Shown: one piece after another, positions 1-64,000 of the stretch
How positions within the stretch are numbered: position 1 is the stretch's first letter
Layout of the letters: the number at the start of each line of letters is the position of its first letter
Assembly (NCBI RefSeq): GCF_947490405.1
Contig: NZ_CANLGU010000002.1
Coordinates: forward strand, 248,001-312,000
Direction of reading: 5' to 3'
DNA length: 64,000 bases
Source: an uncultured Algibacter sp.
Lineage (GTDB): Bacteria > Bacteroidota > Bacteroidia > Flavobacteriales > Flavobacteriaceae
Position numbers and translations under genes: made by a program
The notes under the pieces: model-generated
What the model saw: only the letters and a program-made list of their open reading frames with translations
Told to the model about the DNA's origin: nothing
The model's database searches: none

Positions 1-857
1 TCATAAGAATCTCCTTTTTGATAATAACCAAATATACTCTCATCTGTTAATCCAATATTATAAATTTTCAAAGCGGATTCGATAGGCAACACAATCGATG
101 ATAAATTTGGTTTTAATTCATTATTTGATTCTTTTTCTACCGTTTTTCCTAAATTAAAAACCATTTGACCATCTTTGTGTCCAACACCCTCAATATGAGC
201 AAAAACTGGTTGTTGTTTAGCAGTTGCGCCTGTTCCCTTGGCTACAGCAGTTGCAAGTTCAGCGACAGAAAAAGTATTTTCTGAATTTTGCTTTAGAAAC
301 TCGTTTAGTATTATAGAAAAAGGGCTACCGCTACCTGGTTTTCCGTCAGATACTTTTTCATCTCTACCAGAAGCCAAAACCCATCGCGATTTATTTTCGT
401 TAAGTTTTGTGTAATGAAATTCTACACTTGACCTAGTTTGGGACAATAAAGTTCCAGAAAAGCAAGAATCAATTATGAGAAATATATGTTTGGCGTCTAT
501 TCCTAAAATCGTATCTATTATAGTTGAATTTGGAATGTAATCACTAATTGAATTTCCTGCATTTTGTGGAATCCAAAACCCTTTTTCAGTTTTAGGATGA
601 AGAGAACCGTGTCCTGCAAAATGTATTATTAGATTGTCATTTTTGTCTGTTAAAACTGATAGTTGATTTAAACTTTCTATAATTGTTTTTCTTGTTGCTT
701 GTTCATTTATTAACGATTCCATTATTAATTCAAAACCATATTCCTTGGTCAAAATTTCTTCTAATTTCTTTGCATCATTTACAGCATTATTTAAAGGTGG
801 AAAAGTTGGGTTTTCGTAATTGTCAATCGCAATATTTAGAAAGTAATTTTTTTGCAC
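1..857 (-). CDS. Caspase-like peptidase (C14 family), partial, cut by left edge
   Basis: Reading frame open from position 857 to the window edge (about 285 codons), so the C-terminus is missing. The caspase fold begins at the very N-terminus (NIAIDNYENPTFPPLNNAV, a typical first strand and loop), followed by the catalytic His83 in HFAGHGS and the catalytic Cys132 in DSCFSG, 49 residues apart as usual for metacaspase/caspase-like enzymes. The part after residue 200 is not recognised. No ATG is available: the frame is closed by a TGA just upstream and the best start is GTG at 857; an upstream +1 frame carries RKEHYLPFEKL, so a frameshifted longer N-terminus is possible. Bacterial caspases often act as proteases in immunity or regulated death, but the effector or sensor part is outside the window, so the role is unknown. 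Confidence 0.8.
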   Translation of the reverse strand, partial: MQKNYFLNIAIDNYENPTFPPLNNAVNDAKKLEEILTKEYGFELIMESLINEQATRKTIIESLNQLSVLTDKNDNLIIHFAGHGSLHPKTEKGFWIPQNAGNSISDYIPNSTIIDTILGIDAKHIFLIIDSCFSGTLLSQTRSSVEFHYTKLNENKSRWVLASGRDEKVSDGKPGSGSPFSIILNEFLKQNSENTFSVAELATAVAKGTGATAKQQPVFAHIEGVGHKDGQMVFNLGKTVEKESNNELKPNLSSIVLPIESALKIYNIGLTDESIFGYYQKGDSY

Positions 858-925
858 TTCAGTTTTTCAAATGGTAGGTAATGTTCCTTACGGATATCAA
901 ATCGTTTTAATGTTTTATATCCGAC

Positions 926-964
926 GTTAAACGAAGGTAGCAGAAATTTTTTACAAAGTCAAGA
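926..964 (-). repeat. Partial copy of the cassette 5'-flank repeat
   Basis: The segment upstream of the caspase gene resembles the outer end of the flanks at 10087-10124 and 24435-24472: all share an AAACGAA start, a T-rich middle and an ACAAA(G/T)TCAAG end, with the middle diverged. The promoter hairpin found in the other two flanks is not conserved here. This suggests that the caspase gene occupies the same kind of cassette site, but the match is short. Confidence 0.4.
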
Positions 965-977
965 GACGTCTTGATAT

Positions 978-2078
978 TTAAAACTCAAACCGCAACTGGA
1001 CACTAACGCTTTTCTGCACTTCAGGCTTTTTCTTCTTTTCAGTATTCAAATTAGACATAGAAATACCCAGCAACCGCACAGAATTATTCAATTTCTCTTG
1101 ATACAATAAATCCTTAGCAGTTTCTAAAATTATGCTTTGATCACTAATAAAATAGGGCAAAGTTTTACTTCTAGTTTGCAATGTAAAGTCGCTATATTTT
1201 ATTTTTAGAGTTACGGTTTTACCTGCTACGTTGCTTTTTGCTAATCTTCTAGAAACTTCTTCTGCAATATGCTCTAATTTTTCAAGCATAAAGACTTCAG
1301 ACGATAAATTTTCGCTAAACGTACGTTCTGCAGCTAAACTTTTTCGAGTTCTATGAGGCTTAACAGCACTGTTCTGAATCCCTCTTACAATGTAATAATA
1401 GTATCTGCCTGATTTACCAAAGTTTTCATCCAGATATTCAATAGATTTTTGTTTTAAATCCAGTCCCGTAAAAATACCTTTTTGGTACATTTTTTCGGCA
1501 GTAACTTTACCAACGCCATAAAATTTCCTAATGTCTAATTGTTCCAGAAATTCCATAACCTCTTCAGGATTTACCGTTTTTTGCCCGTTAGGTTTATTGT
1601 AGTCACTAGCTACTTTTGCAATAAATTTATTGATAGAAATACCTGCAGAAGCGGTTAAACCAACTTCATTAAAAATACGAGTTCTTATAGCTTCAGCAAT
1701 CATAGAAGCACTAGGGTTTCCTTTTTTATTTGTAGTAACATCCAAATAGGCTTCATCTAAAGATAGGGGTTCAACTAAATCGGTATAATCATAAAAAATA
1801 GCTCTAATCTTTTTTGATATTTCGGTATACCTATCAAAGCGAGGTTTAACAAAAATTAATTCAGGGCATAATTTTGCAGCAAGCCTACCTGCCATGGCAC
1901 TTTTAACACCAAACTTTCTAGCTTCATAACTTGCTGCACTTACAACACCGCGTTTTCCTCCACCACCAACAGCAATGGGCTTACCTTTTAAATCAGGATT
2001 ATCCATTTGCTCTACAGAGGCATAAAAGGCATCCATATCAACATGAATTATTTTTCTAATTGGTAAATCGACAGACAT
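978..2078 (-). CDS. dinB: DNA polymerase IV (Y-family translesion polymerase)
   Basis: A 366-residue Y-family polymerase, normal length for DinB. The palm carries the metal-binding residues: Asp14 in HVDMDAFYASVEQ and Asp108-Glu109 in LSLDEAYLD. A helix-hairpin-helix thumb segment (KFYGVGKVTAEKM) and the little-finger domain follow. It copies past damaged DNA with low fidelity and would act in the cytoplasm during replication stress. It is transcribed divergently from the CYTH gene across a 54-base gap. The C-terminal end lacks an obvious beta-clamp peptide of the QLxLF type, though QLRFEF at the extreme end may serve. I see no LexA-type operator. Confidence 0.96.
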   Translation of the reverse strand: MSVDLPIRKIIHVDMDAFYASVEQMDNPDLKGKPIAVGGGGKRGVVSAASYEARKFGVKSAMAGRLAAKLCPELIFVKPRFDRYTEISKKIRAIFYDYTDLVEPLSLDEAYLDVTTNKKGNPSASMIAEAIRTRIFNEVGLTASAGISINKFIAKVASDYNKPNGQKTVNPEEVMEFLEQLDIRKFYGVGKVTAEKMYQKGIFTGLDLKQKSIEYLDENFGKSGRYYYYIVRGIQNSAVKPHRTRKSLAAERTFSENLSSEVFMLEKLEHIAEEVSRRLAKSNVAGKTVTLKIKYSDFTLQTRSKTLPYFISDQSIILETAKDLLYQEKLNNSVRLLGISMSNLNTEKKKKPEVQKSVSVQLRFEF

Positions 2079-2132
2079 ACTGTAAATTTAGGCATTAAAT
2101 GCCTTTTAAATAATGTTTTGGACAAATTGTAA

Positions 2133-2606
2133 ATGATAGAAATAGAACGAAAATTTTTAGTAACCTCTAAGGCTTATAAAACTGAAGCTTTAAGAAAAAC
2201 AAGAATTATTCAGGGGTATTTAAACTCTAATAAACAGCGTGCGGTTAGAGTTAGGTTAAAAGGCGAATTAGGCTATTTAACTATCAAAGGTGAATCTTCA
2301 AAAAATGGATTATCCCGATTTGAGTGGGAAAAAGAAATTACAAAATCTGAGGCTTTAGAATTATTAGATTTATGCGAACCAGGAGTTATTGATAAAATAC
2401 GTTACGAAATCAAGCTAGGAAATCATATTTTTGAAGTGGATGAGTTTTTTGGAGATAACACAGGGTTGGTAGTTGCGGAAGTAGAATTAAATGCAGAAAA
2501 TGAATCTTTTGAAAAGCCAAATTGGTTAGGTGAAGAAGTTACAGGGCAAGAGCCATATTATAATTCTCAATTAAGTAAGAAACCCTATAATACATGGACA
2601 TCATGA
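2133..2606 (+). CDS. CYTH domain protein (triphosphate tunnel metalloenzyme)
   Basis: 157 residues. It starts with the signature MIEIERKFLV (ExExK-type strand of the CYTH family) and continues with alternating charged strands (RVRLKGELGYLTIKG, FEVDEFFG, LVVAEVELN) that line the triphosphate tunnel. Family members hydrolyse inorganic triphosphate or nucleoside triphosphates; the short bacterial forms with no extra domain are usually triphosphatases rather than adenylate cyclases. The exact substrate cannot be read from sequence. The stop codon overlaps the ATG of the next lipoprotein gene (ATGA), which suggests translational coupling. Confidence 0.9.
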   Translation: MIEIERKFLVTSKAYKTEALRKTRIIQGYLNSNKQRAVRVRLKGELGYLTIKGESSKNGLSRFEWEKEITKSEALELLDLCEPGVIDKIRYEIKLGNHIFEVDEFFGDNTGLVVAEVELNAENESFEKPNWLGEEVTGQEPYYNSQLSKKPYNTWTS

Positions 2607-3163
2607 AAAAATCAGCATTAGTCTTACTATTAATTTCGTTCTTTTTTGGTTGTAAACAAGAATCAAAAACGATGTTACCTGACAAAGGAGAAACCGTTAA
2701 AGCGGTTTCAAATGAAGAAGTTAAAGATTCAATGGTCGCTCAATCTAAAAACGTTATTGAGAAAGCTGTTCCGAAAACAATAAAACAAATTAAAGAAGAG
2801 CTCAATGCAAAAGGTTACAAAATTTTTGATTATGTTGATGAAGAAACTAAAGATACTGTTTTAATGCAGCAATATTTTATGGCATTTTTAAAAAAAGGAC
2901 CTATTCGTGGGCAAAATGAAGAAGAAGCTGCCGAACTACAGAAATTGCATATGGCACATTTAAAAAAAATGTATGCTTTAGGTTATGCAGATATTTCTGG
3001 ACCTTTTGGAGATGATGGTAATATGAGAGGAATAACTATATACAATGTACCAACTCTTAAAATGGCAGATAGTTTAGCAAATTCAGATCCTATGGTTATT
3101 GCTGGAAGATTAGAAATAGAAATTCATCCTTGGTGGGCTGGTAAAGGATTTCCTTTAAGATAG
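2603..3163 (+). CDS. Lipoprotein with YciI-like domain
   Basis: I place the start at the ATG at 2603 (MKKSALVLLL), which gives a clean lipoprotein signal ending in FFFGC; an ATG nine bases earlier would add MDI inside the CYTH gene. The mature protein has a charged linker and then, from about residue 85 on, features of the YCII family: ADSLANSDPMVIAGRLEIEIHPW near the C-terminus. YCII domains adopt a dimeric alpha-beta barrel fold; most have no proven reaction. Being anchored to an envelope membrane is unusual for that fold but common in flavobacteria. Overlaps the CYTH gene by 4 bases and is followed after 3 bases by the EEP gene, so the three form an operon. Confidence 0.8.
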   Translation: MKKSALVLLLISFFFGCKQESKTMLPDKGETVKAVSNEEVKDSMVAQSKNVIEKAVPKTIKQIKEELNAKGYKIFDYVDEETKDTVLMQQYFMAFLKKGPIRGQNEEEAAELQKLHMAHLKKMYALGYADISGPFGDDGNMRGITIYNVPTLKMADSLANSDPMVIAGRLEIEIHPWWAGKGFPLR

Positions 3164-3166
3164 ATA

Positions 3167-4045
3167 ATGTTGGAGTTTATTAAAACCTTTTTACAGCGAA
3201 TTAATATTATAGTAATCATCGGGTTACTCTTGATTCATTTTGTATTAAAAGAAAGCAATTATGTTTTTTCTCTACTATATTATACTTTCCCCATACCCAT
3301 TATTATTGTAATCACAGTTTTTTTATCTCTCTTTCAAAAAAAGAAAATAAGAACCTATAATTTAATCCTTGCGTTAGTTTTACTAGTGATTTGGTTTGGA
3401 AGAAGCTTTAAAATAAATACGCCAGAAACGATTCATGAAACAGATATAGAAGTGGTATTTTGGAATGCCACCCACAAAAGAGAATTTAAAGATGTATTTG
3501 ATAAGGTGGATAATTTACCAGATGTTGTGGTTTTGGTAGAATATCATGCGGTGGAATTGGCTAAACTAAAGCTTAAGTTTCCAAATTGCTTTTACTATTG
3601 GCATGATGATAGTGAAATTGGTATATTTTCAAAAAAACATATTGATATAAAGCAGGTGTTTATCTCTGAAGATGAAACAGTAGTGATTAATTTTACCTCG
3701 CACAGACTTAATTTTTATGCTATTGATGTAGCATCTAGCATGACCGTTTTTAGAAAAAATCAAATAGCCTTTGTTCAAGAATGTATTGAATCAGATAAAA
3801 AAACTATTCTTCTAGGGGATTTTAATACACCTCTAGAATCAAAATTTTTAAAGGATATTAAAAATAATTTCAATCATGTCTTAACAGAAAAAGGCAATGG
3901 TTTTAGAGAAACCTGGTTTTGGAATATACCGCTTTTATCTCTGGATCATATTTGGGTTTCTAAAGATTTAGATATTTTAAATGCAGAAAAAATCGGAACA
4001 TTTAAGTCGGATCATAGCATGATTAAAGCGGTTATTAAGCGATGA
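3167..4045 (+). CDS. Membrane-anchored endonuclease/exonuclease/phosphatase (EEP) family protein
   Basis: 292 residues. Three hydrophobic segments in the first 85 residues, then an EEP domain: VVFWNATHKR (substrate-pocket Asn), VVLVEYH (metal-binding Glu), LLGDFNTP (catalytic Asp and Asn), SLDHIWVS and FKSDHSMI (catalytic Asp-His). The core residues of the DNase I-like fold are thus present, so the protein is probably an active phosphodiesterase or phosphatase facing the periplasm or cytoplasm. The substrate cannot be told; family members cut nucleic acids, phosphoinositides or sphingomyelin. It is the last gene of the CYTH-lipoprotein-EEP operon. The following 215 bases hold no gene. Confidence 0.85.
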   Translation: MLEFIKTFLQRINIIVIIGLLLIHFVLKESNYVFSLLYYTFPIPIIIVITVFLSLFQKKKIRTYNLILALVLLVIWFGRSFKINTPETIHETDIEVVFWNATHKREFKDVFDKVDNLPDVVVLVEYHAVELAKLKLKFPNCFYYWHDDSEIGIFSKKHIDIKQVFISEDETVVINFTSHRLNFYAIDVASSMTVFRKNQIAFVQECIESDKKTILLGDFNTPLESKFLKDIKNNFNHVLTEKGNGFRETWFWNIPLLSLDHIWVSKDLDILNAEKIGTFKSDHSMIKAVIKR

Positions 4046-4260
4046 TATTGATTTTTTATTCACTTGTATAGTTTTTGTATAGGTTTCTACCTCTTTTTAT
4101 GATTTCTTTTTGAACAAGTTTTTCTTAATATAGCTTTACCTAGATTCAGTTACTAAAAGTTGAATAAAGAGGGCTAAAGTAATTAAATAACAAGTCTCTT
4201 TTCTGTTTAATAGAAACTATACTGTTTTTAGTACTTGCAATTATTAGAGAAACAAATTAA

Positions 4261-6141
4261 ATGTTTAAACATTCTTTAGTATTATTTTTATTATTACTAA
4301 CAGATTTATCTTTTGGTCAGATTGTTTTGATACAGACCCAAAGTGATGCTACAATAGGTCTTGATAGAAAAGCTTGGGCTGGTTTAGGTAATACATCTCC
4401 ACTTAGTGATGGTTATGCACATGACTTCTCATTACCTGCAAGTACAATTTCCTGTCAACAAATTACTGGTATAGAAATCGAAATAAGTCTTACCAATTAC
4501 ACTAATAATAATGCTTGCCCTCATTTTGAAACGTACTATAATCTATTTTATGGATGTACTTCATATGCTGGTGGTGCAACGTGTTTGCCAGCTACTAATT
4601 TGATAGCTGAGCCTAATTACCCTGTAAATGTAAACCCCGCACCGTTTAATTTTGGAAACCCTTTAGGCAGCCCTGTTAACCCTAATATAGCACCAGATTT
4701 TGGCGAAAATTTAAGTATAGATATCATACCAGTTTCTAATCCTGGTTGTAATCCAGTAACTAATGGGCATATAAGTTATCAGTACACCATAACAGTTACT
4801 ATTACTGTTACAGATACAACGCCTACCGAACCAACTACACCATTAGAATGCTGGGAAACAAGAAGTTTTGATAACATAGCATGTGATTGGATTGTAACAG
4901 GTACGCAACCCACCCAACCTAACACAGCATGTTGGGAAACGGTAAATTTTAATAATAACACTTGTATGTGGGAGGTATCAGGAACACAACCTACACAGCC
5001 TGCTTTAGAATGCTGGGAAACAGCAAGTTTTAATTCAATTAGTTGTGCTTGGGAAATAACAGGCACTCAACCTGCCCAACCCAATCTTGAATGTTGGGAA
5101 ACAGCAACATTTAATAATATCACCTGTTCTTGGGAAGTCGTTGGCAATCAACCAGCACAACCTACTTTGGAGTGTTGGGAGACTGCAACGTTTAATAATA
5201 CAACTTGTGCTTGGGATGTATCTGGGTCTCAACCTGTTCAGCCTACATTAGAATGTTGGCAAACAACACTATTTAACACCATGACCTGTTCTTGGGATAT
5301 TTCTGGAATGCAACCGCCAGAACCCACAACAGCGTGTTGGGAAACAGCACTATTTAACACTATAATTTGCGATTGGGAAGTTACAGGAACACAACCTGCG
5401 CAACCTAATTTGGAATGTTGGCAAACAGCATCATTTAACGAAACAAATTGTTTATGGGAAGTTGAAGGGACACAACCTGGGAATATCATTGAAACGTTTG
5501 TAAATTTCTGTCCTAATGACGACAAACAATTAACAGCACAAACAGATATACCTAATCCAAGTTATTTATGGAGCAATGGAGAAATAACGGAAAGCGTTGA
5601 AATAGCAGCAGAAGGCACTTATACGGTTGAAATAAGCGGTGGTATTTGCTCTTTTGAAACCAGAATTTTTGATGTAAGTATTTTAGAAACACCAATGATT
5701 GAATCTATTGAATCTGATGGAAGAAACATAATTGTTAATATCTCAAATCCGGGTAATGTTCAATATTCATTAAATGGTAACACATTTCAAAATAATAATA
5801 CATTTTTTAATATTGAAGGTGGTTTATATACAATTTCAGTAAGAGAAGCAAATTGTATTGAAACTGTCACCGCAGAGCATTTGCACTTTTATATTCCGAA
5901 GTTTTTCACGCCTAATAATGACGGGGTAAATGACACGTTTAATTTAGGTGGCATAGCATTTTTCTCATCGTCTGAAGTATCAATTTTTAATAGATACGGA
6001 AAACTCATGAAATATTCGAGAAACAGTGTCTTTAGTTGGAATGGAACACTTAGAGGGCAAAATCTTCCCTCAGACGATTATTGGTATGTTATTATTTTAG
6101 AAGGGCAAAAATTCACGGGTCACTTTACCTTGAAGCGTTAA
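4261..6141 (+). CDS. Secreted repeat protein with T9SS type B sorting domain
   Basis: 626 residues. A signal peptide (MFKHSLVLFLLLL..LSFGQ) leads into about 170 residues of beta-rich sequence with paired cysteines, then a Thr/Pro hinge, eight tandem CWET repeats (residues 197 to about 407), one Ig-like segment (YLWSNGEITESVEIAAEGTYTVEIS), and a C-terminal gliding-motility-associated domain (FFTPNNDGVNDTF, SIFNRYGKLM, DYWYVIILEG) ending at the stop. The last domain is the type B signal for type IX secretion, so the protein is exported to the cell surface or medium, where it is probably an adhesin. Its stop overlaps the stop of pbpC on the other strand by 4 bases. Confidence 0.92.
   Translation: MFKHSLVLFLLLLTDLSFGQIVLIQTQSDATIGLDRKAWAGLGNTSPLSDGYAHDFSLPASTISCQQITGIEIEISLTNYTNNNACPHFETYYNLFYGCTSYAGGATCLPATNLIAEPNYPVNVNPAPFNFGNPLGSPVNPNIAPDFGENLSIDIIPVSNPGCNPVTNGHISYQYTITVTITVTDTTPTEPTTPLECWETRSFDNIACDWIVTGTQPTQPNTACWETVNFNNNTCMWEVSGTQPTQPALECWETASFNSISCAWEITGTQPAQPNLECWETATFNNITCSWEVVGNQPAQPTLECWETATFNNTTCAWDVSGSQPVQPTLECWQTTLFNTMTCSWDISGMQPPEPTTACWETALFNTIICDWEVTGTQPAQPNLECWQTASFNETNCLWEVEGTQPGNIIETFVNFCPNDDKQLTAQTDIPNPSYLWSNGEITESVEIAAEGTYTVEISGGICSFETRIFDVSILETPMIESIESDGRNIIVNISNPGNVQYSLNGNTFQNNNTFFNIEGGLYTISVREANCIETVTAEHLHFYIPKFFTPNNDGVNDTFNLGGIAFFSSSEVSIFNRYGKLMKYSRNSVFSWNGTLRGQNLPSDDYWYVIILEGQKFTGHFTLKR
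4849..5481 (+). repeat. Eight tandem 81-base coding repeats (CWET repeats)
   Basis: Eight copies of a 27-residue unit of the form CW(E/Q)Ta.FN...C.W.v.GtQP.qP. Each copy has two Cys, two Trp and a QP-rich spacer. Copies differ at synonymous and non-synonymous sites, so the array is not a recent expansion. The two Cys per unit could make one disulfide per repeat. Confidence 0.95.
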
Positions 6142-8489
6142 TTAGATATATCAAACCAACGTTTTACTTCATGCCCAAACTCATCAACCACAGTTAAAAG
6201 ATGCTTTCCAGGTTTTGGCTGAATACCTAATTCATGAATATCTTTGGTACTACCTACAAAGGTTTCATCAACATACCAAAACACAGTGCTCTCTGGTTTT
6301 GAGTGTGCTATTTTCAAAATGAGGTCATTTGTTTTTCCATCAAAATCTTTAGGTAAAAAAATACTATTATTAGCCTTTGGGTAAATAAAATCAATAGAAA
6401 CGGAATTATCGCCCAAACAATCAGCCCTAAATTTTGGTAAAGATTTATAAAATGGATTTTTAGTTTTATAATAATATGCCATTAGCGGCGGTAATACAAA
6501 CCAAGATTTGTGCTGAATATTGTCTAAATTTTCGCAAGAAGTATTGACTTGAAAGTTTTCATTTTTATCCACATGAATTAAAATATGATACGGACAAGGT
6601 TTAGTTTTCAATCCGCTAAGTTGAATATATTTTTCTTTAGTATCATTACAATTTGGAGAAGCGCGATGTCCACTTTGCTTACAAATAGAAACCTCTTGCA
6701 TTTCATCAAAAGGTTTTGCAAACCAATCGCTATTTGGTAATAAATCAAACACGTCAAATAAAATAGGAGCAGCGGTTTGCACACCAACTAAACCAGGTCG
6801 TCCTTCACCATCTGCATTTCCAACCCAAACACCAACTACATAATCTTTGGTTGTACCTATAGCCCAAGCATCTCGAAACCCAAAACTAGTGCCTGTTTTC
6901 CACGCAATTTGTTTAGAGCCATCAAAAAACTCCCAACTCTCATCACTTTCGGGTCTATTTACGTCTTTTAAACTTTCGTAAGTTAAATAGATCGAGGCAG
7001 CATCAAAAAGCGTTTTATCAGAAGTTTTTGTTCCAAAATCAATAGCTTTAAAAGCCAAAAAAGTAGGTTCGCAAAATTCATTTGAAAAATATTCACTAGA
7101 ACTTTCAGAAAAATGATTTAAGGTTGAAGATAAAGCAGCATAACTTTTACACAAATCCCATAAGTTACTTTCAGCGCCACCCAAGGCTAGAGATAATCCG
7201 TAATGATTCGCATTGTATTTTAAGTCTTTAAGCTTCAATTGCTTCAAATAATGGTAAAACCGATCCAATCCAAATTCTTGCAACATCCTAACTGCAGGAA
7301 CATTCAAAGAGCGTGATAAAGCACGACTTGCAGGAACAGCACCATCATAAGTATTATCATAATTTTCAGGATTATAACTTCCAAATTGCGTAGGCACATC
7401 AGCAACCAAAGTATTAGGAAGTAAATCTCCAGAGTCTAGCATAGAGGCATATAAAAAAGGCTTTAAAATACTACCTGTACTTCTTGGTTTATCTATAATA
7501 TCCACATCTTTTTGATGTGCTTTATCGGTTGGCGTATTTCCAACATAAGCTATAACTTGTCTTGTTTTAACGTCTAGAACTAAAACGGCGGTATTGTAAA
7601 TTTCATTTTGACTTAATTGGTTATAATGTGTTTTTACAACATGATTAACACGCTCTTGTAGGTTTTTGTTAATAGTAGTTTCAACACGTTTTCCAATATG
7701 CGTTTGCGCAACTTTTTGTAATAAATGAGGCGCTATTTGAGGTAAAGGATATGGTTTTTGAGGTAAACCCTCTGCAATAGAAAGTTTATAAGTAAGCGAA
7801 TCTATAATTGTATTTTCAAGAAGTTTTTGCAAAAGTCTATTACGTTTATTCAGTAATCGCTTTTGATTTTTACCAGGATAAATCAAGCTTGGTGTATTAG
7901 GTAAAACAGCAAGTGTAGCGCTTTCTGCCCAAGACAATTCATTAGCATGTCTGTTAAAATAGCGCCATGATGCAGCATCCAAACCAACCACGTTTCCGCC
8001 AAAAGGAGCATTACTAGAATAATAAGTTAAAATTTCATGTTTAGAATCTCGTAATTCTAATCGAGTGGCTAGAATAATTTCCTTGAGTTTTTCAAAATAA
8101 GTACGTTGCTGTCCTTTTCTAGAAAGCCTTATAACTTGTTGAGTTAAGGTACTTCCGCCTCGTTTTACACCTCCAGATTTTAAATTCTCTCGTAATGCTT
8201 TAAAAATTGAAATTGGATTAAAACCAGGGTGTTTATAAAAATATTCATCTTCAAATTGAATAATGCAAGTTTTAAATTTTTCTGGAATAGAATCATTATG
8301 CGGAAACCGCCATTGGCCATCTTTTGCAATTTTTGCACCTAATAATTCACGATTCGAACTTGTAATGACTGTAGATGTAGGGTCTTTAAAAAGTTGCTTA
8401 GGTAAGCATAGTAAATAGGCAAAAAAAAGAATAGTAATAATTACCACTTTTATTTTATGCCGCTTTATGTAGTTTTTTAACCTTATCAC
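6138..8489 (-). CDS. pbpC: Penicillin-binding protein 1C
   Basis: 783 residues, normal length for PBP1C. One N-terminal membrane helix (residues 15-32), a glycosyltransferase-51 domain with catalytic Glu80 in FEDEYFYKHPGF and GGSTLTQQ at 111-118, and a transpeptidase domain with Ser340-x-x-Lys343, Ser394-x-Asn396 and Lys531-Thr-Gly-Thr. The last 90 residues match the PBP1C C-terminal beta domain (PGKHLLTVVDEFG). It polymerises and cross-links peptidoglycan in the periplasm. In many bacteria pbpC sits directly beside the alpha-2-macroglobulin gene; here that gene lies upstream on the same strand but 1.7 kb away, beyond two unrelated genes. Confidence 0.96.
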   Translation of the reverse strand: MIRLKNYIKRHKIKVVIITILFFAYLLCLPKQLFKDPTSTVITSSNRELLGAKIAKDGQWRFPHNDSIPEKFKTCIIQFEDEYFYKHPGFNPISIFKALRENLKSGGVKRGGSTLTQQVIRLSRKGQQRTYFEKLKEIILATRLELRDSKHEILTYYSSNAPFGGNVVGLDAASWRYFNRHANELSWAESATLAVLPNTPSLIYPGKNQKRLLNKRNRLLQKLLENTIIDSLTYKLSIAEGLPQKPYPLPQIAPHLLQKVAQTHIGKRVETTINKNLQERVNHVVKTHYNQLSQNEIYNTAVLVLDVKTRQVIAYVGNTPTDKAHQKDVDIIDKPRSTGSILKPFLYASMLDSGDLLPNTLVADVPTQFGSYNPENYDNTYDGAVPASRALSRSLNVPAVRMLQEFGLDRFYHYLKQLKLKDLKYNANHYGLSLALGGAESNLWDLCKSYAALSSTLNHFSESSSEYFSNEFCEPTFLAFKAIDFGTKTSDKTLFDAASIYLTYESLKDVNRPESDESWEFFDGSKQIAWKTGTSFGFRDAWAIGTTKDYVVGVWVGNADGEGRPGLVGVQTAAPILFDVFDLLPNSDWFAKPFDEMQEVSICKQSGHRASPNCNDTKEKYIQLSGLKTKPCPYHILIHVDKNENFQVNTSCENLDNIQHKSWFVLPPLMAYYYKTKNPFYKSLPKFRADCLGDNSVSIDFIYPKANNSIFLPKDFDGKTNDLILKIAHSKPESTVFWYVDETFVGSTKDIHELGIQPKPGKHLLTVVDEFGHEVKRWFDISN

Positions 8490-8539
8490 TTAAAATATAT
8501 ACTATTAGTAACGCTGTTTAGATGTATTTTAAGATAACT

Positions 8540-8863
8540 TTATAATTCATTTTTTAGAAATTCATATTCGCGTTCAACTTTACAAATTCTCACATTATAC
8601 CAACTGTACCAATCTACTCTTCCTTTTTGTTGCGCTTCCAAATGCTCACTTTGTTGTTTCCAAAGTTTGATATCCTCTAAAGTTTCCCAATAACTTACGG
8701 TAATACCAACCTCATTTCTTGCACTGTCTATTCCTAGAAAGCCCTTTTGTTGTTTCGCTAAATGTTCCATTTTATTGGCCATTTCAGAATAACCATCAAT
8801 GTTTTTATTTTGAGTAGACGTGAAAATAACGGCGTAATATGGTTTAAAAGTTTGTTTCATCAT
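8540..8863 (-). CDS. Antibiotic biosynthesis monooxygenase (ABM) domain protein
   Basis: 107 residues that match the ABM dimeric barrel: YYAVIFTS at the first strand, KQQKGFLGIDSAR, ISYWET-like segment (VSYWETLEDIKLWKQ) and WYSWYNVRICKVEREY at the end. Small ABM proteins act as haem or quinone monooxygenases or have no known enzyme activity; nothing here fixes the substrate. Two ATGs lie side by side at the start (8863 and 8860) and cannot be told apart. It lies 50 bases upstream of pbpC on the same strand and may be transcribed with it. Confidence 0.85.
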   Translation of the reverse strand: MMKQTFKPYYAVIFTSTQNKNIDGYSEMANKMEHLAKQQKGFLGIDSARNEVGITVSYWETLEDIKLWKQQSEHLEAQQKGRVDWYSWYNVRICKVEREYEFLKNEL

Positions 8864-8897
8864 TCTTTAACTTAATTTAAGCGTTAAGATAAATCAT

Positions 8898-8993
8898 TTG
8901 GGCGTTACCACAAGGGTCGGGCTTTCCGTTACAAGTCCTCGCTTCTGCGCTAGGGCGCAAAAGCTGTGGGCTATCCACTGCAATCCCTAACGC
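8898..8993 (+). repeat. Dispersed hairpin element, copy 1 of 5
   Basis: Starts with TTGGGCGTTACC, then a GGGTCGGGCTTTCC arm, and ends with ATCCCTAACGC. The tip is a small hairpin TGCGC-TAGG-GCGCA. Copy 5 (46677-46772) is the closest relative: it shares the arms CCGTTACAAGTCCTCGCT and AGCTGTGGGCT but has an unrelated, equally self-complementary tip. From 8991 to about 9064 the sequence also matches the region after copy 2, as part of the cassette flank. Confidence 0.9.
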
Positions 8994-9064
8994 GGGTTAT
9001 CTGCTAACTTGTTTTTTAAAATTAGAGTTGGATTTATTTTTGGAGAGGTTCGTTTAGCGTTTAT

Positions 9065-9168
9065 GTATAAGATTAGTGGCTTGTTTAAGCACCTAATTTA
9101 GCCAATAAACACCAGATAGAAAATCCGCGAGGACTAGCCATTAATTTTATATGGTGTTGTACACAGTA
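9065..9168. other. Long imperfect inverted repeat next to the cassette payload (attC-like)
   Basis: Arm 9065-9081 (GTATAAGATTAGTGGCT) pairs with arm 9136-9152 (AGCCATTAATTTTATAT) at 14 of 17 positions, and the site ends in GTTGTACACAGTA at 9156-9168. The stop codon of the PIN gene begins two bases later. The second cassette has the same GTTGTACACAGTA at 23808-23820 but lacks the long hairpin. The size and folded shape recall integron attC sites, although the exact attC core GTTRRRY is not matched. Confidence 0.5.
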
Positions 9169-9169
9169 T

Positions 9170-10036
9170 TTATTCTAACTCGTCTGTGTCGAATACTGTT
9201 AAATTCGCTAGTTGAGCTTTATTTTGTAGATTGATATCCGATGTTACGAAAATTACGCTGTCTCCAGGATAGCAAATCTGTAATTCTAAAGCATTAGCTA
9301 TAATTCTGTCATCATTATTTTTGGAATCAATCCAGCTTAAAGTTTTTTCAAAATTTGGTTCAGTTGCAATCATTTTTACCGTAATTGTTTTGTTTACAGT
9401 AACACCATCTAATACATTTCCTTGTTTTCTATATCCTTTTAACCTCTTGATTACAGAGGTGACTTTTTTTCGAAAGTCATCATTTCTGTGGGTCATTTTA
9501 TGTTTGTCTAACTCGGATAGAATTGTTGGTAAAATGATAAAGTCAAATTTTTCTGTTGAAGAAATGTTAGAATAGGTTTTAGGTTCAGGATATTGGATTA
9601 TAGAATTTGTATCGGGTAAGATTATCGTTTTATTAGATTCACTGCTTAAAAGTTTTAAGAAGTCTTTAAAAGTTTGTGTTTGCTTTCTATAATAGCTTTT
9701 TCCATTTTCTATTGAAGATGGCGCTCTATTTTGTTCAATCAGGTTGATAATCCAATTATTTACTTCTTTTATTTTTCTTTTAGTACTAGGATTTGCTTTG
9801 TCGATTAGAAGATTAAAGTTACTATAGAAATCAAGGTACTTACTTTTAGCTTTAATCTGATTCTTTTCATCTTTTTTGTCCCAATGATATGAGCTTGCTC
9901 CTATAACTAAAACGTTGCTATTTGCATTTATGTCGTGATAATAAATAGAAGAATTGTCTAACATTTCATCTATAATAAGTCCGATATTATCAATTTGCTC
10001 CTCAAGCTTTTCTATGTAGGACAGGTTTTTGTTCAT
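9170..10036 (-). CDS. PIN-domain ribonuclease-like protein (cassette payload)
   Basis: 288 residues. The C-terminal half is a PIN domain of the PIN_4/PhoH-associated kind: Asp142 in ILPDTNSIIQ, Glu175 in LPTILSELDKHK, Asp242-Asp243 in NNDDRIIANAL and Asp267 in VTSDINLQNKA, the full acidic set of an active nuclease. Residues 1-135 are helical and not recognised. No antitoxin-like partner lies beside it, so a classical toxin-antitoxin pair is unlikely; a stand-alone defence or RNA-processing role is possible. Both ends of the gene are bordered by sequence repeated at the COQ4-like gene, so it is probably a mobile single-gene cassette. Confidence 0.85.
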   Translation of the reverse strand: MNKNLSYIEKLEEQIDNIGLIIDEMLDNSSIYYHDINANSNVLVIGASSYHWDKKDEKNQIKAKSKYLDFYSNFNLLIDKANPSTKRKIKEVNNWIINLIEQNRAPSSIENGKSYYRKQTQTFKDFLKLLSSESNKTIILPDTNSIIQYPEPKTYSNISSTEKFDFIILPTILSELDKHKMTHRNDDFRKKVTSVIKRLKGYRKQGNVLDGVTVNKTITVKMIATEPNFEKTLSWIDSKNNDDRIIANALELQICYPGDSVIFVTSDINLQNKAQLANLTVFDTDELE

Positions 10037-10041
10037 ATTGT

Positions 10042-10124
10042 TTACAACGCAAAGATAAAGTTCCGTTTCAATGAACTTTATCGATTGTCAAACGAATTTA
10101 TCATTTTTTTCTGACAAAGTCAAG
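10042..10124 (-). promoter_or_regulatory. Conserved cassette 5' flank with promoter (copy A)
   Basis: 82 bases (10043-10124) match 24391-24472 with three mismatches. On the minus strand the flank carries the Bacteroidota -7 box TATCTTTG (10050-10057) 13 bases before the PIN start codon. It also holds a perfect 10-bp inverted repeat, GATAAAGTTC / GAACTTTATC, with a 9-base loop, one arm of which contains part of the -7 box. The same promoter is therefore supplied to two unrelated genes. Confidence 0.8.
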
Positions 10125-10153
10125 TTATTCAATGGTGTAATATCTTGGGTAAG

Positions 10154-10196
10154 ATTCCTGCTTTACTGAAACAAGTTCAGCACAAGTCGCAGGAAT
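10154..10196. repeat. Short GC-rich inverted repeat after the macroglobulin gene
   Basis: ATTCCTGC at 10154-10161 pairs with GCAGGAAT at 10189-10196, with an inner CTGAA/TTCAG stem. It lies 4 bases beyond the macroglobulin stop and could end its transcript, but no U-run follows. It belongs to the same GATTCC(C/T)GC family as 27018-27035 and 30135-30215. Confidence 0.5.
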
Positions 10197-10199
10197 TTA

Positions 10200-13100
10200 T
10201 CACTTCTCAACCACAACCCATTTTCCTTTAGTCCTAACCAAAAACTCATCATCATACATCGCCTCAGCTTGTACTCCAGGTAAATAATATGTACCTAAAT
10301 AAGAGGCATTCAACATCACATTAAAGGTTTTGGTACTGTGTTTTCCTTTTTTAGGTAAATCAAAATAGAAATTCACACGGTCGTCTCTAATATCGGTATG
10401 TCTTGCAGCACTTGTTGTTGTGCTTCCAAAAGCTGTAAAACGGGTATTAACAATTTCCCAACCCGATGGAAAAATTTGAGTTAATGCTACATCATTAACC
10501 GATGCATTTTTCAAATTACTTACGCTAACCGTAGCCACAAAATCTTGTCCTTGCATGAGTTTAGAAACATCAATTGTATTCCCTTTTAAATCTTTGTATT
10601 GCACCGATACACTTAGCCCACGTGACTCAACCAATTCTTGCCCAAGTGGTAATTTTCCAGAATTCAATACTCTTACATAAACCACATTGTCTTTAGCATT
10701 TTTAAATACTAAATTGTTTGTGCCTTCAACTACGTTTAAATCTCGTTGTGCAATCGCACTTTTGGTGTCTATACTTTCGGTTTTTCCATTAATGGTATAA
10801 TTTAGGTTTAAAGCTTTTCCACCATTAGCGTTTACCATTTTTGCCATGGCCAATAAACTATACGCTGTAGTTTGAGTGCTCATCCATCGGTTACTTGATA
10901 AATCTCTAGCAATGTCTTCAGCAAGTGCTCGCATTTTAGAATCTTTAGTCAACACCATAGTTTCTAGAGCCATCGCACGGTTTCTATCTACTGAGCCATA
11001 GGTGTAATAATTATAACGCTGAGGTTTAAAATTAATATTTGCCGATTGCGAAATCTTGTCACTAGCCTCTTTTTGTCCTGCCAAAGCATAAGCTGCTGCC
11101 AATCGCCATTTGGCTTCATTCGAAATTTCAGAGAATTCTCTAAGTCGGTTCATACTTGCTAAATCCGGACTACCAGCCAAAGCCAAAGTATATAATCTGT
11201 AAGCCTGTGCTAAATCCGAATTATAAGTGCGATAACTTGGTCGCCAATTTCTAGCGGCTTGCTTTTGGTACATTAACCAATTGCTCTTAAACGTTAGTGG
11301 TAACACGTAGCCTTTCTTTTCGGCTTCAATCATAAAATGTCCTGCATAACTCGTTCCCCAATCGTTGGCACTAGCTTCTCCAATCCAATAACTGAGTCCA
11401 CCATGAGCACGTTGAAAATGCCCTAAACGTTTGATGCCATTTTCAATATTCGTTTGAATTTGTTTCTTTTTATCAAAAGTCAAATCAAAAATATCAGCTA
11501 AAAATAACTGTGGAAACACACTCGATGTGGTTTGCTCTACACACCCATGCGGATAACGAATTAAATACTGTAAGCGTCTTGAAAAGTCCATCGGAGGTAA
11601 GGTTGAAAACTCAACAGTAGCCGAATTTGTTCCAGCAACCCCAAACGTTGAAAAGTCTAACGTTTCAGATGCATTTGCTGCCAATGTTTTGTCCAAAGCT
11701 TTTGAAGTTATTGGATTTGTATTCACAACATCCAATTCTACTTTATAAGTGGATTTTTCGTCATTTCCTGTCGCAATCACTTCAACAGTATTAATGCCTT
11801 TGGCTTTACTTACATCCAATTCAAAATACGCCATTTGCTCATCAGGTTTTGCAAAAGAAAGTGTTTTAGTATTTTCTCCCACAATTGAAATTCCATCACT
11901 CAGTTTCAAACTGATATTTACGTTTTTTACTTTAGGTTCCATAGTAAAAACGGTAACGGGTAAGGTTACTTTTTCGCCTGGGCTTAATTTCCGCGGAAGC
12001 GTTGCTAAAACCATCAACGGTTTTTTAACTTCAACTGCTTTGTCGGTGCTTCCATAAGCTTCATTATCATTATTTCCAGCAACCACCATCGTTCGAACAG
12101 AACCTATATAATTTGGTAATTTTATTTGATGGGTTTTTGTTTTTCCAGCATCCAATTTAAAAGGCCCTAAATACGTAACCACAGGTTTAAAACGATTCGC
12201 TTTTTTATTTTTGCCACCTGCAGCACTTCCATCGCCACCAATGGCAAATACTTGGTCGATACTTCCTGAATACGCACCAATAATAGCATCAAAAACATCC
12301 CAAGTTTTTACACCAAGTGCTTGACGTTTATAAAACTCATGCCATGCATTTGGAGTTTTAAATCGGGTTAAATCTAGTAGCCCTTCCTCAACCATGGCAA
12401 TAGTATAAGTCATCGCTTTGTTGTTTTTTTCAGAGACTTTCACTTCAAAAGTTTGTTCTGGACGTAGCTTATCTGGCATGCTTAATTCAGGATATAATTT
12501 CGTGTCTGGGTTTTCAACCATAATTGGAATGACACCGTATAATCGAATTGGTAAATCGTTAGCCGTAATAGCATGCGGTTGTAATAATGAAATATTCACA
12601 AATACGTTTGGAGCCATTTCTTTACTGATTGGAATATCAACAGTAGTTTCACCTTTACTCGTTTTCACCCATTTATAATCCAAAACTTCGGTGCCATTTT
12701 CAATACTTACCAAAGCACGCCCTTCACTTCCTGAAGCAAATGTCACTTTAGCTGTTTCGCCTACATTATAGTTTTCTTTATCTGCTGAAAAGACTAACAT
12801 TTTAGCTGCTTCTTTATCAGATGATGGTGCTTTTTGCCACCAGTTTTTATAGAAATATGCGGTTCTTCCTGTGGCGTGACCGCTAACAGGATCGGATACT
12901 CTTATGAGGTAGCGCCCACGATCGTTGTCTGGAATTTTCACATTGAAATTAGCTTTACCGTTAGTATCTGTGTTTATTTTTAGAGATTTATAAGGTCTGT
13001 GATAACTACTTGACACATAACTCGCCAAATCATCGTAAGACGAATTCCACCACCAGCGCCATTCCACTTTATAAATCTTCACTTCAAGGTTGTTGCGTTT

Positions 13101-15770
13101 TATAGGCTTGCCATTTTCATCAACCACCACTACGTCAAAGGTTTGGTTTTCATCTGTAAAAAATGAGCCATAGGCTTTTCCTTTTGGGGATTGTAATCCA
13201 ACAAAAGATGTATAAGGCGCATATTTTTTGGTAAAAGCGTCCATGGAGAAATCGCCACCATTTTCAAACGCACGGACTAAAAATTGAACATTCAGCATCC
13301 CTGGTGCATTCTTCCCAACATTGAGTTTTTTGTTGATTGACGCTAAACCTTCTTCATTTACTTTCCCTTCAAACACTTTAATTTCTTCTGTATTGAATTT
13401 TCGTGTAGGGTCGTTAAACGTGTAATTTTTATAGTTTTCAAAAGCGGTATAAGCAGAAGTGAATTTCGCTTTTATCTCAGCTTTTAAATTTTTTCCTGGA
13501 GCTCCGTGAAGCCATTTTACATCCAAATCGCCTTTTAATAGTTCGTTATTTGAAAGGATTTCGTTTTCAAAATCGACCTTAATTTTTAATCGATTAGGTT
13601 TTACGGTTTCAATTTTTAAACCTTTATAAAAGGTTGCTCCTCCAACAGAAACTTTGGCGTTGTAGTTTCCTGTTTTGCCTTCTGAAGATGATGGTACGGT
13701 AAATTTGTAGAAGTTATTTAAGTGGTCTGCGGTAACGTTTTTGTATACCAATTTCCCGTTAGGATCGGTTATTTCAAGTTTTACTGGATGCCTTTTTGGA
13801 AGTTTATTAGCGTTGTCATTCAACATAAACGTTAAATGCAAAGTATCTCCTGGTCGCCAAACACCACGTTCGCCATAAATATAACCTTTAAGCCCGCGTT
13901 GTAAGCGATGTCCGGACACATCAAACTTACTAAGCGACAACGAGTTTCCATCATGAAGTTTAACATACGTAGTGTTTTTTTCTTTTAAAACGATGGCGAA
14001 TGCTGCATTTTTATCGGAATCAATCAAAGTTAAACCTTGTTCGTCCGTAGTTCTACTTGCCAATTCTTGCTGCTGAAAATTGTAAATAGCAACTTTTGCA
14101 CCAGCCTCTGGATTGGTGTTTAAAATATTGGTAACCGCAAAATAATACGAGTTGTTAGCGCCCTGTTTTGCAATAACGCCCAAGTTTGAAGCTAATAAAT
14201 TTTGAGACACTATTTTACGCTCGTTATAATAGGCATCATGACATGGGTTTTGCTCTTCGCGCCAATTGTAAACATAATTTTTGTAACGATAGGCTTTGTT
14301 ATCCCAATAAGCTTCCTCAAGTAAGTCTTCATTTTCGCTATCTATTTCAGCGTAATCGCCTTCATAGTAATCTTCTTCGTAATAGTCATCATAATCATCG
14401 TTTCTAGAAGTTGAAACACCTGCATTGGCTTCACAATCGTATAACGAATAACGTTTATCAAAACTTAATTCCACCCGATAAATAGCGCCAGCATCAGCTT
14501 TAAAAAACTTTGATAAATCGATGCTATAGACTTTCCATTTTCCTGTATTTTCTGCTGCAGTTTGAAGTTGAATGGTTTGTTTTGCAATGCGTCTTCCAAC
14601 TTTTTTTATGTCGTATTTATTGTTGCTATTTAAGTTATTGTCTTGCAAAAACTGAAGTACATTATCTTCAAATATTTTAATCACACGAACATCAACTGCA
14701 CTTAAATTAACGGCTTCAAAATTGAATTTTAATTGCTCAGAATTTGGTAGAATACTACCGTTGCTAATTAGTTTTACTTGTGGTTTTAAATCTTCAAAAG
14801 CTATGGTTTCAGAAAATGGTTTCTTCAATTTATAACCTTCAGTATTTTTGATGCCTTGAAATACATCTACCTGAATATTACCCACTAATTTACTGTCAGG
14901 ATACACTTTAAGAACATTTCCATCGACTACATATTTTGGATTCTTTACTTTTTGAATGGAGACTAAACCATCAAAATTTTGTTGTTTTTTAAGTGGGTCT
15001 GAAAAGTTAATGGATAGATGCTGTTCTGGAGATTGCGTGACATTAGTTTCAACAATCGTAAAGTTATTTATACCAGGAATTAAAATAGTGTTTTCGCCTT
15101 CATTAGTTGCTTCAATAGATTTTCCATTCCATTTTACAAGGATGTTGTCGTCTTCAATTTTACGATTAATACTATCAATTTTAAATTCAAAATACTTCGA
15201 ACTTTTATTTGCTTCATTAAAAACCAATGCTAATTTTTTGCCATTTTGGGAGGCTTCAACTAATGTTTTGGCATCTTCAATTGAAATAATATCTGCCGAT
15301 TTTATAACCCCTTCAAGGTATTGCCAATTTTTGCTGTACGATTGTAAATGATTAGTTTCAATATTAAAACTAGGCGTGATGGTTTTAAACTGAAACGTAT
15401 AATCTTTAAACCCATCTGGCATATTTTTATAGATGTCATTTAGCTTCACAACAACCGTGTATTCCGTATCGGGTTCTAAATGTTCATCGGGTTTAAAAAG
15501 TAAGGTGTGTTTGTTGGCTACCGTTAATTTACCTTCAACATGAGGTTTTATGATTACGATTTTATCGGTTATTTCCTGTCCCATTTCCCAGTCTTCAACT
15601 TCGTTTGCTAAATTAATTTGAATAGGACTAGCCACTGAGGTTATTCCTGATGTGGTATAACTAATATAATCTCGAAATTTGAAAAGATTATCGGTTTCTA
15701 CAACTTTCTTTTTACAGGAAAATACTAGTACAATAACCGTTACGACAGCAAGAAGTTTTTTGAATGACAT
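10200..15770 (-). CDS. Alpha-2-macroglobulin family lipoprotein
   Basis: 1856 residues, typical for bacterial alpha-2-macroglobulins. A lipoprotein signal ends at Cys19 (VLVFSCKKK). Ig-like MG domains with a Tyr/Asp/Glu-rich insert near residues 450-490 lead to a central region (LKGYIYGERGVWRPGDTLHL is the usual MG motif) and then the thioester domain with Cys1410 in HGCVEQTTSS, followed by the alpha-helical TED repeats. The intact CxEQ motif means it can trap attacking proteases covalently. It would sit in the periplasm and protect the cell wall together with PBP1C, whose gene is its usual neighbour. Confidence 0.95.
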   Translation of the reverse strand: MSFKKLLAVVTVIVLVFSCKKKVVETDNLFKFRDYISYTTSGITSVASPIQINLANEVEDWEMGQEITDKIVIIKPHVEGKLTVANKHTLLFKPDEHLEPDTEYTVVVKLNDIYKNMPDGFKDYTFQFKTITPSFNIETNHLQSYSKNWQYLEGVIKSADIISIEDAKTLVEASQNGKKLALVFNEANKSSKYFEFKIDSINRKIEDDNILVKWNGKSIEATNEGENTILIPGINNFTIVETNVTQSPEQHLSINFSDPLKKQQNFDGLVSIQKVKNPKYVVDGNVLKVYPDSKLVGNIQVDVFQGIKNTEGYKLKKPFSETIAFEDLKPQVKLISNGSILPNSEQLKFNFEAVNLSAVDVRVIKIFEDNVLQFLQDNNLNSNNKYDIKKVGRRIAKQTIQLQTAAENTGKWKVYSIDLSKFFKADAGAIYRVELSFDKRYSLYDCEANAGVSTSRNDDYDDYYEEDYYEGDYAEIDSENEDLLEEAYWDNKAYRYKNYVYNWREEQNPCHDAYYNERKIVSQNLLASNLGVIAKQGANNSYYFAVTNILNTNPEAGAKVAIYNFQQQELASRTTDEQGLTLIDSDKNAAFAIVLKEKNTTYVKLHDGNSLSLSKFDVSGHRLQRGLKGYIYGERGVWRPGDTLHLTFMLNDNANKLPKRHPVKLEITDPNGKLVYKNVTADHLNNFYKFTVPSSSEGKTGNYNAKVSVGGATFYKGLKIETVKPNRLKIKVDFENEILSNNELLKGDLDVKWLHGAPGKNLKAEIKAKFTSAYTAFENYKNYTFNDPTRKFNTEEIKVFEGKVNEEGLASINKKLNVGKNAPGMLNVQFLVRAFENGGDFSMDAFTKKYAPYTSFVGLQSPKGKAYGSFFTDENQTFDVVVVDENGKPIKRNNLEVKIYKVEWRWWWNSSYDDLASYVSSSYHRPYKSLKINTDTNGKANFNVKIPDNDRGRYLIRVSDPVSGHATGRTAYFYKNWWQKAPSSDKEAAKMLVFSADKENYNVGETAKVTFASGSEGRALVSIENGTEVLDYKWVKTSKGETTVDIPISKEMAPNVFVNISLLQPHAITANDLPIRLYGVIPIMVENPDTKLYPELSMPDKLRPEQTFEVKVSEKNNKAMTYTIAMVEEGLLDLTRFKTPNAWHEFYKRQALGVKTWDVFDAIIGAYSGSIDQVFAIGGDGSAAGGKNKKANRFKPVVTYLGPFKLDAGKTKTHQIKLPNYIGSVRTMVVAGNNDNEAYGSTDKAVEVKKPLMVLATLPRKLSPGEKVTLPVTVFTMEPKVKNVNISLKLSDGISIVGENTKTLSFAKPDEQMAYFELDVSKAKGINTVEVIATGNDEKSTYKVELDVVNTNPITSKALDKTLAANASETLDFSTFGVAGTNSATVEFSTLPPMDFSRRLQYLIRYPHGCVEQTTSSVFPQLFLADIFDLTFDKKKQIQTNIENGIKRLGHFQRAHGGLSYWIGEASANDWGTSYAGHFMIEAEKKGYVLPLTFKSNWLMYQKQAARNWRPSYRTYNSDLAQAYRLYTLALAGSPDLASMNRLREFSEISNEAKWRLAAAYALAGQKEASDKISQSANINFKPQRYNYYTYGSVDRNRAMALETMVLTKDSKMRALAEDIARDLSSNRWMSTQTTAYSLLAMAKMVNANGGKALNLNYTINGKTESIDTKSAIAQRDLNVVEGTNNLVFKNAKDNVVYVRVLNSGKLPLGQELVESRGLSVSVQYKDLKGNTIDVSKLMQGQDFVATVSVSNLKNASVNDVALTQIFPSGWEIVNTRFTAFGSTTTSAARHTDIRDDRVNFYFDLPKKGKHSTKTFNVMLNASYLGTYYLPGVQAEAMYDDEFLVRTKGKWVVVEK

Positions 15771-16037
15771 GAAGAATAGATTTAAATGAACAAATTAACT
15801 AAAAAACGAAAGCGTAGGTAGAATCCCGTTAATTAAATTACGTTTAGGAATTGCTATTTAGTCTTTTGGAGATGTTAAATAAGTCTTAAGGTTTTTTATG
15901 AATTGGTATTGTTATGTCTTTTGTGGAAAATTATCGATGAATTGCCCGTTTTTAATAAAAGCAGACGATTTTTAGGGTTTTATACATCTACGAATATGGG
16001 ATAACCGTATATTTCATGTACCCAAATGATTGATATT

Positions 16038-16547
16038 ATGAAAACCTACTATTCTAAAACCTACTTAATTCTTATTTGTTTTGCATTATTAATTGCTGCG
16101 ACATCGTGTTCTAAAGATGATACGACTAATGAAGAGGCTATTGCAAAAGCTGAAATTCTTACTATAGCCGATGAAATTTTACAGATAGTAAATGACCATA
16201 GATTAAGTATAGGTGAAAACACATTAGAAACCAATACTTTGGCAACCAACTTAGCCAACGAACATACGGAGTATATGATTGCCCAAAATGATATTAGTCA
16301 TGATGATTTTAACCAACGTTCTGATAGATTAATTGATGAGGAAAATGCCTCAAGAACTGGTGAAAACGTAGCTTTTGGGCAGCGTTCGGCGCAAGAAGTA
16401 ATGACTGCATGGTTGAATAGCCCTGGTCATAGAAAAAATATTGAAGGCGATTTTACCCACATAGGCATTGGTGTTGTAAAAAATGATGCTGGCGTTTATT
16501 ATTTTACTCAGATATTTTTAAAGAAAAGACCTGATAATAATGCTTAG
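16038..16547 (+). CDS. CAP-domain (SCP/PR-1-like) lipoprotein
   Basis: I choose the ATG at 16038 (MKTYYSKTYLILICFALL), which gives a proper lipoprotein signal ending in ATSC; the ATG 12 bases upstream adds only MIDI. The mature part is a CAP domain: HTEYMIAQNDISHDDF with the first His, GENVAFGQ, and AWLNSPGHRKNIEGDFTHIGIG with the second His-bearing motif, then YYFTQIF. Bacterial CAP proteins are secreted or envelope-bound and of uncertain function. The 267 bases before it hold no gene I can see. Its stop overlaps the stop of the next, opposite gene by 4 bases. Confidence 0.9.
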   Translation: MKTYYSKTYLILICFALLIAATSCSKDDTTNEEAIAKAEILTIADEILQIVNDHRLSIGENTLETNTLATNLANEHTEYMIAQNDISHDDFNQRSDRLIDEENASRTGENVAFGQRSAQEVMTAWLNSPGHRKNIEGDFTHIGIGVVKNDAGVYYFTQIFLKKRPDNNA

Positions 16548-17593
16548 TCTTTAAACATCCCGATATACAATGTACCTTTATCATCCATTGTGGCACGAAA
16601 CATTCCAGGTGTATTAAATTCCATAGCAATAGTGCCATCGCTATCAATGGCTATAATACCGCCGTTACCTTTGCCGTTCCCAATAGTAGGTAATTTATTT
16701 TGAATCACTTCTTTTGAAGCTTCTTTTAGAGAAAGTCCTTTATATTCCATAAGTGCAGAAATATCGTAAGCGACCATACCACGAATAAAATACTCGCCCC
16801 AACCTGTGCTAGAAACAGCGCAAGTGTTGTTGTTGGCATAAGTGCCTGCGCCTATAATGGGAGAGTCGCCAATGCGTCCCCAACGTTTATTGGTCATACC
16901 GCCAGTTGAGGTGCCTGCTGCTAAATTACCATGTTTATCTAAAGCGGCACACCCTACAGTTCCAAACTTTGAGTTTTGAATATCTGCATCAAAAAAAGAG
17001 GCTACTTTTGTGTTTTCAGACGCTTTTACACGCTCTAAAGCTTTTAGGCTTTTTTCTGTATGAAAATAGGAGGGCTCTACAATTTTTAGTCCTTGTTCTT
17101 GAGCAAAAGTTTCTGCACCCTCACGAGCAAGCATCACATGTGGTGAGTGTTCCATAACGGCTCTAGCCAAATTAATCGGGTTTTTTACCGTTTTTGTCCC
17201 TGCTGATGCACCTGCATTTAAAGTTTTACCATCCATTATAGAAGCATCGTGTTCACAAGTGCCTTCGTTAGTTAAAACAGCACCTTTGCCAGAATTAAAA
17301 AGAGGTGAGTCTTCTAAAATGTTAATCGTATTTTGTACTGCATCTATGCTAGTGCCACCATTATTTAAGATGTTATAGCCTACGCGAATCGCTTCTTCTA
17401 ATTTTTGACGATATGCTGCTTCTTTTTCTTGAGAAATATTGTCCCTTTTAATAAAACCAGCACCGCCATGTATCACGATGGAAAACGCTGCCTTTTCAGA
17501 TGCTTTGACTATTGGTTTTTCAACAACTTTAACTTCTTTATTACATGAATATAGAGTAAAAATAATGGCAATAGTAGCTGTAATTTTTTTCAT
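16544..17593 (-). CDS. Isoaspartyl peptidase/L-asparaginase (Ntn hydrolase), lipoprotein form
   Basis: 349 residues. It begins with a lipoprotein-like signal (MKKITATIAIIFTLYSC), then the alpha part (FSIVIHGGAGFIKRD, NSGKGAVLT, DASIMDGKTLNAGA) and the self-cleavage site FGTVGCAALD, where Thr212 becomes the N-terminal nucleophile; GTSTGGMTNKRWGRIGDSPIIGAGTYAN follows as the substrate pocket. It removes beta-aspartyl residues from peptides and can hydrolyse asparagine. The signal places it in the periplasm. All catalytic residues look intact. Confidence 0.93.
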   Translation of the reverse strand: MKKITATIAIIFTLYSCNKEVKVVEKPIVKASEKAAFSIVIHGGAGFIKRDNISQEKEAAYRQKLEEAIRVGYNILNNGGTSIDAVQNTINILEDSPLFNSGKGAVLTNEGTCEHDASIMDGKTLNAGASAGTKTVKNPINLARAVMEHSPHVMLAREGAETFAQEQGLKIVEPSYFHTEKSLKALERVKASENTKVASFFDADIQNSKFGTVGCAALDKHGNLAAGTSTGGMTNKRWGRIGDSPIIGAGTYANNNTCAVSSTGWGEYFIRGMVAYDISALMEYKGLSLKEASKEVIQNKLPTIGNGKGNGGIIAIDSDGTIAMEFNTPGMFRATMDDKGTLYIGMFKD

Positions 17594-17714
17594 GACTTAG
17601 CTTTAAGTTTAGCAACTAAAGTTACTAATTTTATCATTAACTAATTTCAATAAAAACAACATTTTATTAGTATATTCGCAAATAATTTTATCATATTTAA
17701 TAAATCAATAATTA

Positions 17715-19268
17715 ATGAATAAAATAGCGACTGATTTTGGTATAGATAAGGCACTAGAAATTTTGAGTGTAAAACCTATTAATGAAGGCACATCTACGGG
17801 GTCAAATAATTTTTCTAATGGGGGTAGTATTGAAAGTTATTCGCCAGTAGATGGACAACTTATCGGAAAAGTAAAAACGACTACAAAAGAAGACTATGCG
17901 CAAGTGATGGATGCTGCAACTTCAGCATTTAAAACTTGGAGAACTATGCCAGCACCACAGCGTGGAGAAATTGTACGCCAATTTGGAGATAAATTACGCG
18001 AAAAGAAAGAAGCCCTAGGAAAATTGGTGTCTTATGAAATGGGTAAAAGCTATCAAGAAGGTTTAGGTGAAGTACAAGAAATGATTGATATCTGCGATTT
18101 TGCTGTTGGGTTATCACGACAACTACACGGACTAACCATGCATTCTGAGCGCCCTGGACATCGTATGTACGAGCAGTATCATCCTCTTGGTATTGTAGGC
18201 ATTATTTCAGCATTTAATTTTCCAGTTGCAGTTTGGGCGTGGAACACAGCTTTAGCTTGGATTTGTGGTGATGTTTGTGTTTGGAAACCTTCTGAGAAAA
18301 CACCGCTTTGTGGGATTGCTTGTCAAAATATTGCTGCTGCAGTTTTTGCTGAAAATAATTTACCAGAAGGTATTTCATGCTTGATTAATGGGGATTATAG
18401 TGTTGGTGAATTTATGACGAAGGATACACGTATACCATTAATATCTGCAACTGGTTCAACTAGAATGGGTAAAATTGTGGCTAAAGAAGTTGCGGGGCGT
18501 TTAGGAAAATCACTTTTAGAATTAGGTGGCAATAATGCTATTATAGTAACCCCTGACGCCGATATAAAAATGACAGTGATTGGTGCTGTTTTTGGTGCTG
18601 TTGGTACTGCAGGTCAGCGTTGTACCTCTACACGTCGTTTAATTATTCATGAATCGATTTATGATAAAGTAAAAAACGCTGTGGCTGATGCTTACAAACA
18701 ATTACATATTGGAAATCCTTTAGATGAAAACAATCATGTAGGCCCTTTAATTGATGTTGATGCAGTAGATATGTATAATCAGGCTTTAGAAAACGTAGTT
18801 AAAGAAGGTGGAAATATTGTAGTAGAAGGTGGTGTACTTTCAGGAGAAGGTTACGAAAGTGGTTGTTATGTTAAACCAGCAATCGCAGAAGCAAAACCCC
18901 ATTTTGAGATTGTACAACACGAAACATTCGCACCAGTTTTATATTTATTAAAATACTCTGGTAATATTGAAAATGCAATTGATATTCAAAATGAAGTAGC
19001 TCAAGGCTTATCTTCTGCTATTATGACAAATAATTTACGTGAAGCAGAACGATTCTTATCTGTTCAAGGTTCAGATTGTGGAATAGCCAATGTAAATATT
19101 GGAACATCTGGTGCAGAAATAGGTGGTGCTTTTGGAGGTGAAAAAGACACTGGTGGCGGACGTGAATCAGGCTCTGATGCTTGGAAAATTTACATGCGTA
19201 GACAAACTAATACTATTAATTATACTACAGAGTTACCTTTAGCTCAAGGGATTAAATTTGATTTATAA
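17715..19268 (+). CDS. Aldehyde dehydrogenase, ALDH7 (antiquitin-like) family
   Basis: 517 residues. NAD-binding and catalytic residues are present: FNFPVAVWAWN, KPSEKTPL, Glu269 in LLELGGNN and the nucleophile Cys303 in GTAGQRCTSTRR. The segment RPGHRMYEQYHPLGIVG and the C-terminal GGEKDTGGGRESGSDAWK are typical of ALDH7, which oxidises alpha-aminoadipate semialdehyde in lysine breakdown. It stands alone between an opposite gene and an OmpA-like pair, so the substrate is not confirmed by context. A TATATTCG -7-like box lies upstream at about 17671. Confidence 0.92.
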   Translation: MNKIATDFGIDKALEILSVKPINEGTSTGSNNFSNGGSIESYSPVDGQLIGKVKTTTKEDYAQVMDAATSAFKTWRTMPAPQRGEIVRQFGDKLREKKEALGKLVSYEMGKSYQEGLGEVQEMIDICDFAVGLSRQLHGLTMHSERPGHRMYEQYHPLGIVGIISAFNFPVAVWAWNTALAWICGDVCVWKPSEKTPLCGIACQNIAAAVFAENNLPEGISCLINGDYSVGEFMTKDTRIPLISATGSTRMGKIVAKEVAGRLGKSLLELGGNNAIIVTPDADIKMTVIGAVFGAVGTAGQRCTSTRRLIIHESIYDKVKNAVADAYKQLHIGNPLDENNHVGPLIDVDAVDMYNQALENVVKEGGNIVVEGGVLSGEGYESGCYVKPAIAEAKPHFEIVQHETFAPVLYLLKYSGNIENAIDIQNEVAQGLSSAIMTNNLREAERFLSVQGSDCGIANVNIGTSGAEIGGAFGGEKDTGGGRESGSDAWKIYMRRQTNTINYTTELPLAQGIKFDL

Positions 19269-19297
19269 AGGTAAATGATTTTACTCAATTTTTATAG

Positions 19298-19327
19298 AGT
19301 CACATTCTTAGAATGTGACTTTTTTTG
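19298..19327 (+). terminator. Intrinsic terminator after the aldehyde dehydrogenase gene
   Basis: AGTCACATTC pairs perfectly with GAATGTGACT around a TTA loop and is followed by seven T residues. Confidence 0.9.
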
Positions 19328-19406
19328 TTTTATGGTTCTTACTGTATGAGCTTAAAGTGTTATATTGTAAGCACTTATAATTTTATTAACCATAAACTAT
19401 TTAAAG

Positions 19407-20342
19407 ATGAGTAAAAAAACATCCTATCTTTTAGGAATTATACTCACTATTATTCTCGGGACAATTTTGTATTATTTTCTTTGTTGCAGTATATGCTGTG
19501 GTCAAGAAAGTTGTGGACACAAAAAAGATGAGACTAAAAGTGCAGTAACTCCAGAAATTAAAGATGCAACCAGAAATGCATTTATGATTAAAGACGCCAA
19601 CAGCGACTTTAACATTAAAATGAATGACAATTTCAATTTCAAAACTTCTAATTTTTCAATTCTAGATCCAGTATCACAAGATGTTGATAAAGGTGTTTTA
19701 AAATTAAAAGATTATTTATTAGCAAACCCTTCAAAAGATATTGAAATTACAGGGTTTTATAAAAGCGATGAAGTTAATAATTCTGCATATCCAAATTTAG
19801 GATTAGCACGCGCAAATTCGGTTAAAAACTATTTGGTATTACACGATATACCCTCAAAACAAATAGATACTTATGGTAAGTTAAATAATGATATTAATCC
19901 AGATGTAAATAGCACATTATTTGGGCCTCTTGAATTTGGAATACTAACTACAGATGCATCAGATGCTTCATACATGGAAGCTTTGGAAAAGGTCTGTGAT
20001 GCAGTTAGAGCAAACCCATTAGTACTTCATTTTAAAACCGGTCAAGCTGCCATTAACTTATCTTCAGAGCAACGTCAAAAAATTGCAGATATTTCGCATT
20101 GTGTCGATAAATTAGGAGTAAAGATTCAAGTGGTTGGGCATACAGATAATACAGGAGATGCTGCAAACAATGTTGTATTAGGACTAAAACGTGCAGATTT
20201 TGCCAAAGGCTACTTAACTAGAAATGGTATTTTAGAGGGCAATATTGAAACATCATCTAAAGGACAAACAGAACCTATTGCAGATAATGCAACAGATGAA
20301 GGTAAAGCAGAAAACAGAAGAACAGTAATAACAATTAACTAA
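19407..20342 (+). CDS. OmpA-family protein with two OmpA-like domains
   Basis: 311 residues. One N-terminal membrane helix (SYLLGIILTIILGTILYYFL) followed by four closely spaced Cys (CCSICCGQESC). Residues 95-160 look like a diverged OmpA domain (DIEITGFYKSDE, LGLARANSVKNYL) and residues 205-311 a full one (VVGHTDNTGDAANNVVLGLKRADFAK, ending in NRRTVITIN), with the peptidoglycan-binding Asp and Arg. It probably tethers an inner-membrane complex to the cell wall. It is followed after 25 bases by a small membrane protein on the same strand, so the two are likely co-transcribed. Confidence 0.88.
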   Translation: MSKKTSYLLGIILTIILGTILYYFLCCSICCGQESCGHKKDETKSAVTPEIKDATRNAFMIKDANSDFNIKMNDNFNFKTSNFSILDPVSQDVDKGVLKLKDYLLANPSKDIEITGFYKSDEVNNSAYPNLGLARANSVKNYLVLHDIPSKQIDTYGKLNNDINPDVNSTLFGPLEFGILTTDASDASYMEALEKVCDAVRANPLVLHFKTGQAAINLSSEQRQKIADISHCVDKLGVKIQVVGHTDNTGDAANNVVLGLKRADFAKGYLTRNGILEGNIETSSKGQTEPIADNATDEGKAENRRTVITIN

Positions 20343-20367
20343 ATTAAAAATATAAAAATATAAAATT

Positions 20368-20901
20368 ATGAATTGGTGTATATTAATTCCATTATTAGTT
20401 GGTGCAATTTGTGCAATTTTAGGATACTTATTAGGAAAACTTTTAGGAGGCGGTAATGATAATGATTGTGAAGATAGAATTGCAAAATTACAAGCGGATT
20501 TAGAAGCTTGTAGAAAAAGTAGAGTGTCTTTAGAAAGTGATTTAAAAACGACACAAGCTTCATTAGCATCCTCATTAACAGCTGCTAGTACAGGAACGCT
20601 TGTAGCTTTTGATGCAGCCGCAGCCAAAGCCGTATTTGGTAAAAAAATAAAAGAAAACGATTTAACGGTAGTTGAAGGTATTGGTCCAAAAATCCAAGAG
20701 CTATTCCTCAACCATGATGTTACAACTTGGAAATCTCTTTCTGAATGTTCCATTGAAAAATGTCAAGACGTTTTAAGGTCTGGAGGAGATCGTTTTAAAA
20801 TGCACAACCCTGGTACATGGCCAGAGCAAGCTAAAATGGCCTATGAAGGAAATTGGAAGCAGCTTTTAAAATGGCAAGATGAGCTCGATGGTGGAAAATA
20901 A
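20368..20901 (+). CDS. Membrane protein with coiled coil and helix-hairpin-helix-like domain
   Basis: 177 residues. An N-terminal membrane helix (ILIPLLVGAICAILGYLLG) with a glycine-rich end, a short coiled coil (residues 38-65), and a C-terminal domain starting LTVVEGIGPKIQELF that resembles the helix-hairpin-helix/DUF4332-type fold seen in predicted 5'-nuclease-like proteins. No catalytic residues can be assigned. Partner of the OmpA-like gene just upstream, so it may belong to an envelope complex. The function is unknown. Confidence 0.8.
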   Translation: MNWCILIPLLVGAICAILGYLLGKLLGGGNDNDCEDRIAKLQADLEACRKSRVSLESDLKTTQASLASSLTAASTGTLVAFDAAAAKAVFGKKIKENDLTVVEGIGPKIQELFLNHDVTTWKSLSECSIEKCQDVLRSGGDRFKMHNPGTWPEQAKMAYEGNWKQLLKWQDELDGGK

Positions 20902-20927
20902 CATATTGTAAATTAATACTAAAGAAA

Positions 20928-20957
20928 AAACCGTTTCAGTAATGAAACGGTTTTTTT
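20928..20957 (+). terminator. Intrinsic terminator after the OmpA-like pair
   Basis: AAACCGTTTCA pairs with TGAAACGGTTT around a short GTAA loop, followed by a run of T residues. Confidence 0.92.
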
Positions 20958-21041
20958 GTATATTCAATGAAAGATTAAACCTTTTTGATACTATTCAGTC
21001 TAAGAGGTTATTATGATAGTTTAGTTTTAATTTTTTAAGCC

Positions 21042-22433
21042 ATGAAAGAAAAGCACATTCAGCATTTGTATAGACGCATTGGTTTTGGAATATTACCTTC
21101 AACACTTCAAAAGGTAGCTACAAAAAGTAAGAAGCACAATGTAAATGATTTAATTAAGGCTTCTAAAACGTACACCATACTAGAAGTAGATATTTCTGAG
21201 ATCAAAGATGTTTTTGGTGGTATGATGATGAGTGGTACTAAAATAGATAATGAAACACGCCGAAAATTACAGAAAATAAGTAGAAAAAAACAAGTAGAAC
21301 TTAATGTGTCTTGGATTAACCGATTAGCAAGCACATCAGAATTACTTCGTGAGAAAATGACTTTGTTCTGGGCGAACCATTTTGTGTGTAAAGACAATAG
21401 TATAGTTTACATTCAAAACTTCAACAATACACTTAGAACCCATGCTTTAGGGAACTTTAGAGATTTTGTAAATGCTATTTCTAAAGAAGCGGCGATGACA
21501 AAATACCTTAACACCAAGCAAAATAGAAAACAAAAGCCTAATGAAAATTTTGCCCGTGAACTCATGGAATTATTTACCTTAGGAGAAGGCCATTATACTG
21601 AAGACGATATTAAAGAAAGCGCGAGAGCTTTTACGGGCTATAGTCATAATTTAAAAGGCGAATTTGTATTTAAAAAACGCCAACACGATTATACCGATAA
21701 AACTTTTTTTGGAAACACTGGAAATTTTACTGGAGAAGATATCATAGATATCATATTAAAAGAACGCCAATGTGCTAAATACATTTGTACTAAAGTATAT
21801 CGTTATTTTGTTAATGATCAGGTAGATGATGGACATGTAAATGCCATGACCGATGTGTTTTATAAAGACTACAATATTGAAAAATTAATGCAATTCGTTT
21901 TAATGTCTGATTGGTTTTACGACGACAAAAATATAGGCACAAAAATTAAATCGCCCATAGAATTTTTAGTTGGTTTAAAACAAACAGTTCCGGTTACTTT
22001 TAAAAACAAAAAGCAAGTTATACAGATTCAACGATTGTTAGGACAAACATTATTAGATCCTCCAAATGTAGCAGGTTGGAAAGGTGGTAGAAATTGGATT
22101 GATAGTAACACTATTGTATTGCGTTTAAAACTCCCATCATTATTATTAAACAACGCTTATATTTCAAATGTTAAAGAAGGAAAACAAGACGCTATAATGA
22201 CTCAAAAAAAAGAACAGTTCAAGAAAAAATACGGCAAGCGTTTTAACACGCAAACCAATTGGAATCATTTTGAAAAGCACTTTAAAAACGTAGCTTTACA
22301 AGATATGGATCCTCATATTTTAGCGCAACCCGTAACTAAAGATGCAAAAGCATATTTGCAATCTTTGGCTAAACTATCTAAACACGAGTATTGCATACAA
22401 CTTATGTCGTTACCCGAATACCAAATGTGCTAA
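21042..22433 (+). CDS. DUF1800 domain protein
   Basis: 463 residues. Typical DUF1800 motifs: HLYRRIGFG at the N-terminus, REKMTLFWANHFV, NENFARELMELFTLGEGHYTE, ARAFTGYS, FVNDQVDDG and LLDPPNVAGWKGGRNWI. DUF1800 proteins are paired with DUF1501 proteins throughout Bacteroidota and planctomycetes, but the joint activity is not known. No signal peptide is obvious. Next gene follows after 24 bases. Confidence 0.92.
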   Translation: MKEKHIQHLYRRIGFGILPSTLQKVATKSKKHNVNDLIKASKTYTILEVDISEIKDVFGGMMMSGTKIDNETRRKLQKISRKKQVELNVSWINRLASTSELLREKMTLFWANHFVCKDNSIVYIQNFNNTLRTHALGNFRDFVNAISKEAAMTKYLNTKQNRKQKPNENFARELMELFTLGEGHYTEDDIKESARAFTGYSHNLKGEFVFKKRQHDYTDKTFFGNTGNFTGEDIIDIILKERQCAKYICTKVYRYFVNDQVDDGHVNAMTDVFYKDYNIEKLMQFVLMSDWFYDDKNIGTKIKSPIEFLVGLKQTVPVTFKNKKQVIQIQRLLGQTLLDPPNVAGWKGGRNWIDSNTIVLRLKLPSLLLNNAYISNVKEGKQDAIMTQKKEQFKKKYGKRFNTQTNWNHFEKHFKNVALQDMDPHILAQPVTKDAKAYLQSLAKLSKHEYCIQLMSLPEYQMC

Positions 22434-22457
22434 TTTATCTTAGAAAATTATTTAGTT

Positions 22458-23648
22458 ATGGACAGAAGAAAATTTTTAAAACAATCCTCTCTAGCAAGTA
22501 GCCTATTTTTTGTGCCTAGTTTTGTTAGAGCCTTTGAGGAAGTAGCAAGTAGTAAGTTAGGTTATAAACGCTTAGTAATTATTCAACTCTCTGGCGGTAA
22601 TGATGGTTTAAATACCGTTGTACCTTATAGAAACGATTTGTATTATAAAGCGCGTCCAAATCTGGGGTTATCGCAAAACGAGATTATAAAATTAAATGAT
22701 AATGTAGGTTTAAATATCAATTTAGCACCATTAAAACGCCTTTACGATAAAGGTTACGTATCCATAATCAATAATGTGGGATATCCAAACCCTATTCGCT
22801 CGCATTTTAGATCAATGGACATTTGGCAAACGGCCTCAGATTCTAATCAATATTCACAAAGTGGGTGGATAGGGCGTTATTTAGATAATTATGGCAAACA
22901 ATCTCATAGTGCTATTGAGATAGATGATAGTTTGTCGCTAGCTATGAAAGGCGAAAGCATGAATGCTATAGCAACAAAAGATGCAAAAACCATGTACAAC
23001 TTATCAAAAGGGCCTTATTTAAAAAATATAAATAAGCACTTGGCAGACGAGCATTTAAGCGAGCATAATTTGGGGTATTTGTATAAATCTATGATAGCAG
23101 CAGAGTCGTCTGCAAAATATATTTACGAAACCACCAGAACCGTAGTTAGTAAAAAAGAATACCCAAACACTAAGTTTGGTAAGCAAATGAAAACTACAGC
23201 ACAATTTATAAATTCTCATTTAGATACCAAGGTGTTTTATACCTCACTGGATGGTTTTGATACGCACGTAAACCAAAAAGGCGCACAAAAAAAACTATTA
23301 CAAACCTACGCAGAAAGTGTGGAAGCTTTTGTAGAAGATTTAAAAGCGAATAACACATTTAAAGACACTTTAATTTTAACATTTTCTGAGTTTGGGCGTC
23401 GTGTAAATCAAAATGCTAGTGTAGGCACAGATCATGGTACAGCTAATAATGTTTTTATAATAGGCGAAAATTTAAAAACACAAGGGCTTTACAATAACAT
23501 GCCAAACCTTGGCGATTTAGACGATAATGGTGATTTAAAATTCGAAATAGATTTTAGAGCCATATATGCCACCGTTTTAGACAAATGGCTAGAGGTAGAC
23601 GACAAAAAAGTATTGAACAAATCCTTTAGTCAACTCAATTTTATTTAA
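22458..23648 (+). CDS. DUF1501 domain protein with Tat signal
   Basis: 396 residues. A twin-arginine signal (MDRRKFLKQSSLASSLFF) marks export in folded form. The domain belongs to the alkaline-phosphatase/sulfatase-like fold: VIIQLSGGNDGLNTVVP, HFRSMDIWQTA, SLDGFDTHVNQ, TFSEFGRRVNQNAS.GTDHGTAN, which include the metal-binding Asp/His set. It forms an operon with the DUF1800 gene. The stop codon is followed six bases later by a dispersed hairpin element. Confidence 0.92.
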   Translation: MDRRKFLKQSSLASSLFFVPSFVRAFEEVASSKLGYKRLVIIQLSGGNDGLNTVVPYRNDLYYKARPNLGLSQNEIIKLNDNVGLNINLAPLKRLYDKGYVSIINNVGYPNPIRSHFRSMDIWQTASDSNQYSQSGWIGRYLDNYGKQSHSAIEIDDSLSLAMKGESMNAIATKDAKTMYNLSKGPYLKNINKHLADEHLSEHNLGYLYKSMIAAESSAKYIYETTRTVVSKKEYPNTKFGKQMKTTAQFINSHLDTKVFYTSLDGFDTHVNQKGAQKKLLQTYAESVEAFVEDLKANNTFKDTLILTFSEFGRRVNQNASVGTDHGTANNVFIIGENLKTQGLYNNMPNLGDLDDNGDLKFEIDFRAIYATVLDKWLEVDDKKVLNKSFSQLNFI

Positions 23649-23654
23649 AATAAC

Positions 23655-23740
23655 TTGGGCGTTACCCGCAAGGGGTAGGGCTTTCACTAGTCGCTCCTCC
23701 TTAGGTCGGGAGCTCCAACATGCCGTTCAATCCCTAACGC
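23655..23740 (+). repeat. Dispersed hairpin element, copy 2 of 5
   Basis: TTGGGCGTTACCC start, GGGTAGGGCTTTCAC arm, GCTCC/GGAGC tip stem, and TCAATCCCTAACGC end. It begins exactly six bases (AATAAC) after the DUF1501 stop codon. The 65 bases that follow (to 23805) match the region after copy 1, including GTTTTTTAAA and TTCGTTTA(A/G)CGTT, so the element is joined to the cassette 3' flank in both places. Confidence 0.9.
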
Positions 23741-23797
23741 GGGCATATTTGCTAGCTAAGTTTTTTAAATATACTTTGTTGAATTTTTGGAAGTTTC

Positions 23798-23820
23798 GTT
23801 TAACGTTGTTGTACACAGTA
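23798..23820. other. Cassette 3' junction, copy B
   Basis: GTTTAAC at 23798-23804 followed by GTTGTTGTACACAGTA. The same GTTGTACACAGTA occurs at 9156-9168 beside the PIN gene. The payload stop codon begins three bases downstream. The inverted form TTGTACACAATAA occurs on the other side of the gene (about 24384-24396), so the payload is bracketed by inverted TTGTACACA motifs. Confidence 0.6.
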
Positions 23821-23823
23821 TTT

Positions 23824-24372
23824 TTATTTCAATATAAATGTCAATCCAATTCCGATAGCAATAAGTGGAAAAAGAAAAATGATTTGACTTGTCATTATCC
23901 AAAATAGAAATTTAATGAACTGTAGAGCATTCATTTCCGTAATTTTTTCCTTTTTTGTGATTTTAACAAGTTCGGAATATTCCATTTTCATAAAGTTAGA
24001 CTTGCTGATTTTCAAGTCGATTATTCCAATTTCATTAATTCCTTTTTTATATCCATTAAAAACAGATTTCGGGTAAATCCAGAAACTGTAACCCATAGCC
24101 CATAAACTCAAAAAACCTAATTGAAAATGTTTCCAAATTCCCGTAGAAATTTCCCAACCAGCTATAAATCCTTCTCCTTTCCAAGAAGTATCACAATTAT
24201 TCAAAATATGTTGAATGTCGTGAATATGTAATGCTTCTCTTCTGAATTTTGGATTAGGTAAATTTAATTTTAACCCAAACACTTTAAATTCAAAGGTTTC
24301 ATCGTCAATTCCTCCATCTTTTGGAATTCCGTTTTTGATATAAAATTCGGTTAATAATTTATCCAATGTCAT
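23824..24372 (-). CDS. COQ4-like membrane protein (cassette payload)
   Basis: 182 residues. Residues 51-67 read HDIQH, eleven residues, then Glu, an exact fit to the HDxxHx11E zinc motif of COQ4, a protein of ubiquinone synthesis; the preceding LPNPKFRREALHI and following GFIAGWEIST are compatible with that fold. A hydrophobic segment near residue 85 and a strong C-terminal helix (FLFPLIAIGIGLTFIL) suggest membrane attachment. Flavobacteria use menaquinone, so a role in ubiquinone synthesis is unlikely and the true function is unknown. The gene sits between flanks shared with the PIN gene. Confidence 0.7.
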   Translation of the reverse strand: MTLDKLLTEFYIKNGIPKDGGIDDETFEFKVFGLKLNLPNPKFRREALHIHDIQHILNNCDTSWKGEGFIAGWEISTGIWKHFQLGFLSLWAMGYSFWIYPKSVFNGYKKGINEIGIIDLKISKSNFMKMEYSELVKITKKEKITEMNALQFIKFLFWIMTSQIIFLFPLIAIGIGLTFILK

Positions 24373-24390
24373 TTTTCGTGGGTTATTGTG

Positions 24391-24472
24391 TACAATGCAA
24401 AGATAAAGTTCCGTTTCAATGAACTTTATCGATTGTTAAACGAATTTATCATTTTTTTCTGACAAATTCAAG
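24391..24472 (-). promoter_or_regulatory. Conserved cassette 5' flank with promoter (copy B)
   Basis: Matches 10043-10124 at 79 of 82 positions. Carries the -7 box TATCTTTG on the minus strand (24398-24405), 25 bases before the COQ4-like start, and the same perfect 10-bp inverted repeat. The outer end is TGACAAATTCAAG. Confidence 0.8.
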
Positions 24473-24587
24473 CGGTGCTTACCCAAAGAATAACAACTAT
24501 AAAAAGCTTATAGGTTTTTGGAAACAAGGCTAAATTTATAGCACTAGCAAAACATGTTAATTCCTAAAAACAGAAAAAAAAAGACAT

Positions 24588-24650
24588 AAAAAAAACCTTG
24601 AATCCAATCTTGACGATTTGGGGCACAAGGTTTAATTAAAAAGATTAATA
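24588..24650 (-). ncRNA. Candidate small RNA of about 60 nt ending in an intrinsic terminator
   Basis: A full Bacteroidota promoter on the minus strand (TTTG at 24683-24686, 18 bases, TATCTTTG at 24657-24664) lies about 60 bases before a hairpin, AAACCTTG / CAAGGTTT (24593-24600 and 24626-24633), that ends in a run of T residues on that strand. An inner stem (CCAAATC / GATTGG) adds structure. There is no reading frame between promoter and terminator. The hairpin could simply end the upstream lipoprotein transcript, but the promoter lies after that gene's stop, which favours an independent short transcript. Confidence 0.5.
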
Positions 24651-24656
24651 GCGGTG

Positions 24657-24686
24657 CAAAGATAGGAATTATTCTATGTTTTCAAA
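24657..24686 (-). promoter_or_regulatory. Promoter of the candidate small RNA
   Basis: TTTG -33 box and TATCTTTG -7 box with 18-base spacing, the consensus arrangement of the primary sigma factor in Bacteroidota. Confidence 0.6.
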
Positions 24687-24734
24687 ATTCCAATGTTAAC
24701 TTAAGGTTAAATCTATTAACATTTGTTAATTTAT

Positions 24735-25670
24735 TTACCATTGTTTTTGGGTGGTACTTAAGCCTTGATAAAATACTGTTGAATCTCCTTGATTGATAGC
24801 CAAATTATTAGCGTCTCCATTGAAGACCCAAATATTTTTCCCAATTACATTTAAAAAACCTAATTGTCCACCGCTTTCGTAAATAGCTAAATACCCTGTT
24901 GAAGTTGTTGGCATATTACTACCTTTAAGAACTAAAAAATTATCACCGATAGTTGTTGAATTTAAAGTGTTTCCTAAATCTAAATACTCATCTGAAATAT
25001 TTGTACTAGACTGTTTAATTTTTATAGTTGCTCCAGAAGACTCACTAAGCATTTTATATTTAACAGCAAATATATAGCTCCCATTAGGTATTGTTACACC
25101 ATCATTATTTGCTATGGTTGCTTCTGAAAGTGTTCCGCTTGAAGGTGTTGCGCTATAGTCTAAATCTGTCATTGCAGATTTGTTTATATCATTTAAACTA
25201 TTAGCCAAATTATTATATTCTACTTCGGTAATTATTACCCAATCTCCATCGTTGGCTGAGGAATATGCCGATTTTGAAGTAGATAAAAAGCTTTCAATAT
25301 CATCTATGTCATTAAGATTAAAAGTTGCTGTAGCTGTTGCAGAGTTAGAAGCGTCTATAATAGAAATGTTAGCTGATATAATTGGATTGGTTTCAAAATC
25401 AAATAATGAAGCGTCAGCAACACTAATTACTCCCGTACTAGGATTGATGTTTAAAGCACCTGCAACAGTTTGAGAGGCAATAGCGAAACTTAAAGTACCA
25501 TCTCCAACAGCTTGTAAAGTACCTATAACATCTCCATTAACTGGGTTTTCATCAATAGTGGTTACTAAATTTTGTGCATTGATTCCCTTGTTATTACTTG
25601 AATCATCACTTTTACTACAGGCTAAAATAAATGTAAATAGTAAAATTGTAAATAATTTGATTGTTTTCAT
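24735..25670 (-). CDS. Lipoprotein with a cadherin-like repeat
   Basis: 311 residues. Lipoprotein signal ending in FILACSKSDD with the Ser/Asp-rich tether common on flavobacterial surface lipoproteins. Residues 35-120 form a cadherin-like repeat (TIDENPVNGDVIGTL, LSFAIAS, LNINPSTGVISVADASLFDFE). The C-terminal 190 residues are beta-rich and not recognised; they end in FYQGLSTTQKQW. It is probably a surface-exposed binding protein. It stands alone, with a candidate small RNA downstream. Confidence 0.8.
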   Translation of the reverse strand: MKTIKLFTILLFTFILACSKSDDSSNNKGINAQNLVTTIDENPVNGDVIGTLQAVGDGTLSFAIASQTVAGALNINPSTGVISVADASLFDFETNPIISANISIIDASNSATATATFNLNDIDDIESFLSTSKSAYSSANDGDWVIITEVEYNNLANSLNDINKSAMTDLDYSATPSSGTLSEATIANNDGVTIPNGSYIFAVKYKMLSESSGATIKIKQSSTNISDEYLDLGNTLNSTTIGDNFLVLKGSNMPTTSTGYLAIYESGGQLGFLNVIGKNIWVFNGDANNLAINQGDSTVFYQGLSTTQKQW

Positions 25671-25877
25671 GATTTCTTTGATTTAAAGATTCGATTATTA
25701 ATAGCTTGCAAAGTATATTACTACTGTAGTACACAATACCATATATGTAACAAAAGATGTTAAATATGTAACATCGTTTAATTTGCTATAGATTGAATAT
25801 GATATTACTTTGAATCAAAGAAATAATAATTAATAAGTGTTTATGATTAAGAGTGAATATTGACTTTGTACTTAAAA

Positions 25878-27011
25878 TTAATTGTATTTTACTTTTCTTA
25901 AAATACGGAGTGTTTCTTTATATGAAAGATAAACGTCTTTACTAAATGCTTTTAAGTAAGGTTTAGCATCATTAAGTTTATCTAAAGCTTTATCAAATGC
26001 ATTTAAATAACAAATTAAATAAGTAGCTGGTAAATTTTTTAAATCTAATGTTTCTCTTGGGCTTAAAGTCAACCCTTTTTTCAATTTATCCAAAATGGCA
26101 TTATTGGTATTGTAAATATGATGAAGATCTTTTTTGTTAAACTGAGGGGGCTCAAATAATAGTTTGGTTTCAATATTATAATGGGCGTTGTCTTCAAACT
26201 TAATGATGGTTTCTTCTAATTGATAATACTTATTGGAGTTTTGAAATCCAAGATTAACATATTCAATAATTTTAAAACTATCATCATTTATAGCAATAGA
26301 AACTTCATCTAAAGCCGAAAAAAACAAACGGACTTGCTCATTTATAAGTTCAATATCCACCCGAGAAAAAAACGTTTCATGTTTCACTTCTTTTTTCTGT
26401 CCCGCCCAACATACCACAAAATATTCCTTAAAAACTTTGTACTGCGGATTAAAGTCTTTCCTGAAATTCATAAAATCGAAAACACCGTTTAAAGTGTGCT
26501 CAATATTGTTTTGAGCATGTTTTTCAATGGCTTCAACTATATTAGAGTTTACGTCTTTAATCTCAATATCAAAAACCTTAGGCATGCTCATGCTACCATC
26601 TCTAAAAAACACAGAGCCGCCATAATATTTCCAGATGTTTTTTCTTAGCGATGTAATTTTTCCAGTTGGGCGAATAGTTACTAACCCCACAACTTTATCT
26701 TCTGGCAAATGAGGAAATGGAATATTTTCATATTGCACAATGGGTGGATGAGATAAATAGGCATTAATGAGATTTTGAATTTTGCTATCGTCAAAAAAAT
26801 CAACCCCAATAATATTGTTATCTTCATCTTCTACACCAATTACGATATAAGAATTGTTTTTAGGGTTACTATTAGATAAGGCACAAATATGTTTTAAGAA
26901 CTTAGCTTTTCCTTCCTTATGGCTAATATCAACTTTTCGCTTTTTGTCATAAAAACTGTTCTCATCGTTGTGAGCTAGAAGGTGTTTTATAAGTAAGCGT
27001 TTATTAATCAT
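25878..27011 (-). CDS. AlbA_2 (Schlafen-like) putative DNA/ATP-binding protein
   Basis: 377 residues. The N-terminal 140 residues match the AlbA_2 domain: FLKHICALSNSNPKNNSYIVIGVEDEDNNIIGVD, then LVTIRPTG and YYGGSVFFRDGSM. The C-terminal 230 residues are unfamiliar and include a helical end. AlbA_2 domains occur in Schlafen-type RNases, transcription regulators and several phage-defence proteins. It follows the SIR2-like gene on the same strand after 30 bases, so the two may act together. The long gap upstream of neighbouring operons and the foreign character of the pair suggest acquisition. Confidence 0.75.
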   Translation of the reverse strand: MINKRLLIKHLLAHNDENSFYDKKRKVDISHKEGKAKFLKHICALSNSNPKNNSYIVIGVEDEDNNIIGVDFFDDSKIQNLINAYLSHPPIVQYENIPFPHLPEDKVVGLVTIRPTGKITSLRKNIWKYYGGSVFFRDGSMSMPKVFDIEIKDVNSNIVEAIEKHAQNNIEHTLNGVFDFMNFRKDFNPQYKVFKEYFVVCWAGQKKEVKHETFFSRVDIELINEQVRLFFSALDEVSIAINDDSFKIIEYVNLGFQNSNKYYQLEETIIKFEDNAHYNIETKLLFEPPQFNKKDLHHIYNTNNAILDKLKKGLTLSPRETLDLKNLPATYLICYLNAFDKALDKLNDAKPYLKAFSKDVYLSYKETLRILRKVKYN

Positions 27012-27017
27012 AGTAAT

Positions 27018-27035
27018 TTCCCGCGAAAGCGGGAA
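27018..27035. repeat. Short perfect hairpin between the SIR2-like and AlbA_2 genes
   Basis: TTCCCGC and GCGGGAA around a GAAA loop. It belongs to a family of short GC-rich inverted repeats dispersed in this window (10154-10196, 30135-30215, 48878-48897). It sits in the 30-base gap of a presumed operon and could set the ratio of the two products. Confidence 0.7.
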
Positions 27036-27041
27036 TCTAGT

Positions 27042-28124
27042 TTAAAATTCTATTGGAATGAAGAACTGTTTATCAAAGATTATCGGGATAAATTTAATTG
27101 TGTCTTTGGTTGTAGCATTTAATCCATCTTTTCCAATATGATAGAAACTTTCTCTCCAAGGAACCATTTCCTTTATTTTCGAAATAATGTCATCAGCATT
27201 ATAAGGGTCTTGTACATAAATTTTTTTCAGATTATCCATTGAATGTAAAATAAACTCATCAATTTTTCTATTAAAAAAAGGAAATGAATACCCAACAACA
27301 ATAAGTATATCTGTGTTTTCAATGGATTTCCGCAAATCACTATAAAATTTTTGATTTTCATTGAAATTTTCCCATGAAAAAGACATATTTGGTTCATGCG
27401 TTGAAAATAATGTTCTATTACTATAAATCTCTAAAAAGCTTGAAACAAGTTTAACTTTGTCAACACTATAATCCAGAATCAAATCATAGTTTTTATTTTC
27501 CTTATCTCTTATAGATGTTGTACCATTAACTTTAAATACATTAAATGTATTATTTAGATTTGTTTTAGAAGAATCAATCTGATTTCCTTTTGAAAAAATA
27601 TTTAGAACTTCTCTGCTTTTTTCAATAGTTTGATTAGAGAAGTTACTGAAAGCTATTTCTAACTGCGAATCATAATTCCATGATAAAATTTTTAAATTAG
27701 TTGGTATTTCAGATAGACTATCTAAGACAGATGCAAAAAAACTGTCATATCTTTTATCAAATTTGAAAGTTTGTTCATAAATAAAGAAACAAGATAATAT
27801 GTACTTTAATTTTTTTAAGTCTGTCTCCTTGTCTTGCAAATAGAGCTTTTTTGCAAAGGTATCTATACTTGTATGGTTTTCAGTTTCATTTTTTAACCAG
27901 ATAATATCTGCATGAAAATTTTTGGCTTTTTCAAAATCATTAATATTTTTTGATAAGTGTTTTTTTATAGGATTATTATATTCATATTTAGTATCAATAT
28001 GCTCTCGTTTTCCAGGATCAAATTCATTTGCAAAACCCGCAAGGGAGTTGGAAATCCCTTCAACAACTGGTAACGCATTATAGCTCGCTCCAGCTCCCAA
28101 TAAATAAGTAATATTTGTCGCCAT
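27042..28124 (-). CDS. SIR2-like domain protein, possible defence NADase
   Basis: 360 residues with the SIR2_2-type Rossmann signature: LLGAGAS at residues 9-14, SWNYDSQLE with Asn150 and Asp152, and LIVVGYSFPFFNRKIDEF at 275-289. SIR2-like domains in accessory loci often degrade NAD+ to abort phage infection. The segment that normally carries the catalytic His (KxHG) reads KVNG here (Asn200), so activity is in doubt. The gene starts immediately after the stop codon of the SDR gene, preceded by AAGGAG. The middle region (residues 160-240) is not recognised. Confidence 0.78.
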   Translation of the reverse strand: MATNITYLLGAGASYNALPVVEGISNSLAGFANEFDPGKREHIDTKYEYNNPIKKHLSKNINDFEKAKNFHADIIWLKNETENHTSIDTFAKKLYLQDKETDLKKLKYILSCFFIYEQTFKFDKRYDSFFASVLDSLSEIPTNLKILSWNYDSQLEIAFSNFSNQTIEKSREVLNIFSKGNQIDSSKTNLNNTFNVFKVNGTTSIRDKENKNYDLILDYSVDKVKLVSSFLEIYSNRTLFSTHEPNMSFSWENFNENQKFYSDLRKSIENTDILIVVGYSFPFFNRKIDEFILHSMDNLKKIYVQDPYNADDIISKIKEMVPWRESFYHIGKDGLNATTKDTIKFIPIIFDKQFFIPIEF

Positions 28125-28877
28125 CTATAACTCCTTTTTTACCGTTATACTATTTGCTTGAGCAGTGCAAAACATTAAAACATCGGCTATATTAACATGA
28201 GGTGGTCTAGAAACTGCAAAATAAATTACTTCTGCCACATCTTTGGCTTGTAAAGCTTTAAAACCTTTATAAACGGAATCTGCTTCTTTACCATTTTTAA
28301 AACGCACTTTTGAAAACTCAGTTTCTACTAAACCAGGACTTATTGCTCCTACTTTAATACCAAAAGGGTTTAAATCAATACGCATACCTTCTGTTATGGC
28401 TAAAACGGCATGTTTACTAGCACAATACACGTTGCCTTTAGGGTAAACTTCTTTTCCTGCCGAAGAACCAATGTTTATAATATGGCCAGATTTACGCTCA
28501 GTCATTTGAGGAATAACTGCCTTACTTACATAAAGTAAACCTTTCACGTTTATATCCATCATAGCATCCCAATCGTCAATACTTCCTGTTTGAATAGGGT
28601 CTAAGCCATGAGCATTTCCAGCATTATTTATTAGAATATCGATTTGTTTAAAATCTTTGGGGAGAGTTTCTATGGCTTTTATAGCTTCAGCCTTATCACG
28701 AACATCAAAATTTAAAATGTGTACATCGGTTAAACGCTCCAAAGCTTTTTGTATGGTTTTTAAGCGTTGTAGTCGTCGTCCGCAGAGTACTAAATTAATG
28801 CCTTGTTTTGCAAATTCGTAGGCCGTTGCTTCTCCAATGCCACTCGTAGCACCTGTAATTAATGCAGTTTTCTTCAT
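28125..28877 (-). CDS. Short-chain dehydrogenase (YdfG-like)
   Basis: 250 residues, classical SDR: TGATSGIGEATA for NADP binding, NNAGNA, the catalytic Ser in NIGSSAGKE and the Tyr-x-x-x-Lys in YCASKHAV. The sequence is close to the YdfG type that oxidises serine, threonine and 3-hydroxy acids. The end TVKKEL overlaps the Shine-Dalgarno region of the SIR2-like gene. In related genomes the gene could be independent of the two accessory genes behind it; here they share a transcript by position. Confidence 0.92.
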   Translation of the reverse strand: MKKTALITGATSGIGEATAYEFAKQGINLVLCGRRLQRLKTIQKALERLTDVHILNFDVRDKAEAIKAIETLPKDFKQIDILINNAGNAHGLDPIQTGSIDDWDAMMDINVKGLLYVSKAVIPQMTERKSGHIINIGSSAGKEVYPKGNVYCASKHAVLAITEGMRIDLNPFGIKVGAISPGLVETEFSKVRFKNGKEADSVYKGFKALQAKDVAEVIYFAVSRPPHVNIADVLMFCTAQANSITVKKEL

Positions 28878-29073
28878 CTAGTTTTAAATTTATTACTGTT
28901 TAAAAATACTGAAAAGTCAATAGATAAATTCCTGCTTTTAAAAATATAAACGAAACACAGAATTGAGGAATTAAGATAAACTTATAATAATTATTTGTTA
29001 AATACCATTAACATTGATGTTACCTAATATTTTTAACCATTTTTTAACACCTTTACAATAATTTTTTTAACAT

Positions 29074-29105
29074 TTTGCAATGCTCAAATTAGAGCGTTAT
29101 ATTCG
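29074..29105 (+). promoter_or_regulatory. Promoter of the moxR-bat operon
   Basis: TTTG at 29074-29077 and TATATTCG at 29098-29105, a -33/-7 pair of the Bacteroidota type with about 20 bases between. The first gene starts 21 bases later. The rest of the gap 28878-29073 holds nothing else I recognise. Confidence 0.65.
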
Positions 29106-29125
29106 AGCTTTTAATAAAATAAAAA

Positions 29126-30130
29126 ATGATGGAAGAAACAGGTACAATTGATATTAAATCAATTAATGAGAAAATTGAAAAGGAAAGCGCTTTTATTGAT
29201 TTGCTAATGCTTGAAATGAACAAAGTTATTGTAGGGCAAAAGCATATGGTGGAGCGCTTATTAATTGGCTTACTTGGTCAAGGGCATATTCTGTTAGAGG
29301 GTGTTCCTGGTTTAGCAAAAACTTTAGCTATAAACACACTAGCTCAAGCTGTTGATGGTAGTTTTAGTAGAATACAGTTTACGCCAGATTTATTGCCTGC
29401 AGATGTTACAGGGACATTGATTTATAATATGAAAGTCAATGATTTTTCAATAAAAAAAGGGCCCATATTTGCAAATTTTGTTTTGGCAGATGAGATAAAC
29501 AGAGCACCTGCAAAAGTACAATCTGCTTTACTTGAAGCTATGCAGGAGAAGCAAGTAACTATTGGCGATGAAACGTTTATTTTAGATAAACCATTTTTGG
29601 TAATGGCAACTCAAAACCCTGTGGAGCAAGAAGGAACATACCCGTTGCCAGAAGCGCAGGTTGACCGTTTTATGCTAAAAACAGTTATTGATTATCCAAA
29701 AATTGACGAAGAGCAATTGATTATGAGAGCCAACATGAAAGGTGCTTGGGATAAAGTAAACCCTGTGGTTTCTATATCTCAGATACTTAAAGCGCAAGAG
29801 GCTGTTCGTGATGTTTATATGGATGAAAAAATTGAGAAATATATTCTAGATATCATATTTGCAACACGATATCCAGATAAATATAGACTTCCTGCATTAA
29901 AACCATTAATTTCTTTTGGAGCCTCGCCTCGTGGAAGTATAAATTTAGCAACGGCAGCAAAATGCTATGCATTTATTAAGCGTCGTGGTTATGTAATTCC
30001 TGAGGATGTTCGTGCTGTAGTTTACGATGTATTACGCCATAGAATTGGCATTACTTACGAAGCCGAAGCCGAAAATGTAACTTCAATGGACATCATCAAC
30101 AAAATAGTAAACGAAATAGAAGTCCCTTAG
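29126..30130 (+). CDS. MoxR-family AAA+ ATPase
   Basis: 334 residues. Walker A region GVPGLAKT, Walker B VLADEINRA, sensor MATQNPVEQEGTYPLPEAQVDRF. MoxR ATPases act as chaperones that load or activate von Willebrand-domain proteins, here those encoded by the DUF58 and Bat genes downstream. The C-terminal helical lid ends in MDIINKIVNEIEVP. First gene of a nine-gene block on the plus strand. Two ATGs lie in tandem at the start, 29126 and 29129. Confidence 0.95.
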   Translation: MMEETGTIDIKSINEKIEKESAFIDLLMLEMNKVIVGQKHMVERLLIGLLGQGHILLEGVPGLAKTLAINTLAQAVDGSFSRIQFTPDLLPADVTGTLIYNMKVNDFSIKKGPIFANFVLADEINRAPAKVQSALLEAMQEKQVTIGDETFILDKPFLVMATQNPVEQEGTYPLPEAQVDRFMLKTVIDYPKIDEEQLIMRANMKGAWDKVNPVVSISQILKAQEAVRDVYMDEKIEKYILDIIFATRYPDKYRLPALKPLISFGASPRGSINLATAAKCYAFIKRRGYVIPEDVRAVVYDVLRHRIGITYEAEAENVTSMDIINKIVNEIEVP

Positions 30131-30134
30131 GATT

Positions 30135-30215
30135 GTCATTCCTGCGAAGGCAGGAATCTCATTAAGATTAGTCAGAAATTTAATTTGATAGATTCCGCAT
30201 TAAGTGCGCAATGAC
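30135..30215. repeat. 81-base MITE-like inverted repeat between moxR and the DUF58 gene
   Basis: Begins GTCATTCCTGCG and ends GCGCAATGAC; GTCATT/AATGAC ends and inner GGAATCT/AGATTCC segments pair. Elements with this shape (GTCATT..GGAATC..GATTCC..AATGAC) are widely spread in flavobacterial genomes. The last bases, ATGAC, add an in-frame ATG in front of the DUF58 gene. Confidence 0.75.
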
Positions 30216-30225
30216 AAAACGTAAA

Positions 30226-31089
30226 ATGGATACTAAAGAATTACTAAAAAAAGTACGTAAAATAGAGATTAAGACAAGGCGATTGTCTGATCATATTTTT
30301 GGGGGAGAATATCATTCTACCTTCAAAGGGCGTGGTATGACCTTTAGTGAAGTACGTCAATACCAGTTTGGAGATGATGTTAGGAATATTGATTGGAATG
30401 TTACTGCCCGTTACAACGAACCTTTTGTAAAAGTTTTTGAAGAAGAACGTGAACTTACCATGATGCTTATGGTAGATGTTTCGGGTTCTGAATTGTTTGG
30501 TACAGAGCAGCAGTTTAAAAATGAAGTAGTAACTGAAATTGCAGCAACATTAGCGTTTTCTGCAACTCAGAATAATGATAAAATAGGACTGATTTTATTT
30601 TCAGATCAAGTTGAGTTATATATTCCGCCAAAAAAAGGGCGTTCCCATGTACTTCGTATTATTCGCGAGTTAATAGAATTTGAGCCGGAAAGCAGGCAAA
30701 CTAATTTAGCTGAAGCCTTAAAATTCATGCAAAATGTCATGAAAAAGAAGGCTATTGTTTTTGTGTTATCGGATTTTATTGCAGATGATTATCATCAAAC
30801 CATGAAAATTGTATCCGGAAAGCATGATGTTACCGGAATAAGGGTTTACGATAAACACGAAGAAGCTATTCCTAACTTAGGAATGGTTCAAATGTTAGAT
30901 GAAGAAACGGGGGAATTAATGTTAGTAAATACCACATCAAAAAAAGTACGTACTAACTATACGAAATTCTACAATCAAAAAGTAGATTACTATAAAGAAA
31001 GCTTCACAAAATCTGGAGCAGGTGCTATTGATTGTCGTGTAGACGAAAGCTATGTAAAAAAGCTTCTGGGGTATTTTAAAAGAAGATGA
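30226..31089 (+). CDS. DUF58 domain protein (von Willebrand-like, Bat locus)
   Basis: I choose the ATG at 30226 (MDTKELLKKVRK) because the ATG at 30211 belongs to the inserted MITE. 287 residues: basic N-terminus (VRKIEIKTRRLSDHIFGG), DUF58 core FGDDVRNIDWNVTARYNEPFVK and a vWA-like fold with MLMVDVSGSE. DUF58 proteins are the usual partners of MoxR ATPases. Probable role in envelope stress survival with the Bat proteins. Confidence 0.93.
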   Translation: MDTKELLKKVRKIEIKTRRLSDHIFGGEYHSTFKGRGMTFSEVRQYQFGDDVRNIDWNVTARYNEPFVKVFEEERELTMMLMVDVSGSELFGTEQQFKNEVVTEIAATLAFSATQNNDKIGLILFSDQVELYIPPKKGRSHVLRIIRELIEFEPESRQTNLAEALKFMQNVMKKKAIVFVLSDFIADDYHQTMKIVSGKHDVTGIRVYDKHEEAIPNLGMVQMLDEETGELMLVNTTSKKVRTNYTKFYNQKVDYYKESFTKSGAGAIDCRVDESYVKKLLGYFKRR

Positions 31090-31163
31090 TAATGACTACG
31101 AAGTGCGAAGTTAGAAGCATGAAGATAAATATGAAAAATAAAATTGATATTGAATTTAATTGG

Positions 31164-32801
31164 ATGATTAAGAAGACTTCTAGCTTCAGGCTTCAAGCTT
31201 CAATCACTTTATTCTTTATTCTATTTTCTATTTTATCTTATTCTCAAGTTTCATCTACTATCGATTCAACTTCAATAAAAATTGGAGAACAAATCACCTA
31301 TCATATTCAAGTTGAAGTTGACACCACAGATTTAGTTGTTTTTCCAGAGGGACAAACCTTTTCACCTCTAGAAATGATAGAGTCTTATGATATTGATACG
31401 CTAAAGAAGACATCTAAAAGTGATAAATATAGCTTGATTAAAAAATACGGATTAACTCAATTCGATTCTGGGTCGTATACCATTCCAAGACAAAAAATTA
31501 TAATTGGAGATAAAACGTTTTTTACGGATTCTTTGAAGGTTGAGGTTAATAATGTAGTTGTTGATACTACTCAAGGCCTTTACGATATTAAACCCATTAT
31601 TGCAGTTGATAAAAAAGGAAGCGATTGGTGGAAATACCTATTACTTACATTATTGATTATTGCTGCGGTTGCTTTTTTATTATACTGGTTTATTTGGCGA
31701 AAAAAACCTTTAACTGAAGAAGAAGAAATTGCTTTGTTGCCACCCTATGATAGAGCAAAATTGGCTTTACAAAAGTTAGATGAAAGACCATATCTTGAAA
31801 ATGAAAATTTAAAAGATTACTATTCTGAGCTAACATTTATTATTAGAAAATACCTAGACGAAAAAGTATATGATCATGCCTTGGAAAGCACCACTGATGA
31901 ATTGATTACAAGATTAAATTTACTTAAAGAAGGTAACCAAGTTGATTTGAGTAATGAAGATATCAAGAACTTAGAAAGTATTTTAAAACGTGCTGATTTA
32001 GTGAAATTTGCTAAATCTGCTCCAGATGTAGAGTTAGCTAAAATTGACAGAAATACTATTGATATTGAGATAGACCACGTTAAAGAAGCATTACCTGAAC
32101 CTACCGAAGAAGAAAAACTTCTAGACGAAAAATATAGAGAAGAGCAAGAGCGAAAAAAGAAACGAAAAAAGATTTGGTTAACGGTTGGAATTAGCATCTT
32201 CTTACTCCTAGCAACACTTACAGGACTTTCAGTCAAGTATGGTTTTGATTATGTGAAAGATACTATTATTGGTCATGATAGTAAAGAACTTTTAGAAGGC
32301 AATTGGGTAACAAGTGAATACGGATTTCCTCCAGTGACTATTTCAACACCAGAAGTTTTAAAAAGAACAGCTGTACCTTTACCCGAAGAGTTAAAGGGTA
32401 AAATGGATATTACTACGTTTTCTTTTGAGCAAAAAAACAAACTAACAATAGTTATTTCAACTACTGTTTTAGCTCAAAAATTAGATAGTTTAGATATTGG
32501 TAAAGCTATAGAAGGGAATCTTAAGGTAATTGAAAATAATGGAGGTAGAAATATAATTACAAAAAACGAAAAATTTGTAACACCAAACGGAGCTGAAGGA
32601 ATAAAAACGTTTGGATCCTTAGAATACCCAATAGAAAATACAGAAAACTTCATCAATGGTAAGTATACCTCATTAAGTTTTACCGCTGAAAATAAAGTGA
32701 TGCAACAAATAATTATTACATGGAGACAAGATGATATTTATGCAGACCAAATGGTAGAACGTATTTTAAATTCAGTTGAACTAAAACCAGCAGAAGAATA
32801 A
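31164..32801 (+). CDS. BatD-like membrane protein of the Bat operon
   Basis: About 545 residues from the ATG at 31164, which starts a good signal peptide (MIKKTSSFRLQASITLFFI). An earlier in-frame ATG at 31086 overlaps the DUF58 stop, but the extra 26 residues are encoded by a GAAG-rich repeat and are probably not native. Layout: signal peptide, periplasmic beta domain (STIDSTSIKIGEQITY), a membrane helix near YLLLTLLIIAAVAFLLYWF, a cytoplasmic helical domain (LKDYYSELTFIIRKYLDE), a second helix near WLTVGISIFLLLATLTG, and a C-terminal domain. The gene stop overlaps the batA start. Confidence 0.85.
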   Translation: MIKKTSSFRLQASITLFFILFSILSYSQVSSTIDSTSIKIGEQITYHIQVEVDTTDLVVFPEGQTFSPLEMIESYDIDTLKKTSKSDKYSLIKKYGLTQFDSGSYTIPRQKIIIGDKTFFTDSLKVEVNNVVVDTTQGLYDIKPIIAVDKKGSDWWKYLLLTLLIIAAVAFLLYWFIWRKKPLTEEEEIALLPPYDRAKLALQKLDERPYLENENLKDYYSELTFIIRKYLDEKVYDHALESTTDELITRLNLLKEGNQVDLSNEDIKNLESILKRADLVKFAKSAPDVELAKIDRNTIDIEIDHVKEALPEPTEEEKLLDEKYREEQERKKKRKKIWLTVGISIFLLLATLTGLSVKYGFDYVKDTIIGHDSKELLEGNWVTSEYGFPPVTISTPEVLKRTAVPLPEELKGKMDITTFSFEQKNKLTIVISTTVLAQKLDSLDIGKAIEGNLKVIENNGGRNIITKNEKFVTPNGAEGIKTFGSLEYPIENTENFINGKYTSLSFTAENKVMQQIIITWRQDDIYADQMVERILNSVELKPAEE

Positions 32802-33805
32802 TGTTTGAAGGGATTGAATTTGTGAATAAAGAATTTTTCTGGTTGTTGTTAGCACTTCCTTTGGCTATACTTTGGTACTTTTTTAAGAATAAAAAGCAAA
32901 CTGCAGAACTTAAAATATCAAGTCTAAAAGGCTTTAAAGTCACTAAGTCATGGTTGCCAAAATTAAGACCTGTTTTGTTTGTGTTAAGACTACTCGCTTT
33001 AGCGCTACTTATTATGGCATTAGCAAGACCTCAATCTGTAGATGTATCTACTAAAACAAAAACAACCCGAGGGATTGATATTGTTATGGCAATTGATGTT
33101 TCAGCAAGTATGTTGGCTAAAGATTTATCACCAAATAGACTTGAAGCATTAAAAAAAGTAGCATCAGAATTTATTAAAGGAAGACCAAATGACCGAATTG
33201 GCCTTGTAGAATATGCAGGAGAAAGCTATACAAAAACTCCAATTACAAGCGATAAGGCTATTGTACTTCGGTCACTTAAAAGTATTAGATATAACACAAT
33301 TATTGAAGGTGGAACGGCTATAGGTATGGGTTTAGCTACTTCAGTAAATAGATTAAAAGATAGTAAAGCGTCAAGTAAAGTAATCATTCTTTTAACGGAT
33401 GGTGTCAATAATTCAGGTTTTATAGACCCTAAAATTGCAAGTGAGTTAGCTGTTGAATATGGTATAAAAACCTATACAATTGGTTTAGGAACAAACGGTA
33501 TGGCATTATCACCAGTTGCTATATTACCAAATGGAAATTTTCAATATGGAAGAATTCAAGTAGAAATAGATGAAGATTTATTAAAGGAGATAGCAGAAGT
33601 TACAGGTGGTAAGTATTTTAGAGCCACAAATAATAAGAAGCTTGAAGAGATTTATGAAGAAATCAATAAGCTTGAGAAAACAGAAATAGAAGAATTTAAA
33701 TATTATAATTACGAAGAAAAGTATCGTCCATTAGTTATTCTAGCAGGCCTTTTATTGCTTATAGAATTACTATTACGATATACCGTATTCAGGAGTTTTG
33801 TTTAA
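32801..33805 (+). CDS. batA: BatA, von Willebrand factor A membrane protein
   Basis: 334 residues. N-terminal membrane helix, second helix near residues 60-78, then a vWA domain with the metal site AIDVSASM (DxSxS), the Thr in GGTAIG and Asp in LLTDGVNN, and a C-terminal helix. Aerotolerance-type BatA proteins are anchored in the inner membrane with the vWA domain outside. The start overlaps the stop of the preceding gene (TAATG), so the two are translationally coupled. Confidence 0.93.
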   Translation: MFEGIEFVNKEFFWLLLALPLAILWYFFKNKKQTAELKISSLKGFKVTKSWLPKLRPVLFVLRLLALALLIMALARPQSVDVSTKTKTTRGIDIVMAIDVSASMLAKDLSPNRLEALKKVASEFIKGRPNDRIGLVEYAGESYTKTPITSDKAIVLRSLKSIRYNTIIEGGTAIGMGLATSVNRLKDSKASSKVIILLTDGVNNSGFIDPKIASELAVEYGIKTYTIGLGTNGMALSPVAILPNGNFQYGRIQVEIDEDLLKEIAEVTGGKYFRATNNKKLEEIYEEINKLEKTEIEEFKYYNYEEKYRPLVILAGLLLLIELLLRYTVFRSFV

Positions 33806-33866
33806 TTAATAGATAAGAACTTGTTGGTTTAAAAGGAGTAAATCTGTAAAAAACAAATTAATATTA

Positions 33867-34904
33867 ATGTATCAATTAGAAGAAAAAATATGGTTTTGGG
33901 TATTAGGGGTTATTCCGTTAATAATCTTACTTTTCTCTTTACTTCAGTTTTGGAGATACAGAATACAGAAAAAGTTTGCAGATGCCCCACTTTTGAAACG
34001 ATTGAGTCCAAATCGATCACTATTTAAATCGGTTTTAAAAGTTATTGTTCTGTGTTTAGCTTTCTTCTGTTTAGCTATAGCTTTGGTTAACCCAAAAATT
34101 GGTACAAAACTTGAAACTGTTAAACGTGAAGGTGTAGATATTGTTTTTGCTGTTGATGTTTCTAAAAGTATGCTGGCTGAGGATATTGCGCCTAACCGTT
34201 TAGAAAAATCGAAACAGTTAGTTACTCAAATCATCAATAATTTAGCTAGTGATCGTGTTGGGATTATTGCTTACGCAGGAAAAGCTTTTCCGCAATTACC
34301 AATTACTACAGATTATGCATCGGCAAAAATGTTCTTACAAAGTATGAATACCGATATGTTGTCCTCACAGGGCACAGCAATAAATGAAGCTATCAAATTA
34401 GCCAAAACATATTTTGATGATGAAGAGCAAACCAACCGCGTACTTATTATAATATCAGATGGTGAAGATCACAGTGAACAGGCTGCACTGGTTGCTGAAG
34501 AAGCTAGTGAGGAAGGTATTAGAATTTTCACAATTGGAGTTGGCGATATAAAAGGAGGTCCAATTCCTGTGAAACGCAATGGTATTGTTTTAAACTATAA
34601 AAAAGATAATCAAGGTGAAACCGTTATAACAAAGTTAAATGAAGAGACGCTTCAAAATATAGCATCAGAGGCTAATGGTGCTTACATTAATGGAAAAAGC
34701 ACAAAAGATGTGGTTGCCAATATTCGTGAGATTTTAAATGCCATGGATAAAACCGAGTTTGAAGCTAAAGAGTTTGCAGATTTTAAAGATCAATTTCAAT
34801 GGTTTTTAGGATTTGGTATCTTCTTTTTACTCATTGATATTTTTCTTTTAGAAAGAAAAACAGCATGGTTAAAAAAGTTAAATTTATTTAATGAAAACCT
34901 ATAA
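33867..34904 (+). CDS. batB: BatB, von Willebrand factor A membrane protein
   Basis: 345 residues, paralogue of BatA with the same layout: two N-terminal helices, metal site AVDVSKSMLAED, IISDGEDHSEQ, and a C-terminal helix (FQWFLGFGIFFLLIDIFLL). BatA and BatB are thought to form a complex driven by MoxR. Separated from batA by 61 bases. Confidence 0.93.
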   Translation: MYQLEEKIWFWVLGVIPLIILLFSLLQFWRYRIQKKFADAPLLKRLSPNRSLFKSVLKVIVLCLAFFCLAIALVNPKIGTKLETVKREGVDIVFAVDVSKSMLAEDIAPNRLEKSKQLVTQIINNLASDRVGIIAYAGKAFPQLPITTDYASAKMFLQSMNTDMLSSQGTAINEAIKLAKTYFDDEEQTNRVLIIISDGEDHSEQAALVAEEASEEGIRIFTIGVGDIKGGPIPVKRNGIVLNYKKDNQGETVITKLNEETLQNIASEANGAYINGKSTKDVVANIREILNAMDKTEFEAKEFADFKDQFQWFLGFGIFFLLIDIFLLERKTAWLKKLNLFNENL

Positions 34905-34971
34905 AGTTTAAACTTTTATAAATTTTTTAACGAACCATAAACAAAGGGTTTTATAATTTAGAAATAAAAAA

Positions 34972-35838
34972 ATGAAAATTTTAGTAGCTATTACACTAGT
35001 TCTTACTTCGCTTTTTTCTTTCTCTCAAGAAGAAAACAAAGCACAATTATTAGCTGCAAGAAAAGCTAATAACTTTGTATACGAAGGCAATGAGTTAGTT
35101 AAAGATGAGGATTTTGTATCTGCAGAAATGGAATACAGAAAAGCTATTTCAGAACAATCAACTACAGTTGCCGGAGCATATAATCTAGGAACAACTTATT
35201 TTAAAAGTGGCCATTTAGACGAATCGCTTTATCGTCTTGAACAAGCAACAGAAACGGCCAGTTCAAAAGCAGAAAAGCATAAAGCATTTCATAATATTGG
35301 AAATATTTTAATGCAAAATAAAAAATGTAAAGAAGCTGTTGAAGTTTATAAAAATGCATTAAGAAATAATCCTGCTGATGATGAAACGCGGTATAATTTA
35401 GCGGTAGCCAAAGCATGTGCAAAGCAACAAGAAAAGGAGGACGATAAAAATAAAGACGATAAAAACGACGACCAAGAAAAACAAGACGAGAACAAAGAGA
35501 ACCAAGACAATAAAGAAAACAATAAAGACGAAAATAAAGAGGGCGAAGACAAAGAGGATAAAAAAGATAATCAGGACGAAGGCGATCAAGATAAAAAGGA
35601 TGGCGAGGATAAAGAAGATGAAGAAGGAAAACCTAAAGATGAAGAAAAGGACAAAGGAAAAGGTGATGAAGACAAGAAAAAAGAGCAAGAAAAACCTAAG
35701 CCTCAACCTGGTCAATTGTCTCCTCAGCAAATAAAAAATTTGTTAGAAGCTATGAATAATCAAGAGCAAAAAGTTCAAGAAAAAATGAATGCTGAAAAAC
35801 AAAAAGGCGTAAAAGTAAAAACTGAAAAAGATTGGTAA
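34972..35838 (+). CDS. batC: BatC, TPR protein with long charged low-complexity tail
   Basis: 288 residues. Signal peptide (MKILVAITLVLTSLFSFSQ), about three TPR repeats (residues 30-135; AGAYNLGTTYFKSGHL and RYNLAVAKACAKQ), then some 95 residues of Lys/Asp/Glu/Asn only (nt 35430-35700), and a final helical piece (SPQQIKNLLEAMNNQEQK). The acidic-basic run is typical of BatC in flavobacteria. Periplasmic scaffold for the Bat complex. Confidence 0.92.
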   Translation: MKILVAITLVLTSLFSFSQEENKAQLLAARKANNFVYEGNELVKDEDFVSAEMEYRKAISEQSTTVAGAYNLGTTYFKSGHLDESLYRLEQATETASSKAEKHKAFHNIGNILMQNKKCKEAVEVYKNALRNNPADDETRYNLAVAKACAKQQEKEDDKNKDDKNDDQEKQDENKENQDNKENNKDENKEGEDKEDKKDNQDEGDQDKKDGEDKEDEEGKPKDEEKDKGKGDEDKKKEQEKPKPQPGQLSPQQIKNLLEAMNNQEQKVQEKMNAEKQKGVKVKTEKDW

Positions 35839-35872
35839 TTTGAAGATTGAATTTAGAAGACGAACCTAAAAC

Positions 35873-37648
35873 ATGTATTTAAAAAAACACATATCCATTA
35901 TATTATTCTTACTTGTAACAAGTTTTGCTTCAGGACAAGTAAAGTTTGATGCTAGAGTGAGCAAAAATAAGCTTGGGGTAAATGAACGTTTGCGTGTTGA
36001 TTTTGTCATGAATCAAGATGGAGATAATTTTAACCCGCCTAGTTTTGCTGGATTTACTGTAGTTGGCGGACCAAATCAATCAGTAAGTAATTCGTGGATA
36101 AATGGTAAACGTTCTTTTAAAAAAACCTACACGTATTTTTTAGCACCAAAAAAACGAGGGAATTTTACAATTTCTCAAGCTACAATTAACATTGATGGAG
36201 AAACTTATAAAACAACACCCGTAAAAATACAAGTTACTGCTGCAGTTGATATCCCTAAAGATCCTAATGATCCAAATTATCTTGCATCTCAGAAAATCCA
36301 TTTGGTAGCTGAGGTTTCAAAAACGAACCCATACCTTAATGAAGCTATAACAGTAGTATATAAATTATATGTTTCACCATCAATTGCGGTAGATAATTGG
36401 AACGAAATTGATACACCTAGATATAATGATTTTTGGAGTCAGAATATAAACACACAGGGTCAAAAAGTTCAAAATGGAACTTTTAGAGGAGAAGATTATC
36501 GTTATTTAGTACTAAGAAAAACGGTATTATATCCTCAAAAAACAGGCAAGCTAAATATAGAACCATTAACCTTAGATATATCTATGCGGGTACCTTCCAA
36601 GAGGCGCGATATTTTTGGAAGTTTATTAATGACTAGAGTTAATAAAACGGTTTCTGCTGGAAATAAAACAATTAATGTAAAGGCTTTACCAGAGATAGGA
36701 AAACCTATCGATTTTACAGGAGCCGTGGGAAGTTTTTCACTTGATGTTTCATCTTCAAAAACTGAACTTGATGCTAATGAATCCCTTCAGTTAAAAGTTA
36801 GAGTGAAAGGTGATGGAAATTTAAAACTTTTTAAATTGCCTAAAATATCATTACCAAGTTCTTTGGAAGTTTATGAGCCGGAGCATAAAGAAAATGTGAG
36901 AACTAATTTGTCAGGTATGCGAGGTGATATTTCTGATACTTACACTGTTGTTCCTCAGTTTAAAGGAAAATATCCTATCCCGAGTATTTCGTTTTCTTAT
37001 TTTGACTTAAAAACAGAAAGTTATAAAAGACTGTCTTCTAATGAAATTGTAATAAATGTTTTAAATGGGCCTTCAAATAATTCAGCGTCAACAGAAAATA
37101 ATTCAGATTCTAATCCAAATAAGCAAGCTGTAGTTTTAAATAGCGATCAATTTGCGTTTATTAAAACAAAAACAAATTTTTCAGCATTAGAACCAAACTA
37201 TTTTTTTAAAACTAGATTGTTTTGGAGTCTTTTACTATTACCTTTTTTAGCGATTCCATTGGCTATTTTTATTCGTAATAAAAAAGCAACACGAGATGCA
37301 GATGTTTATGGTAACAAAATTAGAAAAGCAAATAAGTTAGCCCGAAAGTATCTGGGAAATGCTAAAAAGTCCTTAGGAAAAAAAGAAACGTTTTACATAG
37401 CTCTAGAAAAAGCATTGCACAATTATTTAAAAGCTAAGTTACATATTGAAACGAGCGATTTAAGTAAGGATAAAATTAATACACTACTCATTGAAAAAGG
37501 TGTTGAGGGTAATGTAATTAAGGATTTTGAAAGTATTTTAGAAAGTTGTGAATTAGCTCGTTATACACCTATTGATATAGTAACGATGCAAGAAGATTAT
37601 GAAAAAGCCGCAAAAACAATTTCTTTAATTGATAAACAAGCACGTTAA
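35873..37648 (+). CDS. batD: BatD (oxygen tolerance domain protein)
   Basis: 591 residues. Signal peptide ending in FASGQ, N-terminal beta-sandwich domains (ARVSKNKLGVNERLRVDF, FTVVGGPNQSVS, TYTYFLAPKKRG), a membrane helix at about 445-462 (LFWSLLLLPFLAIPLAIFI) and a cytoplasmic helical tail. Standard length for BatD. Follows batC after 34 bases. Confidence 0.93.
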   Translation: MYLKKHISIILFLLVTSFASGQVKFDARVSKNKLGVNERLRVDFVMNQDGDNFNPPSFAGFTVVGGPNQSVSNSWINGKRSFKKTYTYFLAPKKRGNFTISQATINIDGETYKTTPVKIQVTAAVDIPKDPNDPNYLASQKIHLVAEVSKTNPYLNEAITVVYKLYVSPSIAVDNWNEIDTPRYNDFWSQNINTQGQKVQNGTFRGEDYRYLVLRKTVLYPQKTGKLNIEPLTLDISMRVPSKRRDIFGSLLMTRVNKTVSAGNKTINVKALPEIGKPIDFTGAVGSFSLDVSSSKTELDANESLQLKVRVKGDGNLKLFKLPKISLPSSLEVYEPEHKENVRTNLSGMRGDISDTYTVVPQFKGKYPIPSISFSYFDLKTESYKRLSSNEIVINVLNGPSNNSASTENNSDSNPNKQAVVLNSDQFAFIKTKTNFSALEPNYFFKTRLFWSLLLLPFLAIPLAIFIRNKKATRDADVYGNKIRKANKLARKYLGNAKKSLGKKETFYIALEKALHNYLKAKLHIETSDLSKDKINTLLIEKGVEGNVIKDFESILESCELARYTPIDIVTMQEDYEKAAKTISLIDKQAR

Positions 37649-37649
37649 A

Positions 37650-38414
37650 ATGAAATGGAGATTTTACATACTATCGTTGTTTTTTAGTTTAGGGCTTTTT
37701 GCACAAAACGAAGCGTTGTTTGAAAAGGCAAATAGCTTATATAATGATGGTAAATATGCTGAAGCTATTGATAGTTATCAAACTATCCTTGATTCTGGTA
37801 AGCATTCTGCTAATTTATATTTTAATATGGCTAACGCGCACTACAAACTCAATAATATTGCGCCAAGTATTTATTATTATGAAAAAGCTTTGTTACTCAA
37901 CCCTAATGATTCTGAAATAAAAAACAACATCGCTTTTGCCAGAAACATGACTATTGATGCTATAGATGTTGTACCAGATGCTGGATTCTCTAAATTGTTG
38001 AGTGATACAACTCATAAATTTTCTTTTGATACTTGGGCAAAAACAGCCGTAACATTTGTTTTTTGTTTTGTAGTGTTATTTCTGGTGTACTATTTTGCGT
38101 ATTCTACTTTTAGCAAGCGTTTAAGTTTTATAGTTAGTATTACATCTTTAGTAGTTGCCTTTATTGCACTTTTGTTTGCTTTTCATAAGTTCAACTTAGA
38201 TAAAAAAGATAATCCTGCTATTATTTTCGCCCAAGAGAGTAAGGTGAGAAGTAATCCTAACAATAGAAGTGAAGAGTCTTTTAGATTGCACGAAGGCACA
38301 AAAGTTCAAGTTATTGAAACTTATAACGATTGGAAAAAAATTGAGCTTTCTGATGGAAAGGTAGGTTGGATTTCTTCTGTAGACATAAAAATGTTAAAAG
38401 AGTTTAAAAGCTAA
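37650..38414 (+). CDS. batE: BatE, TPR and SH3-like protein
   Basis: 254 residues from the ATG at 37650, one base after the batD stop; an ATG 21 bases upstream would place MINKHVK inside batD. Signal peptide (MKWRFYILSLFFSLGLFAQ), two or three TPR repeats (SLYNDGKYAEAIDSYQ, LYFNMANAHYKLNN), two membrane helices and a C-terminal SH3-like domain (KVRSNPNNRSEESFRLHEG, KVGWISS). Last recognisable Bat gene. Confidence 0.92.
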   Translation: MKWRFYILSLFFSLGLFAQNEALFEKANSLYNDGKYAEAIDSYQTILDSGKHSANLYFNMANAHYKLNNIAPSIYYYEKALLLNPNDSEIKNNIAFARNMTIDAIDVVPDAGFSKLLSDTTHKFSFDTWAKTAVTFVFCFVVLFLVYYFAYSTFSKRLSFIVSITSLVVAFIALLFAFHKFNLDKKDNPAIIFAQESKVRSNPNNRSEESFRLHEGTKVQVIETYNDWKKIELSDGKVGWISSVDIKMLKEFKS

Positions 38415-38461
38415 AAAAAATATGTTTATATTTATTTCTTACTTTCTAAGAAAAAACAGGA

Positions 38462-38773
38462 ATGTTTAAAAACGTATTAGCTTTAATATTATCATCAATC
38501 TTTATATTAGTTGTAGTAATGCCTACAGTTATTATTGCATTAGATGATTCTGTTGATGTTTCAATATTTTATAATAATTCTGAAGAAGAAAAGGATAATA
38601 CCCAAGAGAAAAATATAGATAAAGAATTTATATTCACTTTGGTGAATACTTCACTAAAAATAAATGGAAAAGATCTTGAGGAATTAAGCTTACATTACTA
38701 CTCTAGAACATACAATAAACCTCATATAGAACTTTCTTTTCCGCCACCAAAAATAGTTTTTACAATTATTTAA
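38462..38773 (+). CDS. Small hypothetical membrane or secreted protein
   Basis: 103 residues. One hydrophobic N-terminal segment (LALILSSIFILVVVMPTVII) acting as signal or anchor, then a charged linker and a Tyr/Pro-rich end (FPPPKIVFTII). I do not recognise a family. It follows batE after 47 bases and precedes the SulP gene by 66 bases, in the same direction. Confidence 0.65.
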   Translation: MFKNVLALILSSIFILVVVMPTVIIALDDSVDVSIFYNNSEEEKDNTQEKNIDKEFIFTLVNTSLKINGKDLEELSLHYYSRTYNKPHIELSFPPPKIVFTII

Positions 38774-38839
38774 TAAACTCAAACTTTTTTATCAATAAAA
38801 TCAATAGTGTTTTAGCTATGGTTTTAAATTTATTGTTTT

Positions 38840-40444
38840 ATGTTCAAGTATTTAAAAAATGATCTTCCAGCAAGTATTGTTGTATTTTTTGTAGCGTTAC
38901 CATTATGTTTGGGAATTGCTCTAGCAAGTGGGGCGCCTTTATTTTCAGGTCTTATTGCAGGTATTATAGGCGGAATTGTTGTAGGTGGTTTAAGTGGATC
39001 AAAAATTGGCGTTAGTGGACCTGCCGCAGGGTTAGCTGCTATTGTTCTTGTTGCAATTACAGCTTTAGATGGCTATGAAAACTTTTTGGTAGCCGTAGTT
39101 TTAGGTGGAATTATCCAATTAATATTTGGCTTTTTAAGAGCTGGTATAATTGGTTATTACTTTCCGTCATCCGTAATTAAAGGAATGCTAACAGGTATTG
39201 GAATCATTATCATTTTAAAACAAATACCTCACTTTTTTGGTATGGATAAAGACCCACAAGGGGATTTTGCATTTCTTCAAGTGGATGGTGAAAACACTTT
39301 AACTGAACTTTTAAAAGCTATCAATGCATTAATAAGTGGCAATGTAAGTGTTGGTGCTACAACTGTTGCCATAATTGCTATGGCAATTCTCATTTTGTGG
39401 TCTAATGTTTTATCTAGTAAAGGTAAATTCTTCCAATTAGTACAAGGCCCTTTAGTGGCGGTAGCTGTTGGTATTTTATTTTATGTGTTTACTAAAGATA
39501 CTTCATTCAACATTACTGGAGACCATTTAGTATCGGTTCCTGTTCCAGAAGATTTTAATGGTTTTTTAGGACAGTTTAGGTTTCCAAACTTTGCTGCAAT
39601 TGGTAGAACAGATGTTTGGATAACTGGGTTTACAATAGCACTAGTAGCATCACTAGAAACATTGCTTTGTGTTGAAGCTACAGATAAGTTAGATCCACAC
39701 AAAAACGTAACGCCAACAAACAGAGAATTATTGGCTCAGGGAACAGGAAACATCTTATCGGGTTTGATTGGAGGACTGCCAATAACTCAGGTAATTGTTA
39801 GAAGCTCGGCGAATATACAATCTGGAGGAAGAACAAAAATGTCTGCCATTATACACGGCTTTTTGTTACTAATTTCTGTTATTGTTATCCCTAAATTATT
39901 AAATATGATACCGCTTTCTGTTTTAGCAGCAGTACTATTTATAGTAGGTTTTAAACTTGCTAAACCGTCAACATTTAAAAAGATGTTTAGCTTAGGATGG
40001 AAACAGTGGGTGCCATTTATAGTTACTATAATTGGGATAGTTCTTGTAGACTTACTATGGGGTATTGGCTTAGGACTAGCAGTTGGTATTTTTGTTGTTT
40101 TACTAAAAAGCTTCCAAAACTCTCATTTTTTGCATAAAGAAGGTGAAGATGTCGATGATGGAAAAATAAAGATGACCCTAGCTGAAGAAGTAACGTTCTT
40201 CAACAAAGGAGCCATTCTAAAGGAATTAGATAACATTCCTTCAGATTCATATCTAGAAATAGATTTAATAAATACCAGATATTTAGACTATGATATTATT
40301 GAAATTTTAGAAGATTTTGCTTTAAAAGCTAAAGAAAGAAATATTGATATTAAATTAATTTCTAAACGAGGCGTTATTGAAAACCCAAAAAGTTTTATAG
40401 AGTTTTTTGACCTTAGACCAAAATCGAAAATGAGTTTAAATTAA
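38840..40444 (+). CDS. SulP-family anion (probably bicarbonate) transporter with STAS domain
   Basis: 534 residues. About 12 membrane segments with the SulP signatures FFVALPLCLGIALASGAP, SGPAAGLAAIV and ETLLCVEATDKLDP, and a C-terminal cytoplasmic STAS domain (YLEIDLINTRYLDYDIIEIL). SulP proteins move sulfate or bicarbonate. Location next to a carbonic anhydrase gene, with an SbtA gene and LysR regulator nearby, points to bicarbonate. The 245 bases after it hold no supported gene. Confidence 0.9.
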   Translation: MFKYLKNDLPASIVVFFVALPLCLGIALASGAPLFSGLIAGIIGGIVVGGLSGSKIGVSGPAAGLAAIVLVAITALDGYENFLVAVVLGGIIQLIFGFLRAGIIGYYFPSSVIKGMLTGIGIIIILKQIPHFFGMDKDPQGDFAFLQVDGENTLTELLKAINALISGNVSVGATTVAIIAMAILILWSNVLSSKGKFFQLVQGPLVAVAVGILFYVFTKDTSFNITGDHLVSVPVPEDFNGFLGQFRFPNFAAIGRTDVWITGFTIALVASLETLLCVEATDKLDPHKNVTPTNRELLAQGTGNILSGLIGGLPITQVIVRSSANIQSGGRTKMSAIIHGFLLLISVIVIPKLLNMIPLSVLAAVLFIVGFKLAKPSTFKKMFSLGWKQWVPFIVTIIGIVLVDLLWGIGLGLAVGIFVVLLKSFQNSHFLHKEGEDVDDGKIKMTLAEEVTFFNKGAILKELDNIPSDSYLEIDLINTRYLDYDIIEILEDFALKAKERNIDIKLISKRGVIENPKSFIEFFDLRPKSKMSLN

Positions 40445-40689
40445 CTTAGAAAACAAATTTAATTTAGTTGATATTATAAATGAAAAATATTTTTTCTAAT
40501 ATTAAGAGAGTTGCTTCTGGTGGTACCATGACTTTCACTAGTAAAGATTGCTTAAGATGGAAGGCTTGATTTGTTATCTGACTAAAGAATAATTATATAC
40601 TCTTGTTGGTTTACAAGAACAAATTTTTGATAACTTTAATGCATGTATGGCATGTATAAAAAGCATATTAATTAACTTAAAATTTAAAG

Positions 40690-41331
40690 ATGAAAAATAC
40701 ATATTACAATCAATTATTAGCAAATAATAAGGAGTGGGTAAAGGATATGACCAAAAAAGACAAAAATTATTTTGAAGATTTGTCTAAAGGTCAAAAACCA
40801 CCCGTATTATGGATAGGCTGTGCAGATAGTAGAGTGCCAGCTAATGAGATTACTGGTACGCATCCAGGGGAGTTATTTGTACACAGAAACATAGCAAACA
40901 TGGTAGTACATACAGATATGAATATGCTAAGTGTATTAGACTATGCAGTAAATCATTTAGGCGTTAAACATGTTATTGTGTGCGGACACTATGGTTGTGG
41001 TGGAGTTGGCGCAGCAATGCAAAATAAATCTCTTGGGTTGATTAACAAATGGGTAAGAAATATTAAAGAGGTATATAAAGACAATAAAACAGAGCTTAAA
41101 AAAATAGACGATGATAAAGAGCGTTTTGATAGACTTGTAGAGTTAAATGTAAAGGCTCAAGTTTATGATTTAGCTAAAACATCTATAGTACAGCAAGCAT
41201 GGAAAGATGATAGAGGCTTAGAGGTACATGGTTGGGTTTATGACTTAAAAGATGGCATTATTCACGATTTAAAAGTATCAATGGATAGTGCACAACATTT
41301 AGATGATATTTTTACTTTAGATTTAGATTAA
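40690..41331 (+). CDS. can: Beta-class carbonic anhydrase
   Basis: 213 residues. Zinc ligands Cys44, His100 and Cys103, with the Asp46-Arg48 dyad in CADSRVP, and GHYGCGG around residue 102, all typical of beta carbonic anhydrase. It interconverts CO2 and bicarbonate in the cytoplasm and would keep bicarbonate brought in by SulP or SbtA usable. A GCATGTATGGCATGTAT direct repeat lies about 40 bases upstream of the start. Confidence 0.95.
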   Translation: MKNTYYNQLLANNKEWVKDMTKKDKNYFEDLSKGQKPPVLWIGCADSRVPANEITGTHPGELFVHRNIANMVVHTDMNMLSVLDYAVNHLGVKHVIVCGHYGCGGVGAAMQNKSLGLINKWVRNIKEVYKDNKTELKKIDDDKERFDRLVELNVKAQVYDLAKTSIVQQAWKDDRGLEVHGWVYDLKDGIIHDLKVSMDSAQHLDDIFTLDLD

Positions 41332-41384
41332 GAGCTTGCAAAAATTACTTTATAAGAATATAGAGTTGAATTTTATTTGGTATT

Positions 41385-41469
41385 GCGTTAGGGATTGAAA
41401 CGGCATCCTTTTTTGCTTTTTCTGCAAAAAAGATATAGTGAAAAGCCCGACCCTTTGGGTAACGCCCAA
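41385..41469 (-). repeat. Dispersed hairpin element, copy 3 of 5
   Basis: Read on the minus strand it starts TTGGGCGTTACCC, has a GGGTCGGGCTTTTCAC arm, a perfect CTTTTTTGC/GCAAAAAAG tip stem and a TCAATCCCTAACGC end. It lies between the carbonic anhydrase stop and the SbtA terminator. Confidence 0.9.
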
Positions 41470-41495
41470 AACAAAAATTTTATTACATATTAATT

Positions 41496-41534
41496 AAAAA
41501 GCCATCAAAATATAAAACTTTTGATGGCTTTTTT
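41496..41534. terminator. Bidirectional terminator between the carbonic anhydrase and SbtA genes
   Basis: AAAAAGCCATCAAAA pairs with TTTTGATGGCTTTTT around a TATAAAAC loop; A-run on one side and T-run on the other serve both converging transcripts. Confidence 0.92.
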
Positions 41535-41555
41535 GATTCAATTTTCTTTTTCAAT

Positions 41556-42524
41556 TTATGTCATTTGTATAAAGGCATAATAAATGGGTAAACCTAAAGT
41601 AATATTAAAAGGGAAGGTAATACCTAAAGCCATGGGGATGTAAATACCTGCATCGGCTCTAGGTTCTGCGAGTTTCATGGTAGCGGGAACTGCAATGTAA
41701 GAAGCTCCTGCACCTAGTATGGCAAATAGTAACCTGTTACCATCGCTTTCAGTTATAAAGCCACTTAAGTAAGCTACAATTAAACCATTAATTAAAGGTA
41801 TAATAATCCCGAAGGCGAATAGAAACAAACCATATTGTTTAAATCCTTTAATACGTTTTGCGGTTACCATACCCATTTCTAATAAGAATAATGATAAAAA
41901 GCCTTTAAAAATATCTGTTGTAAAAGGCTCGATACCTCTTGCCTGAGTAGCATCTGCAACTAACCCAATAACTAAACTACCTATAAGCATTAATATACTT
42001 CCGCCGGTGAGTGAATGTTTTATTAAAGCGCCTATTGATTTCTTTTCACTAGATTTTTTATTTGCATCATATAGCATAATTAAAATTACACCAACAATAA
42101 TAGCTGGAGATTCCATAATAGCCATAATTGCTACCATGTGGCCACCAAAGCTAATACCTTGATTTTCTAAAAAGGAGACTGCAGTTACAAAGGTTACTGC
42201 ACTTACCGAACCGTATGCAGCAGCTATGGCTCCTGCGTTTGGTACACCAACTTTTTTCTTTAGAGCAAAGAAGGTATAAATGGGTACAATACTAGAAAGT
42301 AACACAGCAAAAATGATTGAGTATAAAATTTCTGAGCTAAATTCACTGTGGGATAGTTCTTGTCCGCCTTTAAATCCAATGGCAAAAAGCAAATAAAGTG
42401 AAATAAATTTAGAGGAGTTTTCAGGAATTTTCAAATCACTTTTTAAGCATGTTGCAATAATACCAAGTAAGAAAAACAAAAGTACGGGGTTAGTTAAATT
42501 GCTAATAAGTACATCAATATTCAT
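41556..42524 (-). CDS. sbtA: Sodium-dependent bicarbonate permease (SbtA family)
   Basis: About 322 residues from the ATG at 42524 (MNIDVLISNLTNPVLLFF). An upstream ATG at 42548 would place the start inside the -7 promoter box (42546-42553), so it is rejected. Around ten membrane segments in two inverted halves, with FAIGFKGGQELSH, AYGSVSAVTFVTA, IMAIMESPAIIVG and AGASYIAVPATMKLAEPRA, typical of SbtA. It imports bicarbonate with Na+. No adjacent GlnB-like SbtB gene is present. Divergent from a LysR-type regulator. Confidence 0.92.
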   Translation of the reverse strand: MNIDVLISNLTNPVLLFFLLGIIATCLKSDLKIPENSSKFISLYLLFAIGFKGGQELSHSEFSSEILYSIIFAVLLSSIVPIYTFFALKKKVGVPNAGAIAAAYGSVSAVTFVTAVSFLENQGISFGGHMVAIMAIMESPAIIVGVILIMLYDANKKSSEKKSIGALIKHSLTGGSILMLIGSLVIGLVADATQARGIEPFTTDIFKGFLSLFLLEMGMVTAKRIKGFKQYGLFLFAFGIIIPLINGLIVAYLSGFITESDGNRLLFAILGAGASYIAVPATMKLAEPRADAGIYIPMALGITFPFNITLGLPIYYAFIQMT

Positions 42525-42545
42525 AAGGTTAGTTTTAAATCTGGG

Positions 42546-42587
42546 CAAATTTACACTAGCATATCCATATATTTTTATTTAAATTTG
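42546..42587. promoter_or_regulatory. Divergent promoters of sbtA and the LysR regulator
   Basis: Two copies of the -7 box TAAATTTG: one on the minus strand (42553-42546) for sbtA and one on the plus strand (42580-42587) for the regulator. The boxes are 26 bases apart, so one bound regulator could control both. Confidence 0.6.
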
Positions 42588-42611
42588 TTATTCAAAGCAT
42601 AAGCATTATTT

Positions 42612-43538
42612 ATGAATTTTACATTACACCAACTAAGAGTTTTTACTGTTATTGTTCAAAATAAGAGTATTACTAAAGCCGCAGAGGAGTTGAACATGAC
42701 CCAACCAGCTGCATCTATACAACTTAAAAATTTTCAAGATCAGTTTGATATCCCACTTACAGAAGTGTTAGGCAGGCAACTATATGTTACCAATTTTGGG
42801 ATGGAAATTTATGAAATAGCAGAATCTATTTTAAATCAAGTAGGCACCATAGAATATAGGACTGAGGCTTTTAAAGGCTTGTTATCTGGTAAGCTAAGAA
42901 TATCAGTAGTTTCAACAGGAAACTATGTGATGCCTTATTTTTTGAGAGGTTTTTTAAAACAGCATCCGCAGATTGATTTGGTTTTAGACGTATCAAACAA
43001 AACGAATGTGATTAAAGATTTGGAGCAAAACGAGGTTGATTTTTCATTAGTAACAGTTAGTCCCCAGCATTTAGAGCTTGAGGAAGAGCCTTTAATGATT
43101 AACAAGCTACACCTTGTAGCTGCATCAAGCCATGATCTAGATATTAAAAAGGTTGAAGACAAATCTATATTTAGTAGAATTCCTTTAATATATAGGGAGG
43201 AAGGTTCAGGTACACGTTTTACCATGCAACAGTTTTTTGCAGAAGAAGCCATTAAACCAAAAATAAAGTTAGAATTAACTACTAATGAAGCCATAATACA
43301 AGCAGTGGTTGCAGATATTGGAATGTCTATCGTATCGTTATTAAGTATTAAGAATGAGCTTTTACAAAATGAACTCAAAATTATTCCAGTAAAAGATTTA
43401 CCATTAAAATCTACATGGAAACTTATTTGGCTTAAAAAGAAAAATTTATCACCAGTAGCTTTGGCATTTTTAGATTATGTAAGGCAAGAAAAAGATAATG
43501 TATATAAAGAATTCTTTGAATGGATGGAAGCTTATTAA
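42612..43538 (+). CDS. LysR-family transcriptional regulator (probably of sbtA)
   Basis: 308 residues. N-terminal winged helix-turn-helix (FTVIVQNKSITKAAEELNMTQPAASIQLK) and an effector-binding domain (LRISVVSTGNYVMPYFLRGF). The similarity in layout to CbbR/CmpR-type regulators of inorganic carbon genes and its divergent position suggest that it controls sbtA. The effector is not known. Its stop overlaps the stop of cvpA on the other strand by 4 bases. Confidence 0.92.
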   Translation: MNFTLHQLRVFTVIVQNKSITKAAEELNMTQPAASIQLKNFQDQFDIPLTEVLGRQLYVTNFGMEIYEIAESILNQVGTIEYRTEAFKGLLSGKLRISVVSTGNYVMPYFLRGFLKQHPQIDLVLDVSNKTNVIKDLEQNEVDFSLVTVSPQHLELEEEPLMINKLHLVAASSHDLDIKKVEDKSIFSRIPLIYREEGSGTRFTMQQFFAEEAIKPKIKLELTTNEAIIQAVVADIGMSIVSLLSIKNELLQNELKIIPVKDLPLKSTWKLIWLKKKNLSPVALAFLDYVRQEKDNVYKEFFEWMEAY

Positions 43539-44047
43539 GCTGTAGTGTCTTCTTTAGAATCTTTTTTGGGTTGTAATAAATTCGGAAAAATCATGGGCAC
43601 TAAAGATTTTACGGGTTCGTAAAGAGCAGCGTCTTGTTTCGTGTCTTCGTCTAAAAGGGTTATTGTGTTATTAAATCTGTCAAAAATATTTAGTACAACA
43701 CTCAGAATCAAAGCAATTTTTAAAGCACCAAAAACTCCACCAGCCAATTTATTTATAATACCTAAAGCTGCAAAATCAGCTAATTTAGTTAAGGCTTTAC
43801 CTGCAAGCCCAATAGCAATAACTATAACTATAAACGTTATAGCAAAGGCAGTAATATTAATAGTTTTTTCATTCCATTCGGTTTTGGTTTGCAAAAATTC
43901 GGCAGCAAAATTACTAAAATGTATGGCGCCATAAACTCCTGCTATTAAGGCTATTAAAGATGCTACTTCAACAAAAAGCCCTTTCATAAACCCACGAACC
44001 AGTCCAAATAAAATTAATGCCCCTAAAACAATATCAATAACCCCCAT
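43535..44047 (-). CDS. cvpA: CvpA family membrane protein
   Basis: 170 residues with four membrane segments: DIVLGALILFGLVRGFMKGL, ASLIALIAGVYGAIHF, NITAFAITFIVIVIAIGLAG and GALKIALILSVVLNIFD. CvpA is an inner-membrane protein linked to colicin V export and envelope stress. It is divergent from the next gene, which is often its neighbour in flavobacteria together with pheS. Confidence 0.9.
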   Translation of the reverse strand: MGVIDIVLGALILFGLVRGFMKGLFVEVASLIALIAGVYGAIHFSNFAAEFLQTKTEWNEKTINITAFAITFIVIVIAIGLAGKALTKLADFAALGIINKLAGGVFGALKIALILSVVLNIFDRFNNTITLLDEDTKQDAALYEPVKSLVPMIFPNLLQPKKDSKEDTTA

Positions 44048-44121
44048 AATTATTAGATTTTAAACAAATATAAAATAATACTAACACTTAGGTTTATTAA
44101 CTTTGTTGCTTTGAAATTATT

Positions 44122-44478
44122 ATGGCAAGAGACGAACAATTAAAAGAACGCTGGGAACTAGTAGTAGAAAAACTATCCAATCAATTTGCCGATGGCGACC
44201 CGTTGGATCTTGATGCCATTATTTATTTAATTGGCGTACAAGAACTCGGGCAGTTAGATAGAGCCTTTAAAAAAGACCAAAAGCTAGACCTCATGCACAT
44301 TGCCATATGTAAACTCCTTGCGCCTTACGGCTACTATGAGTTAGATTTTGTAGATGAAGATGGGTGGCCACATTATAAAACCTTGGAAACCTTACCACAT
44401 CTTAAGGCAGGCGAACAAAGTGTTTTAATGAAGGAGGCTATTGTAAATTACTTTATAGAAACCGAGTATATCAATTAA
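44122..44478 (+). CDS. Conserved hypothetical cytoplasmic protein
   Basis: 118 residues, no signal or membrane segment. Highly charged, with GDPLDLDAIIYLIGVQELGQ, a DLMHIAICKLLAPYGYYEL segment and DEDGWPHYKTLE. I do not recognise a named domain; it resembles a conserved flavobacterial family found near pheS. A TAACTTTG -7 box lies at 44098-44105. The stop is followed six bases later by hairpin element copy 4. Confidence 0.8.
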   Translation: MARDEQLKERWELVVEKLSNQFADGDPLDLDAIIYLIGVQELGQLDRAFKKDQKLDLMHIAICKLLAPYGYYELDFVDEDGWPHYKTLETLPHLKAGEQSVLMKEAIVNYFIETEYIN

Positions 44479-44484
44479 AATAAT

Positions 44485-44587
44485 TTGGGCGTTACCCTAA
44501 AGGGTCAGGCTTTCGGCAGTCGCTTTTTTGTGTTGCATAGGTGCAACAACACAAAAAGAGCTTCAACAAAGCCTTAATCCCTAACGC
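44485..44587 (+). repeat. Dispersed hairpin element, copy 4 of 5
   Basis: TTGGGCGTTACCC start, GGGTCAGGCTTTCGG arm, a long tip stem (TTTTGTGTTGCA pairing with TGCAACAACACAAAA apart from a small bulge) around a TAGG loop like that of copy 1, and ATCCCTAACGC end. It begins exactly six bases (AATAAT) after the stop codon of the preceding gene. Confidence 0.92.
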
Positions 44588-44632
44588 AATTCATATAAAA
44601 AAATAGTAAATTTGCCTTCATTTTAGAATGTC

Positions 44633-45652
44633 ATGATAGATAAGATAAACCAACTCATAGCAGAAGCAGAAGCATTCAAAGCCCAATCTAAAGAAGAGGT
44701 AGAAGCATTTCGTATAAAATACTTAGGTAAAAAAGGACTGTTAAACGAGTTTTTTGCAGAGTTTAAAAATGTAGCAAACGATCAGAAAAAGGAATTTGGG
44801 CAAACTATAAACAAGCTCAAAAAAACAGCTGAAGAAAAGGTAAATGCATTAAAGGATGAGCTTGAAAGCAAGGAGGAAGTAAAAGGGGTTTATGGTGATT
44901 TGTCTCGTCCAGGAAAGCCTATTGAAATTGGGGCACGACATCCTATCTCTATAGTTAAAAATCAGATTATAGATATCTTTTCTCGTGTTGGATTTAATGT
45001 AAGTGAAGGTCCTGAAATTGAAGATGACTGGCATAACTTTACAGCTTTAAATTTACCAGAATATCACCCTGCGCGCGATATGCAGGATACCTTTTTTATT
45101 CAAACTAATCCAGATATTTTATTGCGTACGCACACCAGTTCTGTGCAAGTGCGTTATATGGAAAACAATAAACCACCAATTAGAACTATCTCTCCGGGGC
45201 GCGTTTATAGAAACGAAGCTATATCGGCACGTTCGCATTGTTTTTTCCATCAAGTAGAAGGTTTGTATATTGATAAAGATGTAAGTTTTGCAGATTTAAA
45301 ACAAACGCTACAACATTTTACAAAAGAAATGTTTGGGAAAAGTAAAATACGTTTACGTCCATCATACTTTCCGTTTACAGAACCTAGTGCTGAGGTTGAT
45401 GTGTATTGGGGCTTAGAAACAGAAATAGATTATCGCATTACTAAGGGCACAGGCTGGCTAGAAATTATGGGCTGTGGTATGGTAGATCCTAACGTACTAG
45501 AAAATTGTGGTATAGATTCCAAAGAGTATTCTGGTTTTGCTTTTGGTATGGGTATAGACCGTATTGCGATGCTACTGCATCAAATTGGTGATATTCGTTT
45601 ATTAAGTGAAAATGATGTTAGATTTTTAGAGCAGTTTAAGTCTGCGCTTTAA
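44633..45652 (+). CDS. pheS: Phenylalanyl-tRNA synthetase alpha subunit
   Basis: 339 residues, standard length. N-terminal coiled coil, then class II motifs: GFNVSEGPEIEDDWHNF, HPARDMQDTFFI, RTHTSSVQVRYM, RVYRNEAISARSHCFFHQVEG and GFAFGMGIDRIAML. Together with PheT (not in the window) it charges tRNA-Phe. A TAAATTTG promoter box lies at 44607-44614, 19 bases before the start. Its stop overlaps the stop of the next, opposite gene by 4 bases. Confidence 0.97.
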   Translation: MIDKINQLIAEAEAFKAQSKEEVEAFRIKYLGKKGLLNEFFAEFKNVANDQKKEFGQTINKLKKTAEEKVNALKDELESKEEVKGVYGDLSRPGKPIEIGARHPISIVKNQIIDIFSRVGFNVSEGPEIEDDWHNFTALNLPEYHPARDMQDTFFIQTNPDILLRTHTSSVQVRYMENNKPPIRTISPGRVYRNEAISARSHCFFHQVEGLYIDKDVSFADLKQTLQHFTKEMFGKSKIRLRPSYFPFTEPSAEVDVYWGLETEIDYRITKGTGWLEIMGCGMVDPNVLENCGIDSKEYSGFAFGMGIDRIAMLLHQIGDIRLLSENDVRFLEQFKSAL

Positions 45653-46236
45653 TTATTGAATATTGAAATTTCTGTGTTTAAACTCAGCAAATAACTTTTT
45701 AATTCTGATTCACTGTTGAGTTTTAAAAAGCCTATTTTTCCTTGAAAAAAGAGTTTCATGGTGTTAGATAATTTAAATCCAATTATTGTATTTGCTCTAA
45801 TATCAAACTTACTATCAATTTCTATTTCATTACTGTTGGAAATTAAATAAGCTGGACTTAATCCGAAACCGACAAGAAACTCATCTGATTTACCAAATTT
45901 TTGAACGCCGTTTATATCGAGTTCAATATAATTTAAATCTACTGTTAAATTATTATCATTAAACCCATAGTTTACATATTGTCCTGCTATATAGATATAA
46001 CCAGGTGTAGATTTTAAAGGAATCTCTTTGAAAAGCCCTAATTGAAATCCAGACTTATAACTAAACGAATTATTACCTTGTCCTCCAGAACCATCTGTAT
46101 ATAAAACAAGATTTCCATCGGGGTAATAAGCGTTGGTTATTACGTAACCTAGTTTTGCTCCAAAAGCGTTGTCTTGAGCATTACTAACAAAGGATAAAAA
46201 AAGAAAAGCGAATAAGAGGTAATTGGAGTTTTTCAT
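45649..46236 (-). CDS. Hypothetical outer-membrane beta-barrel protein
   Basis: 195 residues. Signal peptide (MKNSNYLLFAFLFLSFVSNA), then alternating beta strands with aromatic ends (GAKLGYVITNAYYPDG, KSGFQLGLFKEIPLK, YIYIAGQYVNYGF, EFLVGFGLSPAYLI, NTIIGFKLSNTMKLFF) typical of the small outer-membrane barrels of the PorT family. The function is not known. Confidence 0.75.
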   Translation of the reverse strand: MKNSNYLLFAFLFLSFVSNAQDNAFGAKLGYVITNAYYPDGNLVLYTDGSGGQGNNSFSYKSGFQLGLFKEIPLKSTPGYIYIAGQYVNYGFNDNNLTVDLNYIELDINGVQKFGKSDEFLVGFGLSPAYLISNSNEIEIDSKFDIRANTIIGFKLSNTMKLFFQGKIGFLKLNSESELKSYLLSLNTEISIFNN

Positions 46237-46264
46237 TTACCAAAAATAGATTAAATTTAATTTA

Positions 46265-46660
46265 ATGAAAAAAGATATCCAAATTCCTAAAGTTGAAGAG
46301 GTTTACATTGCTGTAGTAAACGAGTACAATGATATTTATAAAACTCAAGATTGGAATGCTTACATTATAAACGATAAAGCAGTTGATTTAGAGATGGTAA
46401 TTATTGTTACTAGCGGCTATTCAGAAAAGAAAACTACTTCTATTTTTAGAAAAAAAATAGATATGCTTCCTAAAAAAAGTTATGCTAAAATTGAGTTGAT
46501 GCAAGAAGAATTGTTTGCGCTTAACAATACTTTTAAAGTGTCTTTTTTTGAAGGGAATACCATGTTTGATAAAACATATGTGTTTAGAAAAAATACGATT
46601 AATTTAAAAGCTTTACAACCTTTGCCTTTAATGGATGTGAAAGGTGTTTTGGTGAAATAG
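46265..46660 (+). CDS. Conserved hypothetical cytoplasmic protein
   Basis: 131 residues, no signal peptide. Starts KKDIQIPKVEEVYIAVVNEYND and has a regular beta-rich pattern. I do not recognise a domain, although the conserved look and the good start support a real gene. Divergent from the barrel gene with 28 bases between. Confidence 0.7.
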   Translation: MKKDIQIPKVEEVYIAVVNEYNDIYKTQDWNAYIINDKAVDLEMVIIVTSGYSEKKTTSIFRKKIDMLPKKSYAKIELMQEELFALNNTFKVSFFEGNTMFDKTYVFRKNTINLKALQPLPLMDVKGVLVK

Positions 46661-46676
46661 ACTTTAGCAGGTAGTT

Positions 46677-46772
46677 GCGTTAAGGATAGTAGTGGAAAGC
46701 CCACAGCTAAAACCCAAAAGGGTTTTAGCGAGGACTTGTAACGGATAGCCTGACCCTTGTGGTAACGCCCAA
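46677..46772 (-). repeat. Dispersed hairpin element, copy 5 of 5
   Basis: On the minus strand: TTGGGCGTTACC start six bases (AATAAT) after the gpsA stop codon, arms shared with copy 1, a perfect AAAACCC/GGGTTTT tip stem with TTTT loop, and TAACGC end. It lies between two converging genes. Confidence 0.92.
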
Positions 46773-46778
46773 ATTATT

Positions 46779-47780
46779 TTAATCTAACTTATCTGTTAAC
46801 TTTTTAAATACCTTTTTTGGGTTTTTGTTACTGTATAGAATCTCATAAACAGCATTAATTATAGGAGTCTCAGCTTTTTTGTCATTATTTTCATTTATAA
46901 AATAGGCGCTTTTTGTGGCATAATAGCCTTCGGCCACCATATTCATTTCCATTTGTGCAGATTTTACAGTGTAACCTTTACCAATCATGTTACCAAACAT
47001 GCGGTTTCTTGAAAATGTAGAGTAACCAGTAACCAATAAATCGCCTAAATAAGCTGAATTATTGATATTGCGTTTCATTTTATGCACCTTTTTTATAAAA
47101 CGCTTCATCTCTCTAATAGCGTTGCTCATTAAAATACTTTGAAAATTATCGCCATACCCCAAACCATGTGCTATTCCTGCGGCAATGGCATAAATATTTT
47201 TTAGCATTACGCCGTATTCTATTCCTATAACATCGTCGCTAATTTTGGTTTTTATGTAATCGCTAGACAAGCTATTGGCAATTTGTTGTGCTTTTTTAGC
47301 ATCCCAACACGAGATAGTTAAGTAAGACAAACGCTCTAGTGCTACCTCTTCTGCATGACAAGGGCCTGCAATAACCGCAATACTCTCAAAAGGAACTTTG
47401 TAGTGCTCATTAAAATGTTCGCCAACTAGTAAACCTGTTTCTGGTACTATACCTTTAATAGCAGAAACAATGGTTTTATTGGTAATATCTATATTGAGCT
47501 TTTCTAGTTCGGTATAAATAAAAGCTGAAGGAATTACAAAGATTAAAACATCGGCATAATTTGCCATTTCGTTTATGTCGTTACTTAATTTAAGTTGCTC
47601 AATATTAAATTCAACCGAACTTAAATAACTTGGATTATGTTCCTCCCTTATTAGATGCTCTTTTATATAAACACTACGCATATACCAGCCTACTTCATTT
47701 AAGTTTTCACAAAGCATTTTAACAATAGCTGTTGCCCAACTTCCTGAACCAAAAACTGCGTATTTTAAAGGCTTACCCAT
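46779..47780 (-). CDS. gpsA: Glycerol-3-phosphate dehydrogenase (NAD(P)+)
   Basis: 333 residues from the ATG at 47780 (MGKPLKYAVFGSGSWATAI); the ATG 27 bases upstream would add residues that fit no GpsA. Rossmann motif GSGSWATA, substrate-binding HAEEVALERLS, and the catalytic Lys region YGVMLKNIYAIAAGIAHGLGYGDN. Makes sn-glycerol-3-phosphate for phospholipids. Stops six bases before hairpin element copy 5. Confidence 0.95.
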   Translation of the reverse strand: MGKPLKYAVFGSGSWATAIVKMLCENLNEVGWYMRSVYIKEHLIREEHNPSYLSSVEFNIEQLKLSNDINEMANYADVLIFVIPSAFIYTELEKLNIDITNKTIVSAIKGIVPETGLLVGEHFNEHYKVPFESIAVIAGPCHAEEVALERLSYLTISCWDAKKAQQIANSLSSDYIKTKISDDVIGIEYGVMLKNIYAIAAGIAHGLGYGDNFQSILMSNAIREMKRFIKKVHKMKRNINNSAYLGDLLVTGYSTFSRNRMFGNMIGKGYTVKSAQMEMNMVAEGYYATKSAYFINENNDKKAETPIINAVYEILYSNKNPKKVFKKLTDKLD

Positions 47781-47861
47781 ATAAAAGTGTGTGTTTATAT
47801 ACACCAAAAATACACAAAATTATGCTTACTAATTATGCATATAGATAAAGCTTTTTATTTT

Positions 47862-47878
47862 TTGGCACGCGTTTTGAA
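47862..47878 (+). promoter_or_regulatory. Possible sigma-54-type promoter
   Basis: TTGGCACG, four bases, TTGAA, close to the -24/-12 consensus TTGGCACG-N4-TTGC apart from the last position. It lies 35 bases before the start of the following lipoprotein gene. No enhancer-binding protein gene was seen nearby. Confidence 0.4.
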
Positions 47879-47912
47879 ACTTACTAATCAGAAACCCTAA
47901 AATGAAGATAAG

Positions 47913-48860
47913 ATGAAGACGTTAAAAATACTTTTAAGCTTTGCATTAACAGCAACACTATTCATATCGTGCTACACTGAAGTTGTAGTAGACGATATAA
48001 TTGATGAACCAAGAATTTCGTTAAACCAATTGCTTGGGTCTTATGATCTTTGGTATGTAGATATAAATAGTACTGTTGGATATGGGGAAACTCCTTTTTT
48101 ACAGAAGGCATTTACAGTATCGTTTCTTAACGGTGTAGTTTACGCTAATAATAATATAGCTGGACTTGGAGCTAATGGAGATGGTTTTGGGATTGATGTT
48201 GGTAGTTATGATGCTTACGAAATGATTTTAGATGTGCAACATGATATTGACGGGTTTTCAACCTTTGATGTTTATGAAGTAGATTTTAATACCATTGAAT
48301 TATATAATCCTAATAATGATACCTCTTATTTTTTAGATGGTTACCAAAGAAATAGTTTTGATTATGATTTTGTATTCTATGATAATATTCATTATTTCTT
48401 ACAAGAGTATGAAGCTTGGGAAAAGACCTACACTAGCGAGTTTGGTGTTTTAAACGAATTTGATAATGAAAATTATTTACAGTTTTTAGCTGGTGGAAAC
48501 GACTCTACATTTAGAAGTTCTCAAGATGATACAGGGATGAATGTAAACAACTTACTTTGGGACTACACAGGTTTGTATGGTGTAGGAGATGTTAGTGGAA
48601 ATAATTTGTTGAAAACTTTAACATTAGATTATGATTCTCTGGACAATGAATTTTTTGAATTGACCGTTATAAATGACAGTAAGATAGAATTGTTCCATCC
48701 AACATCTGAAACGGTATATGAGTTTGTAGGACGCGGATACATTCAATTCTTAAAGTCGTCTGATGATAAGACTAAAGGAAAGAAAGTGCAAAAAGACAAA
48801 AAACGTAAATTTAGAAAAGATAAAGTAGCAAACCCAAGAGAGAACACTCGGAAGGTTTAG
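47913..48860 (+). CDS. Hypothetical lipoprotein with basic C-terminal tail
   Basis: 315 residues. Lipoprotein signal ending in TLFISCYTE; the mature domain is Asp/Asn/Tyr-rich and beta-like, with two repeated-looking halves (LDVQHDIDGFSTFDVYEVDFNTIELYNP against LTLDYDSLDNEFFELTVINDSKIELFHP). The last 35 residues are almost all Lys/Arg/Asp (KGKKVQKDKKRKFRKDK), odd for a surface lipoprotein. A tiny five-codon frame (ATG at 47902, stop TGA) overlaps the start codon. I do not recognise the family. Confidence 0.8.
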   Translation: MKTLKILLSFALTATLFISCYTEVVVDDIIDEPRISLNQLLGSYDLWYVDINSTVGYGETPFLQKAFTVSFLNGVVYANNNIAGLGANGDGFGIDVGSYDAYEMILDVQHDIDGFSTFDVYEVDFNTIELYNPNNDTSYFLDGYQRNSFDYDFVFYDNIHYFLQEYEAWEKTYTSEFGVLNEFDNENYLQFLAGGNDSTFRSSQDDTGMNVNNLLWDYTGLYGVGDVSGNNLLKTLTLDYDSLDNEFFELTVINDSKIELFHPTSETVYEFVGRGYIQFLKSSDDKTKGKKVQKDKKRKFRKDKVANPRENTRKV

Positions 48861-48877
48861 AAGATAATTAAAGTGAG

Positions 48878-48897
48878 ATCCCGCTTTAGGGCGGGAT
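48878..48897. repeat. Short GC-rich hairpin after the lipoprotein gene
   Basis: ATCCCGC/GCGGGAT around TTTAGG. Same family as the hairpins at 27018 and 10154. No T-run follows. Confidence 0.6.
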
Positions 48898-48981
48898 TAG
48901 TTCAACTAAATTAATTTGATTTTGTTTTTTTAAACAATACAAATTAAAGTTTCACTAAAATTTTGGTTGGTTATTTAGTTT

Positions 48982-49024
48982 AGAAACCGTTTGGAACATC
49001 TTGTTCTATGCGGTTTCTTTTTTT
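48982..49024 (+). terminator. Intrinsic terminator before the BON-LysM pair
   Basis: AGAAACCG pairs with CGGTTTCT, with an inner GAACA/TGTTC stem, and is followed by seven T residues. Confidence 0.85.
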
Positions 49025-49096
49025 ATTGAATTGTGTGACATATTTGAGTTTTTAGTGTCTAAAAAGTACAAACACTTAAAAGCAAAATAAAAATAA

Positions 49097-49576
49097 ATGG
49101 GATTGTTTTCATTCAAAAAAAATGTTGGAATTAAAATATTTGAAGGTGAAAAGACAGTTATGTTAGTAGCTATTGAAACTGGAATGGAAAAATTCGAATT
49201 TGAAAACTCTGCCGCAAAAAAATTAGAAAGCATCATTGAAAGCTTGCAATTACATGTTGAAGATCTAAATATTTTTATAGATACTGATGTTGCGGTGGTT
49301 TCTGGTTTAGCTCACGATCAAGCCACAAAGGAAAAAGTTGTTTTAGTTGTAGGAAACTCAAATGGTATTTCTACTGTTGATGACTATATGACTGTAAAAA
49401 ATGAAGCGTCTGCTGCTCAATTTTACACAGTGCGTAATGGGGATACCCTCAAAAAAATTGCTGAAGTTTATTATGGTAATACAATGAATTACTCTATTAT
49501 TTTTGAAGCAAACAAGCCTATGCTTAATCATCCAAATGATATATATACGGGTTTAGTGCTAAGAATTCCTGCTTAA
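49097..49576 (+). CDS. BON-LysM protein (Kbp-like), diverged first paralogue
   Basis: 159 residues. Same layout as the next gene: short N-terminus, BON domain (residues 40-90; VVSGLAHDQATKEKVVLVVGN) and C-terminal LysM (FYTVRNGDTLKKIAEVYYGN). Compared with its neighbour the N-terminal region (KNVGIKIFEGEKTVMLVAIETG) has changed the most and has lost the Ala-rich helix. E. coli Kbp (YgaU) with the same two domains binds K+ and acts in stress. Possible specialised copy. Confidence 0.88.
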   Translation: MGLFSFKKNVGIKIFEGEKTVMLVAIETGMEKFEFENSAAKKLESIIESLQLHVEDLNIFIDTDVAVVSGLAHDQATKEKVVLVVGNSNGISTVDDYMTVKNEASAAQFYTVRNGDTLKKIAEVYYGNTMNYSIIFEANKPMLNHPNDIYTGLVLRIPA

Positions 49577-49728
49577 TATTATGAGCCTACTAGACTCTAC
49601 TTCTCAGTAAATGATATTTTGTTTGAAGTCGATTTTAACAAAATTATTTGTTATCATAAAGTGTTAATAGTGACCCATTTAAATTTTATGTGTCCTAAAA
49701 ACATTAACCCTTAAATTAATATTATAAA

Positions 49729-50214
49729 ATGGGACTATTTTCATTTATTAAAAATGCAGGAGCAAAAGTGTTTGGTATTGGTAAAACTGATGCTGAAGAG
49801 GTTGCAGAAGCAGCAGCAAAAGCATTAAAGTTAGAGGAAGCTGCTGCAAGAAAACTTGAAGAAACTATTACTGATTTACAACTACAAGTTGAAGGTTTAA
49901 ATGTTTTTATTGATAATGATGCAGCTACTGTTTCTGGTATGGCTTACAATCAAACAACAAGAGAAAAAGTGGTTTTAGTTATTGGTAACTCAAATGGTAT
50001 TGCAACTGTTGATGACCAAATGACTGTAGAACATGAAGCGCCTGCAGCTCAATTTCACACTGTAGTAAGTGGTGACACTCTAGGGAAGATAGCCAAAGCA
50101 TATTATGGGAATGCCATGAAATACCCTGTTATTTTTGAAGCAAATAAGCCTATGTTGACTGATCCAGATAAAATTTATCCTGGTCAGGTATTAAGAATCC
50201 CAACACTAGATTAG
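49729..50214 (+). CDS. BON-LysM protein (Kbp/YgaU-like)
   Basis: 161 residues. Starts MGLFSFIKNAGAKVFGIG, Ala-rich helix, BON domain (ATVSGMAYNQTTREKVVLVIGN) and LysM (FHTVVSGDTLGKIAKAYYGN) ending in PGQVLRIPTLD. Closest in form to the widespread Kbp family, potassium-binding cytoplasmic proteins. It follows its paralogue after 152 bases and has its own terminator. Confidence 0.92.
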   Translation: MGLFSFIKNAGAKVFGIGKTDAEEVAEAAAKALKLEEAAARKLEETITDLQLQVEGLNVFIDNDAATVSGMAYNQTTREKVVLVIGNSNGIATVDDQMTVEHEAPAAQFHTVVSGDTLGKIAKAYYGNAMKYPVIFEANKPMLTDPDKIYPGQVLRIPTLD

Positions 50215-50256
50215 AACATGAGAGACCTAATTAATAGCTAATTATGTTATGTTCGG

Positions 50257-50287
50257 AGCCAACTTGAAAAAGTTGGCTTTTTATTTT
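50257..50287 (+). terminator. Intrinsic terminator after the BON-LysM pair
   Basis: AGCCAACTT pairs with AAGTTGGCT around GAAA, followed by TTTTA and more T residues. Confidence 0.9.
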
Positions 50288-50307
50288 TGTTGTTTTTACT
50301 GAGTAAC

Positions 50308-51204
50308 TTATAAAGCAGACTTGAAAGTACTAAACATATCCTTGATAATTTCTTTTGTGTTGCCTTCTTGAAGACTCTCAAAAGACACATAACCTTGAAA
50401 ATTAGAGTTTTTTATAATCTTAGCAATTCGTTTTAAATCAGCAGGCACTTTGGTACTGTCTTTAGTTTTTACATGTTCTTTTACAAACCAGTAATTAGCA
50501 TAAGGTGCTAGTTTTTCCATTTCTTCATAGGTATTTGAAGAGGGTAAACTACCACAATCTAGCACCAAACCAAACCAATCTGAATTTACACGTTTTATTA
50601 TGTCTATTATTTCATCACTTGTAAACAGAAATTCATCATGATTTTGCAAGCCTACAATAACGCCATATTGTTCACCAAAATCAGCACATGTTTTATAATC
50701 TTTTACTAACCATTTCTTTATTTCATCTTTTGTGAATTCTTCACTTTTATTTCTTCCAGTAAACACCCTCATGATTGAGGCACCTAGTTTTGATGATGCA
50801 TCAAGCCAATTTTTAATTAGCTCAATATCCGAGTTACGAGAATTTACATCTGGTGTAACAAAATTATTTCTAACACCTGTCCAAGCAATATCTAAACCTA
50901 AATCTAAGGCCTTTCTTTTTAAAGCAAAAAGCGCTTTATTTTCTGGTATTTGTGGGTAAGAAGAAAAATAATACCCTGTTAAATCAACAGCATCCATACC
51001 AATCTCTGCACAAAATTCCATCATATCAAAGAAAGTCATTTCACCACTTCGTAACTCAGAATTAAAGGAGTATGCATTAATACTATATTGTAATCTGTTA
51101 GGTGCTGGTTTAGCGTCTTTGGAAAACGCTATAAGTTTATTAGTATTTAAAACAAAAGGGGTAAGGGCTATACTTTTTAATAAGTTCCGTCTAGTTTTAT
51201 TCAT
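50308..51204 (-). CDS. Sugar phosphate isomerase/epimerase-like TIM-barrel protein, exported
   Basis: 298 residues. A Tat-like signal (MNKTRRNLLKSIALTPFVL) precedes an AP-endonuclease-2-type TIM barrel: MMEFCAEIGMDAVDLTGYYF, LGASIMRVFTGRNK, VGLQNHDEFLFTSDE, FGLVLDCGS, FVKEHV and GYVSFESLQEG. The Glu, His and Asp metal ligands of the family are recognisable. Probable periplasmic sugar epimerase or isomerase of unknown substrate. It stands alone downstream of the nadD operon. Confidence 0.88.
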   Translation of the reverse strand: MNKTRRNLLKSIALTPFVLNTNKLIAFSKDAKPAPNRLQYSINAYSFNSELRSGEMTFFDMMEFCAEIGMDAVDLTGYYFSSYPQIPENKALFALKRKALDLGLDIAWTGVRNNFVTPDVNSRNSDIELIKNWLDASSKLGASIMRVFTGRNKSEEFTKDEIKKWLVKDYKTCADFGEQYGVIVGLQNHDEFLFTSDEIIDIIKRVNSDWFGLVLDCGSLPSSNTYEEMEKLAPYANYWFVKEHVKTKDSTKVPADLKRIAKIIKNSNFQGYVSFESLQEGNTKEIIKDMFSTFKSAL

Positions 51205-51265
51205 TAATTGTTGTGCTTTGTATAAAGGTAAGAATTAATGTTGATTTTTATTTTTTTACTAAAAA

Positions 51266-51850
51266 CTAGGGTTTCTTATAAAAATTCATTTTATCTAAAT
51301 ACTCCCAAACATTTTTTGGAAGCATTGGCTGAATATTTTTACCATCTTTAATAGCTTGTCTTATAAAAGTTGAAGAGAGTTGTATAATGGGCGCATTAAC
51401 CCTATGAATTTTTTCATGATTATTAAATTGAGTTTCTACTTTATTGTCTGAAACCCTTGGATATACATAGATATGATGATTTTCAAGAATAACCTGGTAG
51501 TTTTTCCATTTATGAAAGCTTTTTAAATTATCCTCTCCCATAATCAAGGAAAATTCTTTTTCAGGGTGTTTTTCTTGTAAATGTGCTAGTGTGTTTACGG
51601 TGTAATTAGGTTGAGGTAAATTGAATTCAATGTCGCTAGGTTTTAGTCTTGTATAATCTTTTGTAGCTAGATAAACCATCTCTAACCGTTGGTAGTTATC
51701 AAGTAAACTAGATTTTTTTTTAAAAGGATTATGTGGGGTTACAACAAACCAAATTTGATCTAAATCGCTGTATTCTGCAATGTAATTTGCTATAATTAAA
51801 TGCCCTACATGTATGGGGTTAAAAGAGCCAAAATACAAACCAATTTTCAT
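51266..51850 (-). CDS. nadD: Nicotinate-nucleotide adenylyltransferase
   Basis: 194 residues. Nucleotidyltransferase motif GLYFGSFNPIHVGHL with the HxGH-type site, FVVTPHNPFKKK for nicotinate-nucleotide binding, and the ISSTxxR equivalent STFIRQAI near the end. Makes deamido-NAD in the NAD pathway. Nine bases behind gmk, in the yicC-gmk-nadD operon. Confidence 0.95.
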   Translation of the reverse strand: MKIGLYFGSFNPIHVGHLIIANYIAEYSDLDQIWFVVTPHNPFKKKSSLLDNYQRLEMVYLATKDYTRLKPSDIEFNLPQPNYTVNTLAHLQEKHPEKEFSLIMGEDNLKSFHKWKNYQVILENHHIYVYPRVSDNKVETQFNNHEKIHRVNAPIIQLSSTFIRQAIKDGKNIQPMLPKNVWEYLDKMNFYKKP

Positions 51851-51859
51851 TATAAAAAT

Positions 51860-52447
51860 CTAAGAGTTTATAAATGTACTAACTTTTTCTTCAGCCTCGG
51901 CTAAAGCTTTCTCTAAATCATCATTAACAATTATGCTGTCAAACAAGGGTGCTGTTGCTAATTCAGCAGAGGCTTTAGCAACACGCATGTTTATCTTGTC
52001 TTCACTTTCAGTTTTACGTTTTTTCAATCTAATTTTTAACTCATCTATACTAGGCGGCTTAACAAAAAGAGCCAGTGTTTCTTCAGGAAATTTTCGTTTT
52101 ATACGTAAGCCACCAGAAACATCAATATCAAAAATGACGTTTTTGCCTTTTTCCCAAATGCGTTCAACCTCAGTTTTTAAAGTACCGTAAAAATTATCAC
52201 GATAAACCTCTTCCCATTCTAAAAATGCATCCGTTTTTATTTTGTTTTTAAAGGCTTTAGCAGAGAGGAAGTAGTAATCTTTTCCATATATTTCTTCACC
52301 TCGTTTTTCTCTTGAGGTTGCAGATATTGAAAATTCTAAATTCAATTCTTCAATACCTAATAAATGCCGAACAATAGTTGTTTTTCCTGAGCCTGAAGGT
52401 GCAGAAAATACGATAAGCTTACCTTTTTTTTTGTTTTCTTTAATCAC
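51860..52447 (-). CDS. gmk: Guanylate kinase
   Basis: 195 residues. P-loop SAPSGSGKTT, the GMP-binding SATSREKRGEEIYGKDYYF region, LEWEEVYRDNFYGTLKTEVER and the DIDVSGGLRIKR segment. Phosphorylates GMP to GDP. Second gene of the yicC-gmk-nadD operon. Confidence 0.97.
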   Translation of the reverse strand: MIKENKKKGKLIVFSAPSGSGKTTIVRHLLGIEELNLEFSISATSREKRGEEIYGKDYYFLSAKAFKNKIKTDAFLEWEEVYRDNFYGTLKTEVERIWEKGKNVIFDIDVSGGLRIKRKFPEETLALFVKPPSIDELKIRLKKRKTESEDKINMRVAKASAELATAPLFDSIIVNDDLEKALAEAEEKVSTFINS

Positions 52448-52465
52448 ACTAACTTTTCTTTTTTA

Positions 52466-53323
52466 CTAAAGCACGTTCAATAACTGTTCCTTAATTTTTT
52501 CGAGCTCATCTTTCATTTGAACTACAAGCTGTTGCATAGGTGCATAATTACTTTTTGAACCAATTGTGTTTATCTCGCGCCCCATTTCTTGACTGATGAA
52601 ACCTAATTTTTTCCCATTGGAATCTTTCGAGTTTATAGATTCAGTAAAATAGTTAAGGTGATTTTTTAACCTTACTTTTTCTTCGGTAATATCAAATTTT
52701 TCAATGTAGTAAACCAATTCTTGCTCAAATCTATTTTCGTCATATTTTTCCCTTAATTCCTCAACACCTTTTTGAAGTCGTTCACGAACACCTTCAATAC
52801 GCTCAGGATCCATAGCAATAACCTTATCAAGTAATGCCTCTATTGAGACTACACGGTTATTAAAGTCTATTTCAAGTACTTTTCCTTCATTCAATCTATG
52901 CTCTATTAAATCTTCAACCGCATTAAATATTCCTGCTTCAATGGCTTTCCATTCTTCATTATTAATCTCTTCTCTAATTGTGTTTAAAGCATCAGGAAAT
53001 CTAACAGCCATTTTTAGCAAATCCAAATCATCTGCATCTGCAACATTTTTTAGTTGCGCCATGTATTGTTTTACAACAGGTGTATTTATTTGGGTAGATG
53101 TATCGTCTGCTGTTGTTTCAATATAAATAGAGAAATCAATTTTTCCACGTATTAATTTGTTGGCTAAAGTTTTTCTTATAGTCAATTCTTTCTCTCTGTA
53201 TATAGAAGGCATTCTGGCATTTAAATCTAAATTTTTACTATTTAAAGATTTAAGCTCTATTGTTATTTTTTTTGTTGGTAGTTGTAAAACAGATTTTCCA
53301 TAACCTGTCATAGAATATATCAT
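52466..53323 (-). CDS. yicC: YicC family endoribonuclease
   Basis: 285 residues, standard length. MIYSMTGYGKSVLQLP and ELKSLNSKNLDLNARMPS at the N-terminus and LGFISQEMGREINTIGSKSNYAPMQQLVVQMKDELEKIKEQ at the C-terminus (DUF1732) are diagnostic. YicC proteins cut RNA. 18 bases upstream of gmk. Confidence 0.95.
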   Translation of the reverse strand: MIYSMTGYGKSVLQLPTKKITIELKSLNSKNLDLNARMPSIYREKELTIRKTLANKLIRGKIDFSIYIETTADDTSTQINTPVVKQYMAQLKNVADADDLDLLKMAVRFPDALNTIREEINNEEWKAIEAGIFNAVEDLIEHRLNEGKVLEIDFNNRVVSIEALLDKVIAMDPERIEGVRERLQKGVEELREKYDENRFEQELVYYIEKFDITEEKVRLKNHLNYFTESINSKDSNGKKLGFISQEMGREINTIGSKSNYAPMQQLVVQMKDELEKIKEQLLNVL

Positions 53324-53472
53324 GAACGCAAGTATTAAGATTATGCAAATGTAATTAAAACCTAAGTAAAGAGAACGTATTGATTTGCGTTAAAAATACT
53401 TTAAATGAGATAAGTGGGTTATAAAGTAATTAATAAATACTTTTACGGAAATAAATTTTTTGAATAATAGTA

Positions 53473-54582
53473 ATGAAAAGAATACTTAAAATAGGTGTTG
53501 TGATTGGATGTTGTGTGTTTTTTGTTGGCTGTAAAAACATTAAACAAGATGCTGATTTAGCGGAAGAAACTAGTGGTGTAGAAACAACTCAAAAACCACA
53601 TGATAAGCATATTGTAAATCCCCCAAAAGGTATGGTTTGGATTCCTGGAGGAGCGTTTTTACAAGGTGCTGTAAATCAAGATAAAACGGCAATGCTTCAT
53701 GAAAAGCCTCAGCATCCAGTATTTGTTGATGGATTTTTTATGGATATTACTGAAGTAACTAATGCCGCTTTTAAAGCGTTTACTGATGAAACAGGCTATG
53801 TAACTGTAGCAGAACGTAAAATTGATTGGGAAGTTATGAAAAAGCAACTTCCAGAAAACACACCTAAACCTCACGATAGCATTTTACAACCAGGGTCATT
53901 AATGTTTAAAAAAACGAAATCGTCGGTTTCTAATTTATATGATTTTTCGCAGTGGTGGCGTTGGGCTATAGGTGTTAATTGGAGGCATCCAAGTGGACCA
54001 GATAGTAACTTACAAGGTAAAGAGAATCATCCAGTAGTTCATGTTTCTTATGAGGATGTACAGGCTTATTGTAAATGGGCAGGAAGACGTTTGCCAACTG
54101 AAGCTGAGTGGGAGTATGCAGCACGAGGAAGAAAAACAAGTACTGTTTATTTTTGGGGAGATGATAAGTCTTTGCTCTCTAATATGGCTAATAGTTGGGA
54201 GGGTGAATTTCCAGTAAATAATACCTTAGACGACGGTTTTGAGAGAACTGCTCCAGTAAAATCGTATTCTCCTAACGATTTTGGTTTGTATGACATGGCT
54301 GGAAATGTCTGGGAGTTTGTTTCAGATTGGTATAGTGTTAAATATTACGAAGAATTATTAGCTGCAAATAAAGATGTTTTTAACCCACAAGGACCAGATA
54401 AAGCGTATAACCCTAGCCAACCCTATTTACAAGAAAAAGTTATAAAAGGTGGTTCATTTTTGTGTAGCGATTCGTATTGTGCCAGTTACAGAGTGTCTTC
54501 CAGAATGGGAACAAGTACAGATTCATCTTCTGAACATATTGGTTTTAGAACGGTTGCTACGCCAGATATGTTGCCGGATTAA
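53473..54582 (+). CDS. Formylglycine-generating enzyme (SUMF1 family), lipoprotein
   Basis: 369 residues. Lipoprotein signal with Cys near residue 20 (VIGCCVFFVGC). SUMF1 fold: MVWIPGGAFLQGAV, HPVFVDGFFMDITEVTNAAF, NHPVVHVSYEDVQAYCKWAGRRLPTEAEWEYAARG and FGLYDMAGNVWEFVSDWY. The catalytic pair is intact: Cys331 and Cys336 in FLCSDSYCASYR. It converts a cysteine of sulfatases into formylglycine. No sulfatase gene is in this window. The signal suggests action outside the cytoplasm. Confidence 0.93.
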   Translation: MKRILKIGVVIGCCVFFVGCKNIKQDADLAEETSGVETTQKPHDKHIVNPPKGMVWIPGGAFLQGAVNQDKTAMLHEKPQHPVFVDGFFMDITEVTNAAFKAFTDETGYVTVAERKIDWEVMKKQLPENTPKPHDSILQPGSLMFKKTKSSVSNLYDFSQWWRWAIGVNWRHPSGPDSNLQGKENHPVVHVSYEDVQAYCKWAGRRLPTEAEWEYAARGRKTSTVYFWGDDKSLLSNMANSWEGEFPVNNTLDDGFERTAPVKSYSPNDFGLYDMAGNVWEFVSDWYSVKYYEELLAANKDVFNPQGPDKAYNPSQPYLQEKVIKGGSFLCSDSYCASYRVSSRMGTSTDSSSEHIGFRTVATPDMLPD

Positions 54583-54598
54583 TTTTATTCTTATAAAT

Positions 54599-54630
54599 AA
54601 AGAGATAAACTCTATGTTTATCTCTTTATT
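54599..54630. terminator. Terminator after the formylglycine-generating enzyme gene
   Basis: Perfect 12-bp stem AAAGAGATAAAC/GTTTATCTCTTT with TCTAT loop, followed by ATTG. The rest of the gap to 54796 holds nothing recognised. Confidence 0.75.
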
Positions 54631-54796
54631 GTACAGAGCATTGACTTATTCTCGAACCAAGTATTGAAATTGCTTCAAAATTTAGTCAATTTTATAAGGT
54701 GAAATTAATGCTAATAGCACCTTGCTTTTAAGTTAAATGTTTACAACTTGAACCAGATTTAGTTTTTCCCGTGCATCTTGTAGTCGTACTTTTTAT

Positions 54797-55309
54797 TTAC
54801 CCAAAACTCTTCAAAAGCACACTTGCTTGTAAATAAGATTTTCCAGATCTAAAATTTTTCTTCTTTTCAAAATGAAGATTAATGATTTCTCCAAACTTGG
54901 TTTTTTGTTCTAGTTTATAAATGAGTTTTAGAATAGCATTAAAATCACCTTCCAAAGTAAATTGATAAGTGTTTATTTTTAAATCATTTTTTATAATGAT
55001 ATGAGGTTCTAAAAAATTAACAACCTTCAGGTTTGTGGAATCTGAATATCTATTTATTGTTTTTAGCAGATTATTTTGCACCGAACTTCCGTTAAGTTGA
55101 TACTTATCTAATACCTTATTGTAGTATTCTTCCTTTTGTTTCAAAAGAGAGACTTGTTTTGGGGCATTTTCAAATAAAGTTTCTTGTAGTGCTAAATTGT
55201 TAAACTCTTTTTTAAGACTAAGCGTTTTTGAAATAGCCAATTTATAACACAAAAAGAGAGTGCTTATAAAACCAATAACTAGTAATATGTTTTTTGTTTT
55301 TTTAGTCAT
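54797..55309 (-). CDS. GspM/PilO-like protein of a type II secretion-like operon
   Basis: 170 residues. One N-terminal membrane helix (KNILLVIGFISTLFLCYKLA), a coiled-coil stretch (residues 35-75) and a C-terminal ferredoxin-like beta-alpha-beta domain (KINTYQFTLEGDFNAILKLIYKLEQK), the layout of PilO/GspM. Last gene of the operon; overlaps the preceding gene by 8 bases. It would link the inner-membrane platform to the secretin. Confidence 0.75.
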   Translation of the reverse strand: MTKKTKNILLVIGFISTLFLCYKLAISKTLSLKKEFNNLALQETLFENAPKQVSLLKQKEEYYNKVLDKYQLNGSSVQNNLLKTINRYSDSTNLKVVNFLEPHIIIKNDLKINTYQFTLEGDFNAILKLIYKLEQKTKFGEIINLHFEKKKNFRSGKSYLQASVLLKSFG

Positions 55310-56507
55310 TGGATATGTTAAGTTTCAGACTGAATTTATAGCTTGATTTTGAATAATCTTCATAATTTAAAATCTCAACTCTATTAATCCAATTGGTGTT
55401 TTCTAAATCAGCCAACCAATTTGAAAAAGTATCACTAATATTAGAGATACCACTAAGTATTATCATGTTTTTATCAATGCTTATAGGTTGTTCAGCTTTT
55501 ATACGTTTCAATACAGGTTGATAATTTAACTCGGATAGTAAAATAGAATTTGGCAAACCCTGCACAATCGTATTGATATAGAAAGAACTTTTAGATGAAC
55601 TACCCTTAAGCATATCTTCAACCATTTTTTTAGATTTACTAACATTCTCATTAAGTTCTATAATTTTTTGCTTTGTGGTTTGATTGATTTGAGATGTTTG
55701 TTGCAACGTTTTTACTTTATTAAAATAATGATTGAATATTAAAAAGTTAATCAATAAGGTGGTTAATATTAAAGCTAGTCCAGATTTTAGAGAAAGGCTG
55801 TAAAATCTAGATTGTTTGTAGTCATTTTCTAAAGTAGTTTTTAGCTTGTCAAAGTTTGTTATTGGATGATATCTATTTAGTTGGCTGTTTAAGGCGCCAC
55901 AGCATGATAATACATGCTTATTTGATATTTCTAAACCATTAATATCATAATTTATCGTATTCTCAATCTCAATTTTTTTTATAGTAATTATGGTTTGATT
56001 ATCAAGATGGATATTAGCATTTGAAGTTGTTATGTTTTCTGATTTTAAGAAACTAGATATTCCAGAAACTATTCCATTCCCTAGTGTAATATTAATTATT
56101 GAAAAACCATACGGTTTATAGTTATCTACGATTTTTTGGACATAAGTCTTTCTGCAAATGGATACAAACTGATTGTATCCTTGTTTTATAACCTCAAAAT
56201 AGAAATCATCTAAATTAATATTAGGAAACACTTTGTAAACTACTTTAAAAGTATCTGTTTCAGAGCTTTCAATTTGTTTGCTAAGAACATTGTCATTATT
56301 AATTATAAGTGAGATATGTTGGTTTTTAGGAAGGTTTGAAATGGCTTTTTTAACTAAAAACTCTTCAAAAGTATTTTTTCTATCTAAGGAGTTTTTGTTT
56401 TTTTTTAACTGAGTAATAAAACAAATTTCATTTCCATTTAGTGTTGCATGTTCAATACCGCAAAAATGGTTACCATACTCAAAATATGTTTTAATTTGCT
56501 TTAACAT
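55302..56507 (-). CDS. GspL/PilMN-like protein
   Basis: 401 residues. N-terminal 235 residues resemble an actin-like (PilM/GspL) cytoplasmic domain, a single membrane helix at about 245-262 (GLALILTTLLINFLIFNHYF), then a coiled coil and a PilN-like periplasmic domain (VQGLPNSILLSELNYQP, IILSGISNISDTFSNWLADLE). It overlaps the secretin stop by one base. Confidence 0.75.
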   Translation of the reverse strand: MLKQIKTYFEYGNHFCGIEHATLNGNEICFITQLKKNKNSLDRKNTFEEFLVKKAISNLPKNQHISLIINNDNVLSKQIESSETDTFKVVYKVFPNINLDDFYFEVIKQGYNQFVSICRKTYVQKIVDNYKPYGFSIINITLGNGIVSGISSFLKSENITTSNANIHLDNQTIITIKKIEIENTINYDINGLEISNKHVLSCCGALNSQLNRYHPITNFDKLKTTLENDYKQSRFYSLSLKSGLALILTTLLINFLIFNHYFNKVKTLQQTSQINQTTKQKIIELNENVSKSKKMVEDMLKGSSSKSSFYINTIVQGLPNSILLSELNYQPVLKRIKAEQPISIDKNMIILSGISNISDTFSNWLADLENTNWINRVEILNYEDYSKSSYKFSLKLNISND

Positions 56508-58714
56508 TAGTAAATGACTGTTGGTTTTATAAGTACCGTTAATTTAGATTTAGAATCTTCACGCCTACGTTTACTAAATAGCCATTTAATAACTGGTACT
56601 CTAGCTAAAAAAGGAACTCCAGTACCCGAATCATTTTTAACTCGTTCTTCTAAGCCACCTAAAACTACAATATCTTGGTCTTGAACTCTAATAATGGAAC
56701 TAAACTCTCGAGAGCTTAAATCTGGTGGCGCATCTTCAGCTATGCGGGCACCAAAACTAGATTGTACTACAAAAATGTCCAAGGTTACTTGTCCATCACC
56801 AGATACAAGGGGTTTGATAGTTAAGCCTAATTCAGCATCAATAGGTTCATAATTAGTAATCTCTGAAGTTTGTGGATTGTCCGTACCATAAATGTTACGT
56901 TGTGTTACAGCATAATAAGATGTTTGCCCGTTAGAAAATGTAGCCCTATGGCCATTCAATGTAGAAAGTTTAGGAGTAGAACGAATTTTGATATTCCCAT
57001 TTGATTCCATAGCCTTAACAGTTGCAAAAAAATTGGGAACAACTTTTCCTAAATTAATGTGTCCGAATCCATCAAACCCATTAAGGACTTTATTTATTGT
57101 TTTTGCTCCAAGTGTTAAGTCAGCTTCAGGAAATATTGCACCTCCAGTTGTTGCCGGTTCATCAGCAATACCCCAGCTTACTCCAGCCTCAATTGTTGAG
57201 TTCCTGCTAACTTCAATAAGCATAACTTCAATCAAGATTACTGGAACGGGTTTGTCAATTTGTTTAATGAATGCTTTAAAACGTTCTATTTTACTACTAG
57301 AACCCATAACATAAAAACTATTGAGCTCAAAATCAATTTTAATATCTAAATCTTGAGTAATTTCATCAGGTAGAACGCTTAATAATGCTTCTCCAGGATT
57401 TTGAGCATTATCAAACCCATTTTGGTTATTAGTATTTACTGAAACTCTATTTGATGTATTTCGTTGTCCAATGTTATTGTCAAACTGATTATTGTAATTA
57501 TTTGAAAACCTGCTATTCGAATTAACATCTCCAAAACGATTTAAACTATTATTAGTTCTTCCAACTGTTCTATTTCTACCATTTCCACCTGAAGGGTCTG
57601 CAAAAATTTCTACAGTACGAGATATTAAATGAATGATTTCTACTTTACGAACACTAAGTTGGTTTTCAGTTCCAAAAAAGTAGGTGTTGTTTTCTTTTTT
57701 GAAAGTAAAAACTTTTGAAGAGTTATTCGAATTACTATTTTGATTGGAGTTGTTTCTGCTTTGATTTGAATTACTTCTTTCTGGGGTATTGGTATTTTGT
57801 TTAATTTGAGTTGAAGCAGTTTGTGATTCAAAAATCTTAACAAGCAATTCATCAAAAGAAATTGTATTGGTTTTAAATGTGATATTACCAGCTTCATCTA
57901 AAGGTGTTGCAGTGAATATATTCAAATTAAGTTCTAAACCTATGTCATTTATTATACTTGCTACGGGTGAATTATTAAAGTCTACTTCAAGTAATTGGTT
58001 CTCATAATCTAGAATTTTATACCTTAAATTAGATTGTCTTCTATTGGTTTTAGTATTAGTGTTTTTTGATTGAGAATTGTCTTCAAATATGTAAAAATTG
58101 TCTTTTGTTTTTTCAACAAATAAGTCATTTGCAAGTGCTAAATTATGCATTGCCGTATCAAAAGGTAATTCTTTAATATAAGACGTAATCATTTTACTTT
58201 CCATTCCAGGAGTGAATACTAGATTTTTGCCAGATTCATCCATAATATGTTTAAATACTGTGTAAAGTTTATCTGCTTTTGCATTTATGCTAATTGTATT
58301 TTTATCAGGATTATAAAGAATAGGTATAATTCGTTCTTGGGGGCTTTTTATAGGGGCTACATACTTTTTTACAGAAAGAATATTACCAGTAAAATCAATT
58401 GTCAAATTATACTCTTTACAGAGAAATATTAATAAATCTATAACCGTAACATCAGAAAAATTATTAATAATTGATATATTTTCAAGTCCAGAACCAATAT
58501 TAATATTCACTTTATGAATATTGGAAACTGCCAACAAGAAGTTAGATAGAGTGATATTACTGACGCTAATTTCTGTTTTTACAAGTTCAGTTAATCCAGC
58601 ATTGTCTAGAGCTAAAATGGTTAATTGGTTTTTAATAGTTTCTATCCGAGTATCAGTATCTTGAGCAAAGCTGAAACTTAAAGTAAATAATAATATATAA
58701 AGTGTTTTTTTCAT
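56507..58714 (-). CDS. Secretin (GspD-like outer-membrane channel)
   Basis: 735 residues. Signal peptide MKKTLYILLFTLSFSFAQ, N0/STN domain around residues 55-120, further N-domains with two Asn/Ser-rich inserts (about 315-340 and 385-450), and the secretin core (PVILIEVMLIEVSRN..EAGVSWG, VKNDSGTGVPFLARVPVIKWLFSKRRR, LTVLIKPTVIY). It forms the outer-membrane gate. The Asn-rich inserts are unusual. Confidence 0.92.
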   Translation of the reverse strand: MKKTLYILLFTLSFSFAQDTDTRIETIKNQLTILALDNAGLTELVKTEISVSNITLSNFLLAVSNIHKVNINIGSGLENISIINNFSDVTVIDLLIFLCKEYNLTIDFTGNILSVKKYVAPIKSPQERIIPILYNPDKNTISINAKADKLYTVFKHIMDESGKNLVFTPGMESKMITSYIKELPFDTAMHNLALANDLFVEKTKDNFYIFEDNSQSKNTNTKTNRRQSNLRYKILDYENQLLEVDFNNSPVASIINDIGLELNLNIFTATPLDEAGNITFKTNTISFDELLVKIFESQTASTQIKQNTNTPERSNSNQSRNNSNQNSNSNNSSKVFTFKKENNTYFFGTENQLSVRKVEIIHLISRTVEIFADPSGGNGRNRTVGRTNNSLNRFGDVNSNSRFSNNYNNQFDNNIGQRNTSNRVSVNTNNQNGFDNAQNPGEALLSVLPDEITQDLDIKIDFELNSFYVMGSSSKIERFKAFIKQIDKPVPVILIEVMLIEVSRNSTIEAGVSWGIADEPATTGGAIFPEADLTLGAKTINKVLNGFDGFGHINLGKVVPNFFATVKAMESNGNIKIRSTPKLSTLNGHRATFSNGQTSYYAVTQRNIYGTDNPQTSEITNYEPIDAELGLTIKPLVSGDGQVTLDIFVVQSSFGARIAEDAPPDLSSREFSSIIRVQDQDIVVLGGLEERVKNDSGTGVPFLARVPVIKWLFSKRRREDSKSKLTVLIKPTVIY

Positions 58715-58734
58715 TCGTTTTTTACTTTAAATTC

Positions 58735-60144
58735 TTAATCGATAAGTAAAGCATAAACTTCTTCAATTGAAGTAGTGCCAGATTTGATTAGCTGAATAGC
58801 ATTTTGCTTTAATGTTGTAATGTTATGTTCCTCTAAATATTGATCGATTTCTAAATCATTTTGTTTAATGTAAGGAATAAGTGTTTTAATCACAGGTATA
58901 ATCTCATAGATTGCTTTTCTACCCTTGTAGCCTGTATGGTAGCAGTTAACACATCCATTTGCCAAATAATGATTTATTAAACTTTTTGGAATATTAAAAT
59001 TTTCAGGAAAGATATCTTTTGAAATAGAAGCTTTTTGTTTACAATCATTACATAATTTTCTAACCAACCGTTGCGCGATACTTACATTTAATGTGCTTGC
59101 AATTAAAAAAGCAGGAATACCCATATCTATAAGTCTAGAAATAGTAGCCCAAGCAGAGTTTGTATGAATAGTTGATAATACTAAATGTCCAGTTAAAGCA
59201 GCTCGAATAGCCATATTAGCAGTTTTAACATCACGAATTTCTCCTACCATTATAATATCTGGATCTTGCCGCAAAAAAGTACGTAATGCACTAGTAAAAT
59301 CTAACCCTATATTTTCTTTAAGTTGAACTTGATTAATGCCCTCAAGCGTATATTCTATAGGGTCTTCAATAGTAACTATGTTAGTTTTATGATCATTTAA
59401 TAACTTTAGTGTAGCATAAAGTGTTGTAGTCTTACCAGACCCTGTGGGTCCAGATATTAAGATAATGCCGTTAGGGTTTTTAACAGCTTCTTTGTATGTT
59501 TTTAATTCTTTTTCGGTAAAACCAAGATCGTCAATGTTAATGTGATTAGTATCTTTACTCAAAATACGAAGTACTATTTTTTCTCCATGTAAAGTAGGTA
59601 GGCTAGATACTCGTATATCAAATTCATCTTGTTCAGTTTTAACAGTAATCCTACCATCTTGTGGTAAACGTTTTTCAGAAATATCTAAACCTGCTTTAAT
59701 CTTAAGTTTATTTACAATAACAGGGTACTCAGATAAGGCAATTATAAAGTGTTCTTTTAATTTTCCATCTAATCTAAAACGCACTCTACATTTGTGTTCA
59801 TAAGGTTCAAAATGGATATCACTACTGCCAATATTTTTTGCTGATAAAACTATTTTTTCAAGAAAATCATTAGTGTAATGTAAGTCTTCAGTAGTTTTTG
59901 AGGCTTGCTTTCTGAAATTTTTTGATAAGTATAAATCAATATTTTCAGATGTTTCAGGTTGTAATTCAATATTTTTTCCAAAAACAACTTGCAGTTCTTT
60001 TTTTAAATCTTCAGTTACTGAGTTAGATTTAAAAACAAGAGTTCCATTATGAGCATCTATAGGAATGATACTATAATAGTATGCCTGCTCACTACTTAAA
60101 ATTTGTGAAAGATGCGTCGGGATATTATAATTCTTATGCTTCAT
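58735..60144 (-). CDS. GspE/PulE-type secretion ATPase
   Basis: 469 residues from the ATG at 60144 (MKHKNYNIPTHLSQ), one base after the stop of the preceding gene; an ATG 18 bases upstream would overlap that gene. N-terminal domain, then RFRLDGKLKEH, Walker A GPTGSGKTTTLYA, Asp box ITIEDPIEY, Walker B PDIIMVGEIRD, HLVLSTIHTNSAW and a CxxC pair for zinc (CNDC and CVNC). Full set of an active motor ATPase that would assemble the pseudopilus. Confidence 0.93.
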   Translation of the reverse strand: MKHKNYNIPTHLSQILSSEQAYYYSIIPIDAHNGTLVFKSNSVTEDLKKELQVVFGKNIELQPETSENIDLYLSKNFRKQASKTTEDLHYTNDFLEKIVLSAKNIGSSDIHFEPYEHKCRVRFRLDGKLKEHFIIALSEYPVIVNKLKIKAGLDISEKRLPQDGRITVKTEQDEFDIRVSSLPTLHGEKIVLRILSKDTNHINIDDLGFTEKELKTYKEAVKNPNGIILISGPTGSGKTTTLYATLKLLNDHKTNIVTIEDPIEYTLEGINQVQLKENIGLDFTSALRTFLRQDPDIIMVGEIRDVKTANMAIRAALTGHLVLSTIHTNSAWATISRLIDMGIPAFLIASTLNVSIAQRLVRKLCNDCKQKASISKDIFPENFNIPKSLINHYLANGCVNCYHTGYKGRKAIYEIIPVIKTLIPYIKQNDLEIDQYLEEHNITTLKQNAIQLIKSGTTSIEEVYALLID

Positions 60145-60145
60145 A

Positions 60146-60625
60146 TTAAATAGTGTAAACAAGACTTACATAACCAGACCAGTGAATTAAATATGTGATT
60201 AAAAAGAACAAACTCATATAGCCAGCTAATGGTACATGAAGTAGTTTTTGATTTTTAGAAGACGCCAAGTGTAAAACTAAAGAAAAGATAAGGCTACTAA
60301 TAAAAATGATAATAAATGATATAGTAGAAAACGATAATGATAAAGACCCAAAGAGTAGTAAATCGCCTAAACCTATAGCTTTTAGAATTGTTGTTTTAAG
60401 TTTAAATTTAACATAAAAATTAAGGACTAATATTAATAGAAAAATAAAAATAAAATTGAAGGTTACAGATAAGTAAAACAGCTCTGGAAGCGTATTATTG
60501 TAAAATAATAAGGCGCATATTAAGCCACTAATTGGAAATAAAAACCAATATACTTGTCGTTCTTTCATATCTTGGATGAAAACAAAAAAAAAGCAAAGGA
60601 ATAATATGGTTTTCAGAATGAACAT
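60146..60625 (-). CDS. Prepilin peptidase (A24), short form
   Basis: 159 residues with about six membrane helices. The two catalytic aspartates are present: Asp19 in IQDMKERQV and the GxGD motif in AIGLGDLLLF. The cysteine-rich methylase domain of full-length PilD/GspO is missing, so it is a short archaeal/Bacteroidota-type peptidase that cuts but may not methylate. It should mature the pilin encoded next to it. Confidence 0.85.
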   Translation of the reverse strand: MFILKTILFLCFFFVFIQDMKERQVYWFLFPISGLICALLFYNNTLPELFYLSVTFNFIFIFLLILVLNFYVKFKLKTTILKAIGLGDLLLFGSLSLSFSTISFIIIFISSLIFSLVLHLASSKNQKLLHVPLAGYMSLFFLITYLIHWSGYVSLVYTI

Positions 60626-61042
60626 CTAATCTTTAACAATTTGTTTAGGCGTTCCAGTTTCATCAATTTCCCAAACATTGAAAATCCCATCGCCATCAAA
60701 ATCTGTGATAGCGGTAGCTCTTGCTTTAAAACTATTGTTACTTGCTGTTAAAAGTTCATAACTATAATTACTAGTGCCATTTTGATTAACGGTTTTAGGG
60801 GCTTCAAAATCAATCTCGTTTAAATCAATAGCGTATTTAGAATACATATATCTATAAGTCGTTTGTGAATTGTATATATATTTCAATTGCGTTTGTGCTT
60901 CTACACTTTTAGTTTTTGCTATTAAAGGCATTAAGTTGGGTAAGGCTAATAGTAAAAGAATTCCAATAATTACTAGTACAATTAATACTTCTTGCAAGTT
61001 ATAGGCTTTAATTTTTTTAACTTTTCCCATCATTACATACAT
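60626..61042 (-). CDS. Type IV pilin-like/GspG-like major pseudopilin
   Basis: 138 residues. Class III signal: basic leader MGKVKKIKA, then YNLQEVLIVLVIIGILLLLALP with Glu at +5. The residue at -1 is Ala instead of the usual Gly. The C-terminal loop DFDGDGIFNVWEID is a calcium-binding DxDGDG motif as in GspG proteins. Probably the major pseudopilin. Three possible ATGs at the start (61042, 61033, 61030). Confidence 0.85.
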   Translation of the reverse strand: MYVMMGKVKKIKAYNLQEVLIVLVIIGILLLLALPNLMPLIAKTKSVEAQTQLKYIYNSQTTYRYMYSKYAIDLNEIDFEAPKTVNQNGTSNYSYELLTASNNSFKARATAITDFDGDGIFNVWEIDETGTPKQIVKD

Positions 61043-61720
61043 TTAAATAAACCCTTTTTCTTTAGCAATCTTAATAAGCACTTTGTCGGACTTTTTTTCA
61101 TTATTAAATATTTCATTTAGCTTGCGTTTTCTTCGTTCAATACCTGCTAAGGATAGATTAACCAATTCGGGTAAATCTTTTGTTTTATTTCCTTGAGATA
61201 AATAATAAAGCATTTGTCTATCTATTTGATCTAGGTTAAAGTCATTAGAGATATGTTGTCTCACAAGTTTAAGAACAGAGTGTGAGTAATACGGAACACC
61301 ATATAGTGCGTTAGTAATACTCTCGGTAAGCTTATTAAAATCAAGTTCATTTTTTAAAAGCAAACAGTTAGGTTTAAGACATTTTAAAATATTTATTAAT
61401 CTATAATTATCACTTAAATGTGTAGCTACAAGTATTTTTGCTTTAGGAAAAAAACTTCTTATTTTAATTCCAATGTCATCACCAGATAATATATTGTGCT
61501 TTTTTGCTGGAGGTAAACTAATATCTAGAAAAACTAAATCGATAGTCCCAAAAGTAGCGGCGTGTTCTATCTCTAAATAGGCTTCTTCGCAACTTTTACA
61601 TACATTGATTTTAAAATTATAACCCGATTCTTTATTGGCTACAAAATCAAGTGCCATTTTATAAGAATCAATAATAAGTTGATGGTCTTCAACAATGAGG
61701 GTGTTTAATGGTTTATTCAT
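61043..61720 (-). CDS. NarL/LuxR-type response regulator
   Basis: 225 residues. Receiver domain with Glu-Asp pair (LIVEDHQ), the phospho-acceptor Asp in VFLDISLPP, Thr (LVATHLS) and Lys (LLLKNEL); C-terminal LuxR-type helix-turn-helix (MLYYLSQGNKTKDLPELVNLSLAGIERRKRKL). First gene of the secretion operon, directly joined to the pilin gene, so it likely controls its own operon. No histidine kinase gene is adjacent. Confidence 0.9.
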   Translation of the reverse strand: MNKPLNTLIVEDHQLIIDSYKMALDFVANKESGYNFKINVCKSCEEAYLEIEHAATFGTIDLVFLDISLPPAKKHNILSGDDIGIKIRSFFPKAKILVATHLSDNYRLINILKCLKPNCLLLKNELDFNKLTESITNALYGVPYYSHSVLKLVRQHISNDFNLDQIDRQMLYYLSQGNKTKDLPELVNLSLAGIERRKRKLNEIFNNEKKSDKVLIKIAKEKGFI

Positions 61721-61786
61721 TAGTTAAAATCTTGCTGGCATTCATCAATAAAGGTTTTTCTTAGTCCTCACCTTTAAAAGAGTACA

Positions 61787-61845
61787 TAAATTTATTCACT
61801 ATTCTTAAATCAAAAGTAAGGTTTTACCTTACCTTAGGTAAGGTA
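61787..61845 (-). promoter_or_regulatory. Promoter and palindromic operator of the secretion operon
   Basis: A perfect 10-bp palindrome with one central base, TACCTTACCT/AGGTAAGGTA (61825-61845), lies just upstream of a TTTTG/TAAATTTA pair (61811-61815 and 61787-61794) on the minus strand. The position, about 60 bases before the expected transcript start, suits an activator such as the operon's own response regulator. Confidence 0.5.
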
Positions 61846-62212
61846 AATAAAATATTTAAAAAATGTGCTTAGTTAGGGAAAGTGAAAGTAAAACTACTTG
61901 TTTTTGTGAAAAATTAAAACGATACCTGAGATATTAAAATTTTAGCAATATATTTTTTTTTTCAATTTAGTTTTATAACTATTATATTATGTAACAGTAT
62001 TGATGTGTTTTATTTCTAAAGTCAATTTTAGTTTTTAGTCAAACAGATGCTAAATCAGATTTTGTCCCAGAAATCTACTCCCATAGATTAATACATTTAA
62101 GAAGTTTGTAAATTTTCCGATTAGTTTATATACCAGTCAAGCTGAAGTTTTAGTTCCAATTTTTAACTTATAAGTTAAGGATCTTTCCGTACCAATAAGT
62201 TTGCAGTATCAA

Positions 62213-62377
62213 TTATAGCTTTTCAATTTTATTTAACACTGTGTCGCAATTTAAGGAAGCCTGTATTCTAAAATCATAAAATGCATTAGAATCATTAAGT
62301 TGCTGAAAAAATAGTTTTTAATAATCCTACAATATTTGGTTCATCTTCAACTATAAAACATCTATAGGCTCGTTCAT
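62213..62377 (-). pseudogene. Decayed response-regulator receiver domain
   Basis: Starting at ATG 62377, MNEPIDVL is followed, after a lost base, by IVEDEPNIVGLLKTIF and, after a second shift, QQLNDSNAFYDFRIQASLN..VLNKIEKL. This aligns with the receiver start of the regulator at 61043-61720 (LIVEDHQ..YKMALDF..GYNFKINVCKSC). Two frameshifts and loss of the rest of the domain show that it is a dead paralogue. Confidence 0.6.
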
Positions 62378-62609
62378 ATCAACCTGATTTATATCCTACG
62401 AAATATCCATTTGTAATATTTATTTTAGAAGATTTAATGCTAAGCTATTAGATTATTTTTACTAAGGTTTTACCGTAAAAGATTTTTGTTTAATATATGG
62501 AATTCAGTAGTTTACAATAAATCAAAAATCCTAAATAGTTTATACTATAAATAACTCTTAAAGTAATTATAAACTAATGAGAATAGAGAATAATTTCAAA
62601 TTCAAAAAA

Positions 62610-62628
62610 ACCTTACCCTTTATAAGGG
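62610..62628 (+). promoter_or_regulatory. Possible second regulator box upstream of the Rhs gene
   Basis: ACCTTACC (62610-62617) followed by CCCTT/AAGGG inverted repeat (62616-62620, 62624-62628). The same ACCTTACC core occurs in the palindrome upstream of the response regulator. It lies 72 bases before the Rhs start codon. Confidence 0.35.
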
Positions 62629-62699
62629 AAAGACTTACTTATTATTTTAAGAGGCGATGTAGCTTTACGGTATTGATTATTCTCATTAATAAGTATCTC

Positions 62700-64000
62700 A
62701 TGAAATCTTACTATCAATTACTATTATCATTTTCATTATGTTTCATATGTTATAGTCAAGAAGTTCCAGAAATAAACATTGCATCTCCAACCGCTTTTGA
62801 ATTTACTAAGTATGGGGATATATCAACTAATGAAAATACAGGAAAAATAAATGCAGCTATTCCACTTTGTGTTCTTGAATCTGGTAATCTACAATTGCCA
62901 ATAAGTCTTAGCTATACTGGTGCAGGTGTAAAAGTAGATCAAATGTCTAGTTGGACAGGAATAAACTGGAACTTGAATGCAGGTGGTGTGATTACTAGGA
63001 TTGTGAAAGATGAACCTGATGAAAACTTTGTTTCTGAAATTAACTCTAGTAGAAGAATACTTTATTCAGCGAATGATTTGAATAATATGGATTTAAGTGT
63101 AGGGAGTCAAGACTCGCAACATTTAAATATTATTGAAACAGGATATTATGATACCCAAGCAGACCAATTTAACTTTTCCTTTTTAAATTACTCTGGAAGC
63201 TTCTTTTTAGACGAAGACTTTAACGTTCATCTTGCAAATAGTAGTGAGCCAATGAAAATTGAGTTTGTTGGAGGTGTACAATATAGTAACGTACAAGATA
63301 TTATTATAACTACTAAAGATGGTGTTAAATATTATTTTGGCGGGCAATATTGTGAACAGACTAGAACAAGGAATAGTGTTAATATTACTGCTACTGAGTA
63401 TTATACTACCTCTTACTATTTGTATTTAATTCAACATCCTTTTCTAGACACTATTTCTTTTGAATACTTAACCGAGGCTAGTGATAATTATGATATTAAA
63501 ATAGGAGAAAGTGAATCAAAAGAAGTAATAACTGGGGGTAATGCAGGTAGATTGTGTGGAGATGTTAATCTAAGCAATAATGGATATAACTATTCAGAAA
63601 CTTATAATAAAATATATGATGGTAAATATTTACGCCGTATTTATGCCAGCAGAACTAATCAAGAAATTATTTTTCATTCAACAGAGGAAAACGTATTTGG
63701 GCATTATAAGCGAAAGCTTGAATCTATTGAAGTTAATGACAGTTTTGTGCCAGAAAATGAAAAAAAATTCACCTTTCAATACACTATGGCACCTTCACGT
63801 TTTTTCTTAGATAAAGTTTCTTTTTTAAACAGAAATGATCAATTTTTATATGATTATAAATTAGAATATGATAATCCTTTAGGGTTGCCAGATAGATTCT
63901 CCAAAGCAAAAGATCATTTGGGCTATTACAATGGTAAAACCACCAATACGACTTTATTGCCTCAAAATGATGATTATCATCTTAGTAATGCAATGGGGGG
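62700..64000 (+). CDS. Rhs/YD-repeat family protein, N-terminal part (cut by right edge)
   Basis: 433 codons open to the window edge. Signal peptide (MKSYYQLLLSFSLCFICYSQ), then the typical flavobacterial Rhs start: SPTAFEFTKYGDISTNENTGK, IPLCVLESGNLQLPISLSYTG and GVKVDQMSSWTGINWNLNAGGVITR. The remainder is a beta-rich shell region (YYFGGQYCEQTR, YLYLIQHPF). The full protein is likely over 1000 residues with a variable toxin or effector C-terminus outside the window. It is divergent from the secretion operon and may be its cargo. Confidence 0.88.
   Translation, partial: MKSYYQLLLSFSLCFICYSQEVPEINIASPTAFEFTKYGDISTNENTGKINAAIPLCVLESGNLQLPISLSYTGAGVKVDQMSSWTGINWNLNAGGVITRIVKDEPDENFVSEINSSRRILYSANDLNNMDLSVGSQDSQHLNIIETGYYDTQADQFNFSFLNYSGSFFLDEDFNVHLANSSEPMKIEFVGGVQYSNVQDIIITTKDGVKYYFGGQYCEQTRTRNSVNITATEYYTTSYYLYLIQHPFLDTISFEYLTEASDNYDIKIGESESKEVITGGNAGRLCGDVNLSNNGYNYSETYNKIYDGKYLRRIYASRTNQEIIFHSTEENVFGHYKRKLESIEVNDSFVPENEKKFTFQYTMAPSRFFLDKVSFLNRNDQFLYDYKLEYDNPLGLPDRFSKAKDHLGYYNGKTTNTTLLPQNDDYHLSNAMG

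Follow-up and report, generated by a model that had tools for sequence, protein, structure and literature searches.

The window, a stretch of 64,000 nucleotides from an uncultured Algibacter sp. (contig NZ_CANLGU010000002.1 of assembly GCF_947490405.1; the own genome, G000, comprises 3.69 Mb in 23 contigs), contains two genes that lie between common flanking sequences, namely a gene for a PIN-domain protein (locus A) and a gene for a 182-aa protein (locus B), and a further copy of the flanking structure near its left edge. The features of these loci are given below in window coordinates. Scores refer to R1, a covariance model of the docking site built from 34 own-genome copies, and to R2, an attC model built from 28 sequences, to which own docking loci contributed 17 and arrays none; the docking copies of loci A and B are amongst the 34, and the attC copy of locus A is amongst the 28.

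883..963, minus strand: third docking site (R1 88.9 bits); its cassette, a caspase-domain gene (PF00656, E 1.4e-18), runs off the left window edge to C2:247490
8911..9057, minus strand: locus A docking tail CTAAACGAACCTCTCC..TTTTAAAAAAC..AGCAGATA, then Flavo-1-type hairpin GCGTTAGGGAT..GTAACGCCC (RF01705 29.6 bits, below the gathering score of 42)
9056..9168, minus strand: attC-like hairpin, 3' end of the locus A cassette (R2 90.5 bits, E 1e-16)
9058..10047, minus strand: locus A cassette, bounded by G|TT (docking site) and G|CTAAACGAA (tail); start GTTGTAAAC against its own R'' box ..GTGTACAAC, 5/6 variable bases
9170..10036, minus strand: locus A cassette gene, 288 aa, PIN domain (ORF; PF13638 E 5.3e-17)
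10044..10124, minus strand: locus A docking site, presumed promoter TTGACTTTGT..N..TAAATTCG and attC-like hairpin (R1 74.0 bits; 89-nt repeat)
10087-10096, minus strand: R''-type box TTCGTTTGAC of the locus A docking site
23646..23803, minus strand: locus B docking tail and dispersed hairpin (L088), kept in the relative G007 with a different cassette; no Rfam match listed
23804..24395, minus strand: locus B cassette; start ATTGTACACA against R'' TGTGTACAAC, 6/6; 20-nt 3' end
23824..24372, minus strand: locus B cassette gene, 182 aa (ORF; no Pfam family at E <= 0.1)
24392..24472, minus strand: locus B docking site, presumed promoter and hairpin (R1 78.5 bits)

A repeat search of the 64-kb window yields an 89-nt direct repeat of 96% identity (10036-10124 and 24384-24472), and the common 5' flank postulated for the two genes in the original prediction is therefore real. 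On the 3' side, the predicted common stretch GTTTTTTAAA ... TTCGTTTAgCG/AACG as well as the dispersed hairpin were found at both loci. The site GTTGTACACAGTA, which had been placed next to the payload stop codons, is indeed present there in exact form (9156-9168 and 23808-23820), and the prediction had not connected it with the mirror sites of the same type on the minus strand at the 5' ends of both genes (10036-10048 and 24384-24396). With up to two mismatches, there are six sites of this kind in the window as compared to 1.36 expected, a number reached by 0 of 100 shuffles. The R'' box of the locus A attC is the complement of the GTTGTACACAGTA copy at 9156-9168, and GTTGTACACAGTA recurs at both loci because in each of the two window cassettes it is complementary to the R'' box. 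The proposed "-7" promoter box TATCTTTG exists as a sequence but lies inside the docking hairpin, and TTGACTTTGT...TAAATTCG just upstream is the better promoter candidate, as judged by what we take to be the Bacteroidota consensus. Of the two gene labels, PIN holds (PF13638, 5e-17), and "COQ4-like" for the 182-aa protein is unsupported (best Pfam E 0.14). The window also harbours an 81-base tandem repeat of 8 units (4843-5490), with 162-nt stretches 62-72% alike to the first, and a 300-nt direct repeat of 77% identity (49244-49543 and 49876-50175).

The flanking structure, here termed docking site, consists of a promoter running into a small attC-like hairpin with the complementary ends TTCGTTTAAC/GTTAAACGAA. 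In order, and read in gene orientation, there is TTGACTTTGT..N..TANCTTCG, presumably the promoter by the same consensus, then TTCGTTTAAC, and then a hairpin of the form GGATATAAGTC..GACGCATATCC or GATAAAGTTC..GAACTTTATC, the pairs of which hold over the 34 copies. Downstream of the hairpin, GTTAAACGAACC.. either follows directly (empty site) or is preceded by an insert (filled site), and in filled sites the cassette begins at G|TT of GTTAAAC. When G000 was searched at the DNA level with a different 5' flank copy, 43 pieces aligned at E <= 1, some of them two per site, and the motif TTCGTTTAACGTY with at most one mismatch has 64 matches in this genome versus 37 for the reversed control, many of them being boxes that face each other at a distance of about 0.6-2.7 kb, or of about 60-85 nt end to end without a gene. 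R1 finds 43 matches in the own genome and is matched in 20 of 98 relatives. Counting the own genome, 21 of 60 genomes of the same family are positive, as opposed to 0 of 39 genomes of other families; within the genus, 8 of 9 relatives have 7-37 matches (35 in G007 and 37 in G008), and one, G003, has none. With the repeat itself, the site counts in shuffles, the reversed control and the distribution of R1, a chance origin of these repeats was rejected. A stricter docking pattern, used to scan named genomes, found 12 stretches in records named Algibacter, Flaviramulus multivorans and Wocania ichthyoenteri; it had no match in viral contigs, a weak result given that the same pattern hits only these 12 stretches in genome contigs.

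Empty docking sites are present in G000, G007 and G008; their two R boxes are separated by about 50 nt. The flanks are not mostly without a gene, as empty copies are the minority (5 seen in the own genome), nor are they confined to the two genes of the window, being found around many different ones. In the docking hairpin, 93.8% of cells are paired and there are 27 double-change cells versus 6.8, a number reached in 0 of 500 shuffles, but these double changes fall in only 3 of the 8 pairs, which 367 of the 500 shuffles also attain; compensating changes thus keep the docking hairpin, though in only 3 of its 8 pairs. Individual sites depart from the general layout in several ways. The loop of several docking hairpins, e.g. 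L074, L106 and L114, contains an insert of 22-24 nt (~CTGTGCTGAACTTGTTTCAGTAT), and a similar motif lies also beside locus A at about window position 10162-10183. Three docking sites stand in tandem, filled, empty and filled, with near-identical promoter flanks at L091 (G000 C2:667357-670103), and in G008 the same position has two docking sites with other cassettes. The cassette at L084 (G000 C2:220710-221623) has its docking hairpin remnant next to the tail instead of next to the promoter.

Downstream of the gene, most of the inserts have an attC-like 3' end, which reads R''-type box ending in AAC, AA(T/C)G, an arm TGTATAA..ATTGC, a variable middle, the opposite arm GCAAC..TCATACA, and finally ..CG|TT. 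Integron cassettes require that the bases directly following G|TT be complementary to the R'' box of the same cassette. This relation was examined in all 41 inserts from G000, G007 and G008 that extend 150 nt or more past the docking hairpin and for which a tail was recognised. At least 5 of the 6 variable bases match in 36 of the 41 cassettes, all six in 31, whereas 5000 re-pairings gave a mean of 5.55 and a maximum of 15 such cassettes; total matches amount to 223 as compared to 141.3 (sd 5.9) in the re-pairings. Five of the 41 fail as scored, one of them (L091) through a wrongly chosen start, and with the start read by eye this cassette fits its own R'' box. Covariation of the attC arms was analysed in 28 of the 41, the others being too short, too long, off the start test or excluded by hand. 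In these sequences 94.1% of cells are paired versus 78.3, there are 60 double-change cells versus 16.4 (sd 3.4), and the covariation score is 0.354 versus 0.077, each of these values being reached by 0 of 500 shuffles; two coarser covariation counts were reached by 12 and 6 of 500 shuffles, respectively, and slid controls of the arms pair at most to 38%. When four attC hairpins were folded individually, their stability exceeded that of shuffles only mildly (z -1.4 to -2.5). Taken from sequence comparison, the identification of the inserts as integron-type gene cassettes is strongly supported.

With respect to coding content, a frame of at least 60 aa that runs with the docking promoter is present in 37 of the 41 inserts and missing from four. 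In one of these four, L082 (G000 C2:159090-160853), long frames run against the docking promoter with the attC in its usual direction; one of its frames has, by eye, an HTH-like stretch. A Pfam scan of 30 proteins from own-genome docking loci, which represent part of the frames, revealed AAA/OLD, AAA_21 together with RloB, caspase, Fic, PIN, GrpB and GNAT families, and further a serine hydrolase of the beta-lactamase fold, metallo-beta-lactamase together with polysaccharide deacetylase, SDR, LRR and several DUFs, with 8 of the 30 having no Pfam match at E 0.001. Amongst 10 proteins chosen for PADLOC, matches were obtained to AriA/GajA-like proteins, AbiLi and AbiLii, caspase and SoFic, and five proteins matched nothing. 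Given the OLD/GajA-like and AbiL-like ATPases and the caspase, Fic, PIN, GNAT and serine hydrolase payloads, the slots may carry phage defence among other things.

The common 3' flank of filled and empty sites represents a docking tail, which usually includes a Flavo-1-type hairpin (RF01705). A stricter tail pattern recognised a tail in 55 of 69 sites of G000, G007 and G008, a few of which are false (e.g. L111, L217 and L222). In 33 of these 55 tails GCGTTAGGGAT is present with one mismatch allowed, 52-86 nt past the exit box in 32 of them and at 365 in one, and 30 of the 33 also have the GTAACGCCC end; the remaining 22 tails lack the hairpin. RF01705 itself matches the tail above the gathering score in 6 of 10 docking loci and below it in two, locus A being scored below; no match is listed at L088, i.e., window locus B, and at L106, where the tail is near the edge of the locus, the match, likewise above the gathering score, lies elsewhere in the locus and not in the docking tail. 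The hairpin may be a candidate terminator. Flavo-1 RNA thus matches the dispersed hairpin of the docking tails but occurs also away from docking sites, e.g. at window 41380-41456, where RF01705 scores above gathering and R1 finds no docking site beside it. The phrase "Flavo-1 RNA" had no match in a search of the open-access literature.

A comparison with relatives shows that what stands between the flanks is replaced at orthologous positions. At locus A the site holds the PIN gene in the own genome, a two-gene insert in G007, another gene in G008 and a 1096-aa gene in G004; G002 has no docking site there, and G005 and G009 only a tail-like remnant. At locus B the site is occupied by the 182-aa gene in the own genome, by a 316-aa gene in G007 and by an 834-aa gene in G004, and G001 has a 233-aa gene at a weak docking match (29 bits); the site is absent in G002, G005 and G009. 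Hence the content of both window loci differs in every relative in which the site was found, which bears out the idea of the original prediction that single genes are swapped as cassettes between fixed ends.

For a broader view, 23 regions around docking matches of G007 and 16 of G008, which contain part of the 35 and 37 R1 matches of these genomes, were compared with the own genome, resulting in 30 site pairs that are orthologous on the promoter side (33 rows, of which 3 are repeats). The flanks of orthologous sites are 75-98% identical, and the inserts are unrelated or a filled site faces an empty one. Only one of the 30 pairs has kept its cassette (L096/L219, a 4.3-kb match at 91.7%) and one is empty in both genomes (L081/L228). 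Of the other 28, 26 were compared by insert blastn and longest-frame blastp (three pairs by blastp alone; L075/L213 and L104/L222 were left out), and in none of the 26 is a payload gene common to the pair. By reading, 17 of them have different genes, five are filled here and empty there, two are filled here with a gene-less insert there, and two are empty here and filled there, one of the latter without a gene. Likeness within the 26 pairs is limited to attC parts and flank remains, e.g. 181 nt at the attC end of L094/L231, and of the two blastp matches one covers 13 residues in tiny frames, the other being due to a chromosomal neighbour of a site that the own genome has empty. At L091/L226, for instance, the flanks are 98.8% and 96% identical with no similarity inside, and the 2.4-kb insert of L094 is opposed to an empty site in L192 and to another insert in L231. 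For a cassette of L105, G008 has a relative of 73% at a site that is not orthologous. Some inserts without an open frame occur in nearly identical form at two docking sites of one genome, namely one of 278 nt (box to box) at L196 and L199 of G007 and another of 173-177 nt at L221 and L225 of G008; they may represent an RNA gene or a mobile unit reduced to an attC. On the basis of these alignments, cassette swapping at fixed sites is strongly supported.

Conserved flanks around differing inserts are also what would be expected if DNA that had been taken up were exchanged by homologous recombination between the flanks, as happens at ordinary hotspots, with no site-specific enzyme being involved. 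That docking sites themselves can recombine is suggested by L224 of G008, where the promoter-side flank of locus A is joined to the tail-side flank of the site at window 883 and the intervening 8 kb are missing, as if two docking sites had recombined. However, such allelic exchange does not predict insertion at (G/A)|TT in many unrelated sites, the complementarity of each start to its own R'' box, covarying attC arms, or arrays with the same attC near a recombinase, and we therefore regard it as improbable. Even less credit can be given to a passenger-gene transposon, in which a transposase would move a MITE-like element or mobile insertion cassette with TTCGTTTAACG...CGTTAAACGAA as its terminal inverted repeats. 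This reading accommodates the many dispersed copies, the inversion of the ends around a single gene and the existence of copies that lack a gene and measure about 60-85 nt end to end; it was the initial one and was dropped on account of the empty sites and the orthologous swaps. The ends do not move with their content but remain in orthologous positions while the content changes, and conservation extends past them, to the promoter beyond the left end and to the tail beyond the right end. The cassette start pairs with a box in the cassette's own 3' end, for which a transposon with terminal inverted repeats has no need. Accidental off-target insertions from a decayed integron at attG-like genomic sites, as known for IntI from the available parts of published work, are just as improbable an explanation, as the 43 R1 matches have promoter and hairpin in common, the examined sites share the start of the tail, and sites also exist empty.

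What the original prediction missed is that the ends are integron-type recombination sites, that the system is genome-wide, and that there are candidate integrases and multi-cassette arrays elsewhere in the genome. R2 has 77 matches in the own genome, about 30 of which coincide with own docking loci by reading of the coordinates. Runs of 11, 11 and 9 matches are found at C1:598-8748, C9:768-9821 and C3:195377-201807, respectively, with smaller groups besides. None of the 12 Phage_integrase matches of the genome adjoins these longest arrays. Two IntI-like recombinases, the top scorers of six proteins compared with the integron-integrase profile, lie within 3.6 kb of contig starts and have R2 matches in their vicinity: on C7 there are three at 73-1647 and the gene at 2421-3539, the contig edge cutting the locus, and on C4 there is one at 76-209, about 1.5 kb from the gene (1733-2884) and likewise at the contig edge. 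In G007 the closest relative of the C7 recombinase (L215, C6:50000-66000) is 92-95% identical and comes in two overlapping pieces, one with an internal stop, which adjoin an array of seven attC matches (E below 1e-11). Cassette arrays adjoining an IntI-like gene are thus found on C7, on C4 and at L215.

Both IntI-like proteins belong to the tyrosine recombinases (PF00589, E 8e-37 and 1e-39) and HTLRHSFPTHLL..LGHSSPKTTMIYTH in the recombinase translation corresponds to what we take to be the HxxR..H..Y motif. Against TIGR02249 (integron integrase) they score 191.9 bits (C7) and 175.7 bits, below the curated cut-off of 265, and against the XerA profile 210.7 and 200.5 bits, which does not reach the cut-off of 220. 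Both have about 100 extra N-terminal residues, match the integron-integrase profile in two stretches and lack the additional domain (insertion) of IntI; in the alignment of the C7 protein to IntI4 (2a3v), the two matching stretches are separated by 30 residues as compared to 73 in IntI4, and this protein scores higher against XerA-type PDB chains than against IntI4. Among relatives, 24 of 29 fetched IntI-like loci entered the R2 test, and 14 of these have an R2 match within 1.5 kb (E < 1e-3), the other 10 having none nearby at this threshold; around the other tyrosine recombinase loci of the own genome, R2 matches were found in 0 of 7. Relatives of the recombinase occur on plasmids, and a Chryseobacterium plasmid has two R2 matches beside one. 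The recombinase nearest to a docking site (L119, C7:198244) was rejected as the integrase, as it fits best as XerC (294 bits, below the 335-bit cut-off). At E <= 1e-40 the recombinase is present in 18 of 21 genomes with docking sites, the own one counted, and absent from three, and it is present also in 41 of 78 genomes without them; its distribution therefore appears to be wider than that of the docking sites, which seem to have been added later within part of the family.

From these data a variant of the integron can be proposed for the Bacteroidota, and we consider it very likely that a recombinase inserts single cassettes into dozens of dispersed, promoter-bearing docking sites. Loci A and B would be two of dozens of fixed sites across the chromosome, each being composed of a promoter that leads into a short attC-like hairpin and of a conserved tail often ending in a Flavo-1-type hairpin. 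The enzyme, a tyrosine recombinase from the IntI/XerA group for which the IntI-like proteins are the candidates, would insert a circular cassette, composed of one or a few genes together with an attC hairpin of its own, at G|TT of the docking GTTAAAC box, a folded single strand presumably being the substrate, and insertion in one attC orientation would allow the promoter of the site to read and drive the cassette. Excision would occur as well: a cassette could later leave or be replaced because the docking hairpin flanks it upstream and its own attC downstream. In line with this, the locus B cassette, which has no R2 match and of whose attC only the R'' box joined to the exit site remains, should be frozen in place because its attC hairpin is lost. 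Cassettes might be supplied by the multi-cassette arrays, some of them near a recombinase gene, and by other cells. We further lean, if only slightly, towards a distributed integron, in which a recombinase lineage outside canonical IntI and without its insertion would act on folded sites and exchange single cassettes between arrays and dispersed slots; if this is true, many cassettes would be expressed in parallel, and not only the first ones of one array.

Several of these elements are familiar from other systems. Mobile insertion cassettes and MITEs with a passenger gene have short inverted ends around one gene and empty copies, as is the case here; however, in the genomes compared here the ends stay and the content changes. 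Cassettes away from an integrase are known from CALINs, i.e., attC clusters without integrase, and from attG insertions, the latter known to us through citing papers and as general background; in contrast to both, one cassette per slot is the rule here, and there is a conserved receptor with promoter and tail that is also found empty. In the parts of the literature available, attG refers to genomic sites (PMC12901181), PMC11023631 refers to Loot et al. 2024, CALIN origins are treated and Bacteroidota listed amongst the phyla with integrons (PMC8618304), and IntegronFinder 2.0 by default reports a CALIN only from two attC upwards (PMC9024848). The large survey contained in the same source finds complete integrons in Bacteroidetes proper only in Salinibacter, as far as the part considered goes, and PMC2426708, likewise in part, describes intI genes in the Bacteroidetes/Chlorobi group, selected by the additional domain or patch, as well as single-flank insertions at secondary sites. 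A term search of PMC8352920 found none of Bacteroid-, Flavobacter- or Algibacter. In the open literature, covered by titles and abstract starts with few subscription papers and no preprints, nothing was found on dispersed promoter-bearing docking sites, nor, within the same scope, on Flavobacteriaceae integrons of the dispersed-slot kind.

The closest known counterpart is the sedentary chromosomal integron with its IntI, attI and attC array, with which the system described here shares the 3' attC hairpin, the G|TT crossover, the complementarity of the cassette start to its own R'' box and the multi-cassette arrays, IntI-like recombinases being found near two cassette groups. The integron as outlined in part in PMC9024848 has a single platform with a promoter near attI, from which the closest cassettes are the likeliest to be expressed. 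In contrast, there are dozens of dispersed slots here, each with a predicted promoter and an attC-like hairpin as receptor; the recombinase is without the IntI insertion, no attI was identified, and at the dispersed loci the role of receptor falls to the docking site. These slots could explain many of the gene differences between close relatives in these genomes, and the docking sites give a simple way to read which genes were swapped. They also raise the question of whether folded attC sites can be recombined by an enzyme that lacks the IntI insertion. Judged from its sequences, the system thus appears to be integron-like with dispersed one-slot platforms, and a marine flavobacterial genus would thereby show another layout of the integron, consisting of many single slots instead of one array.
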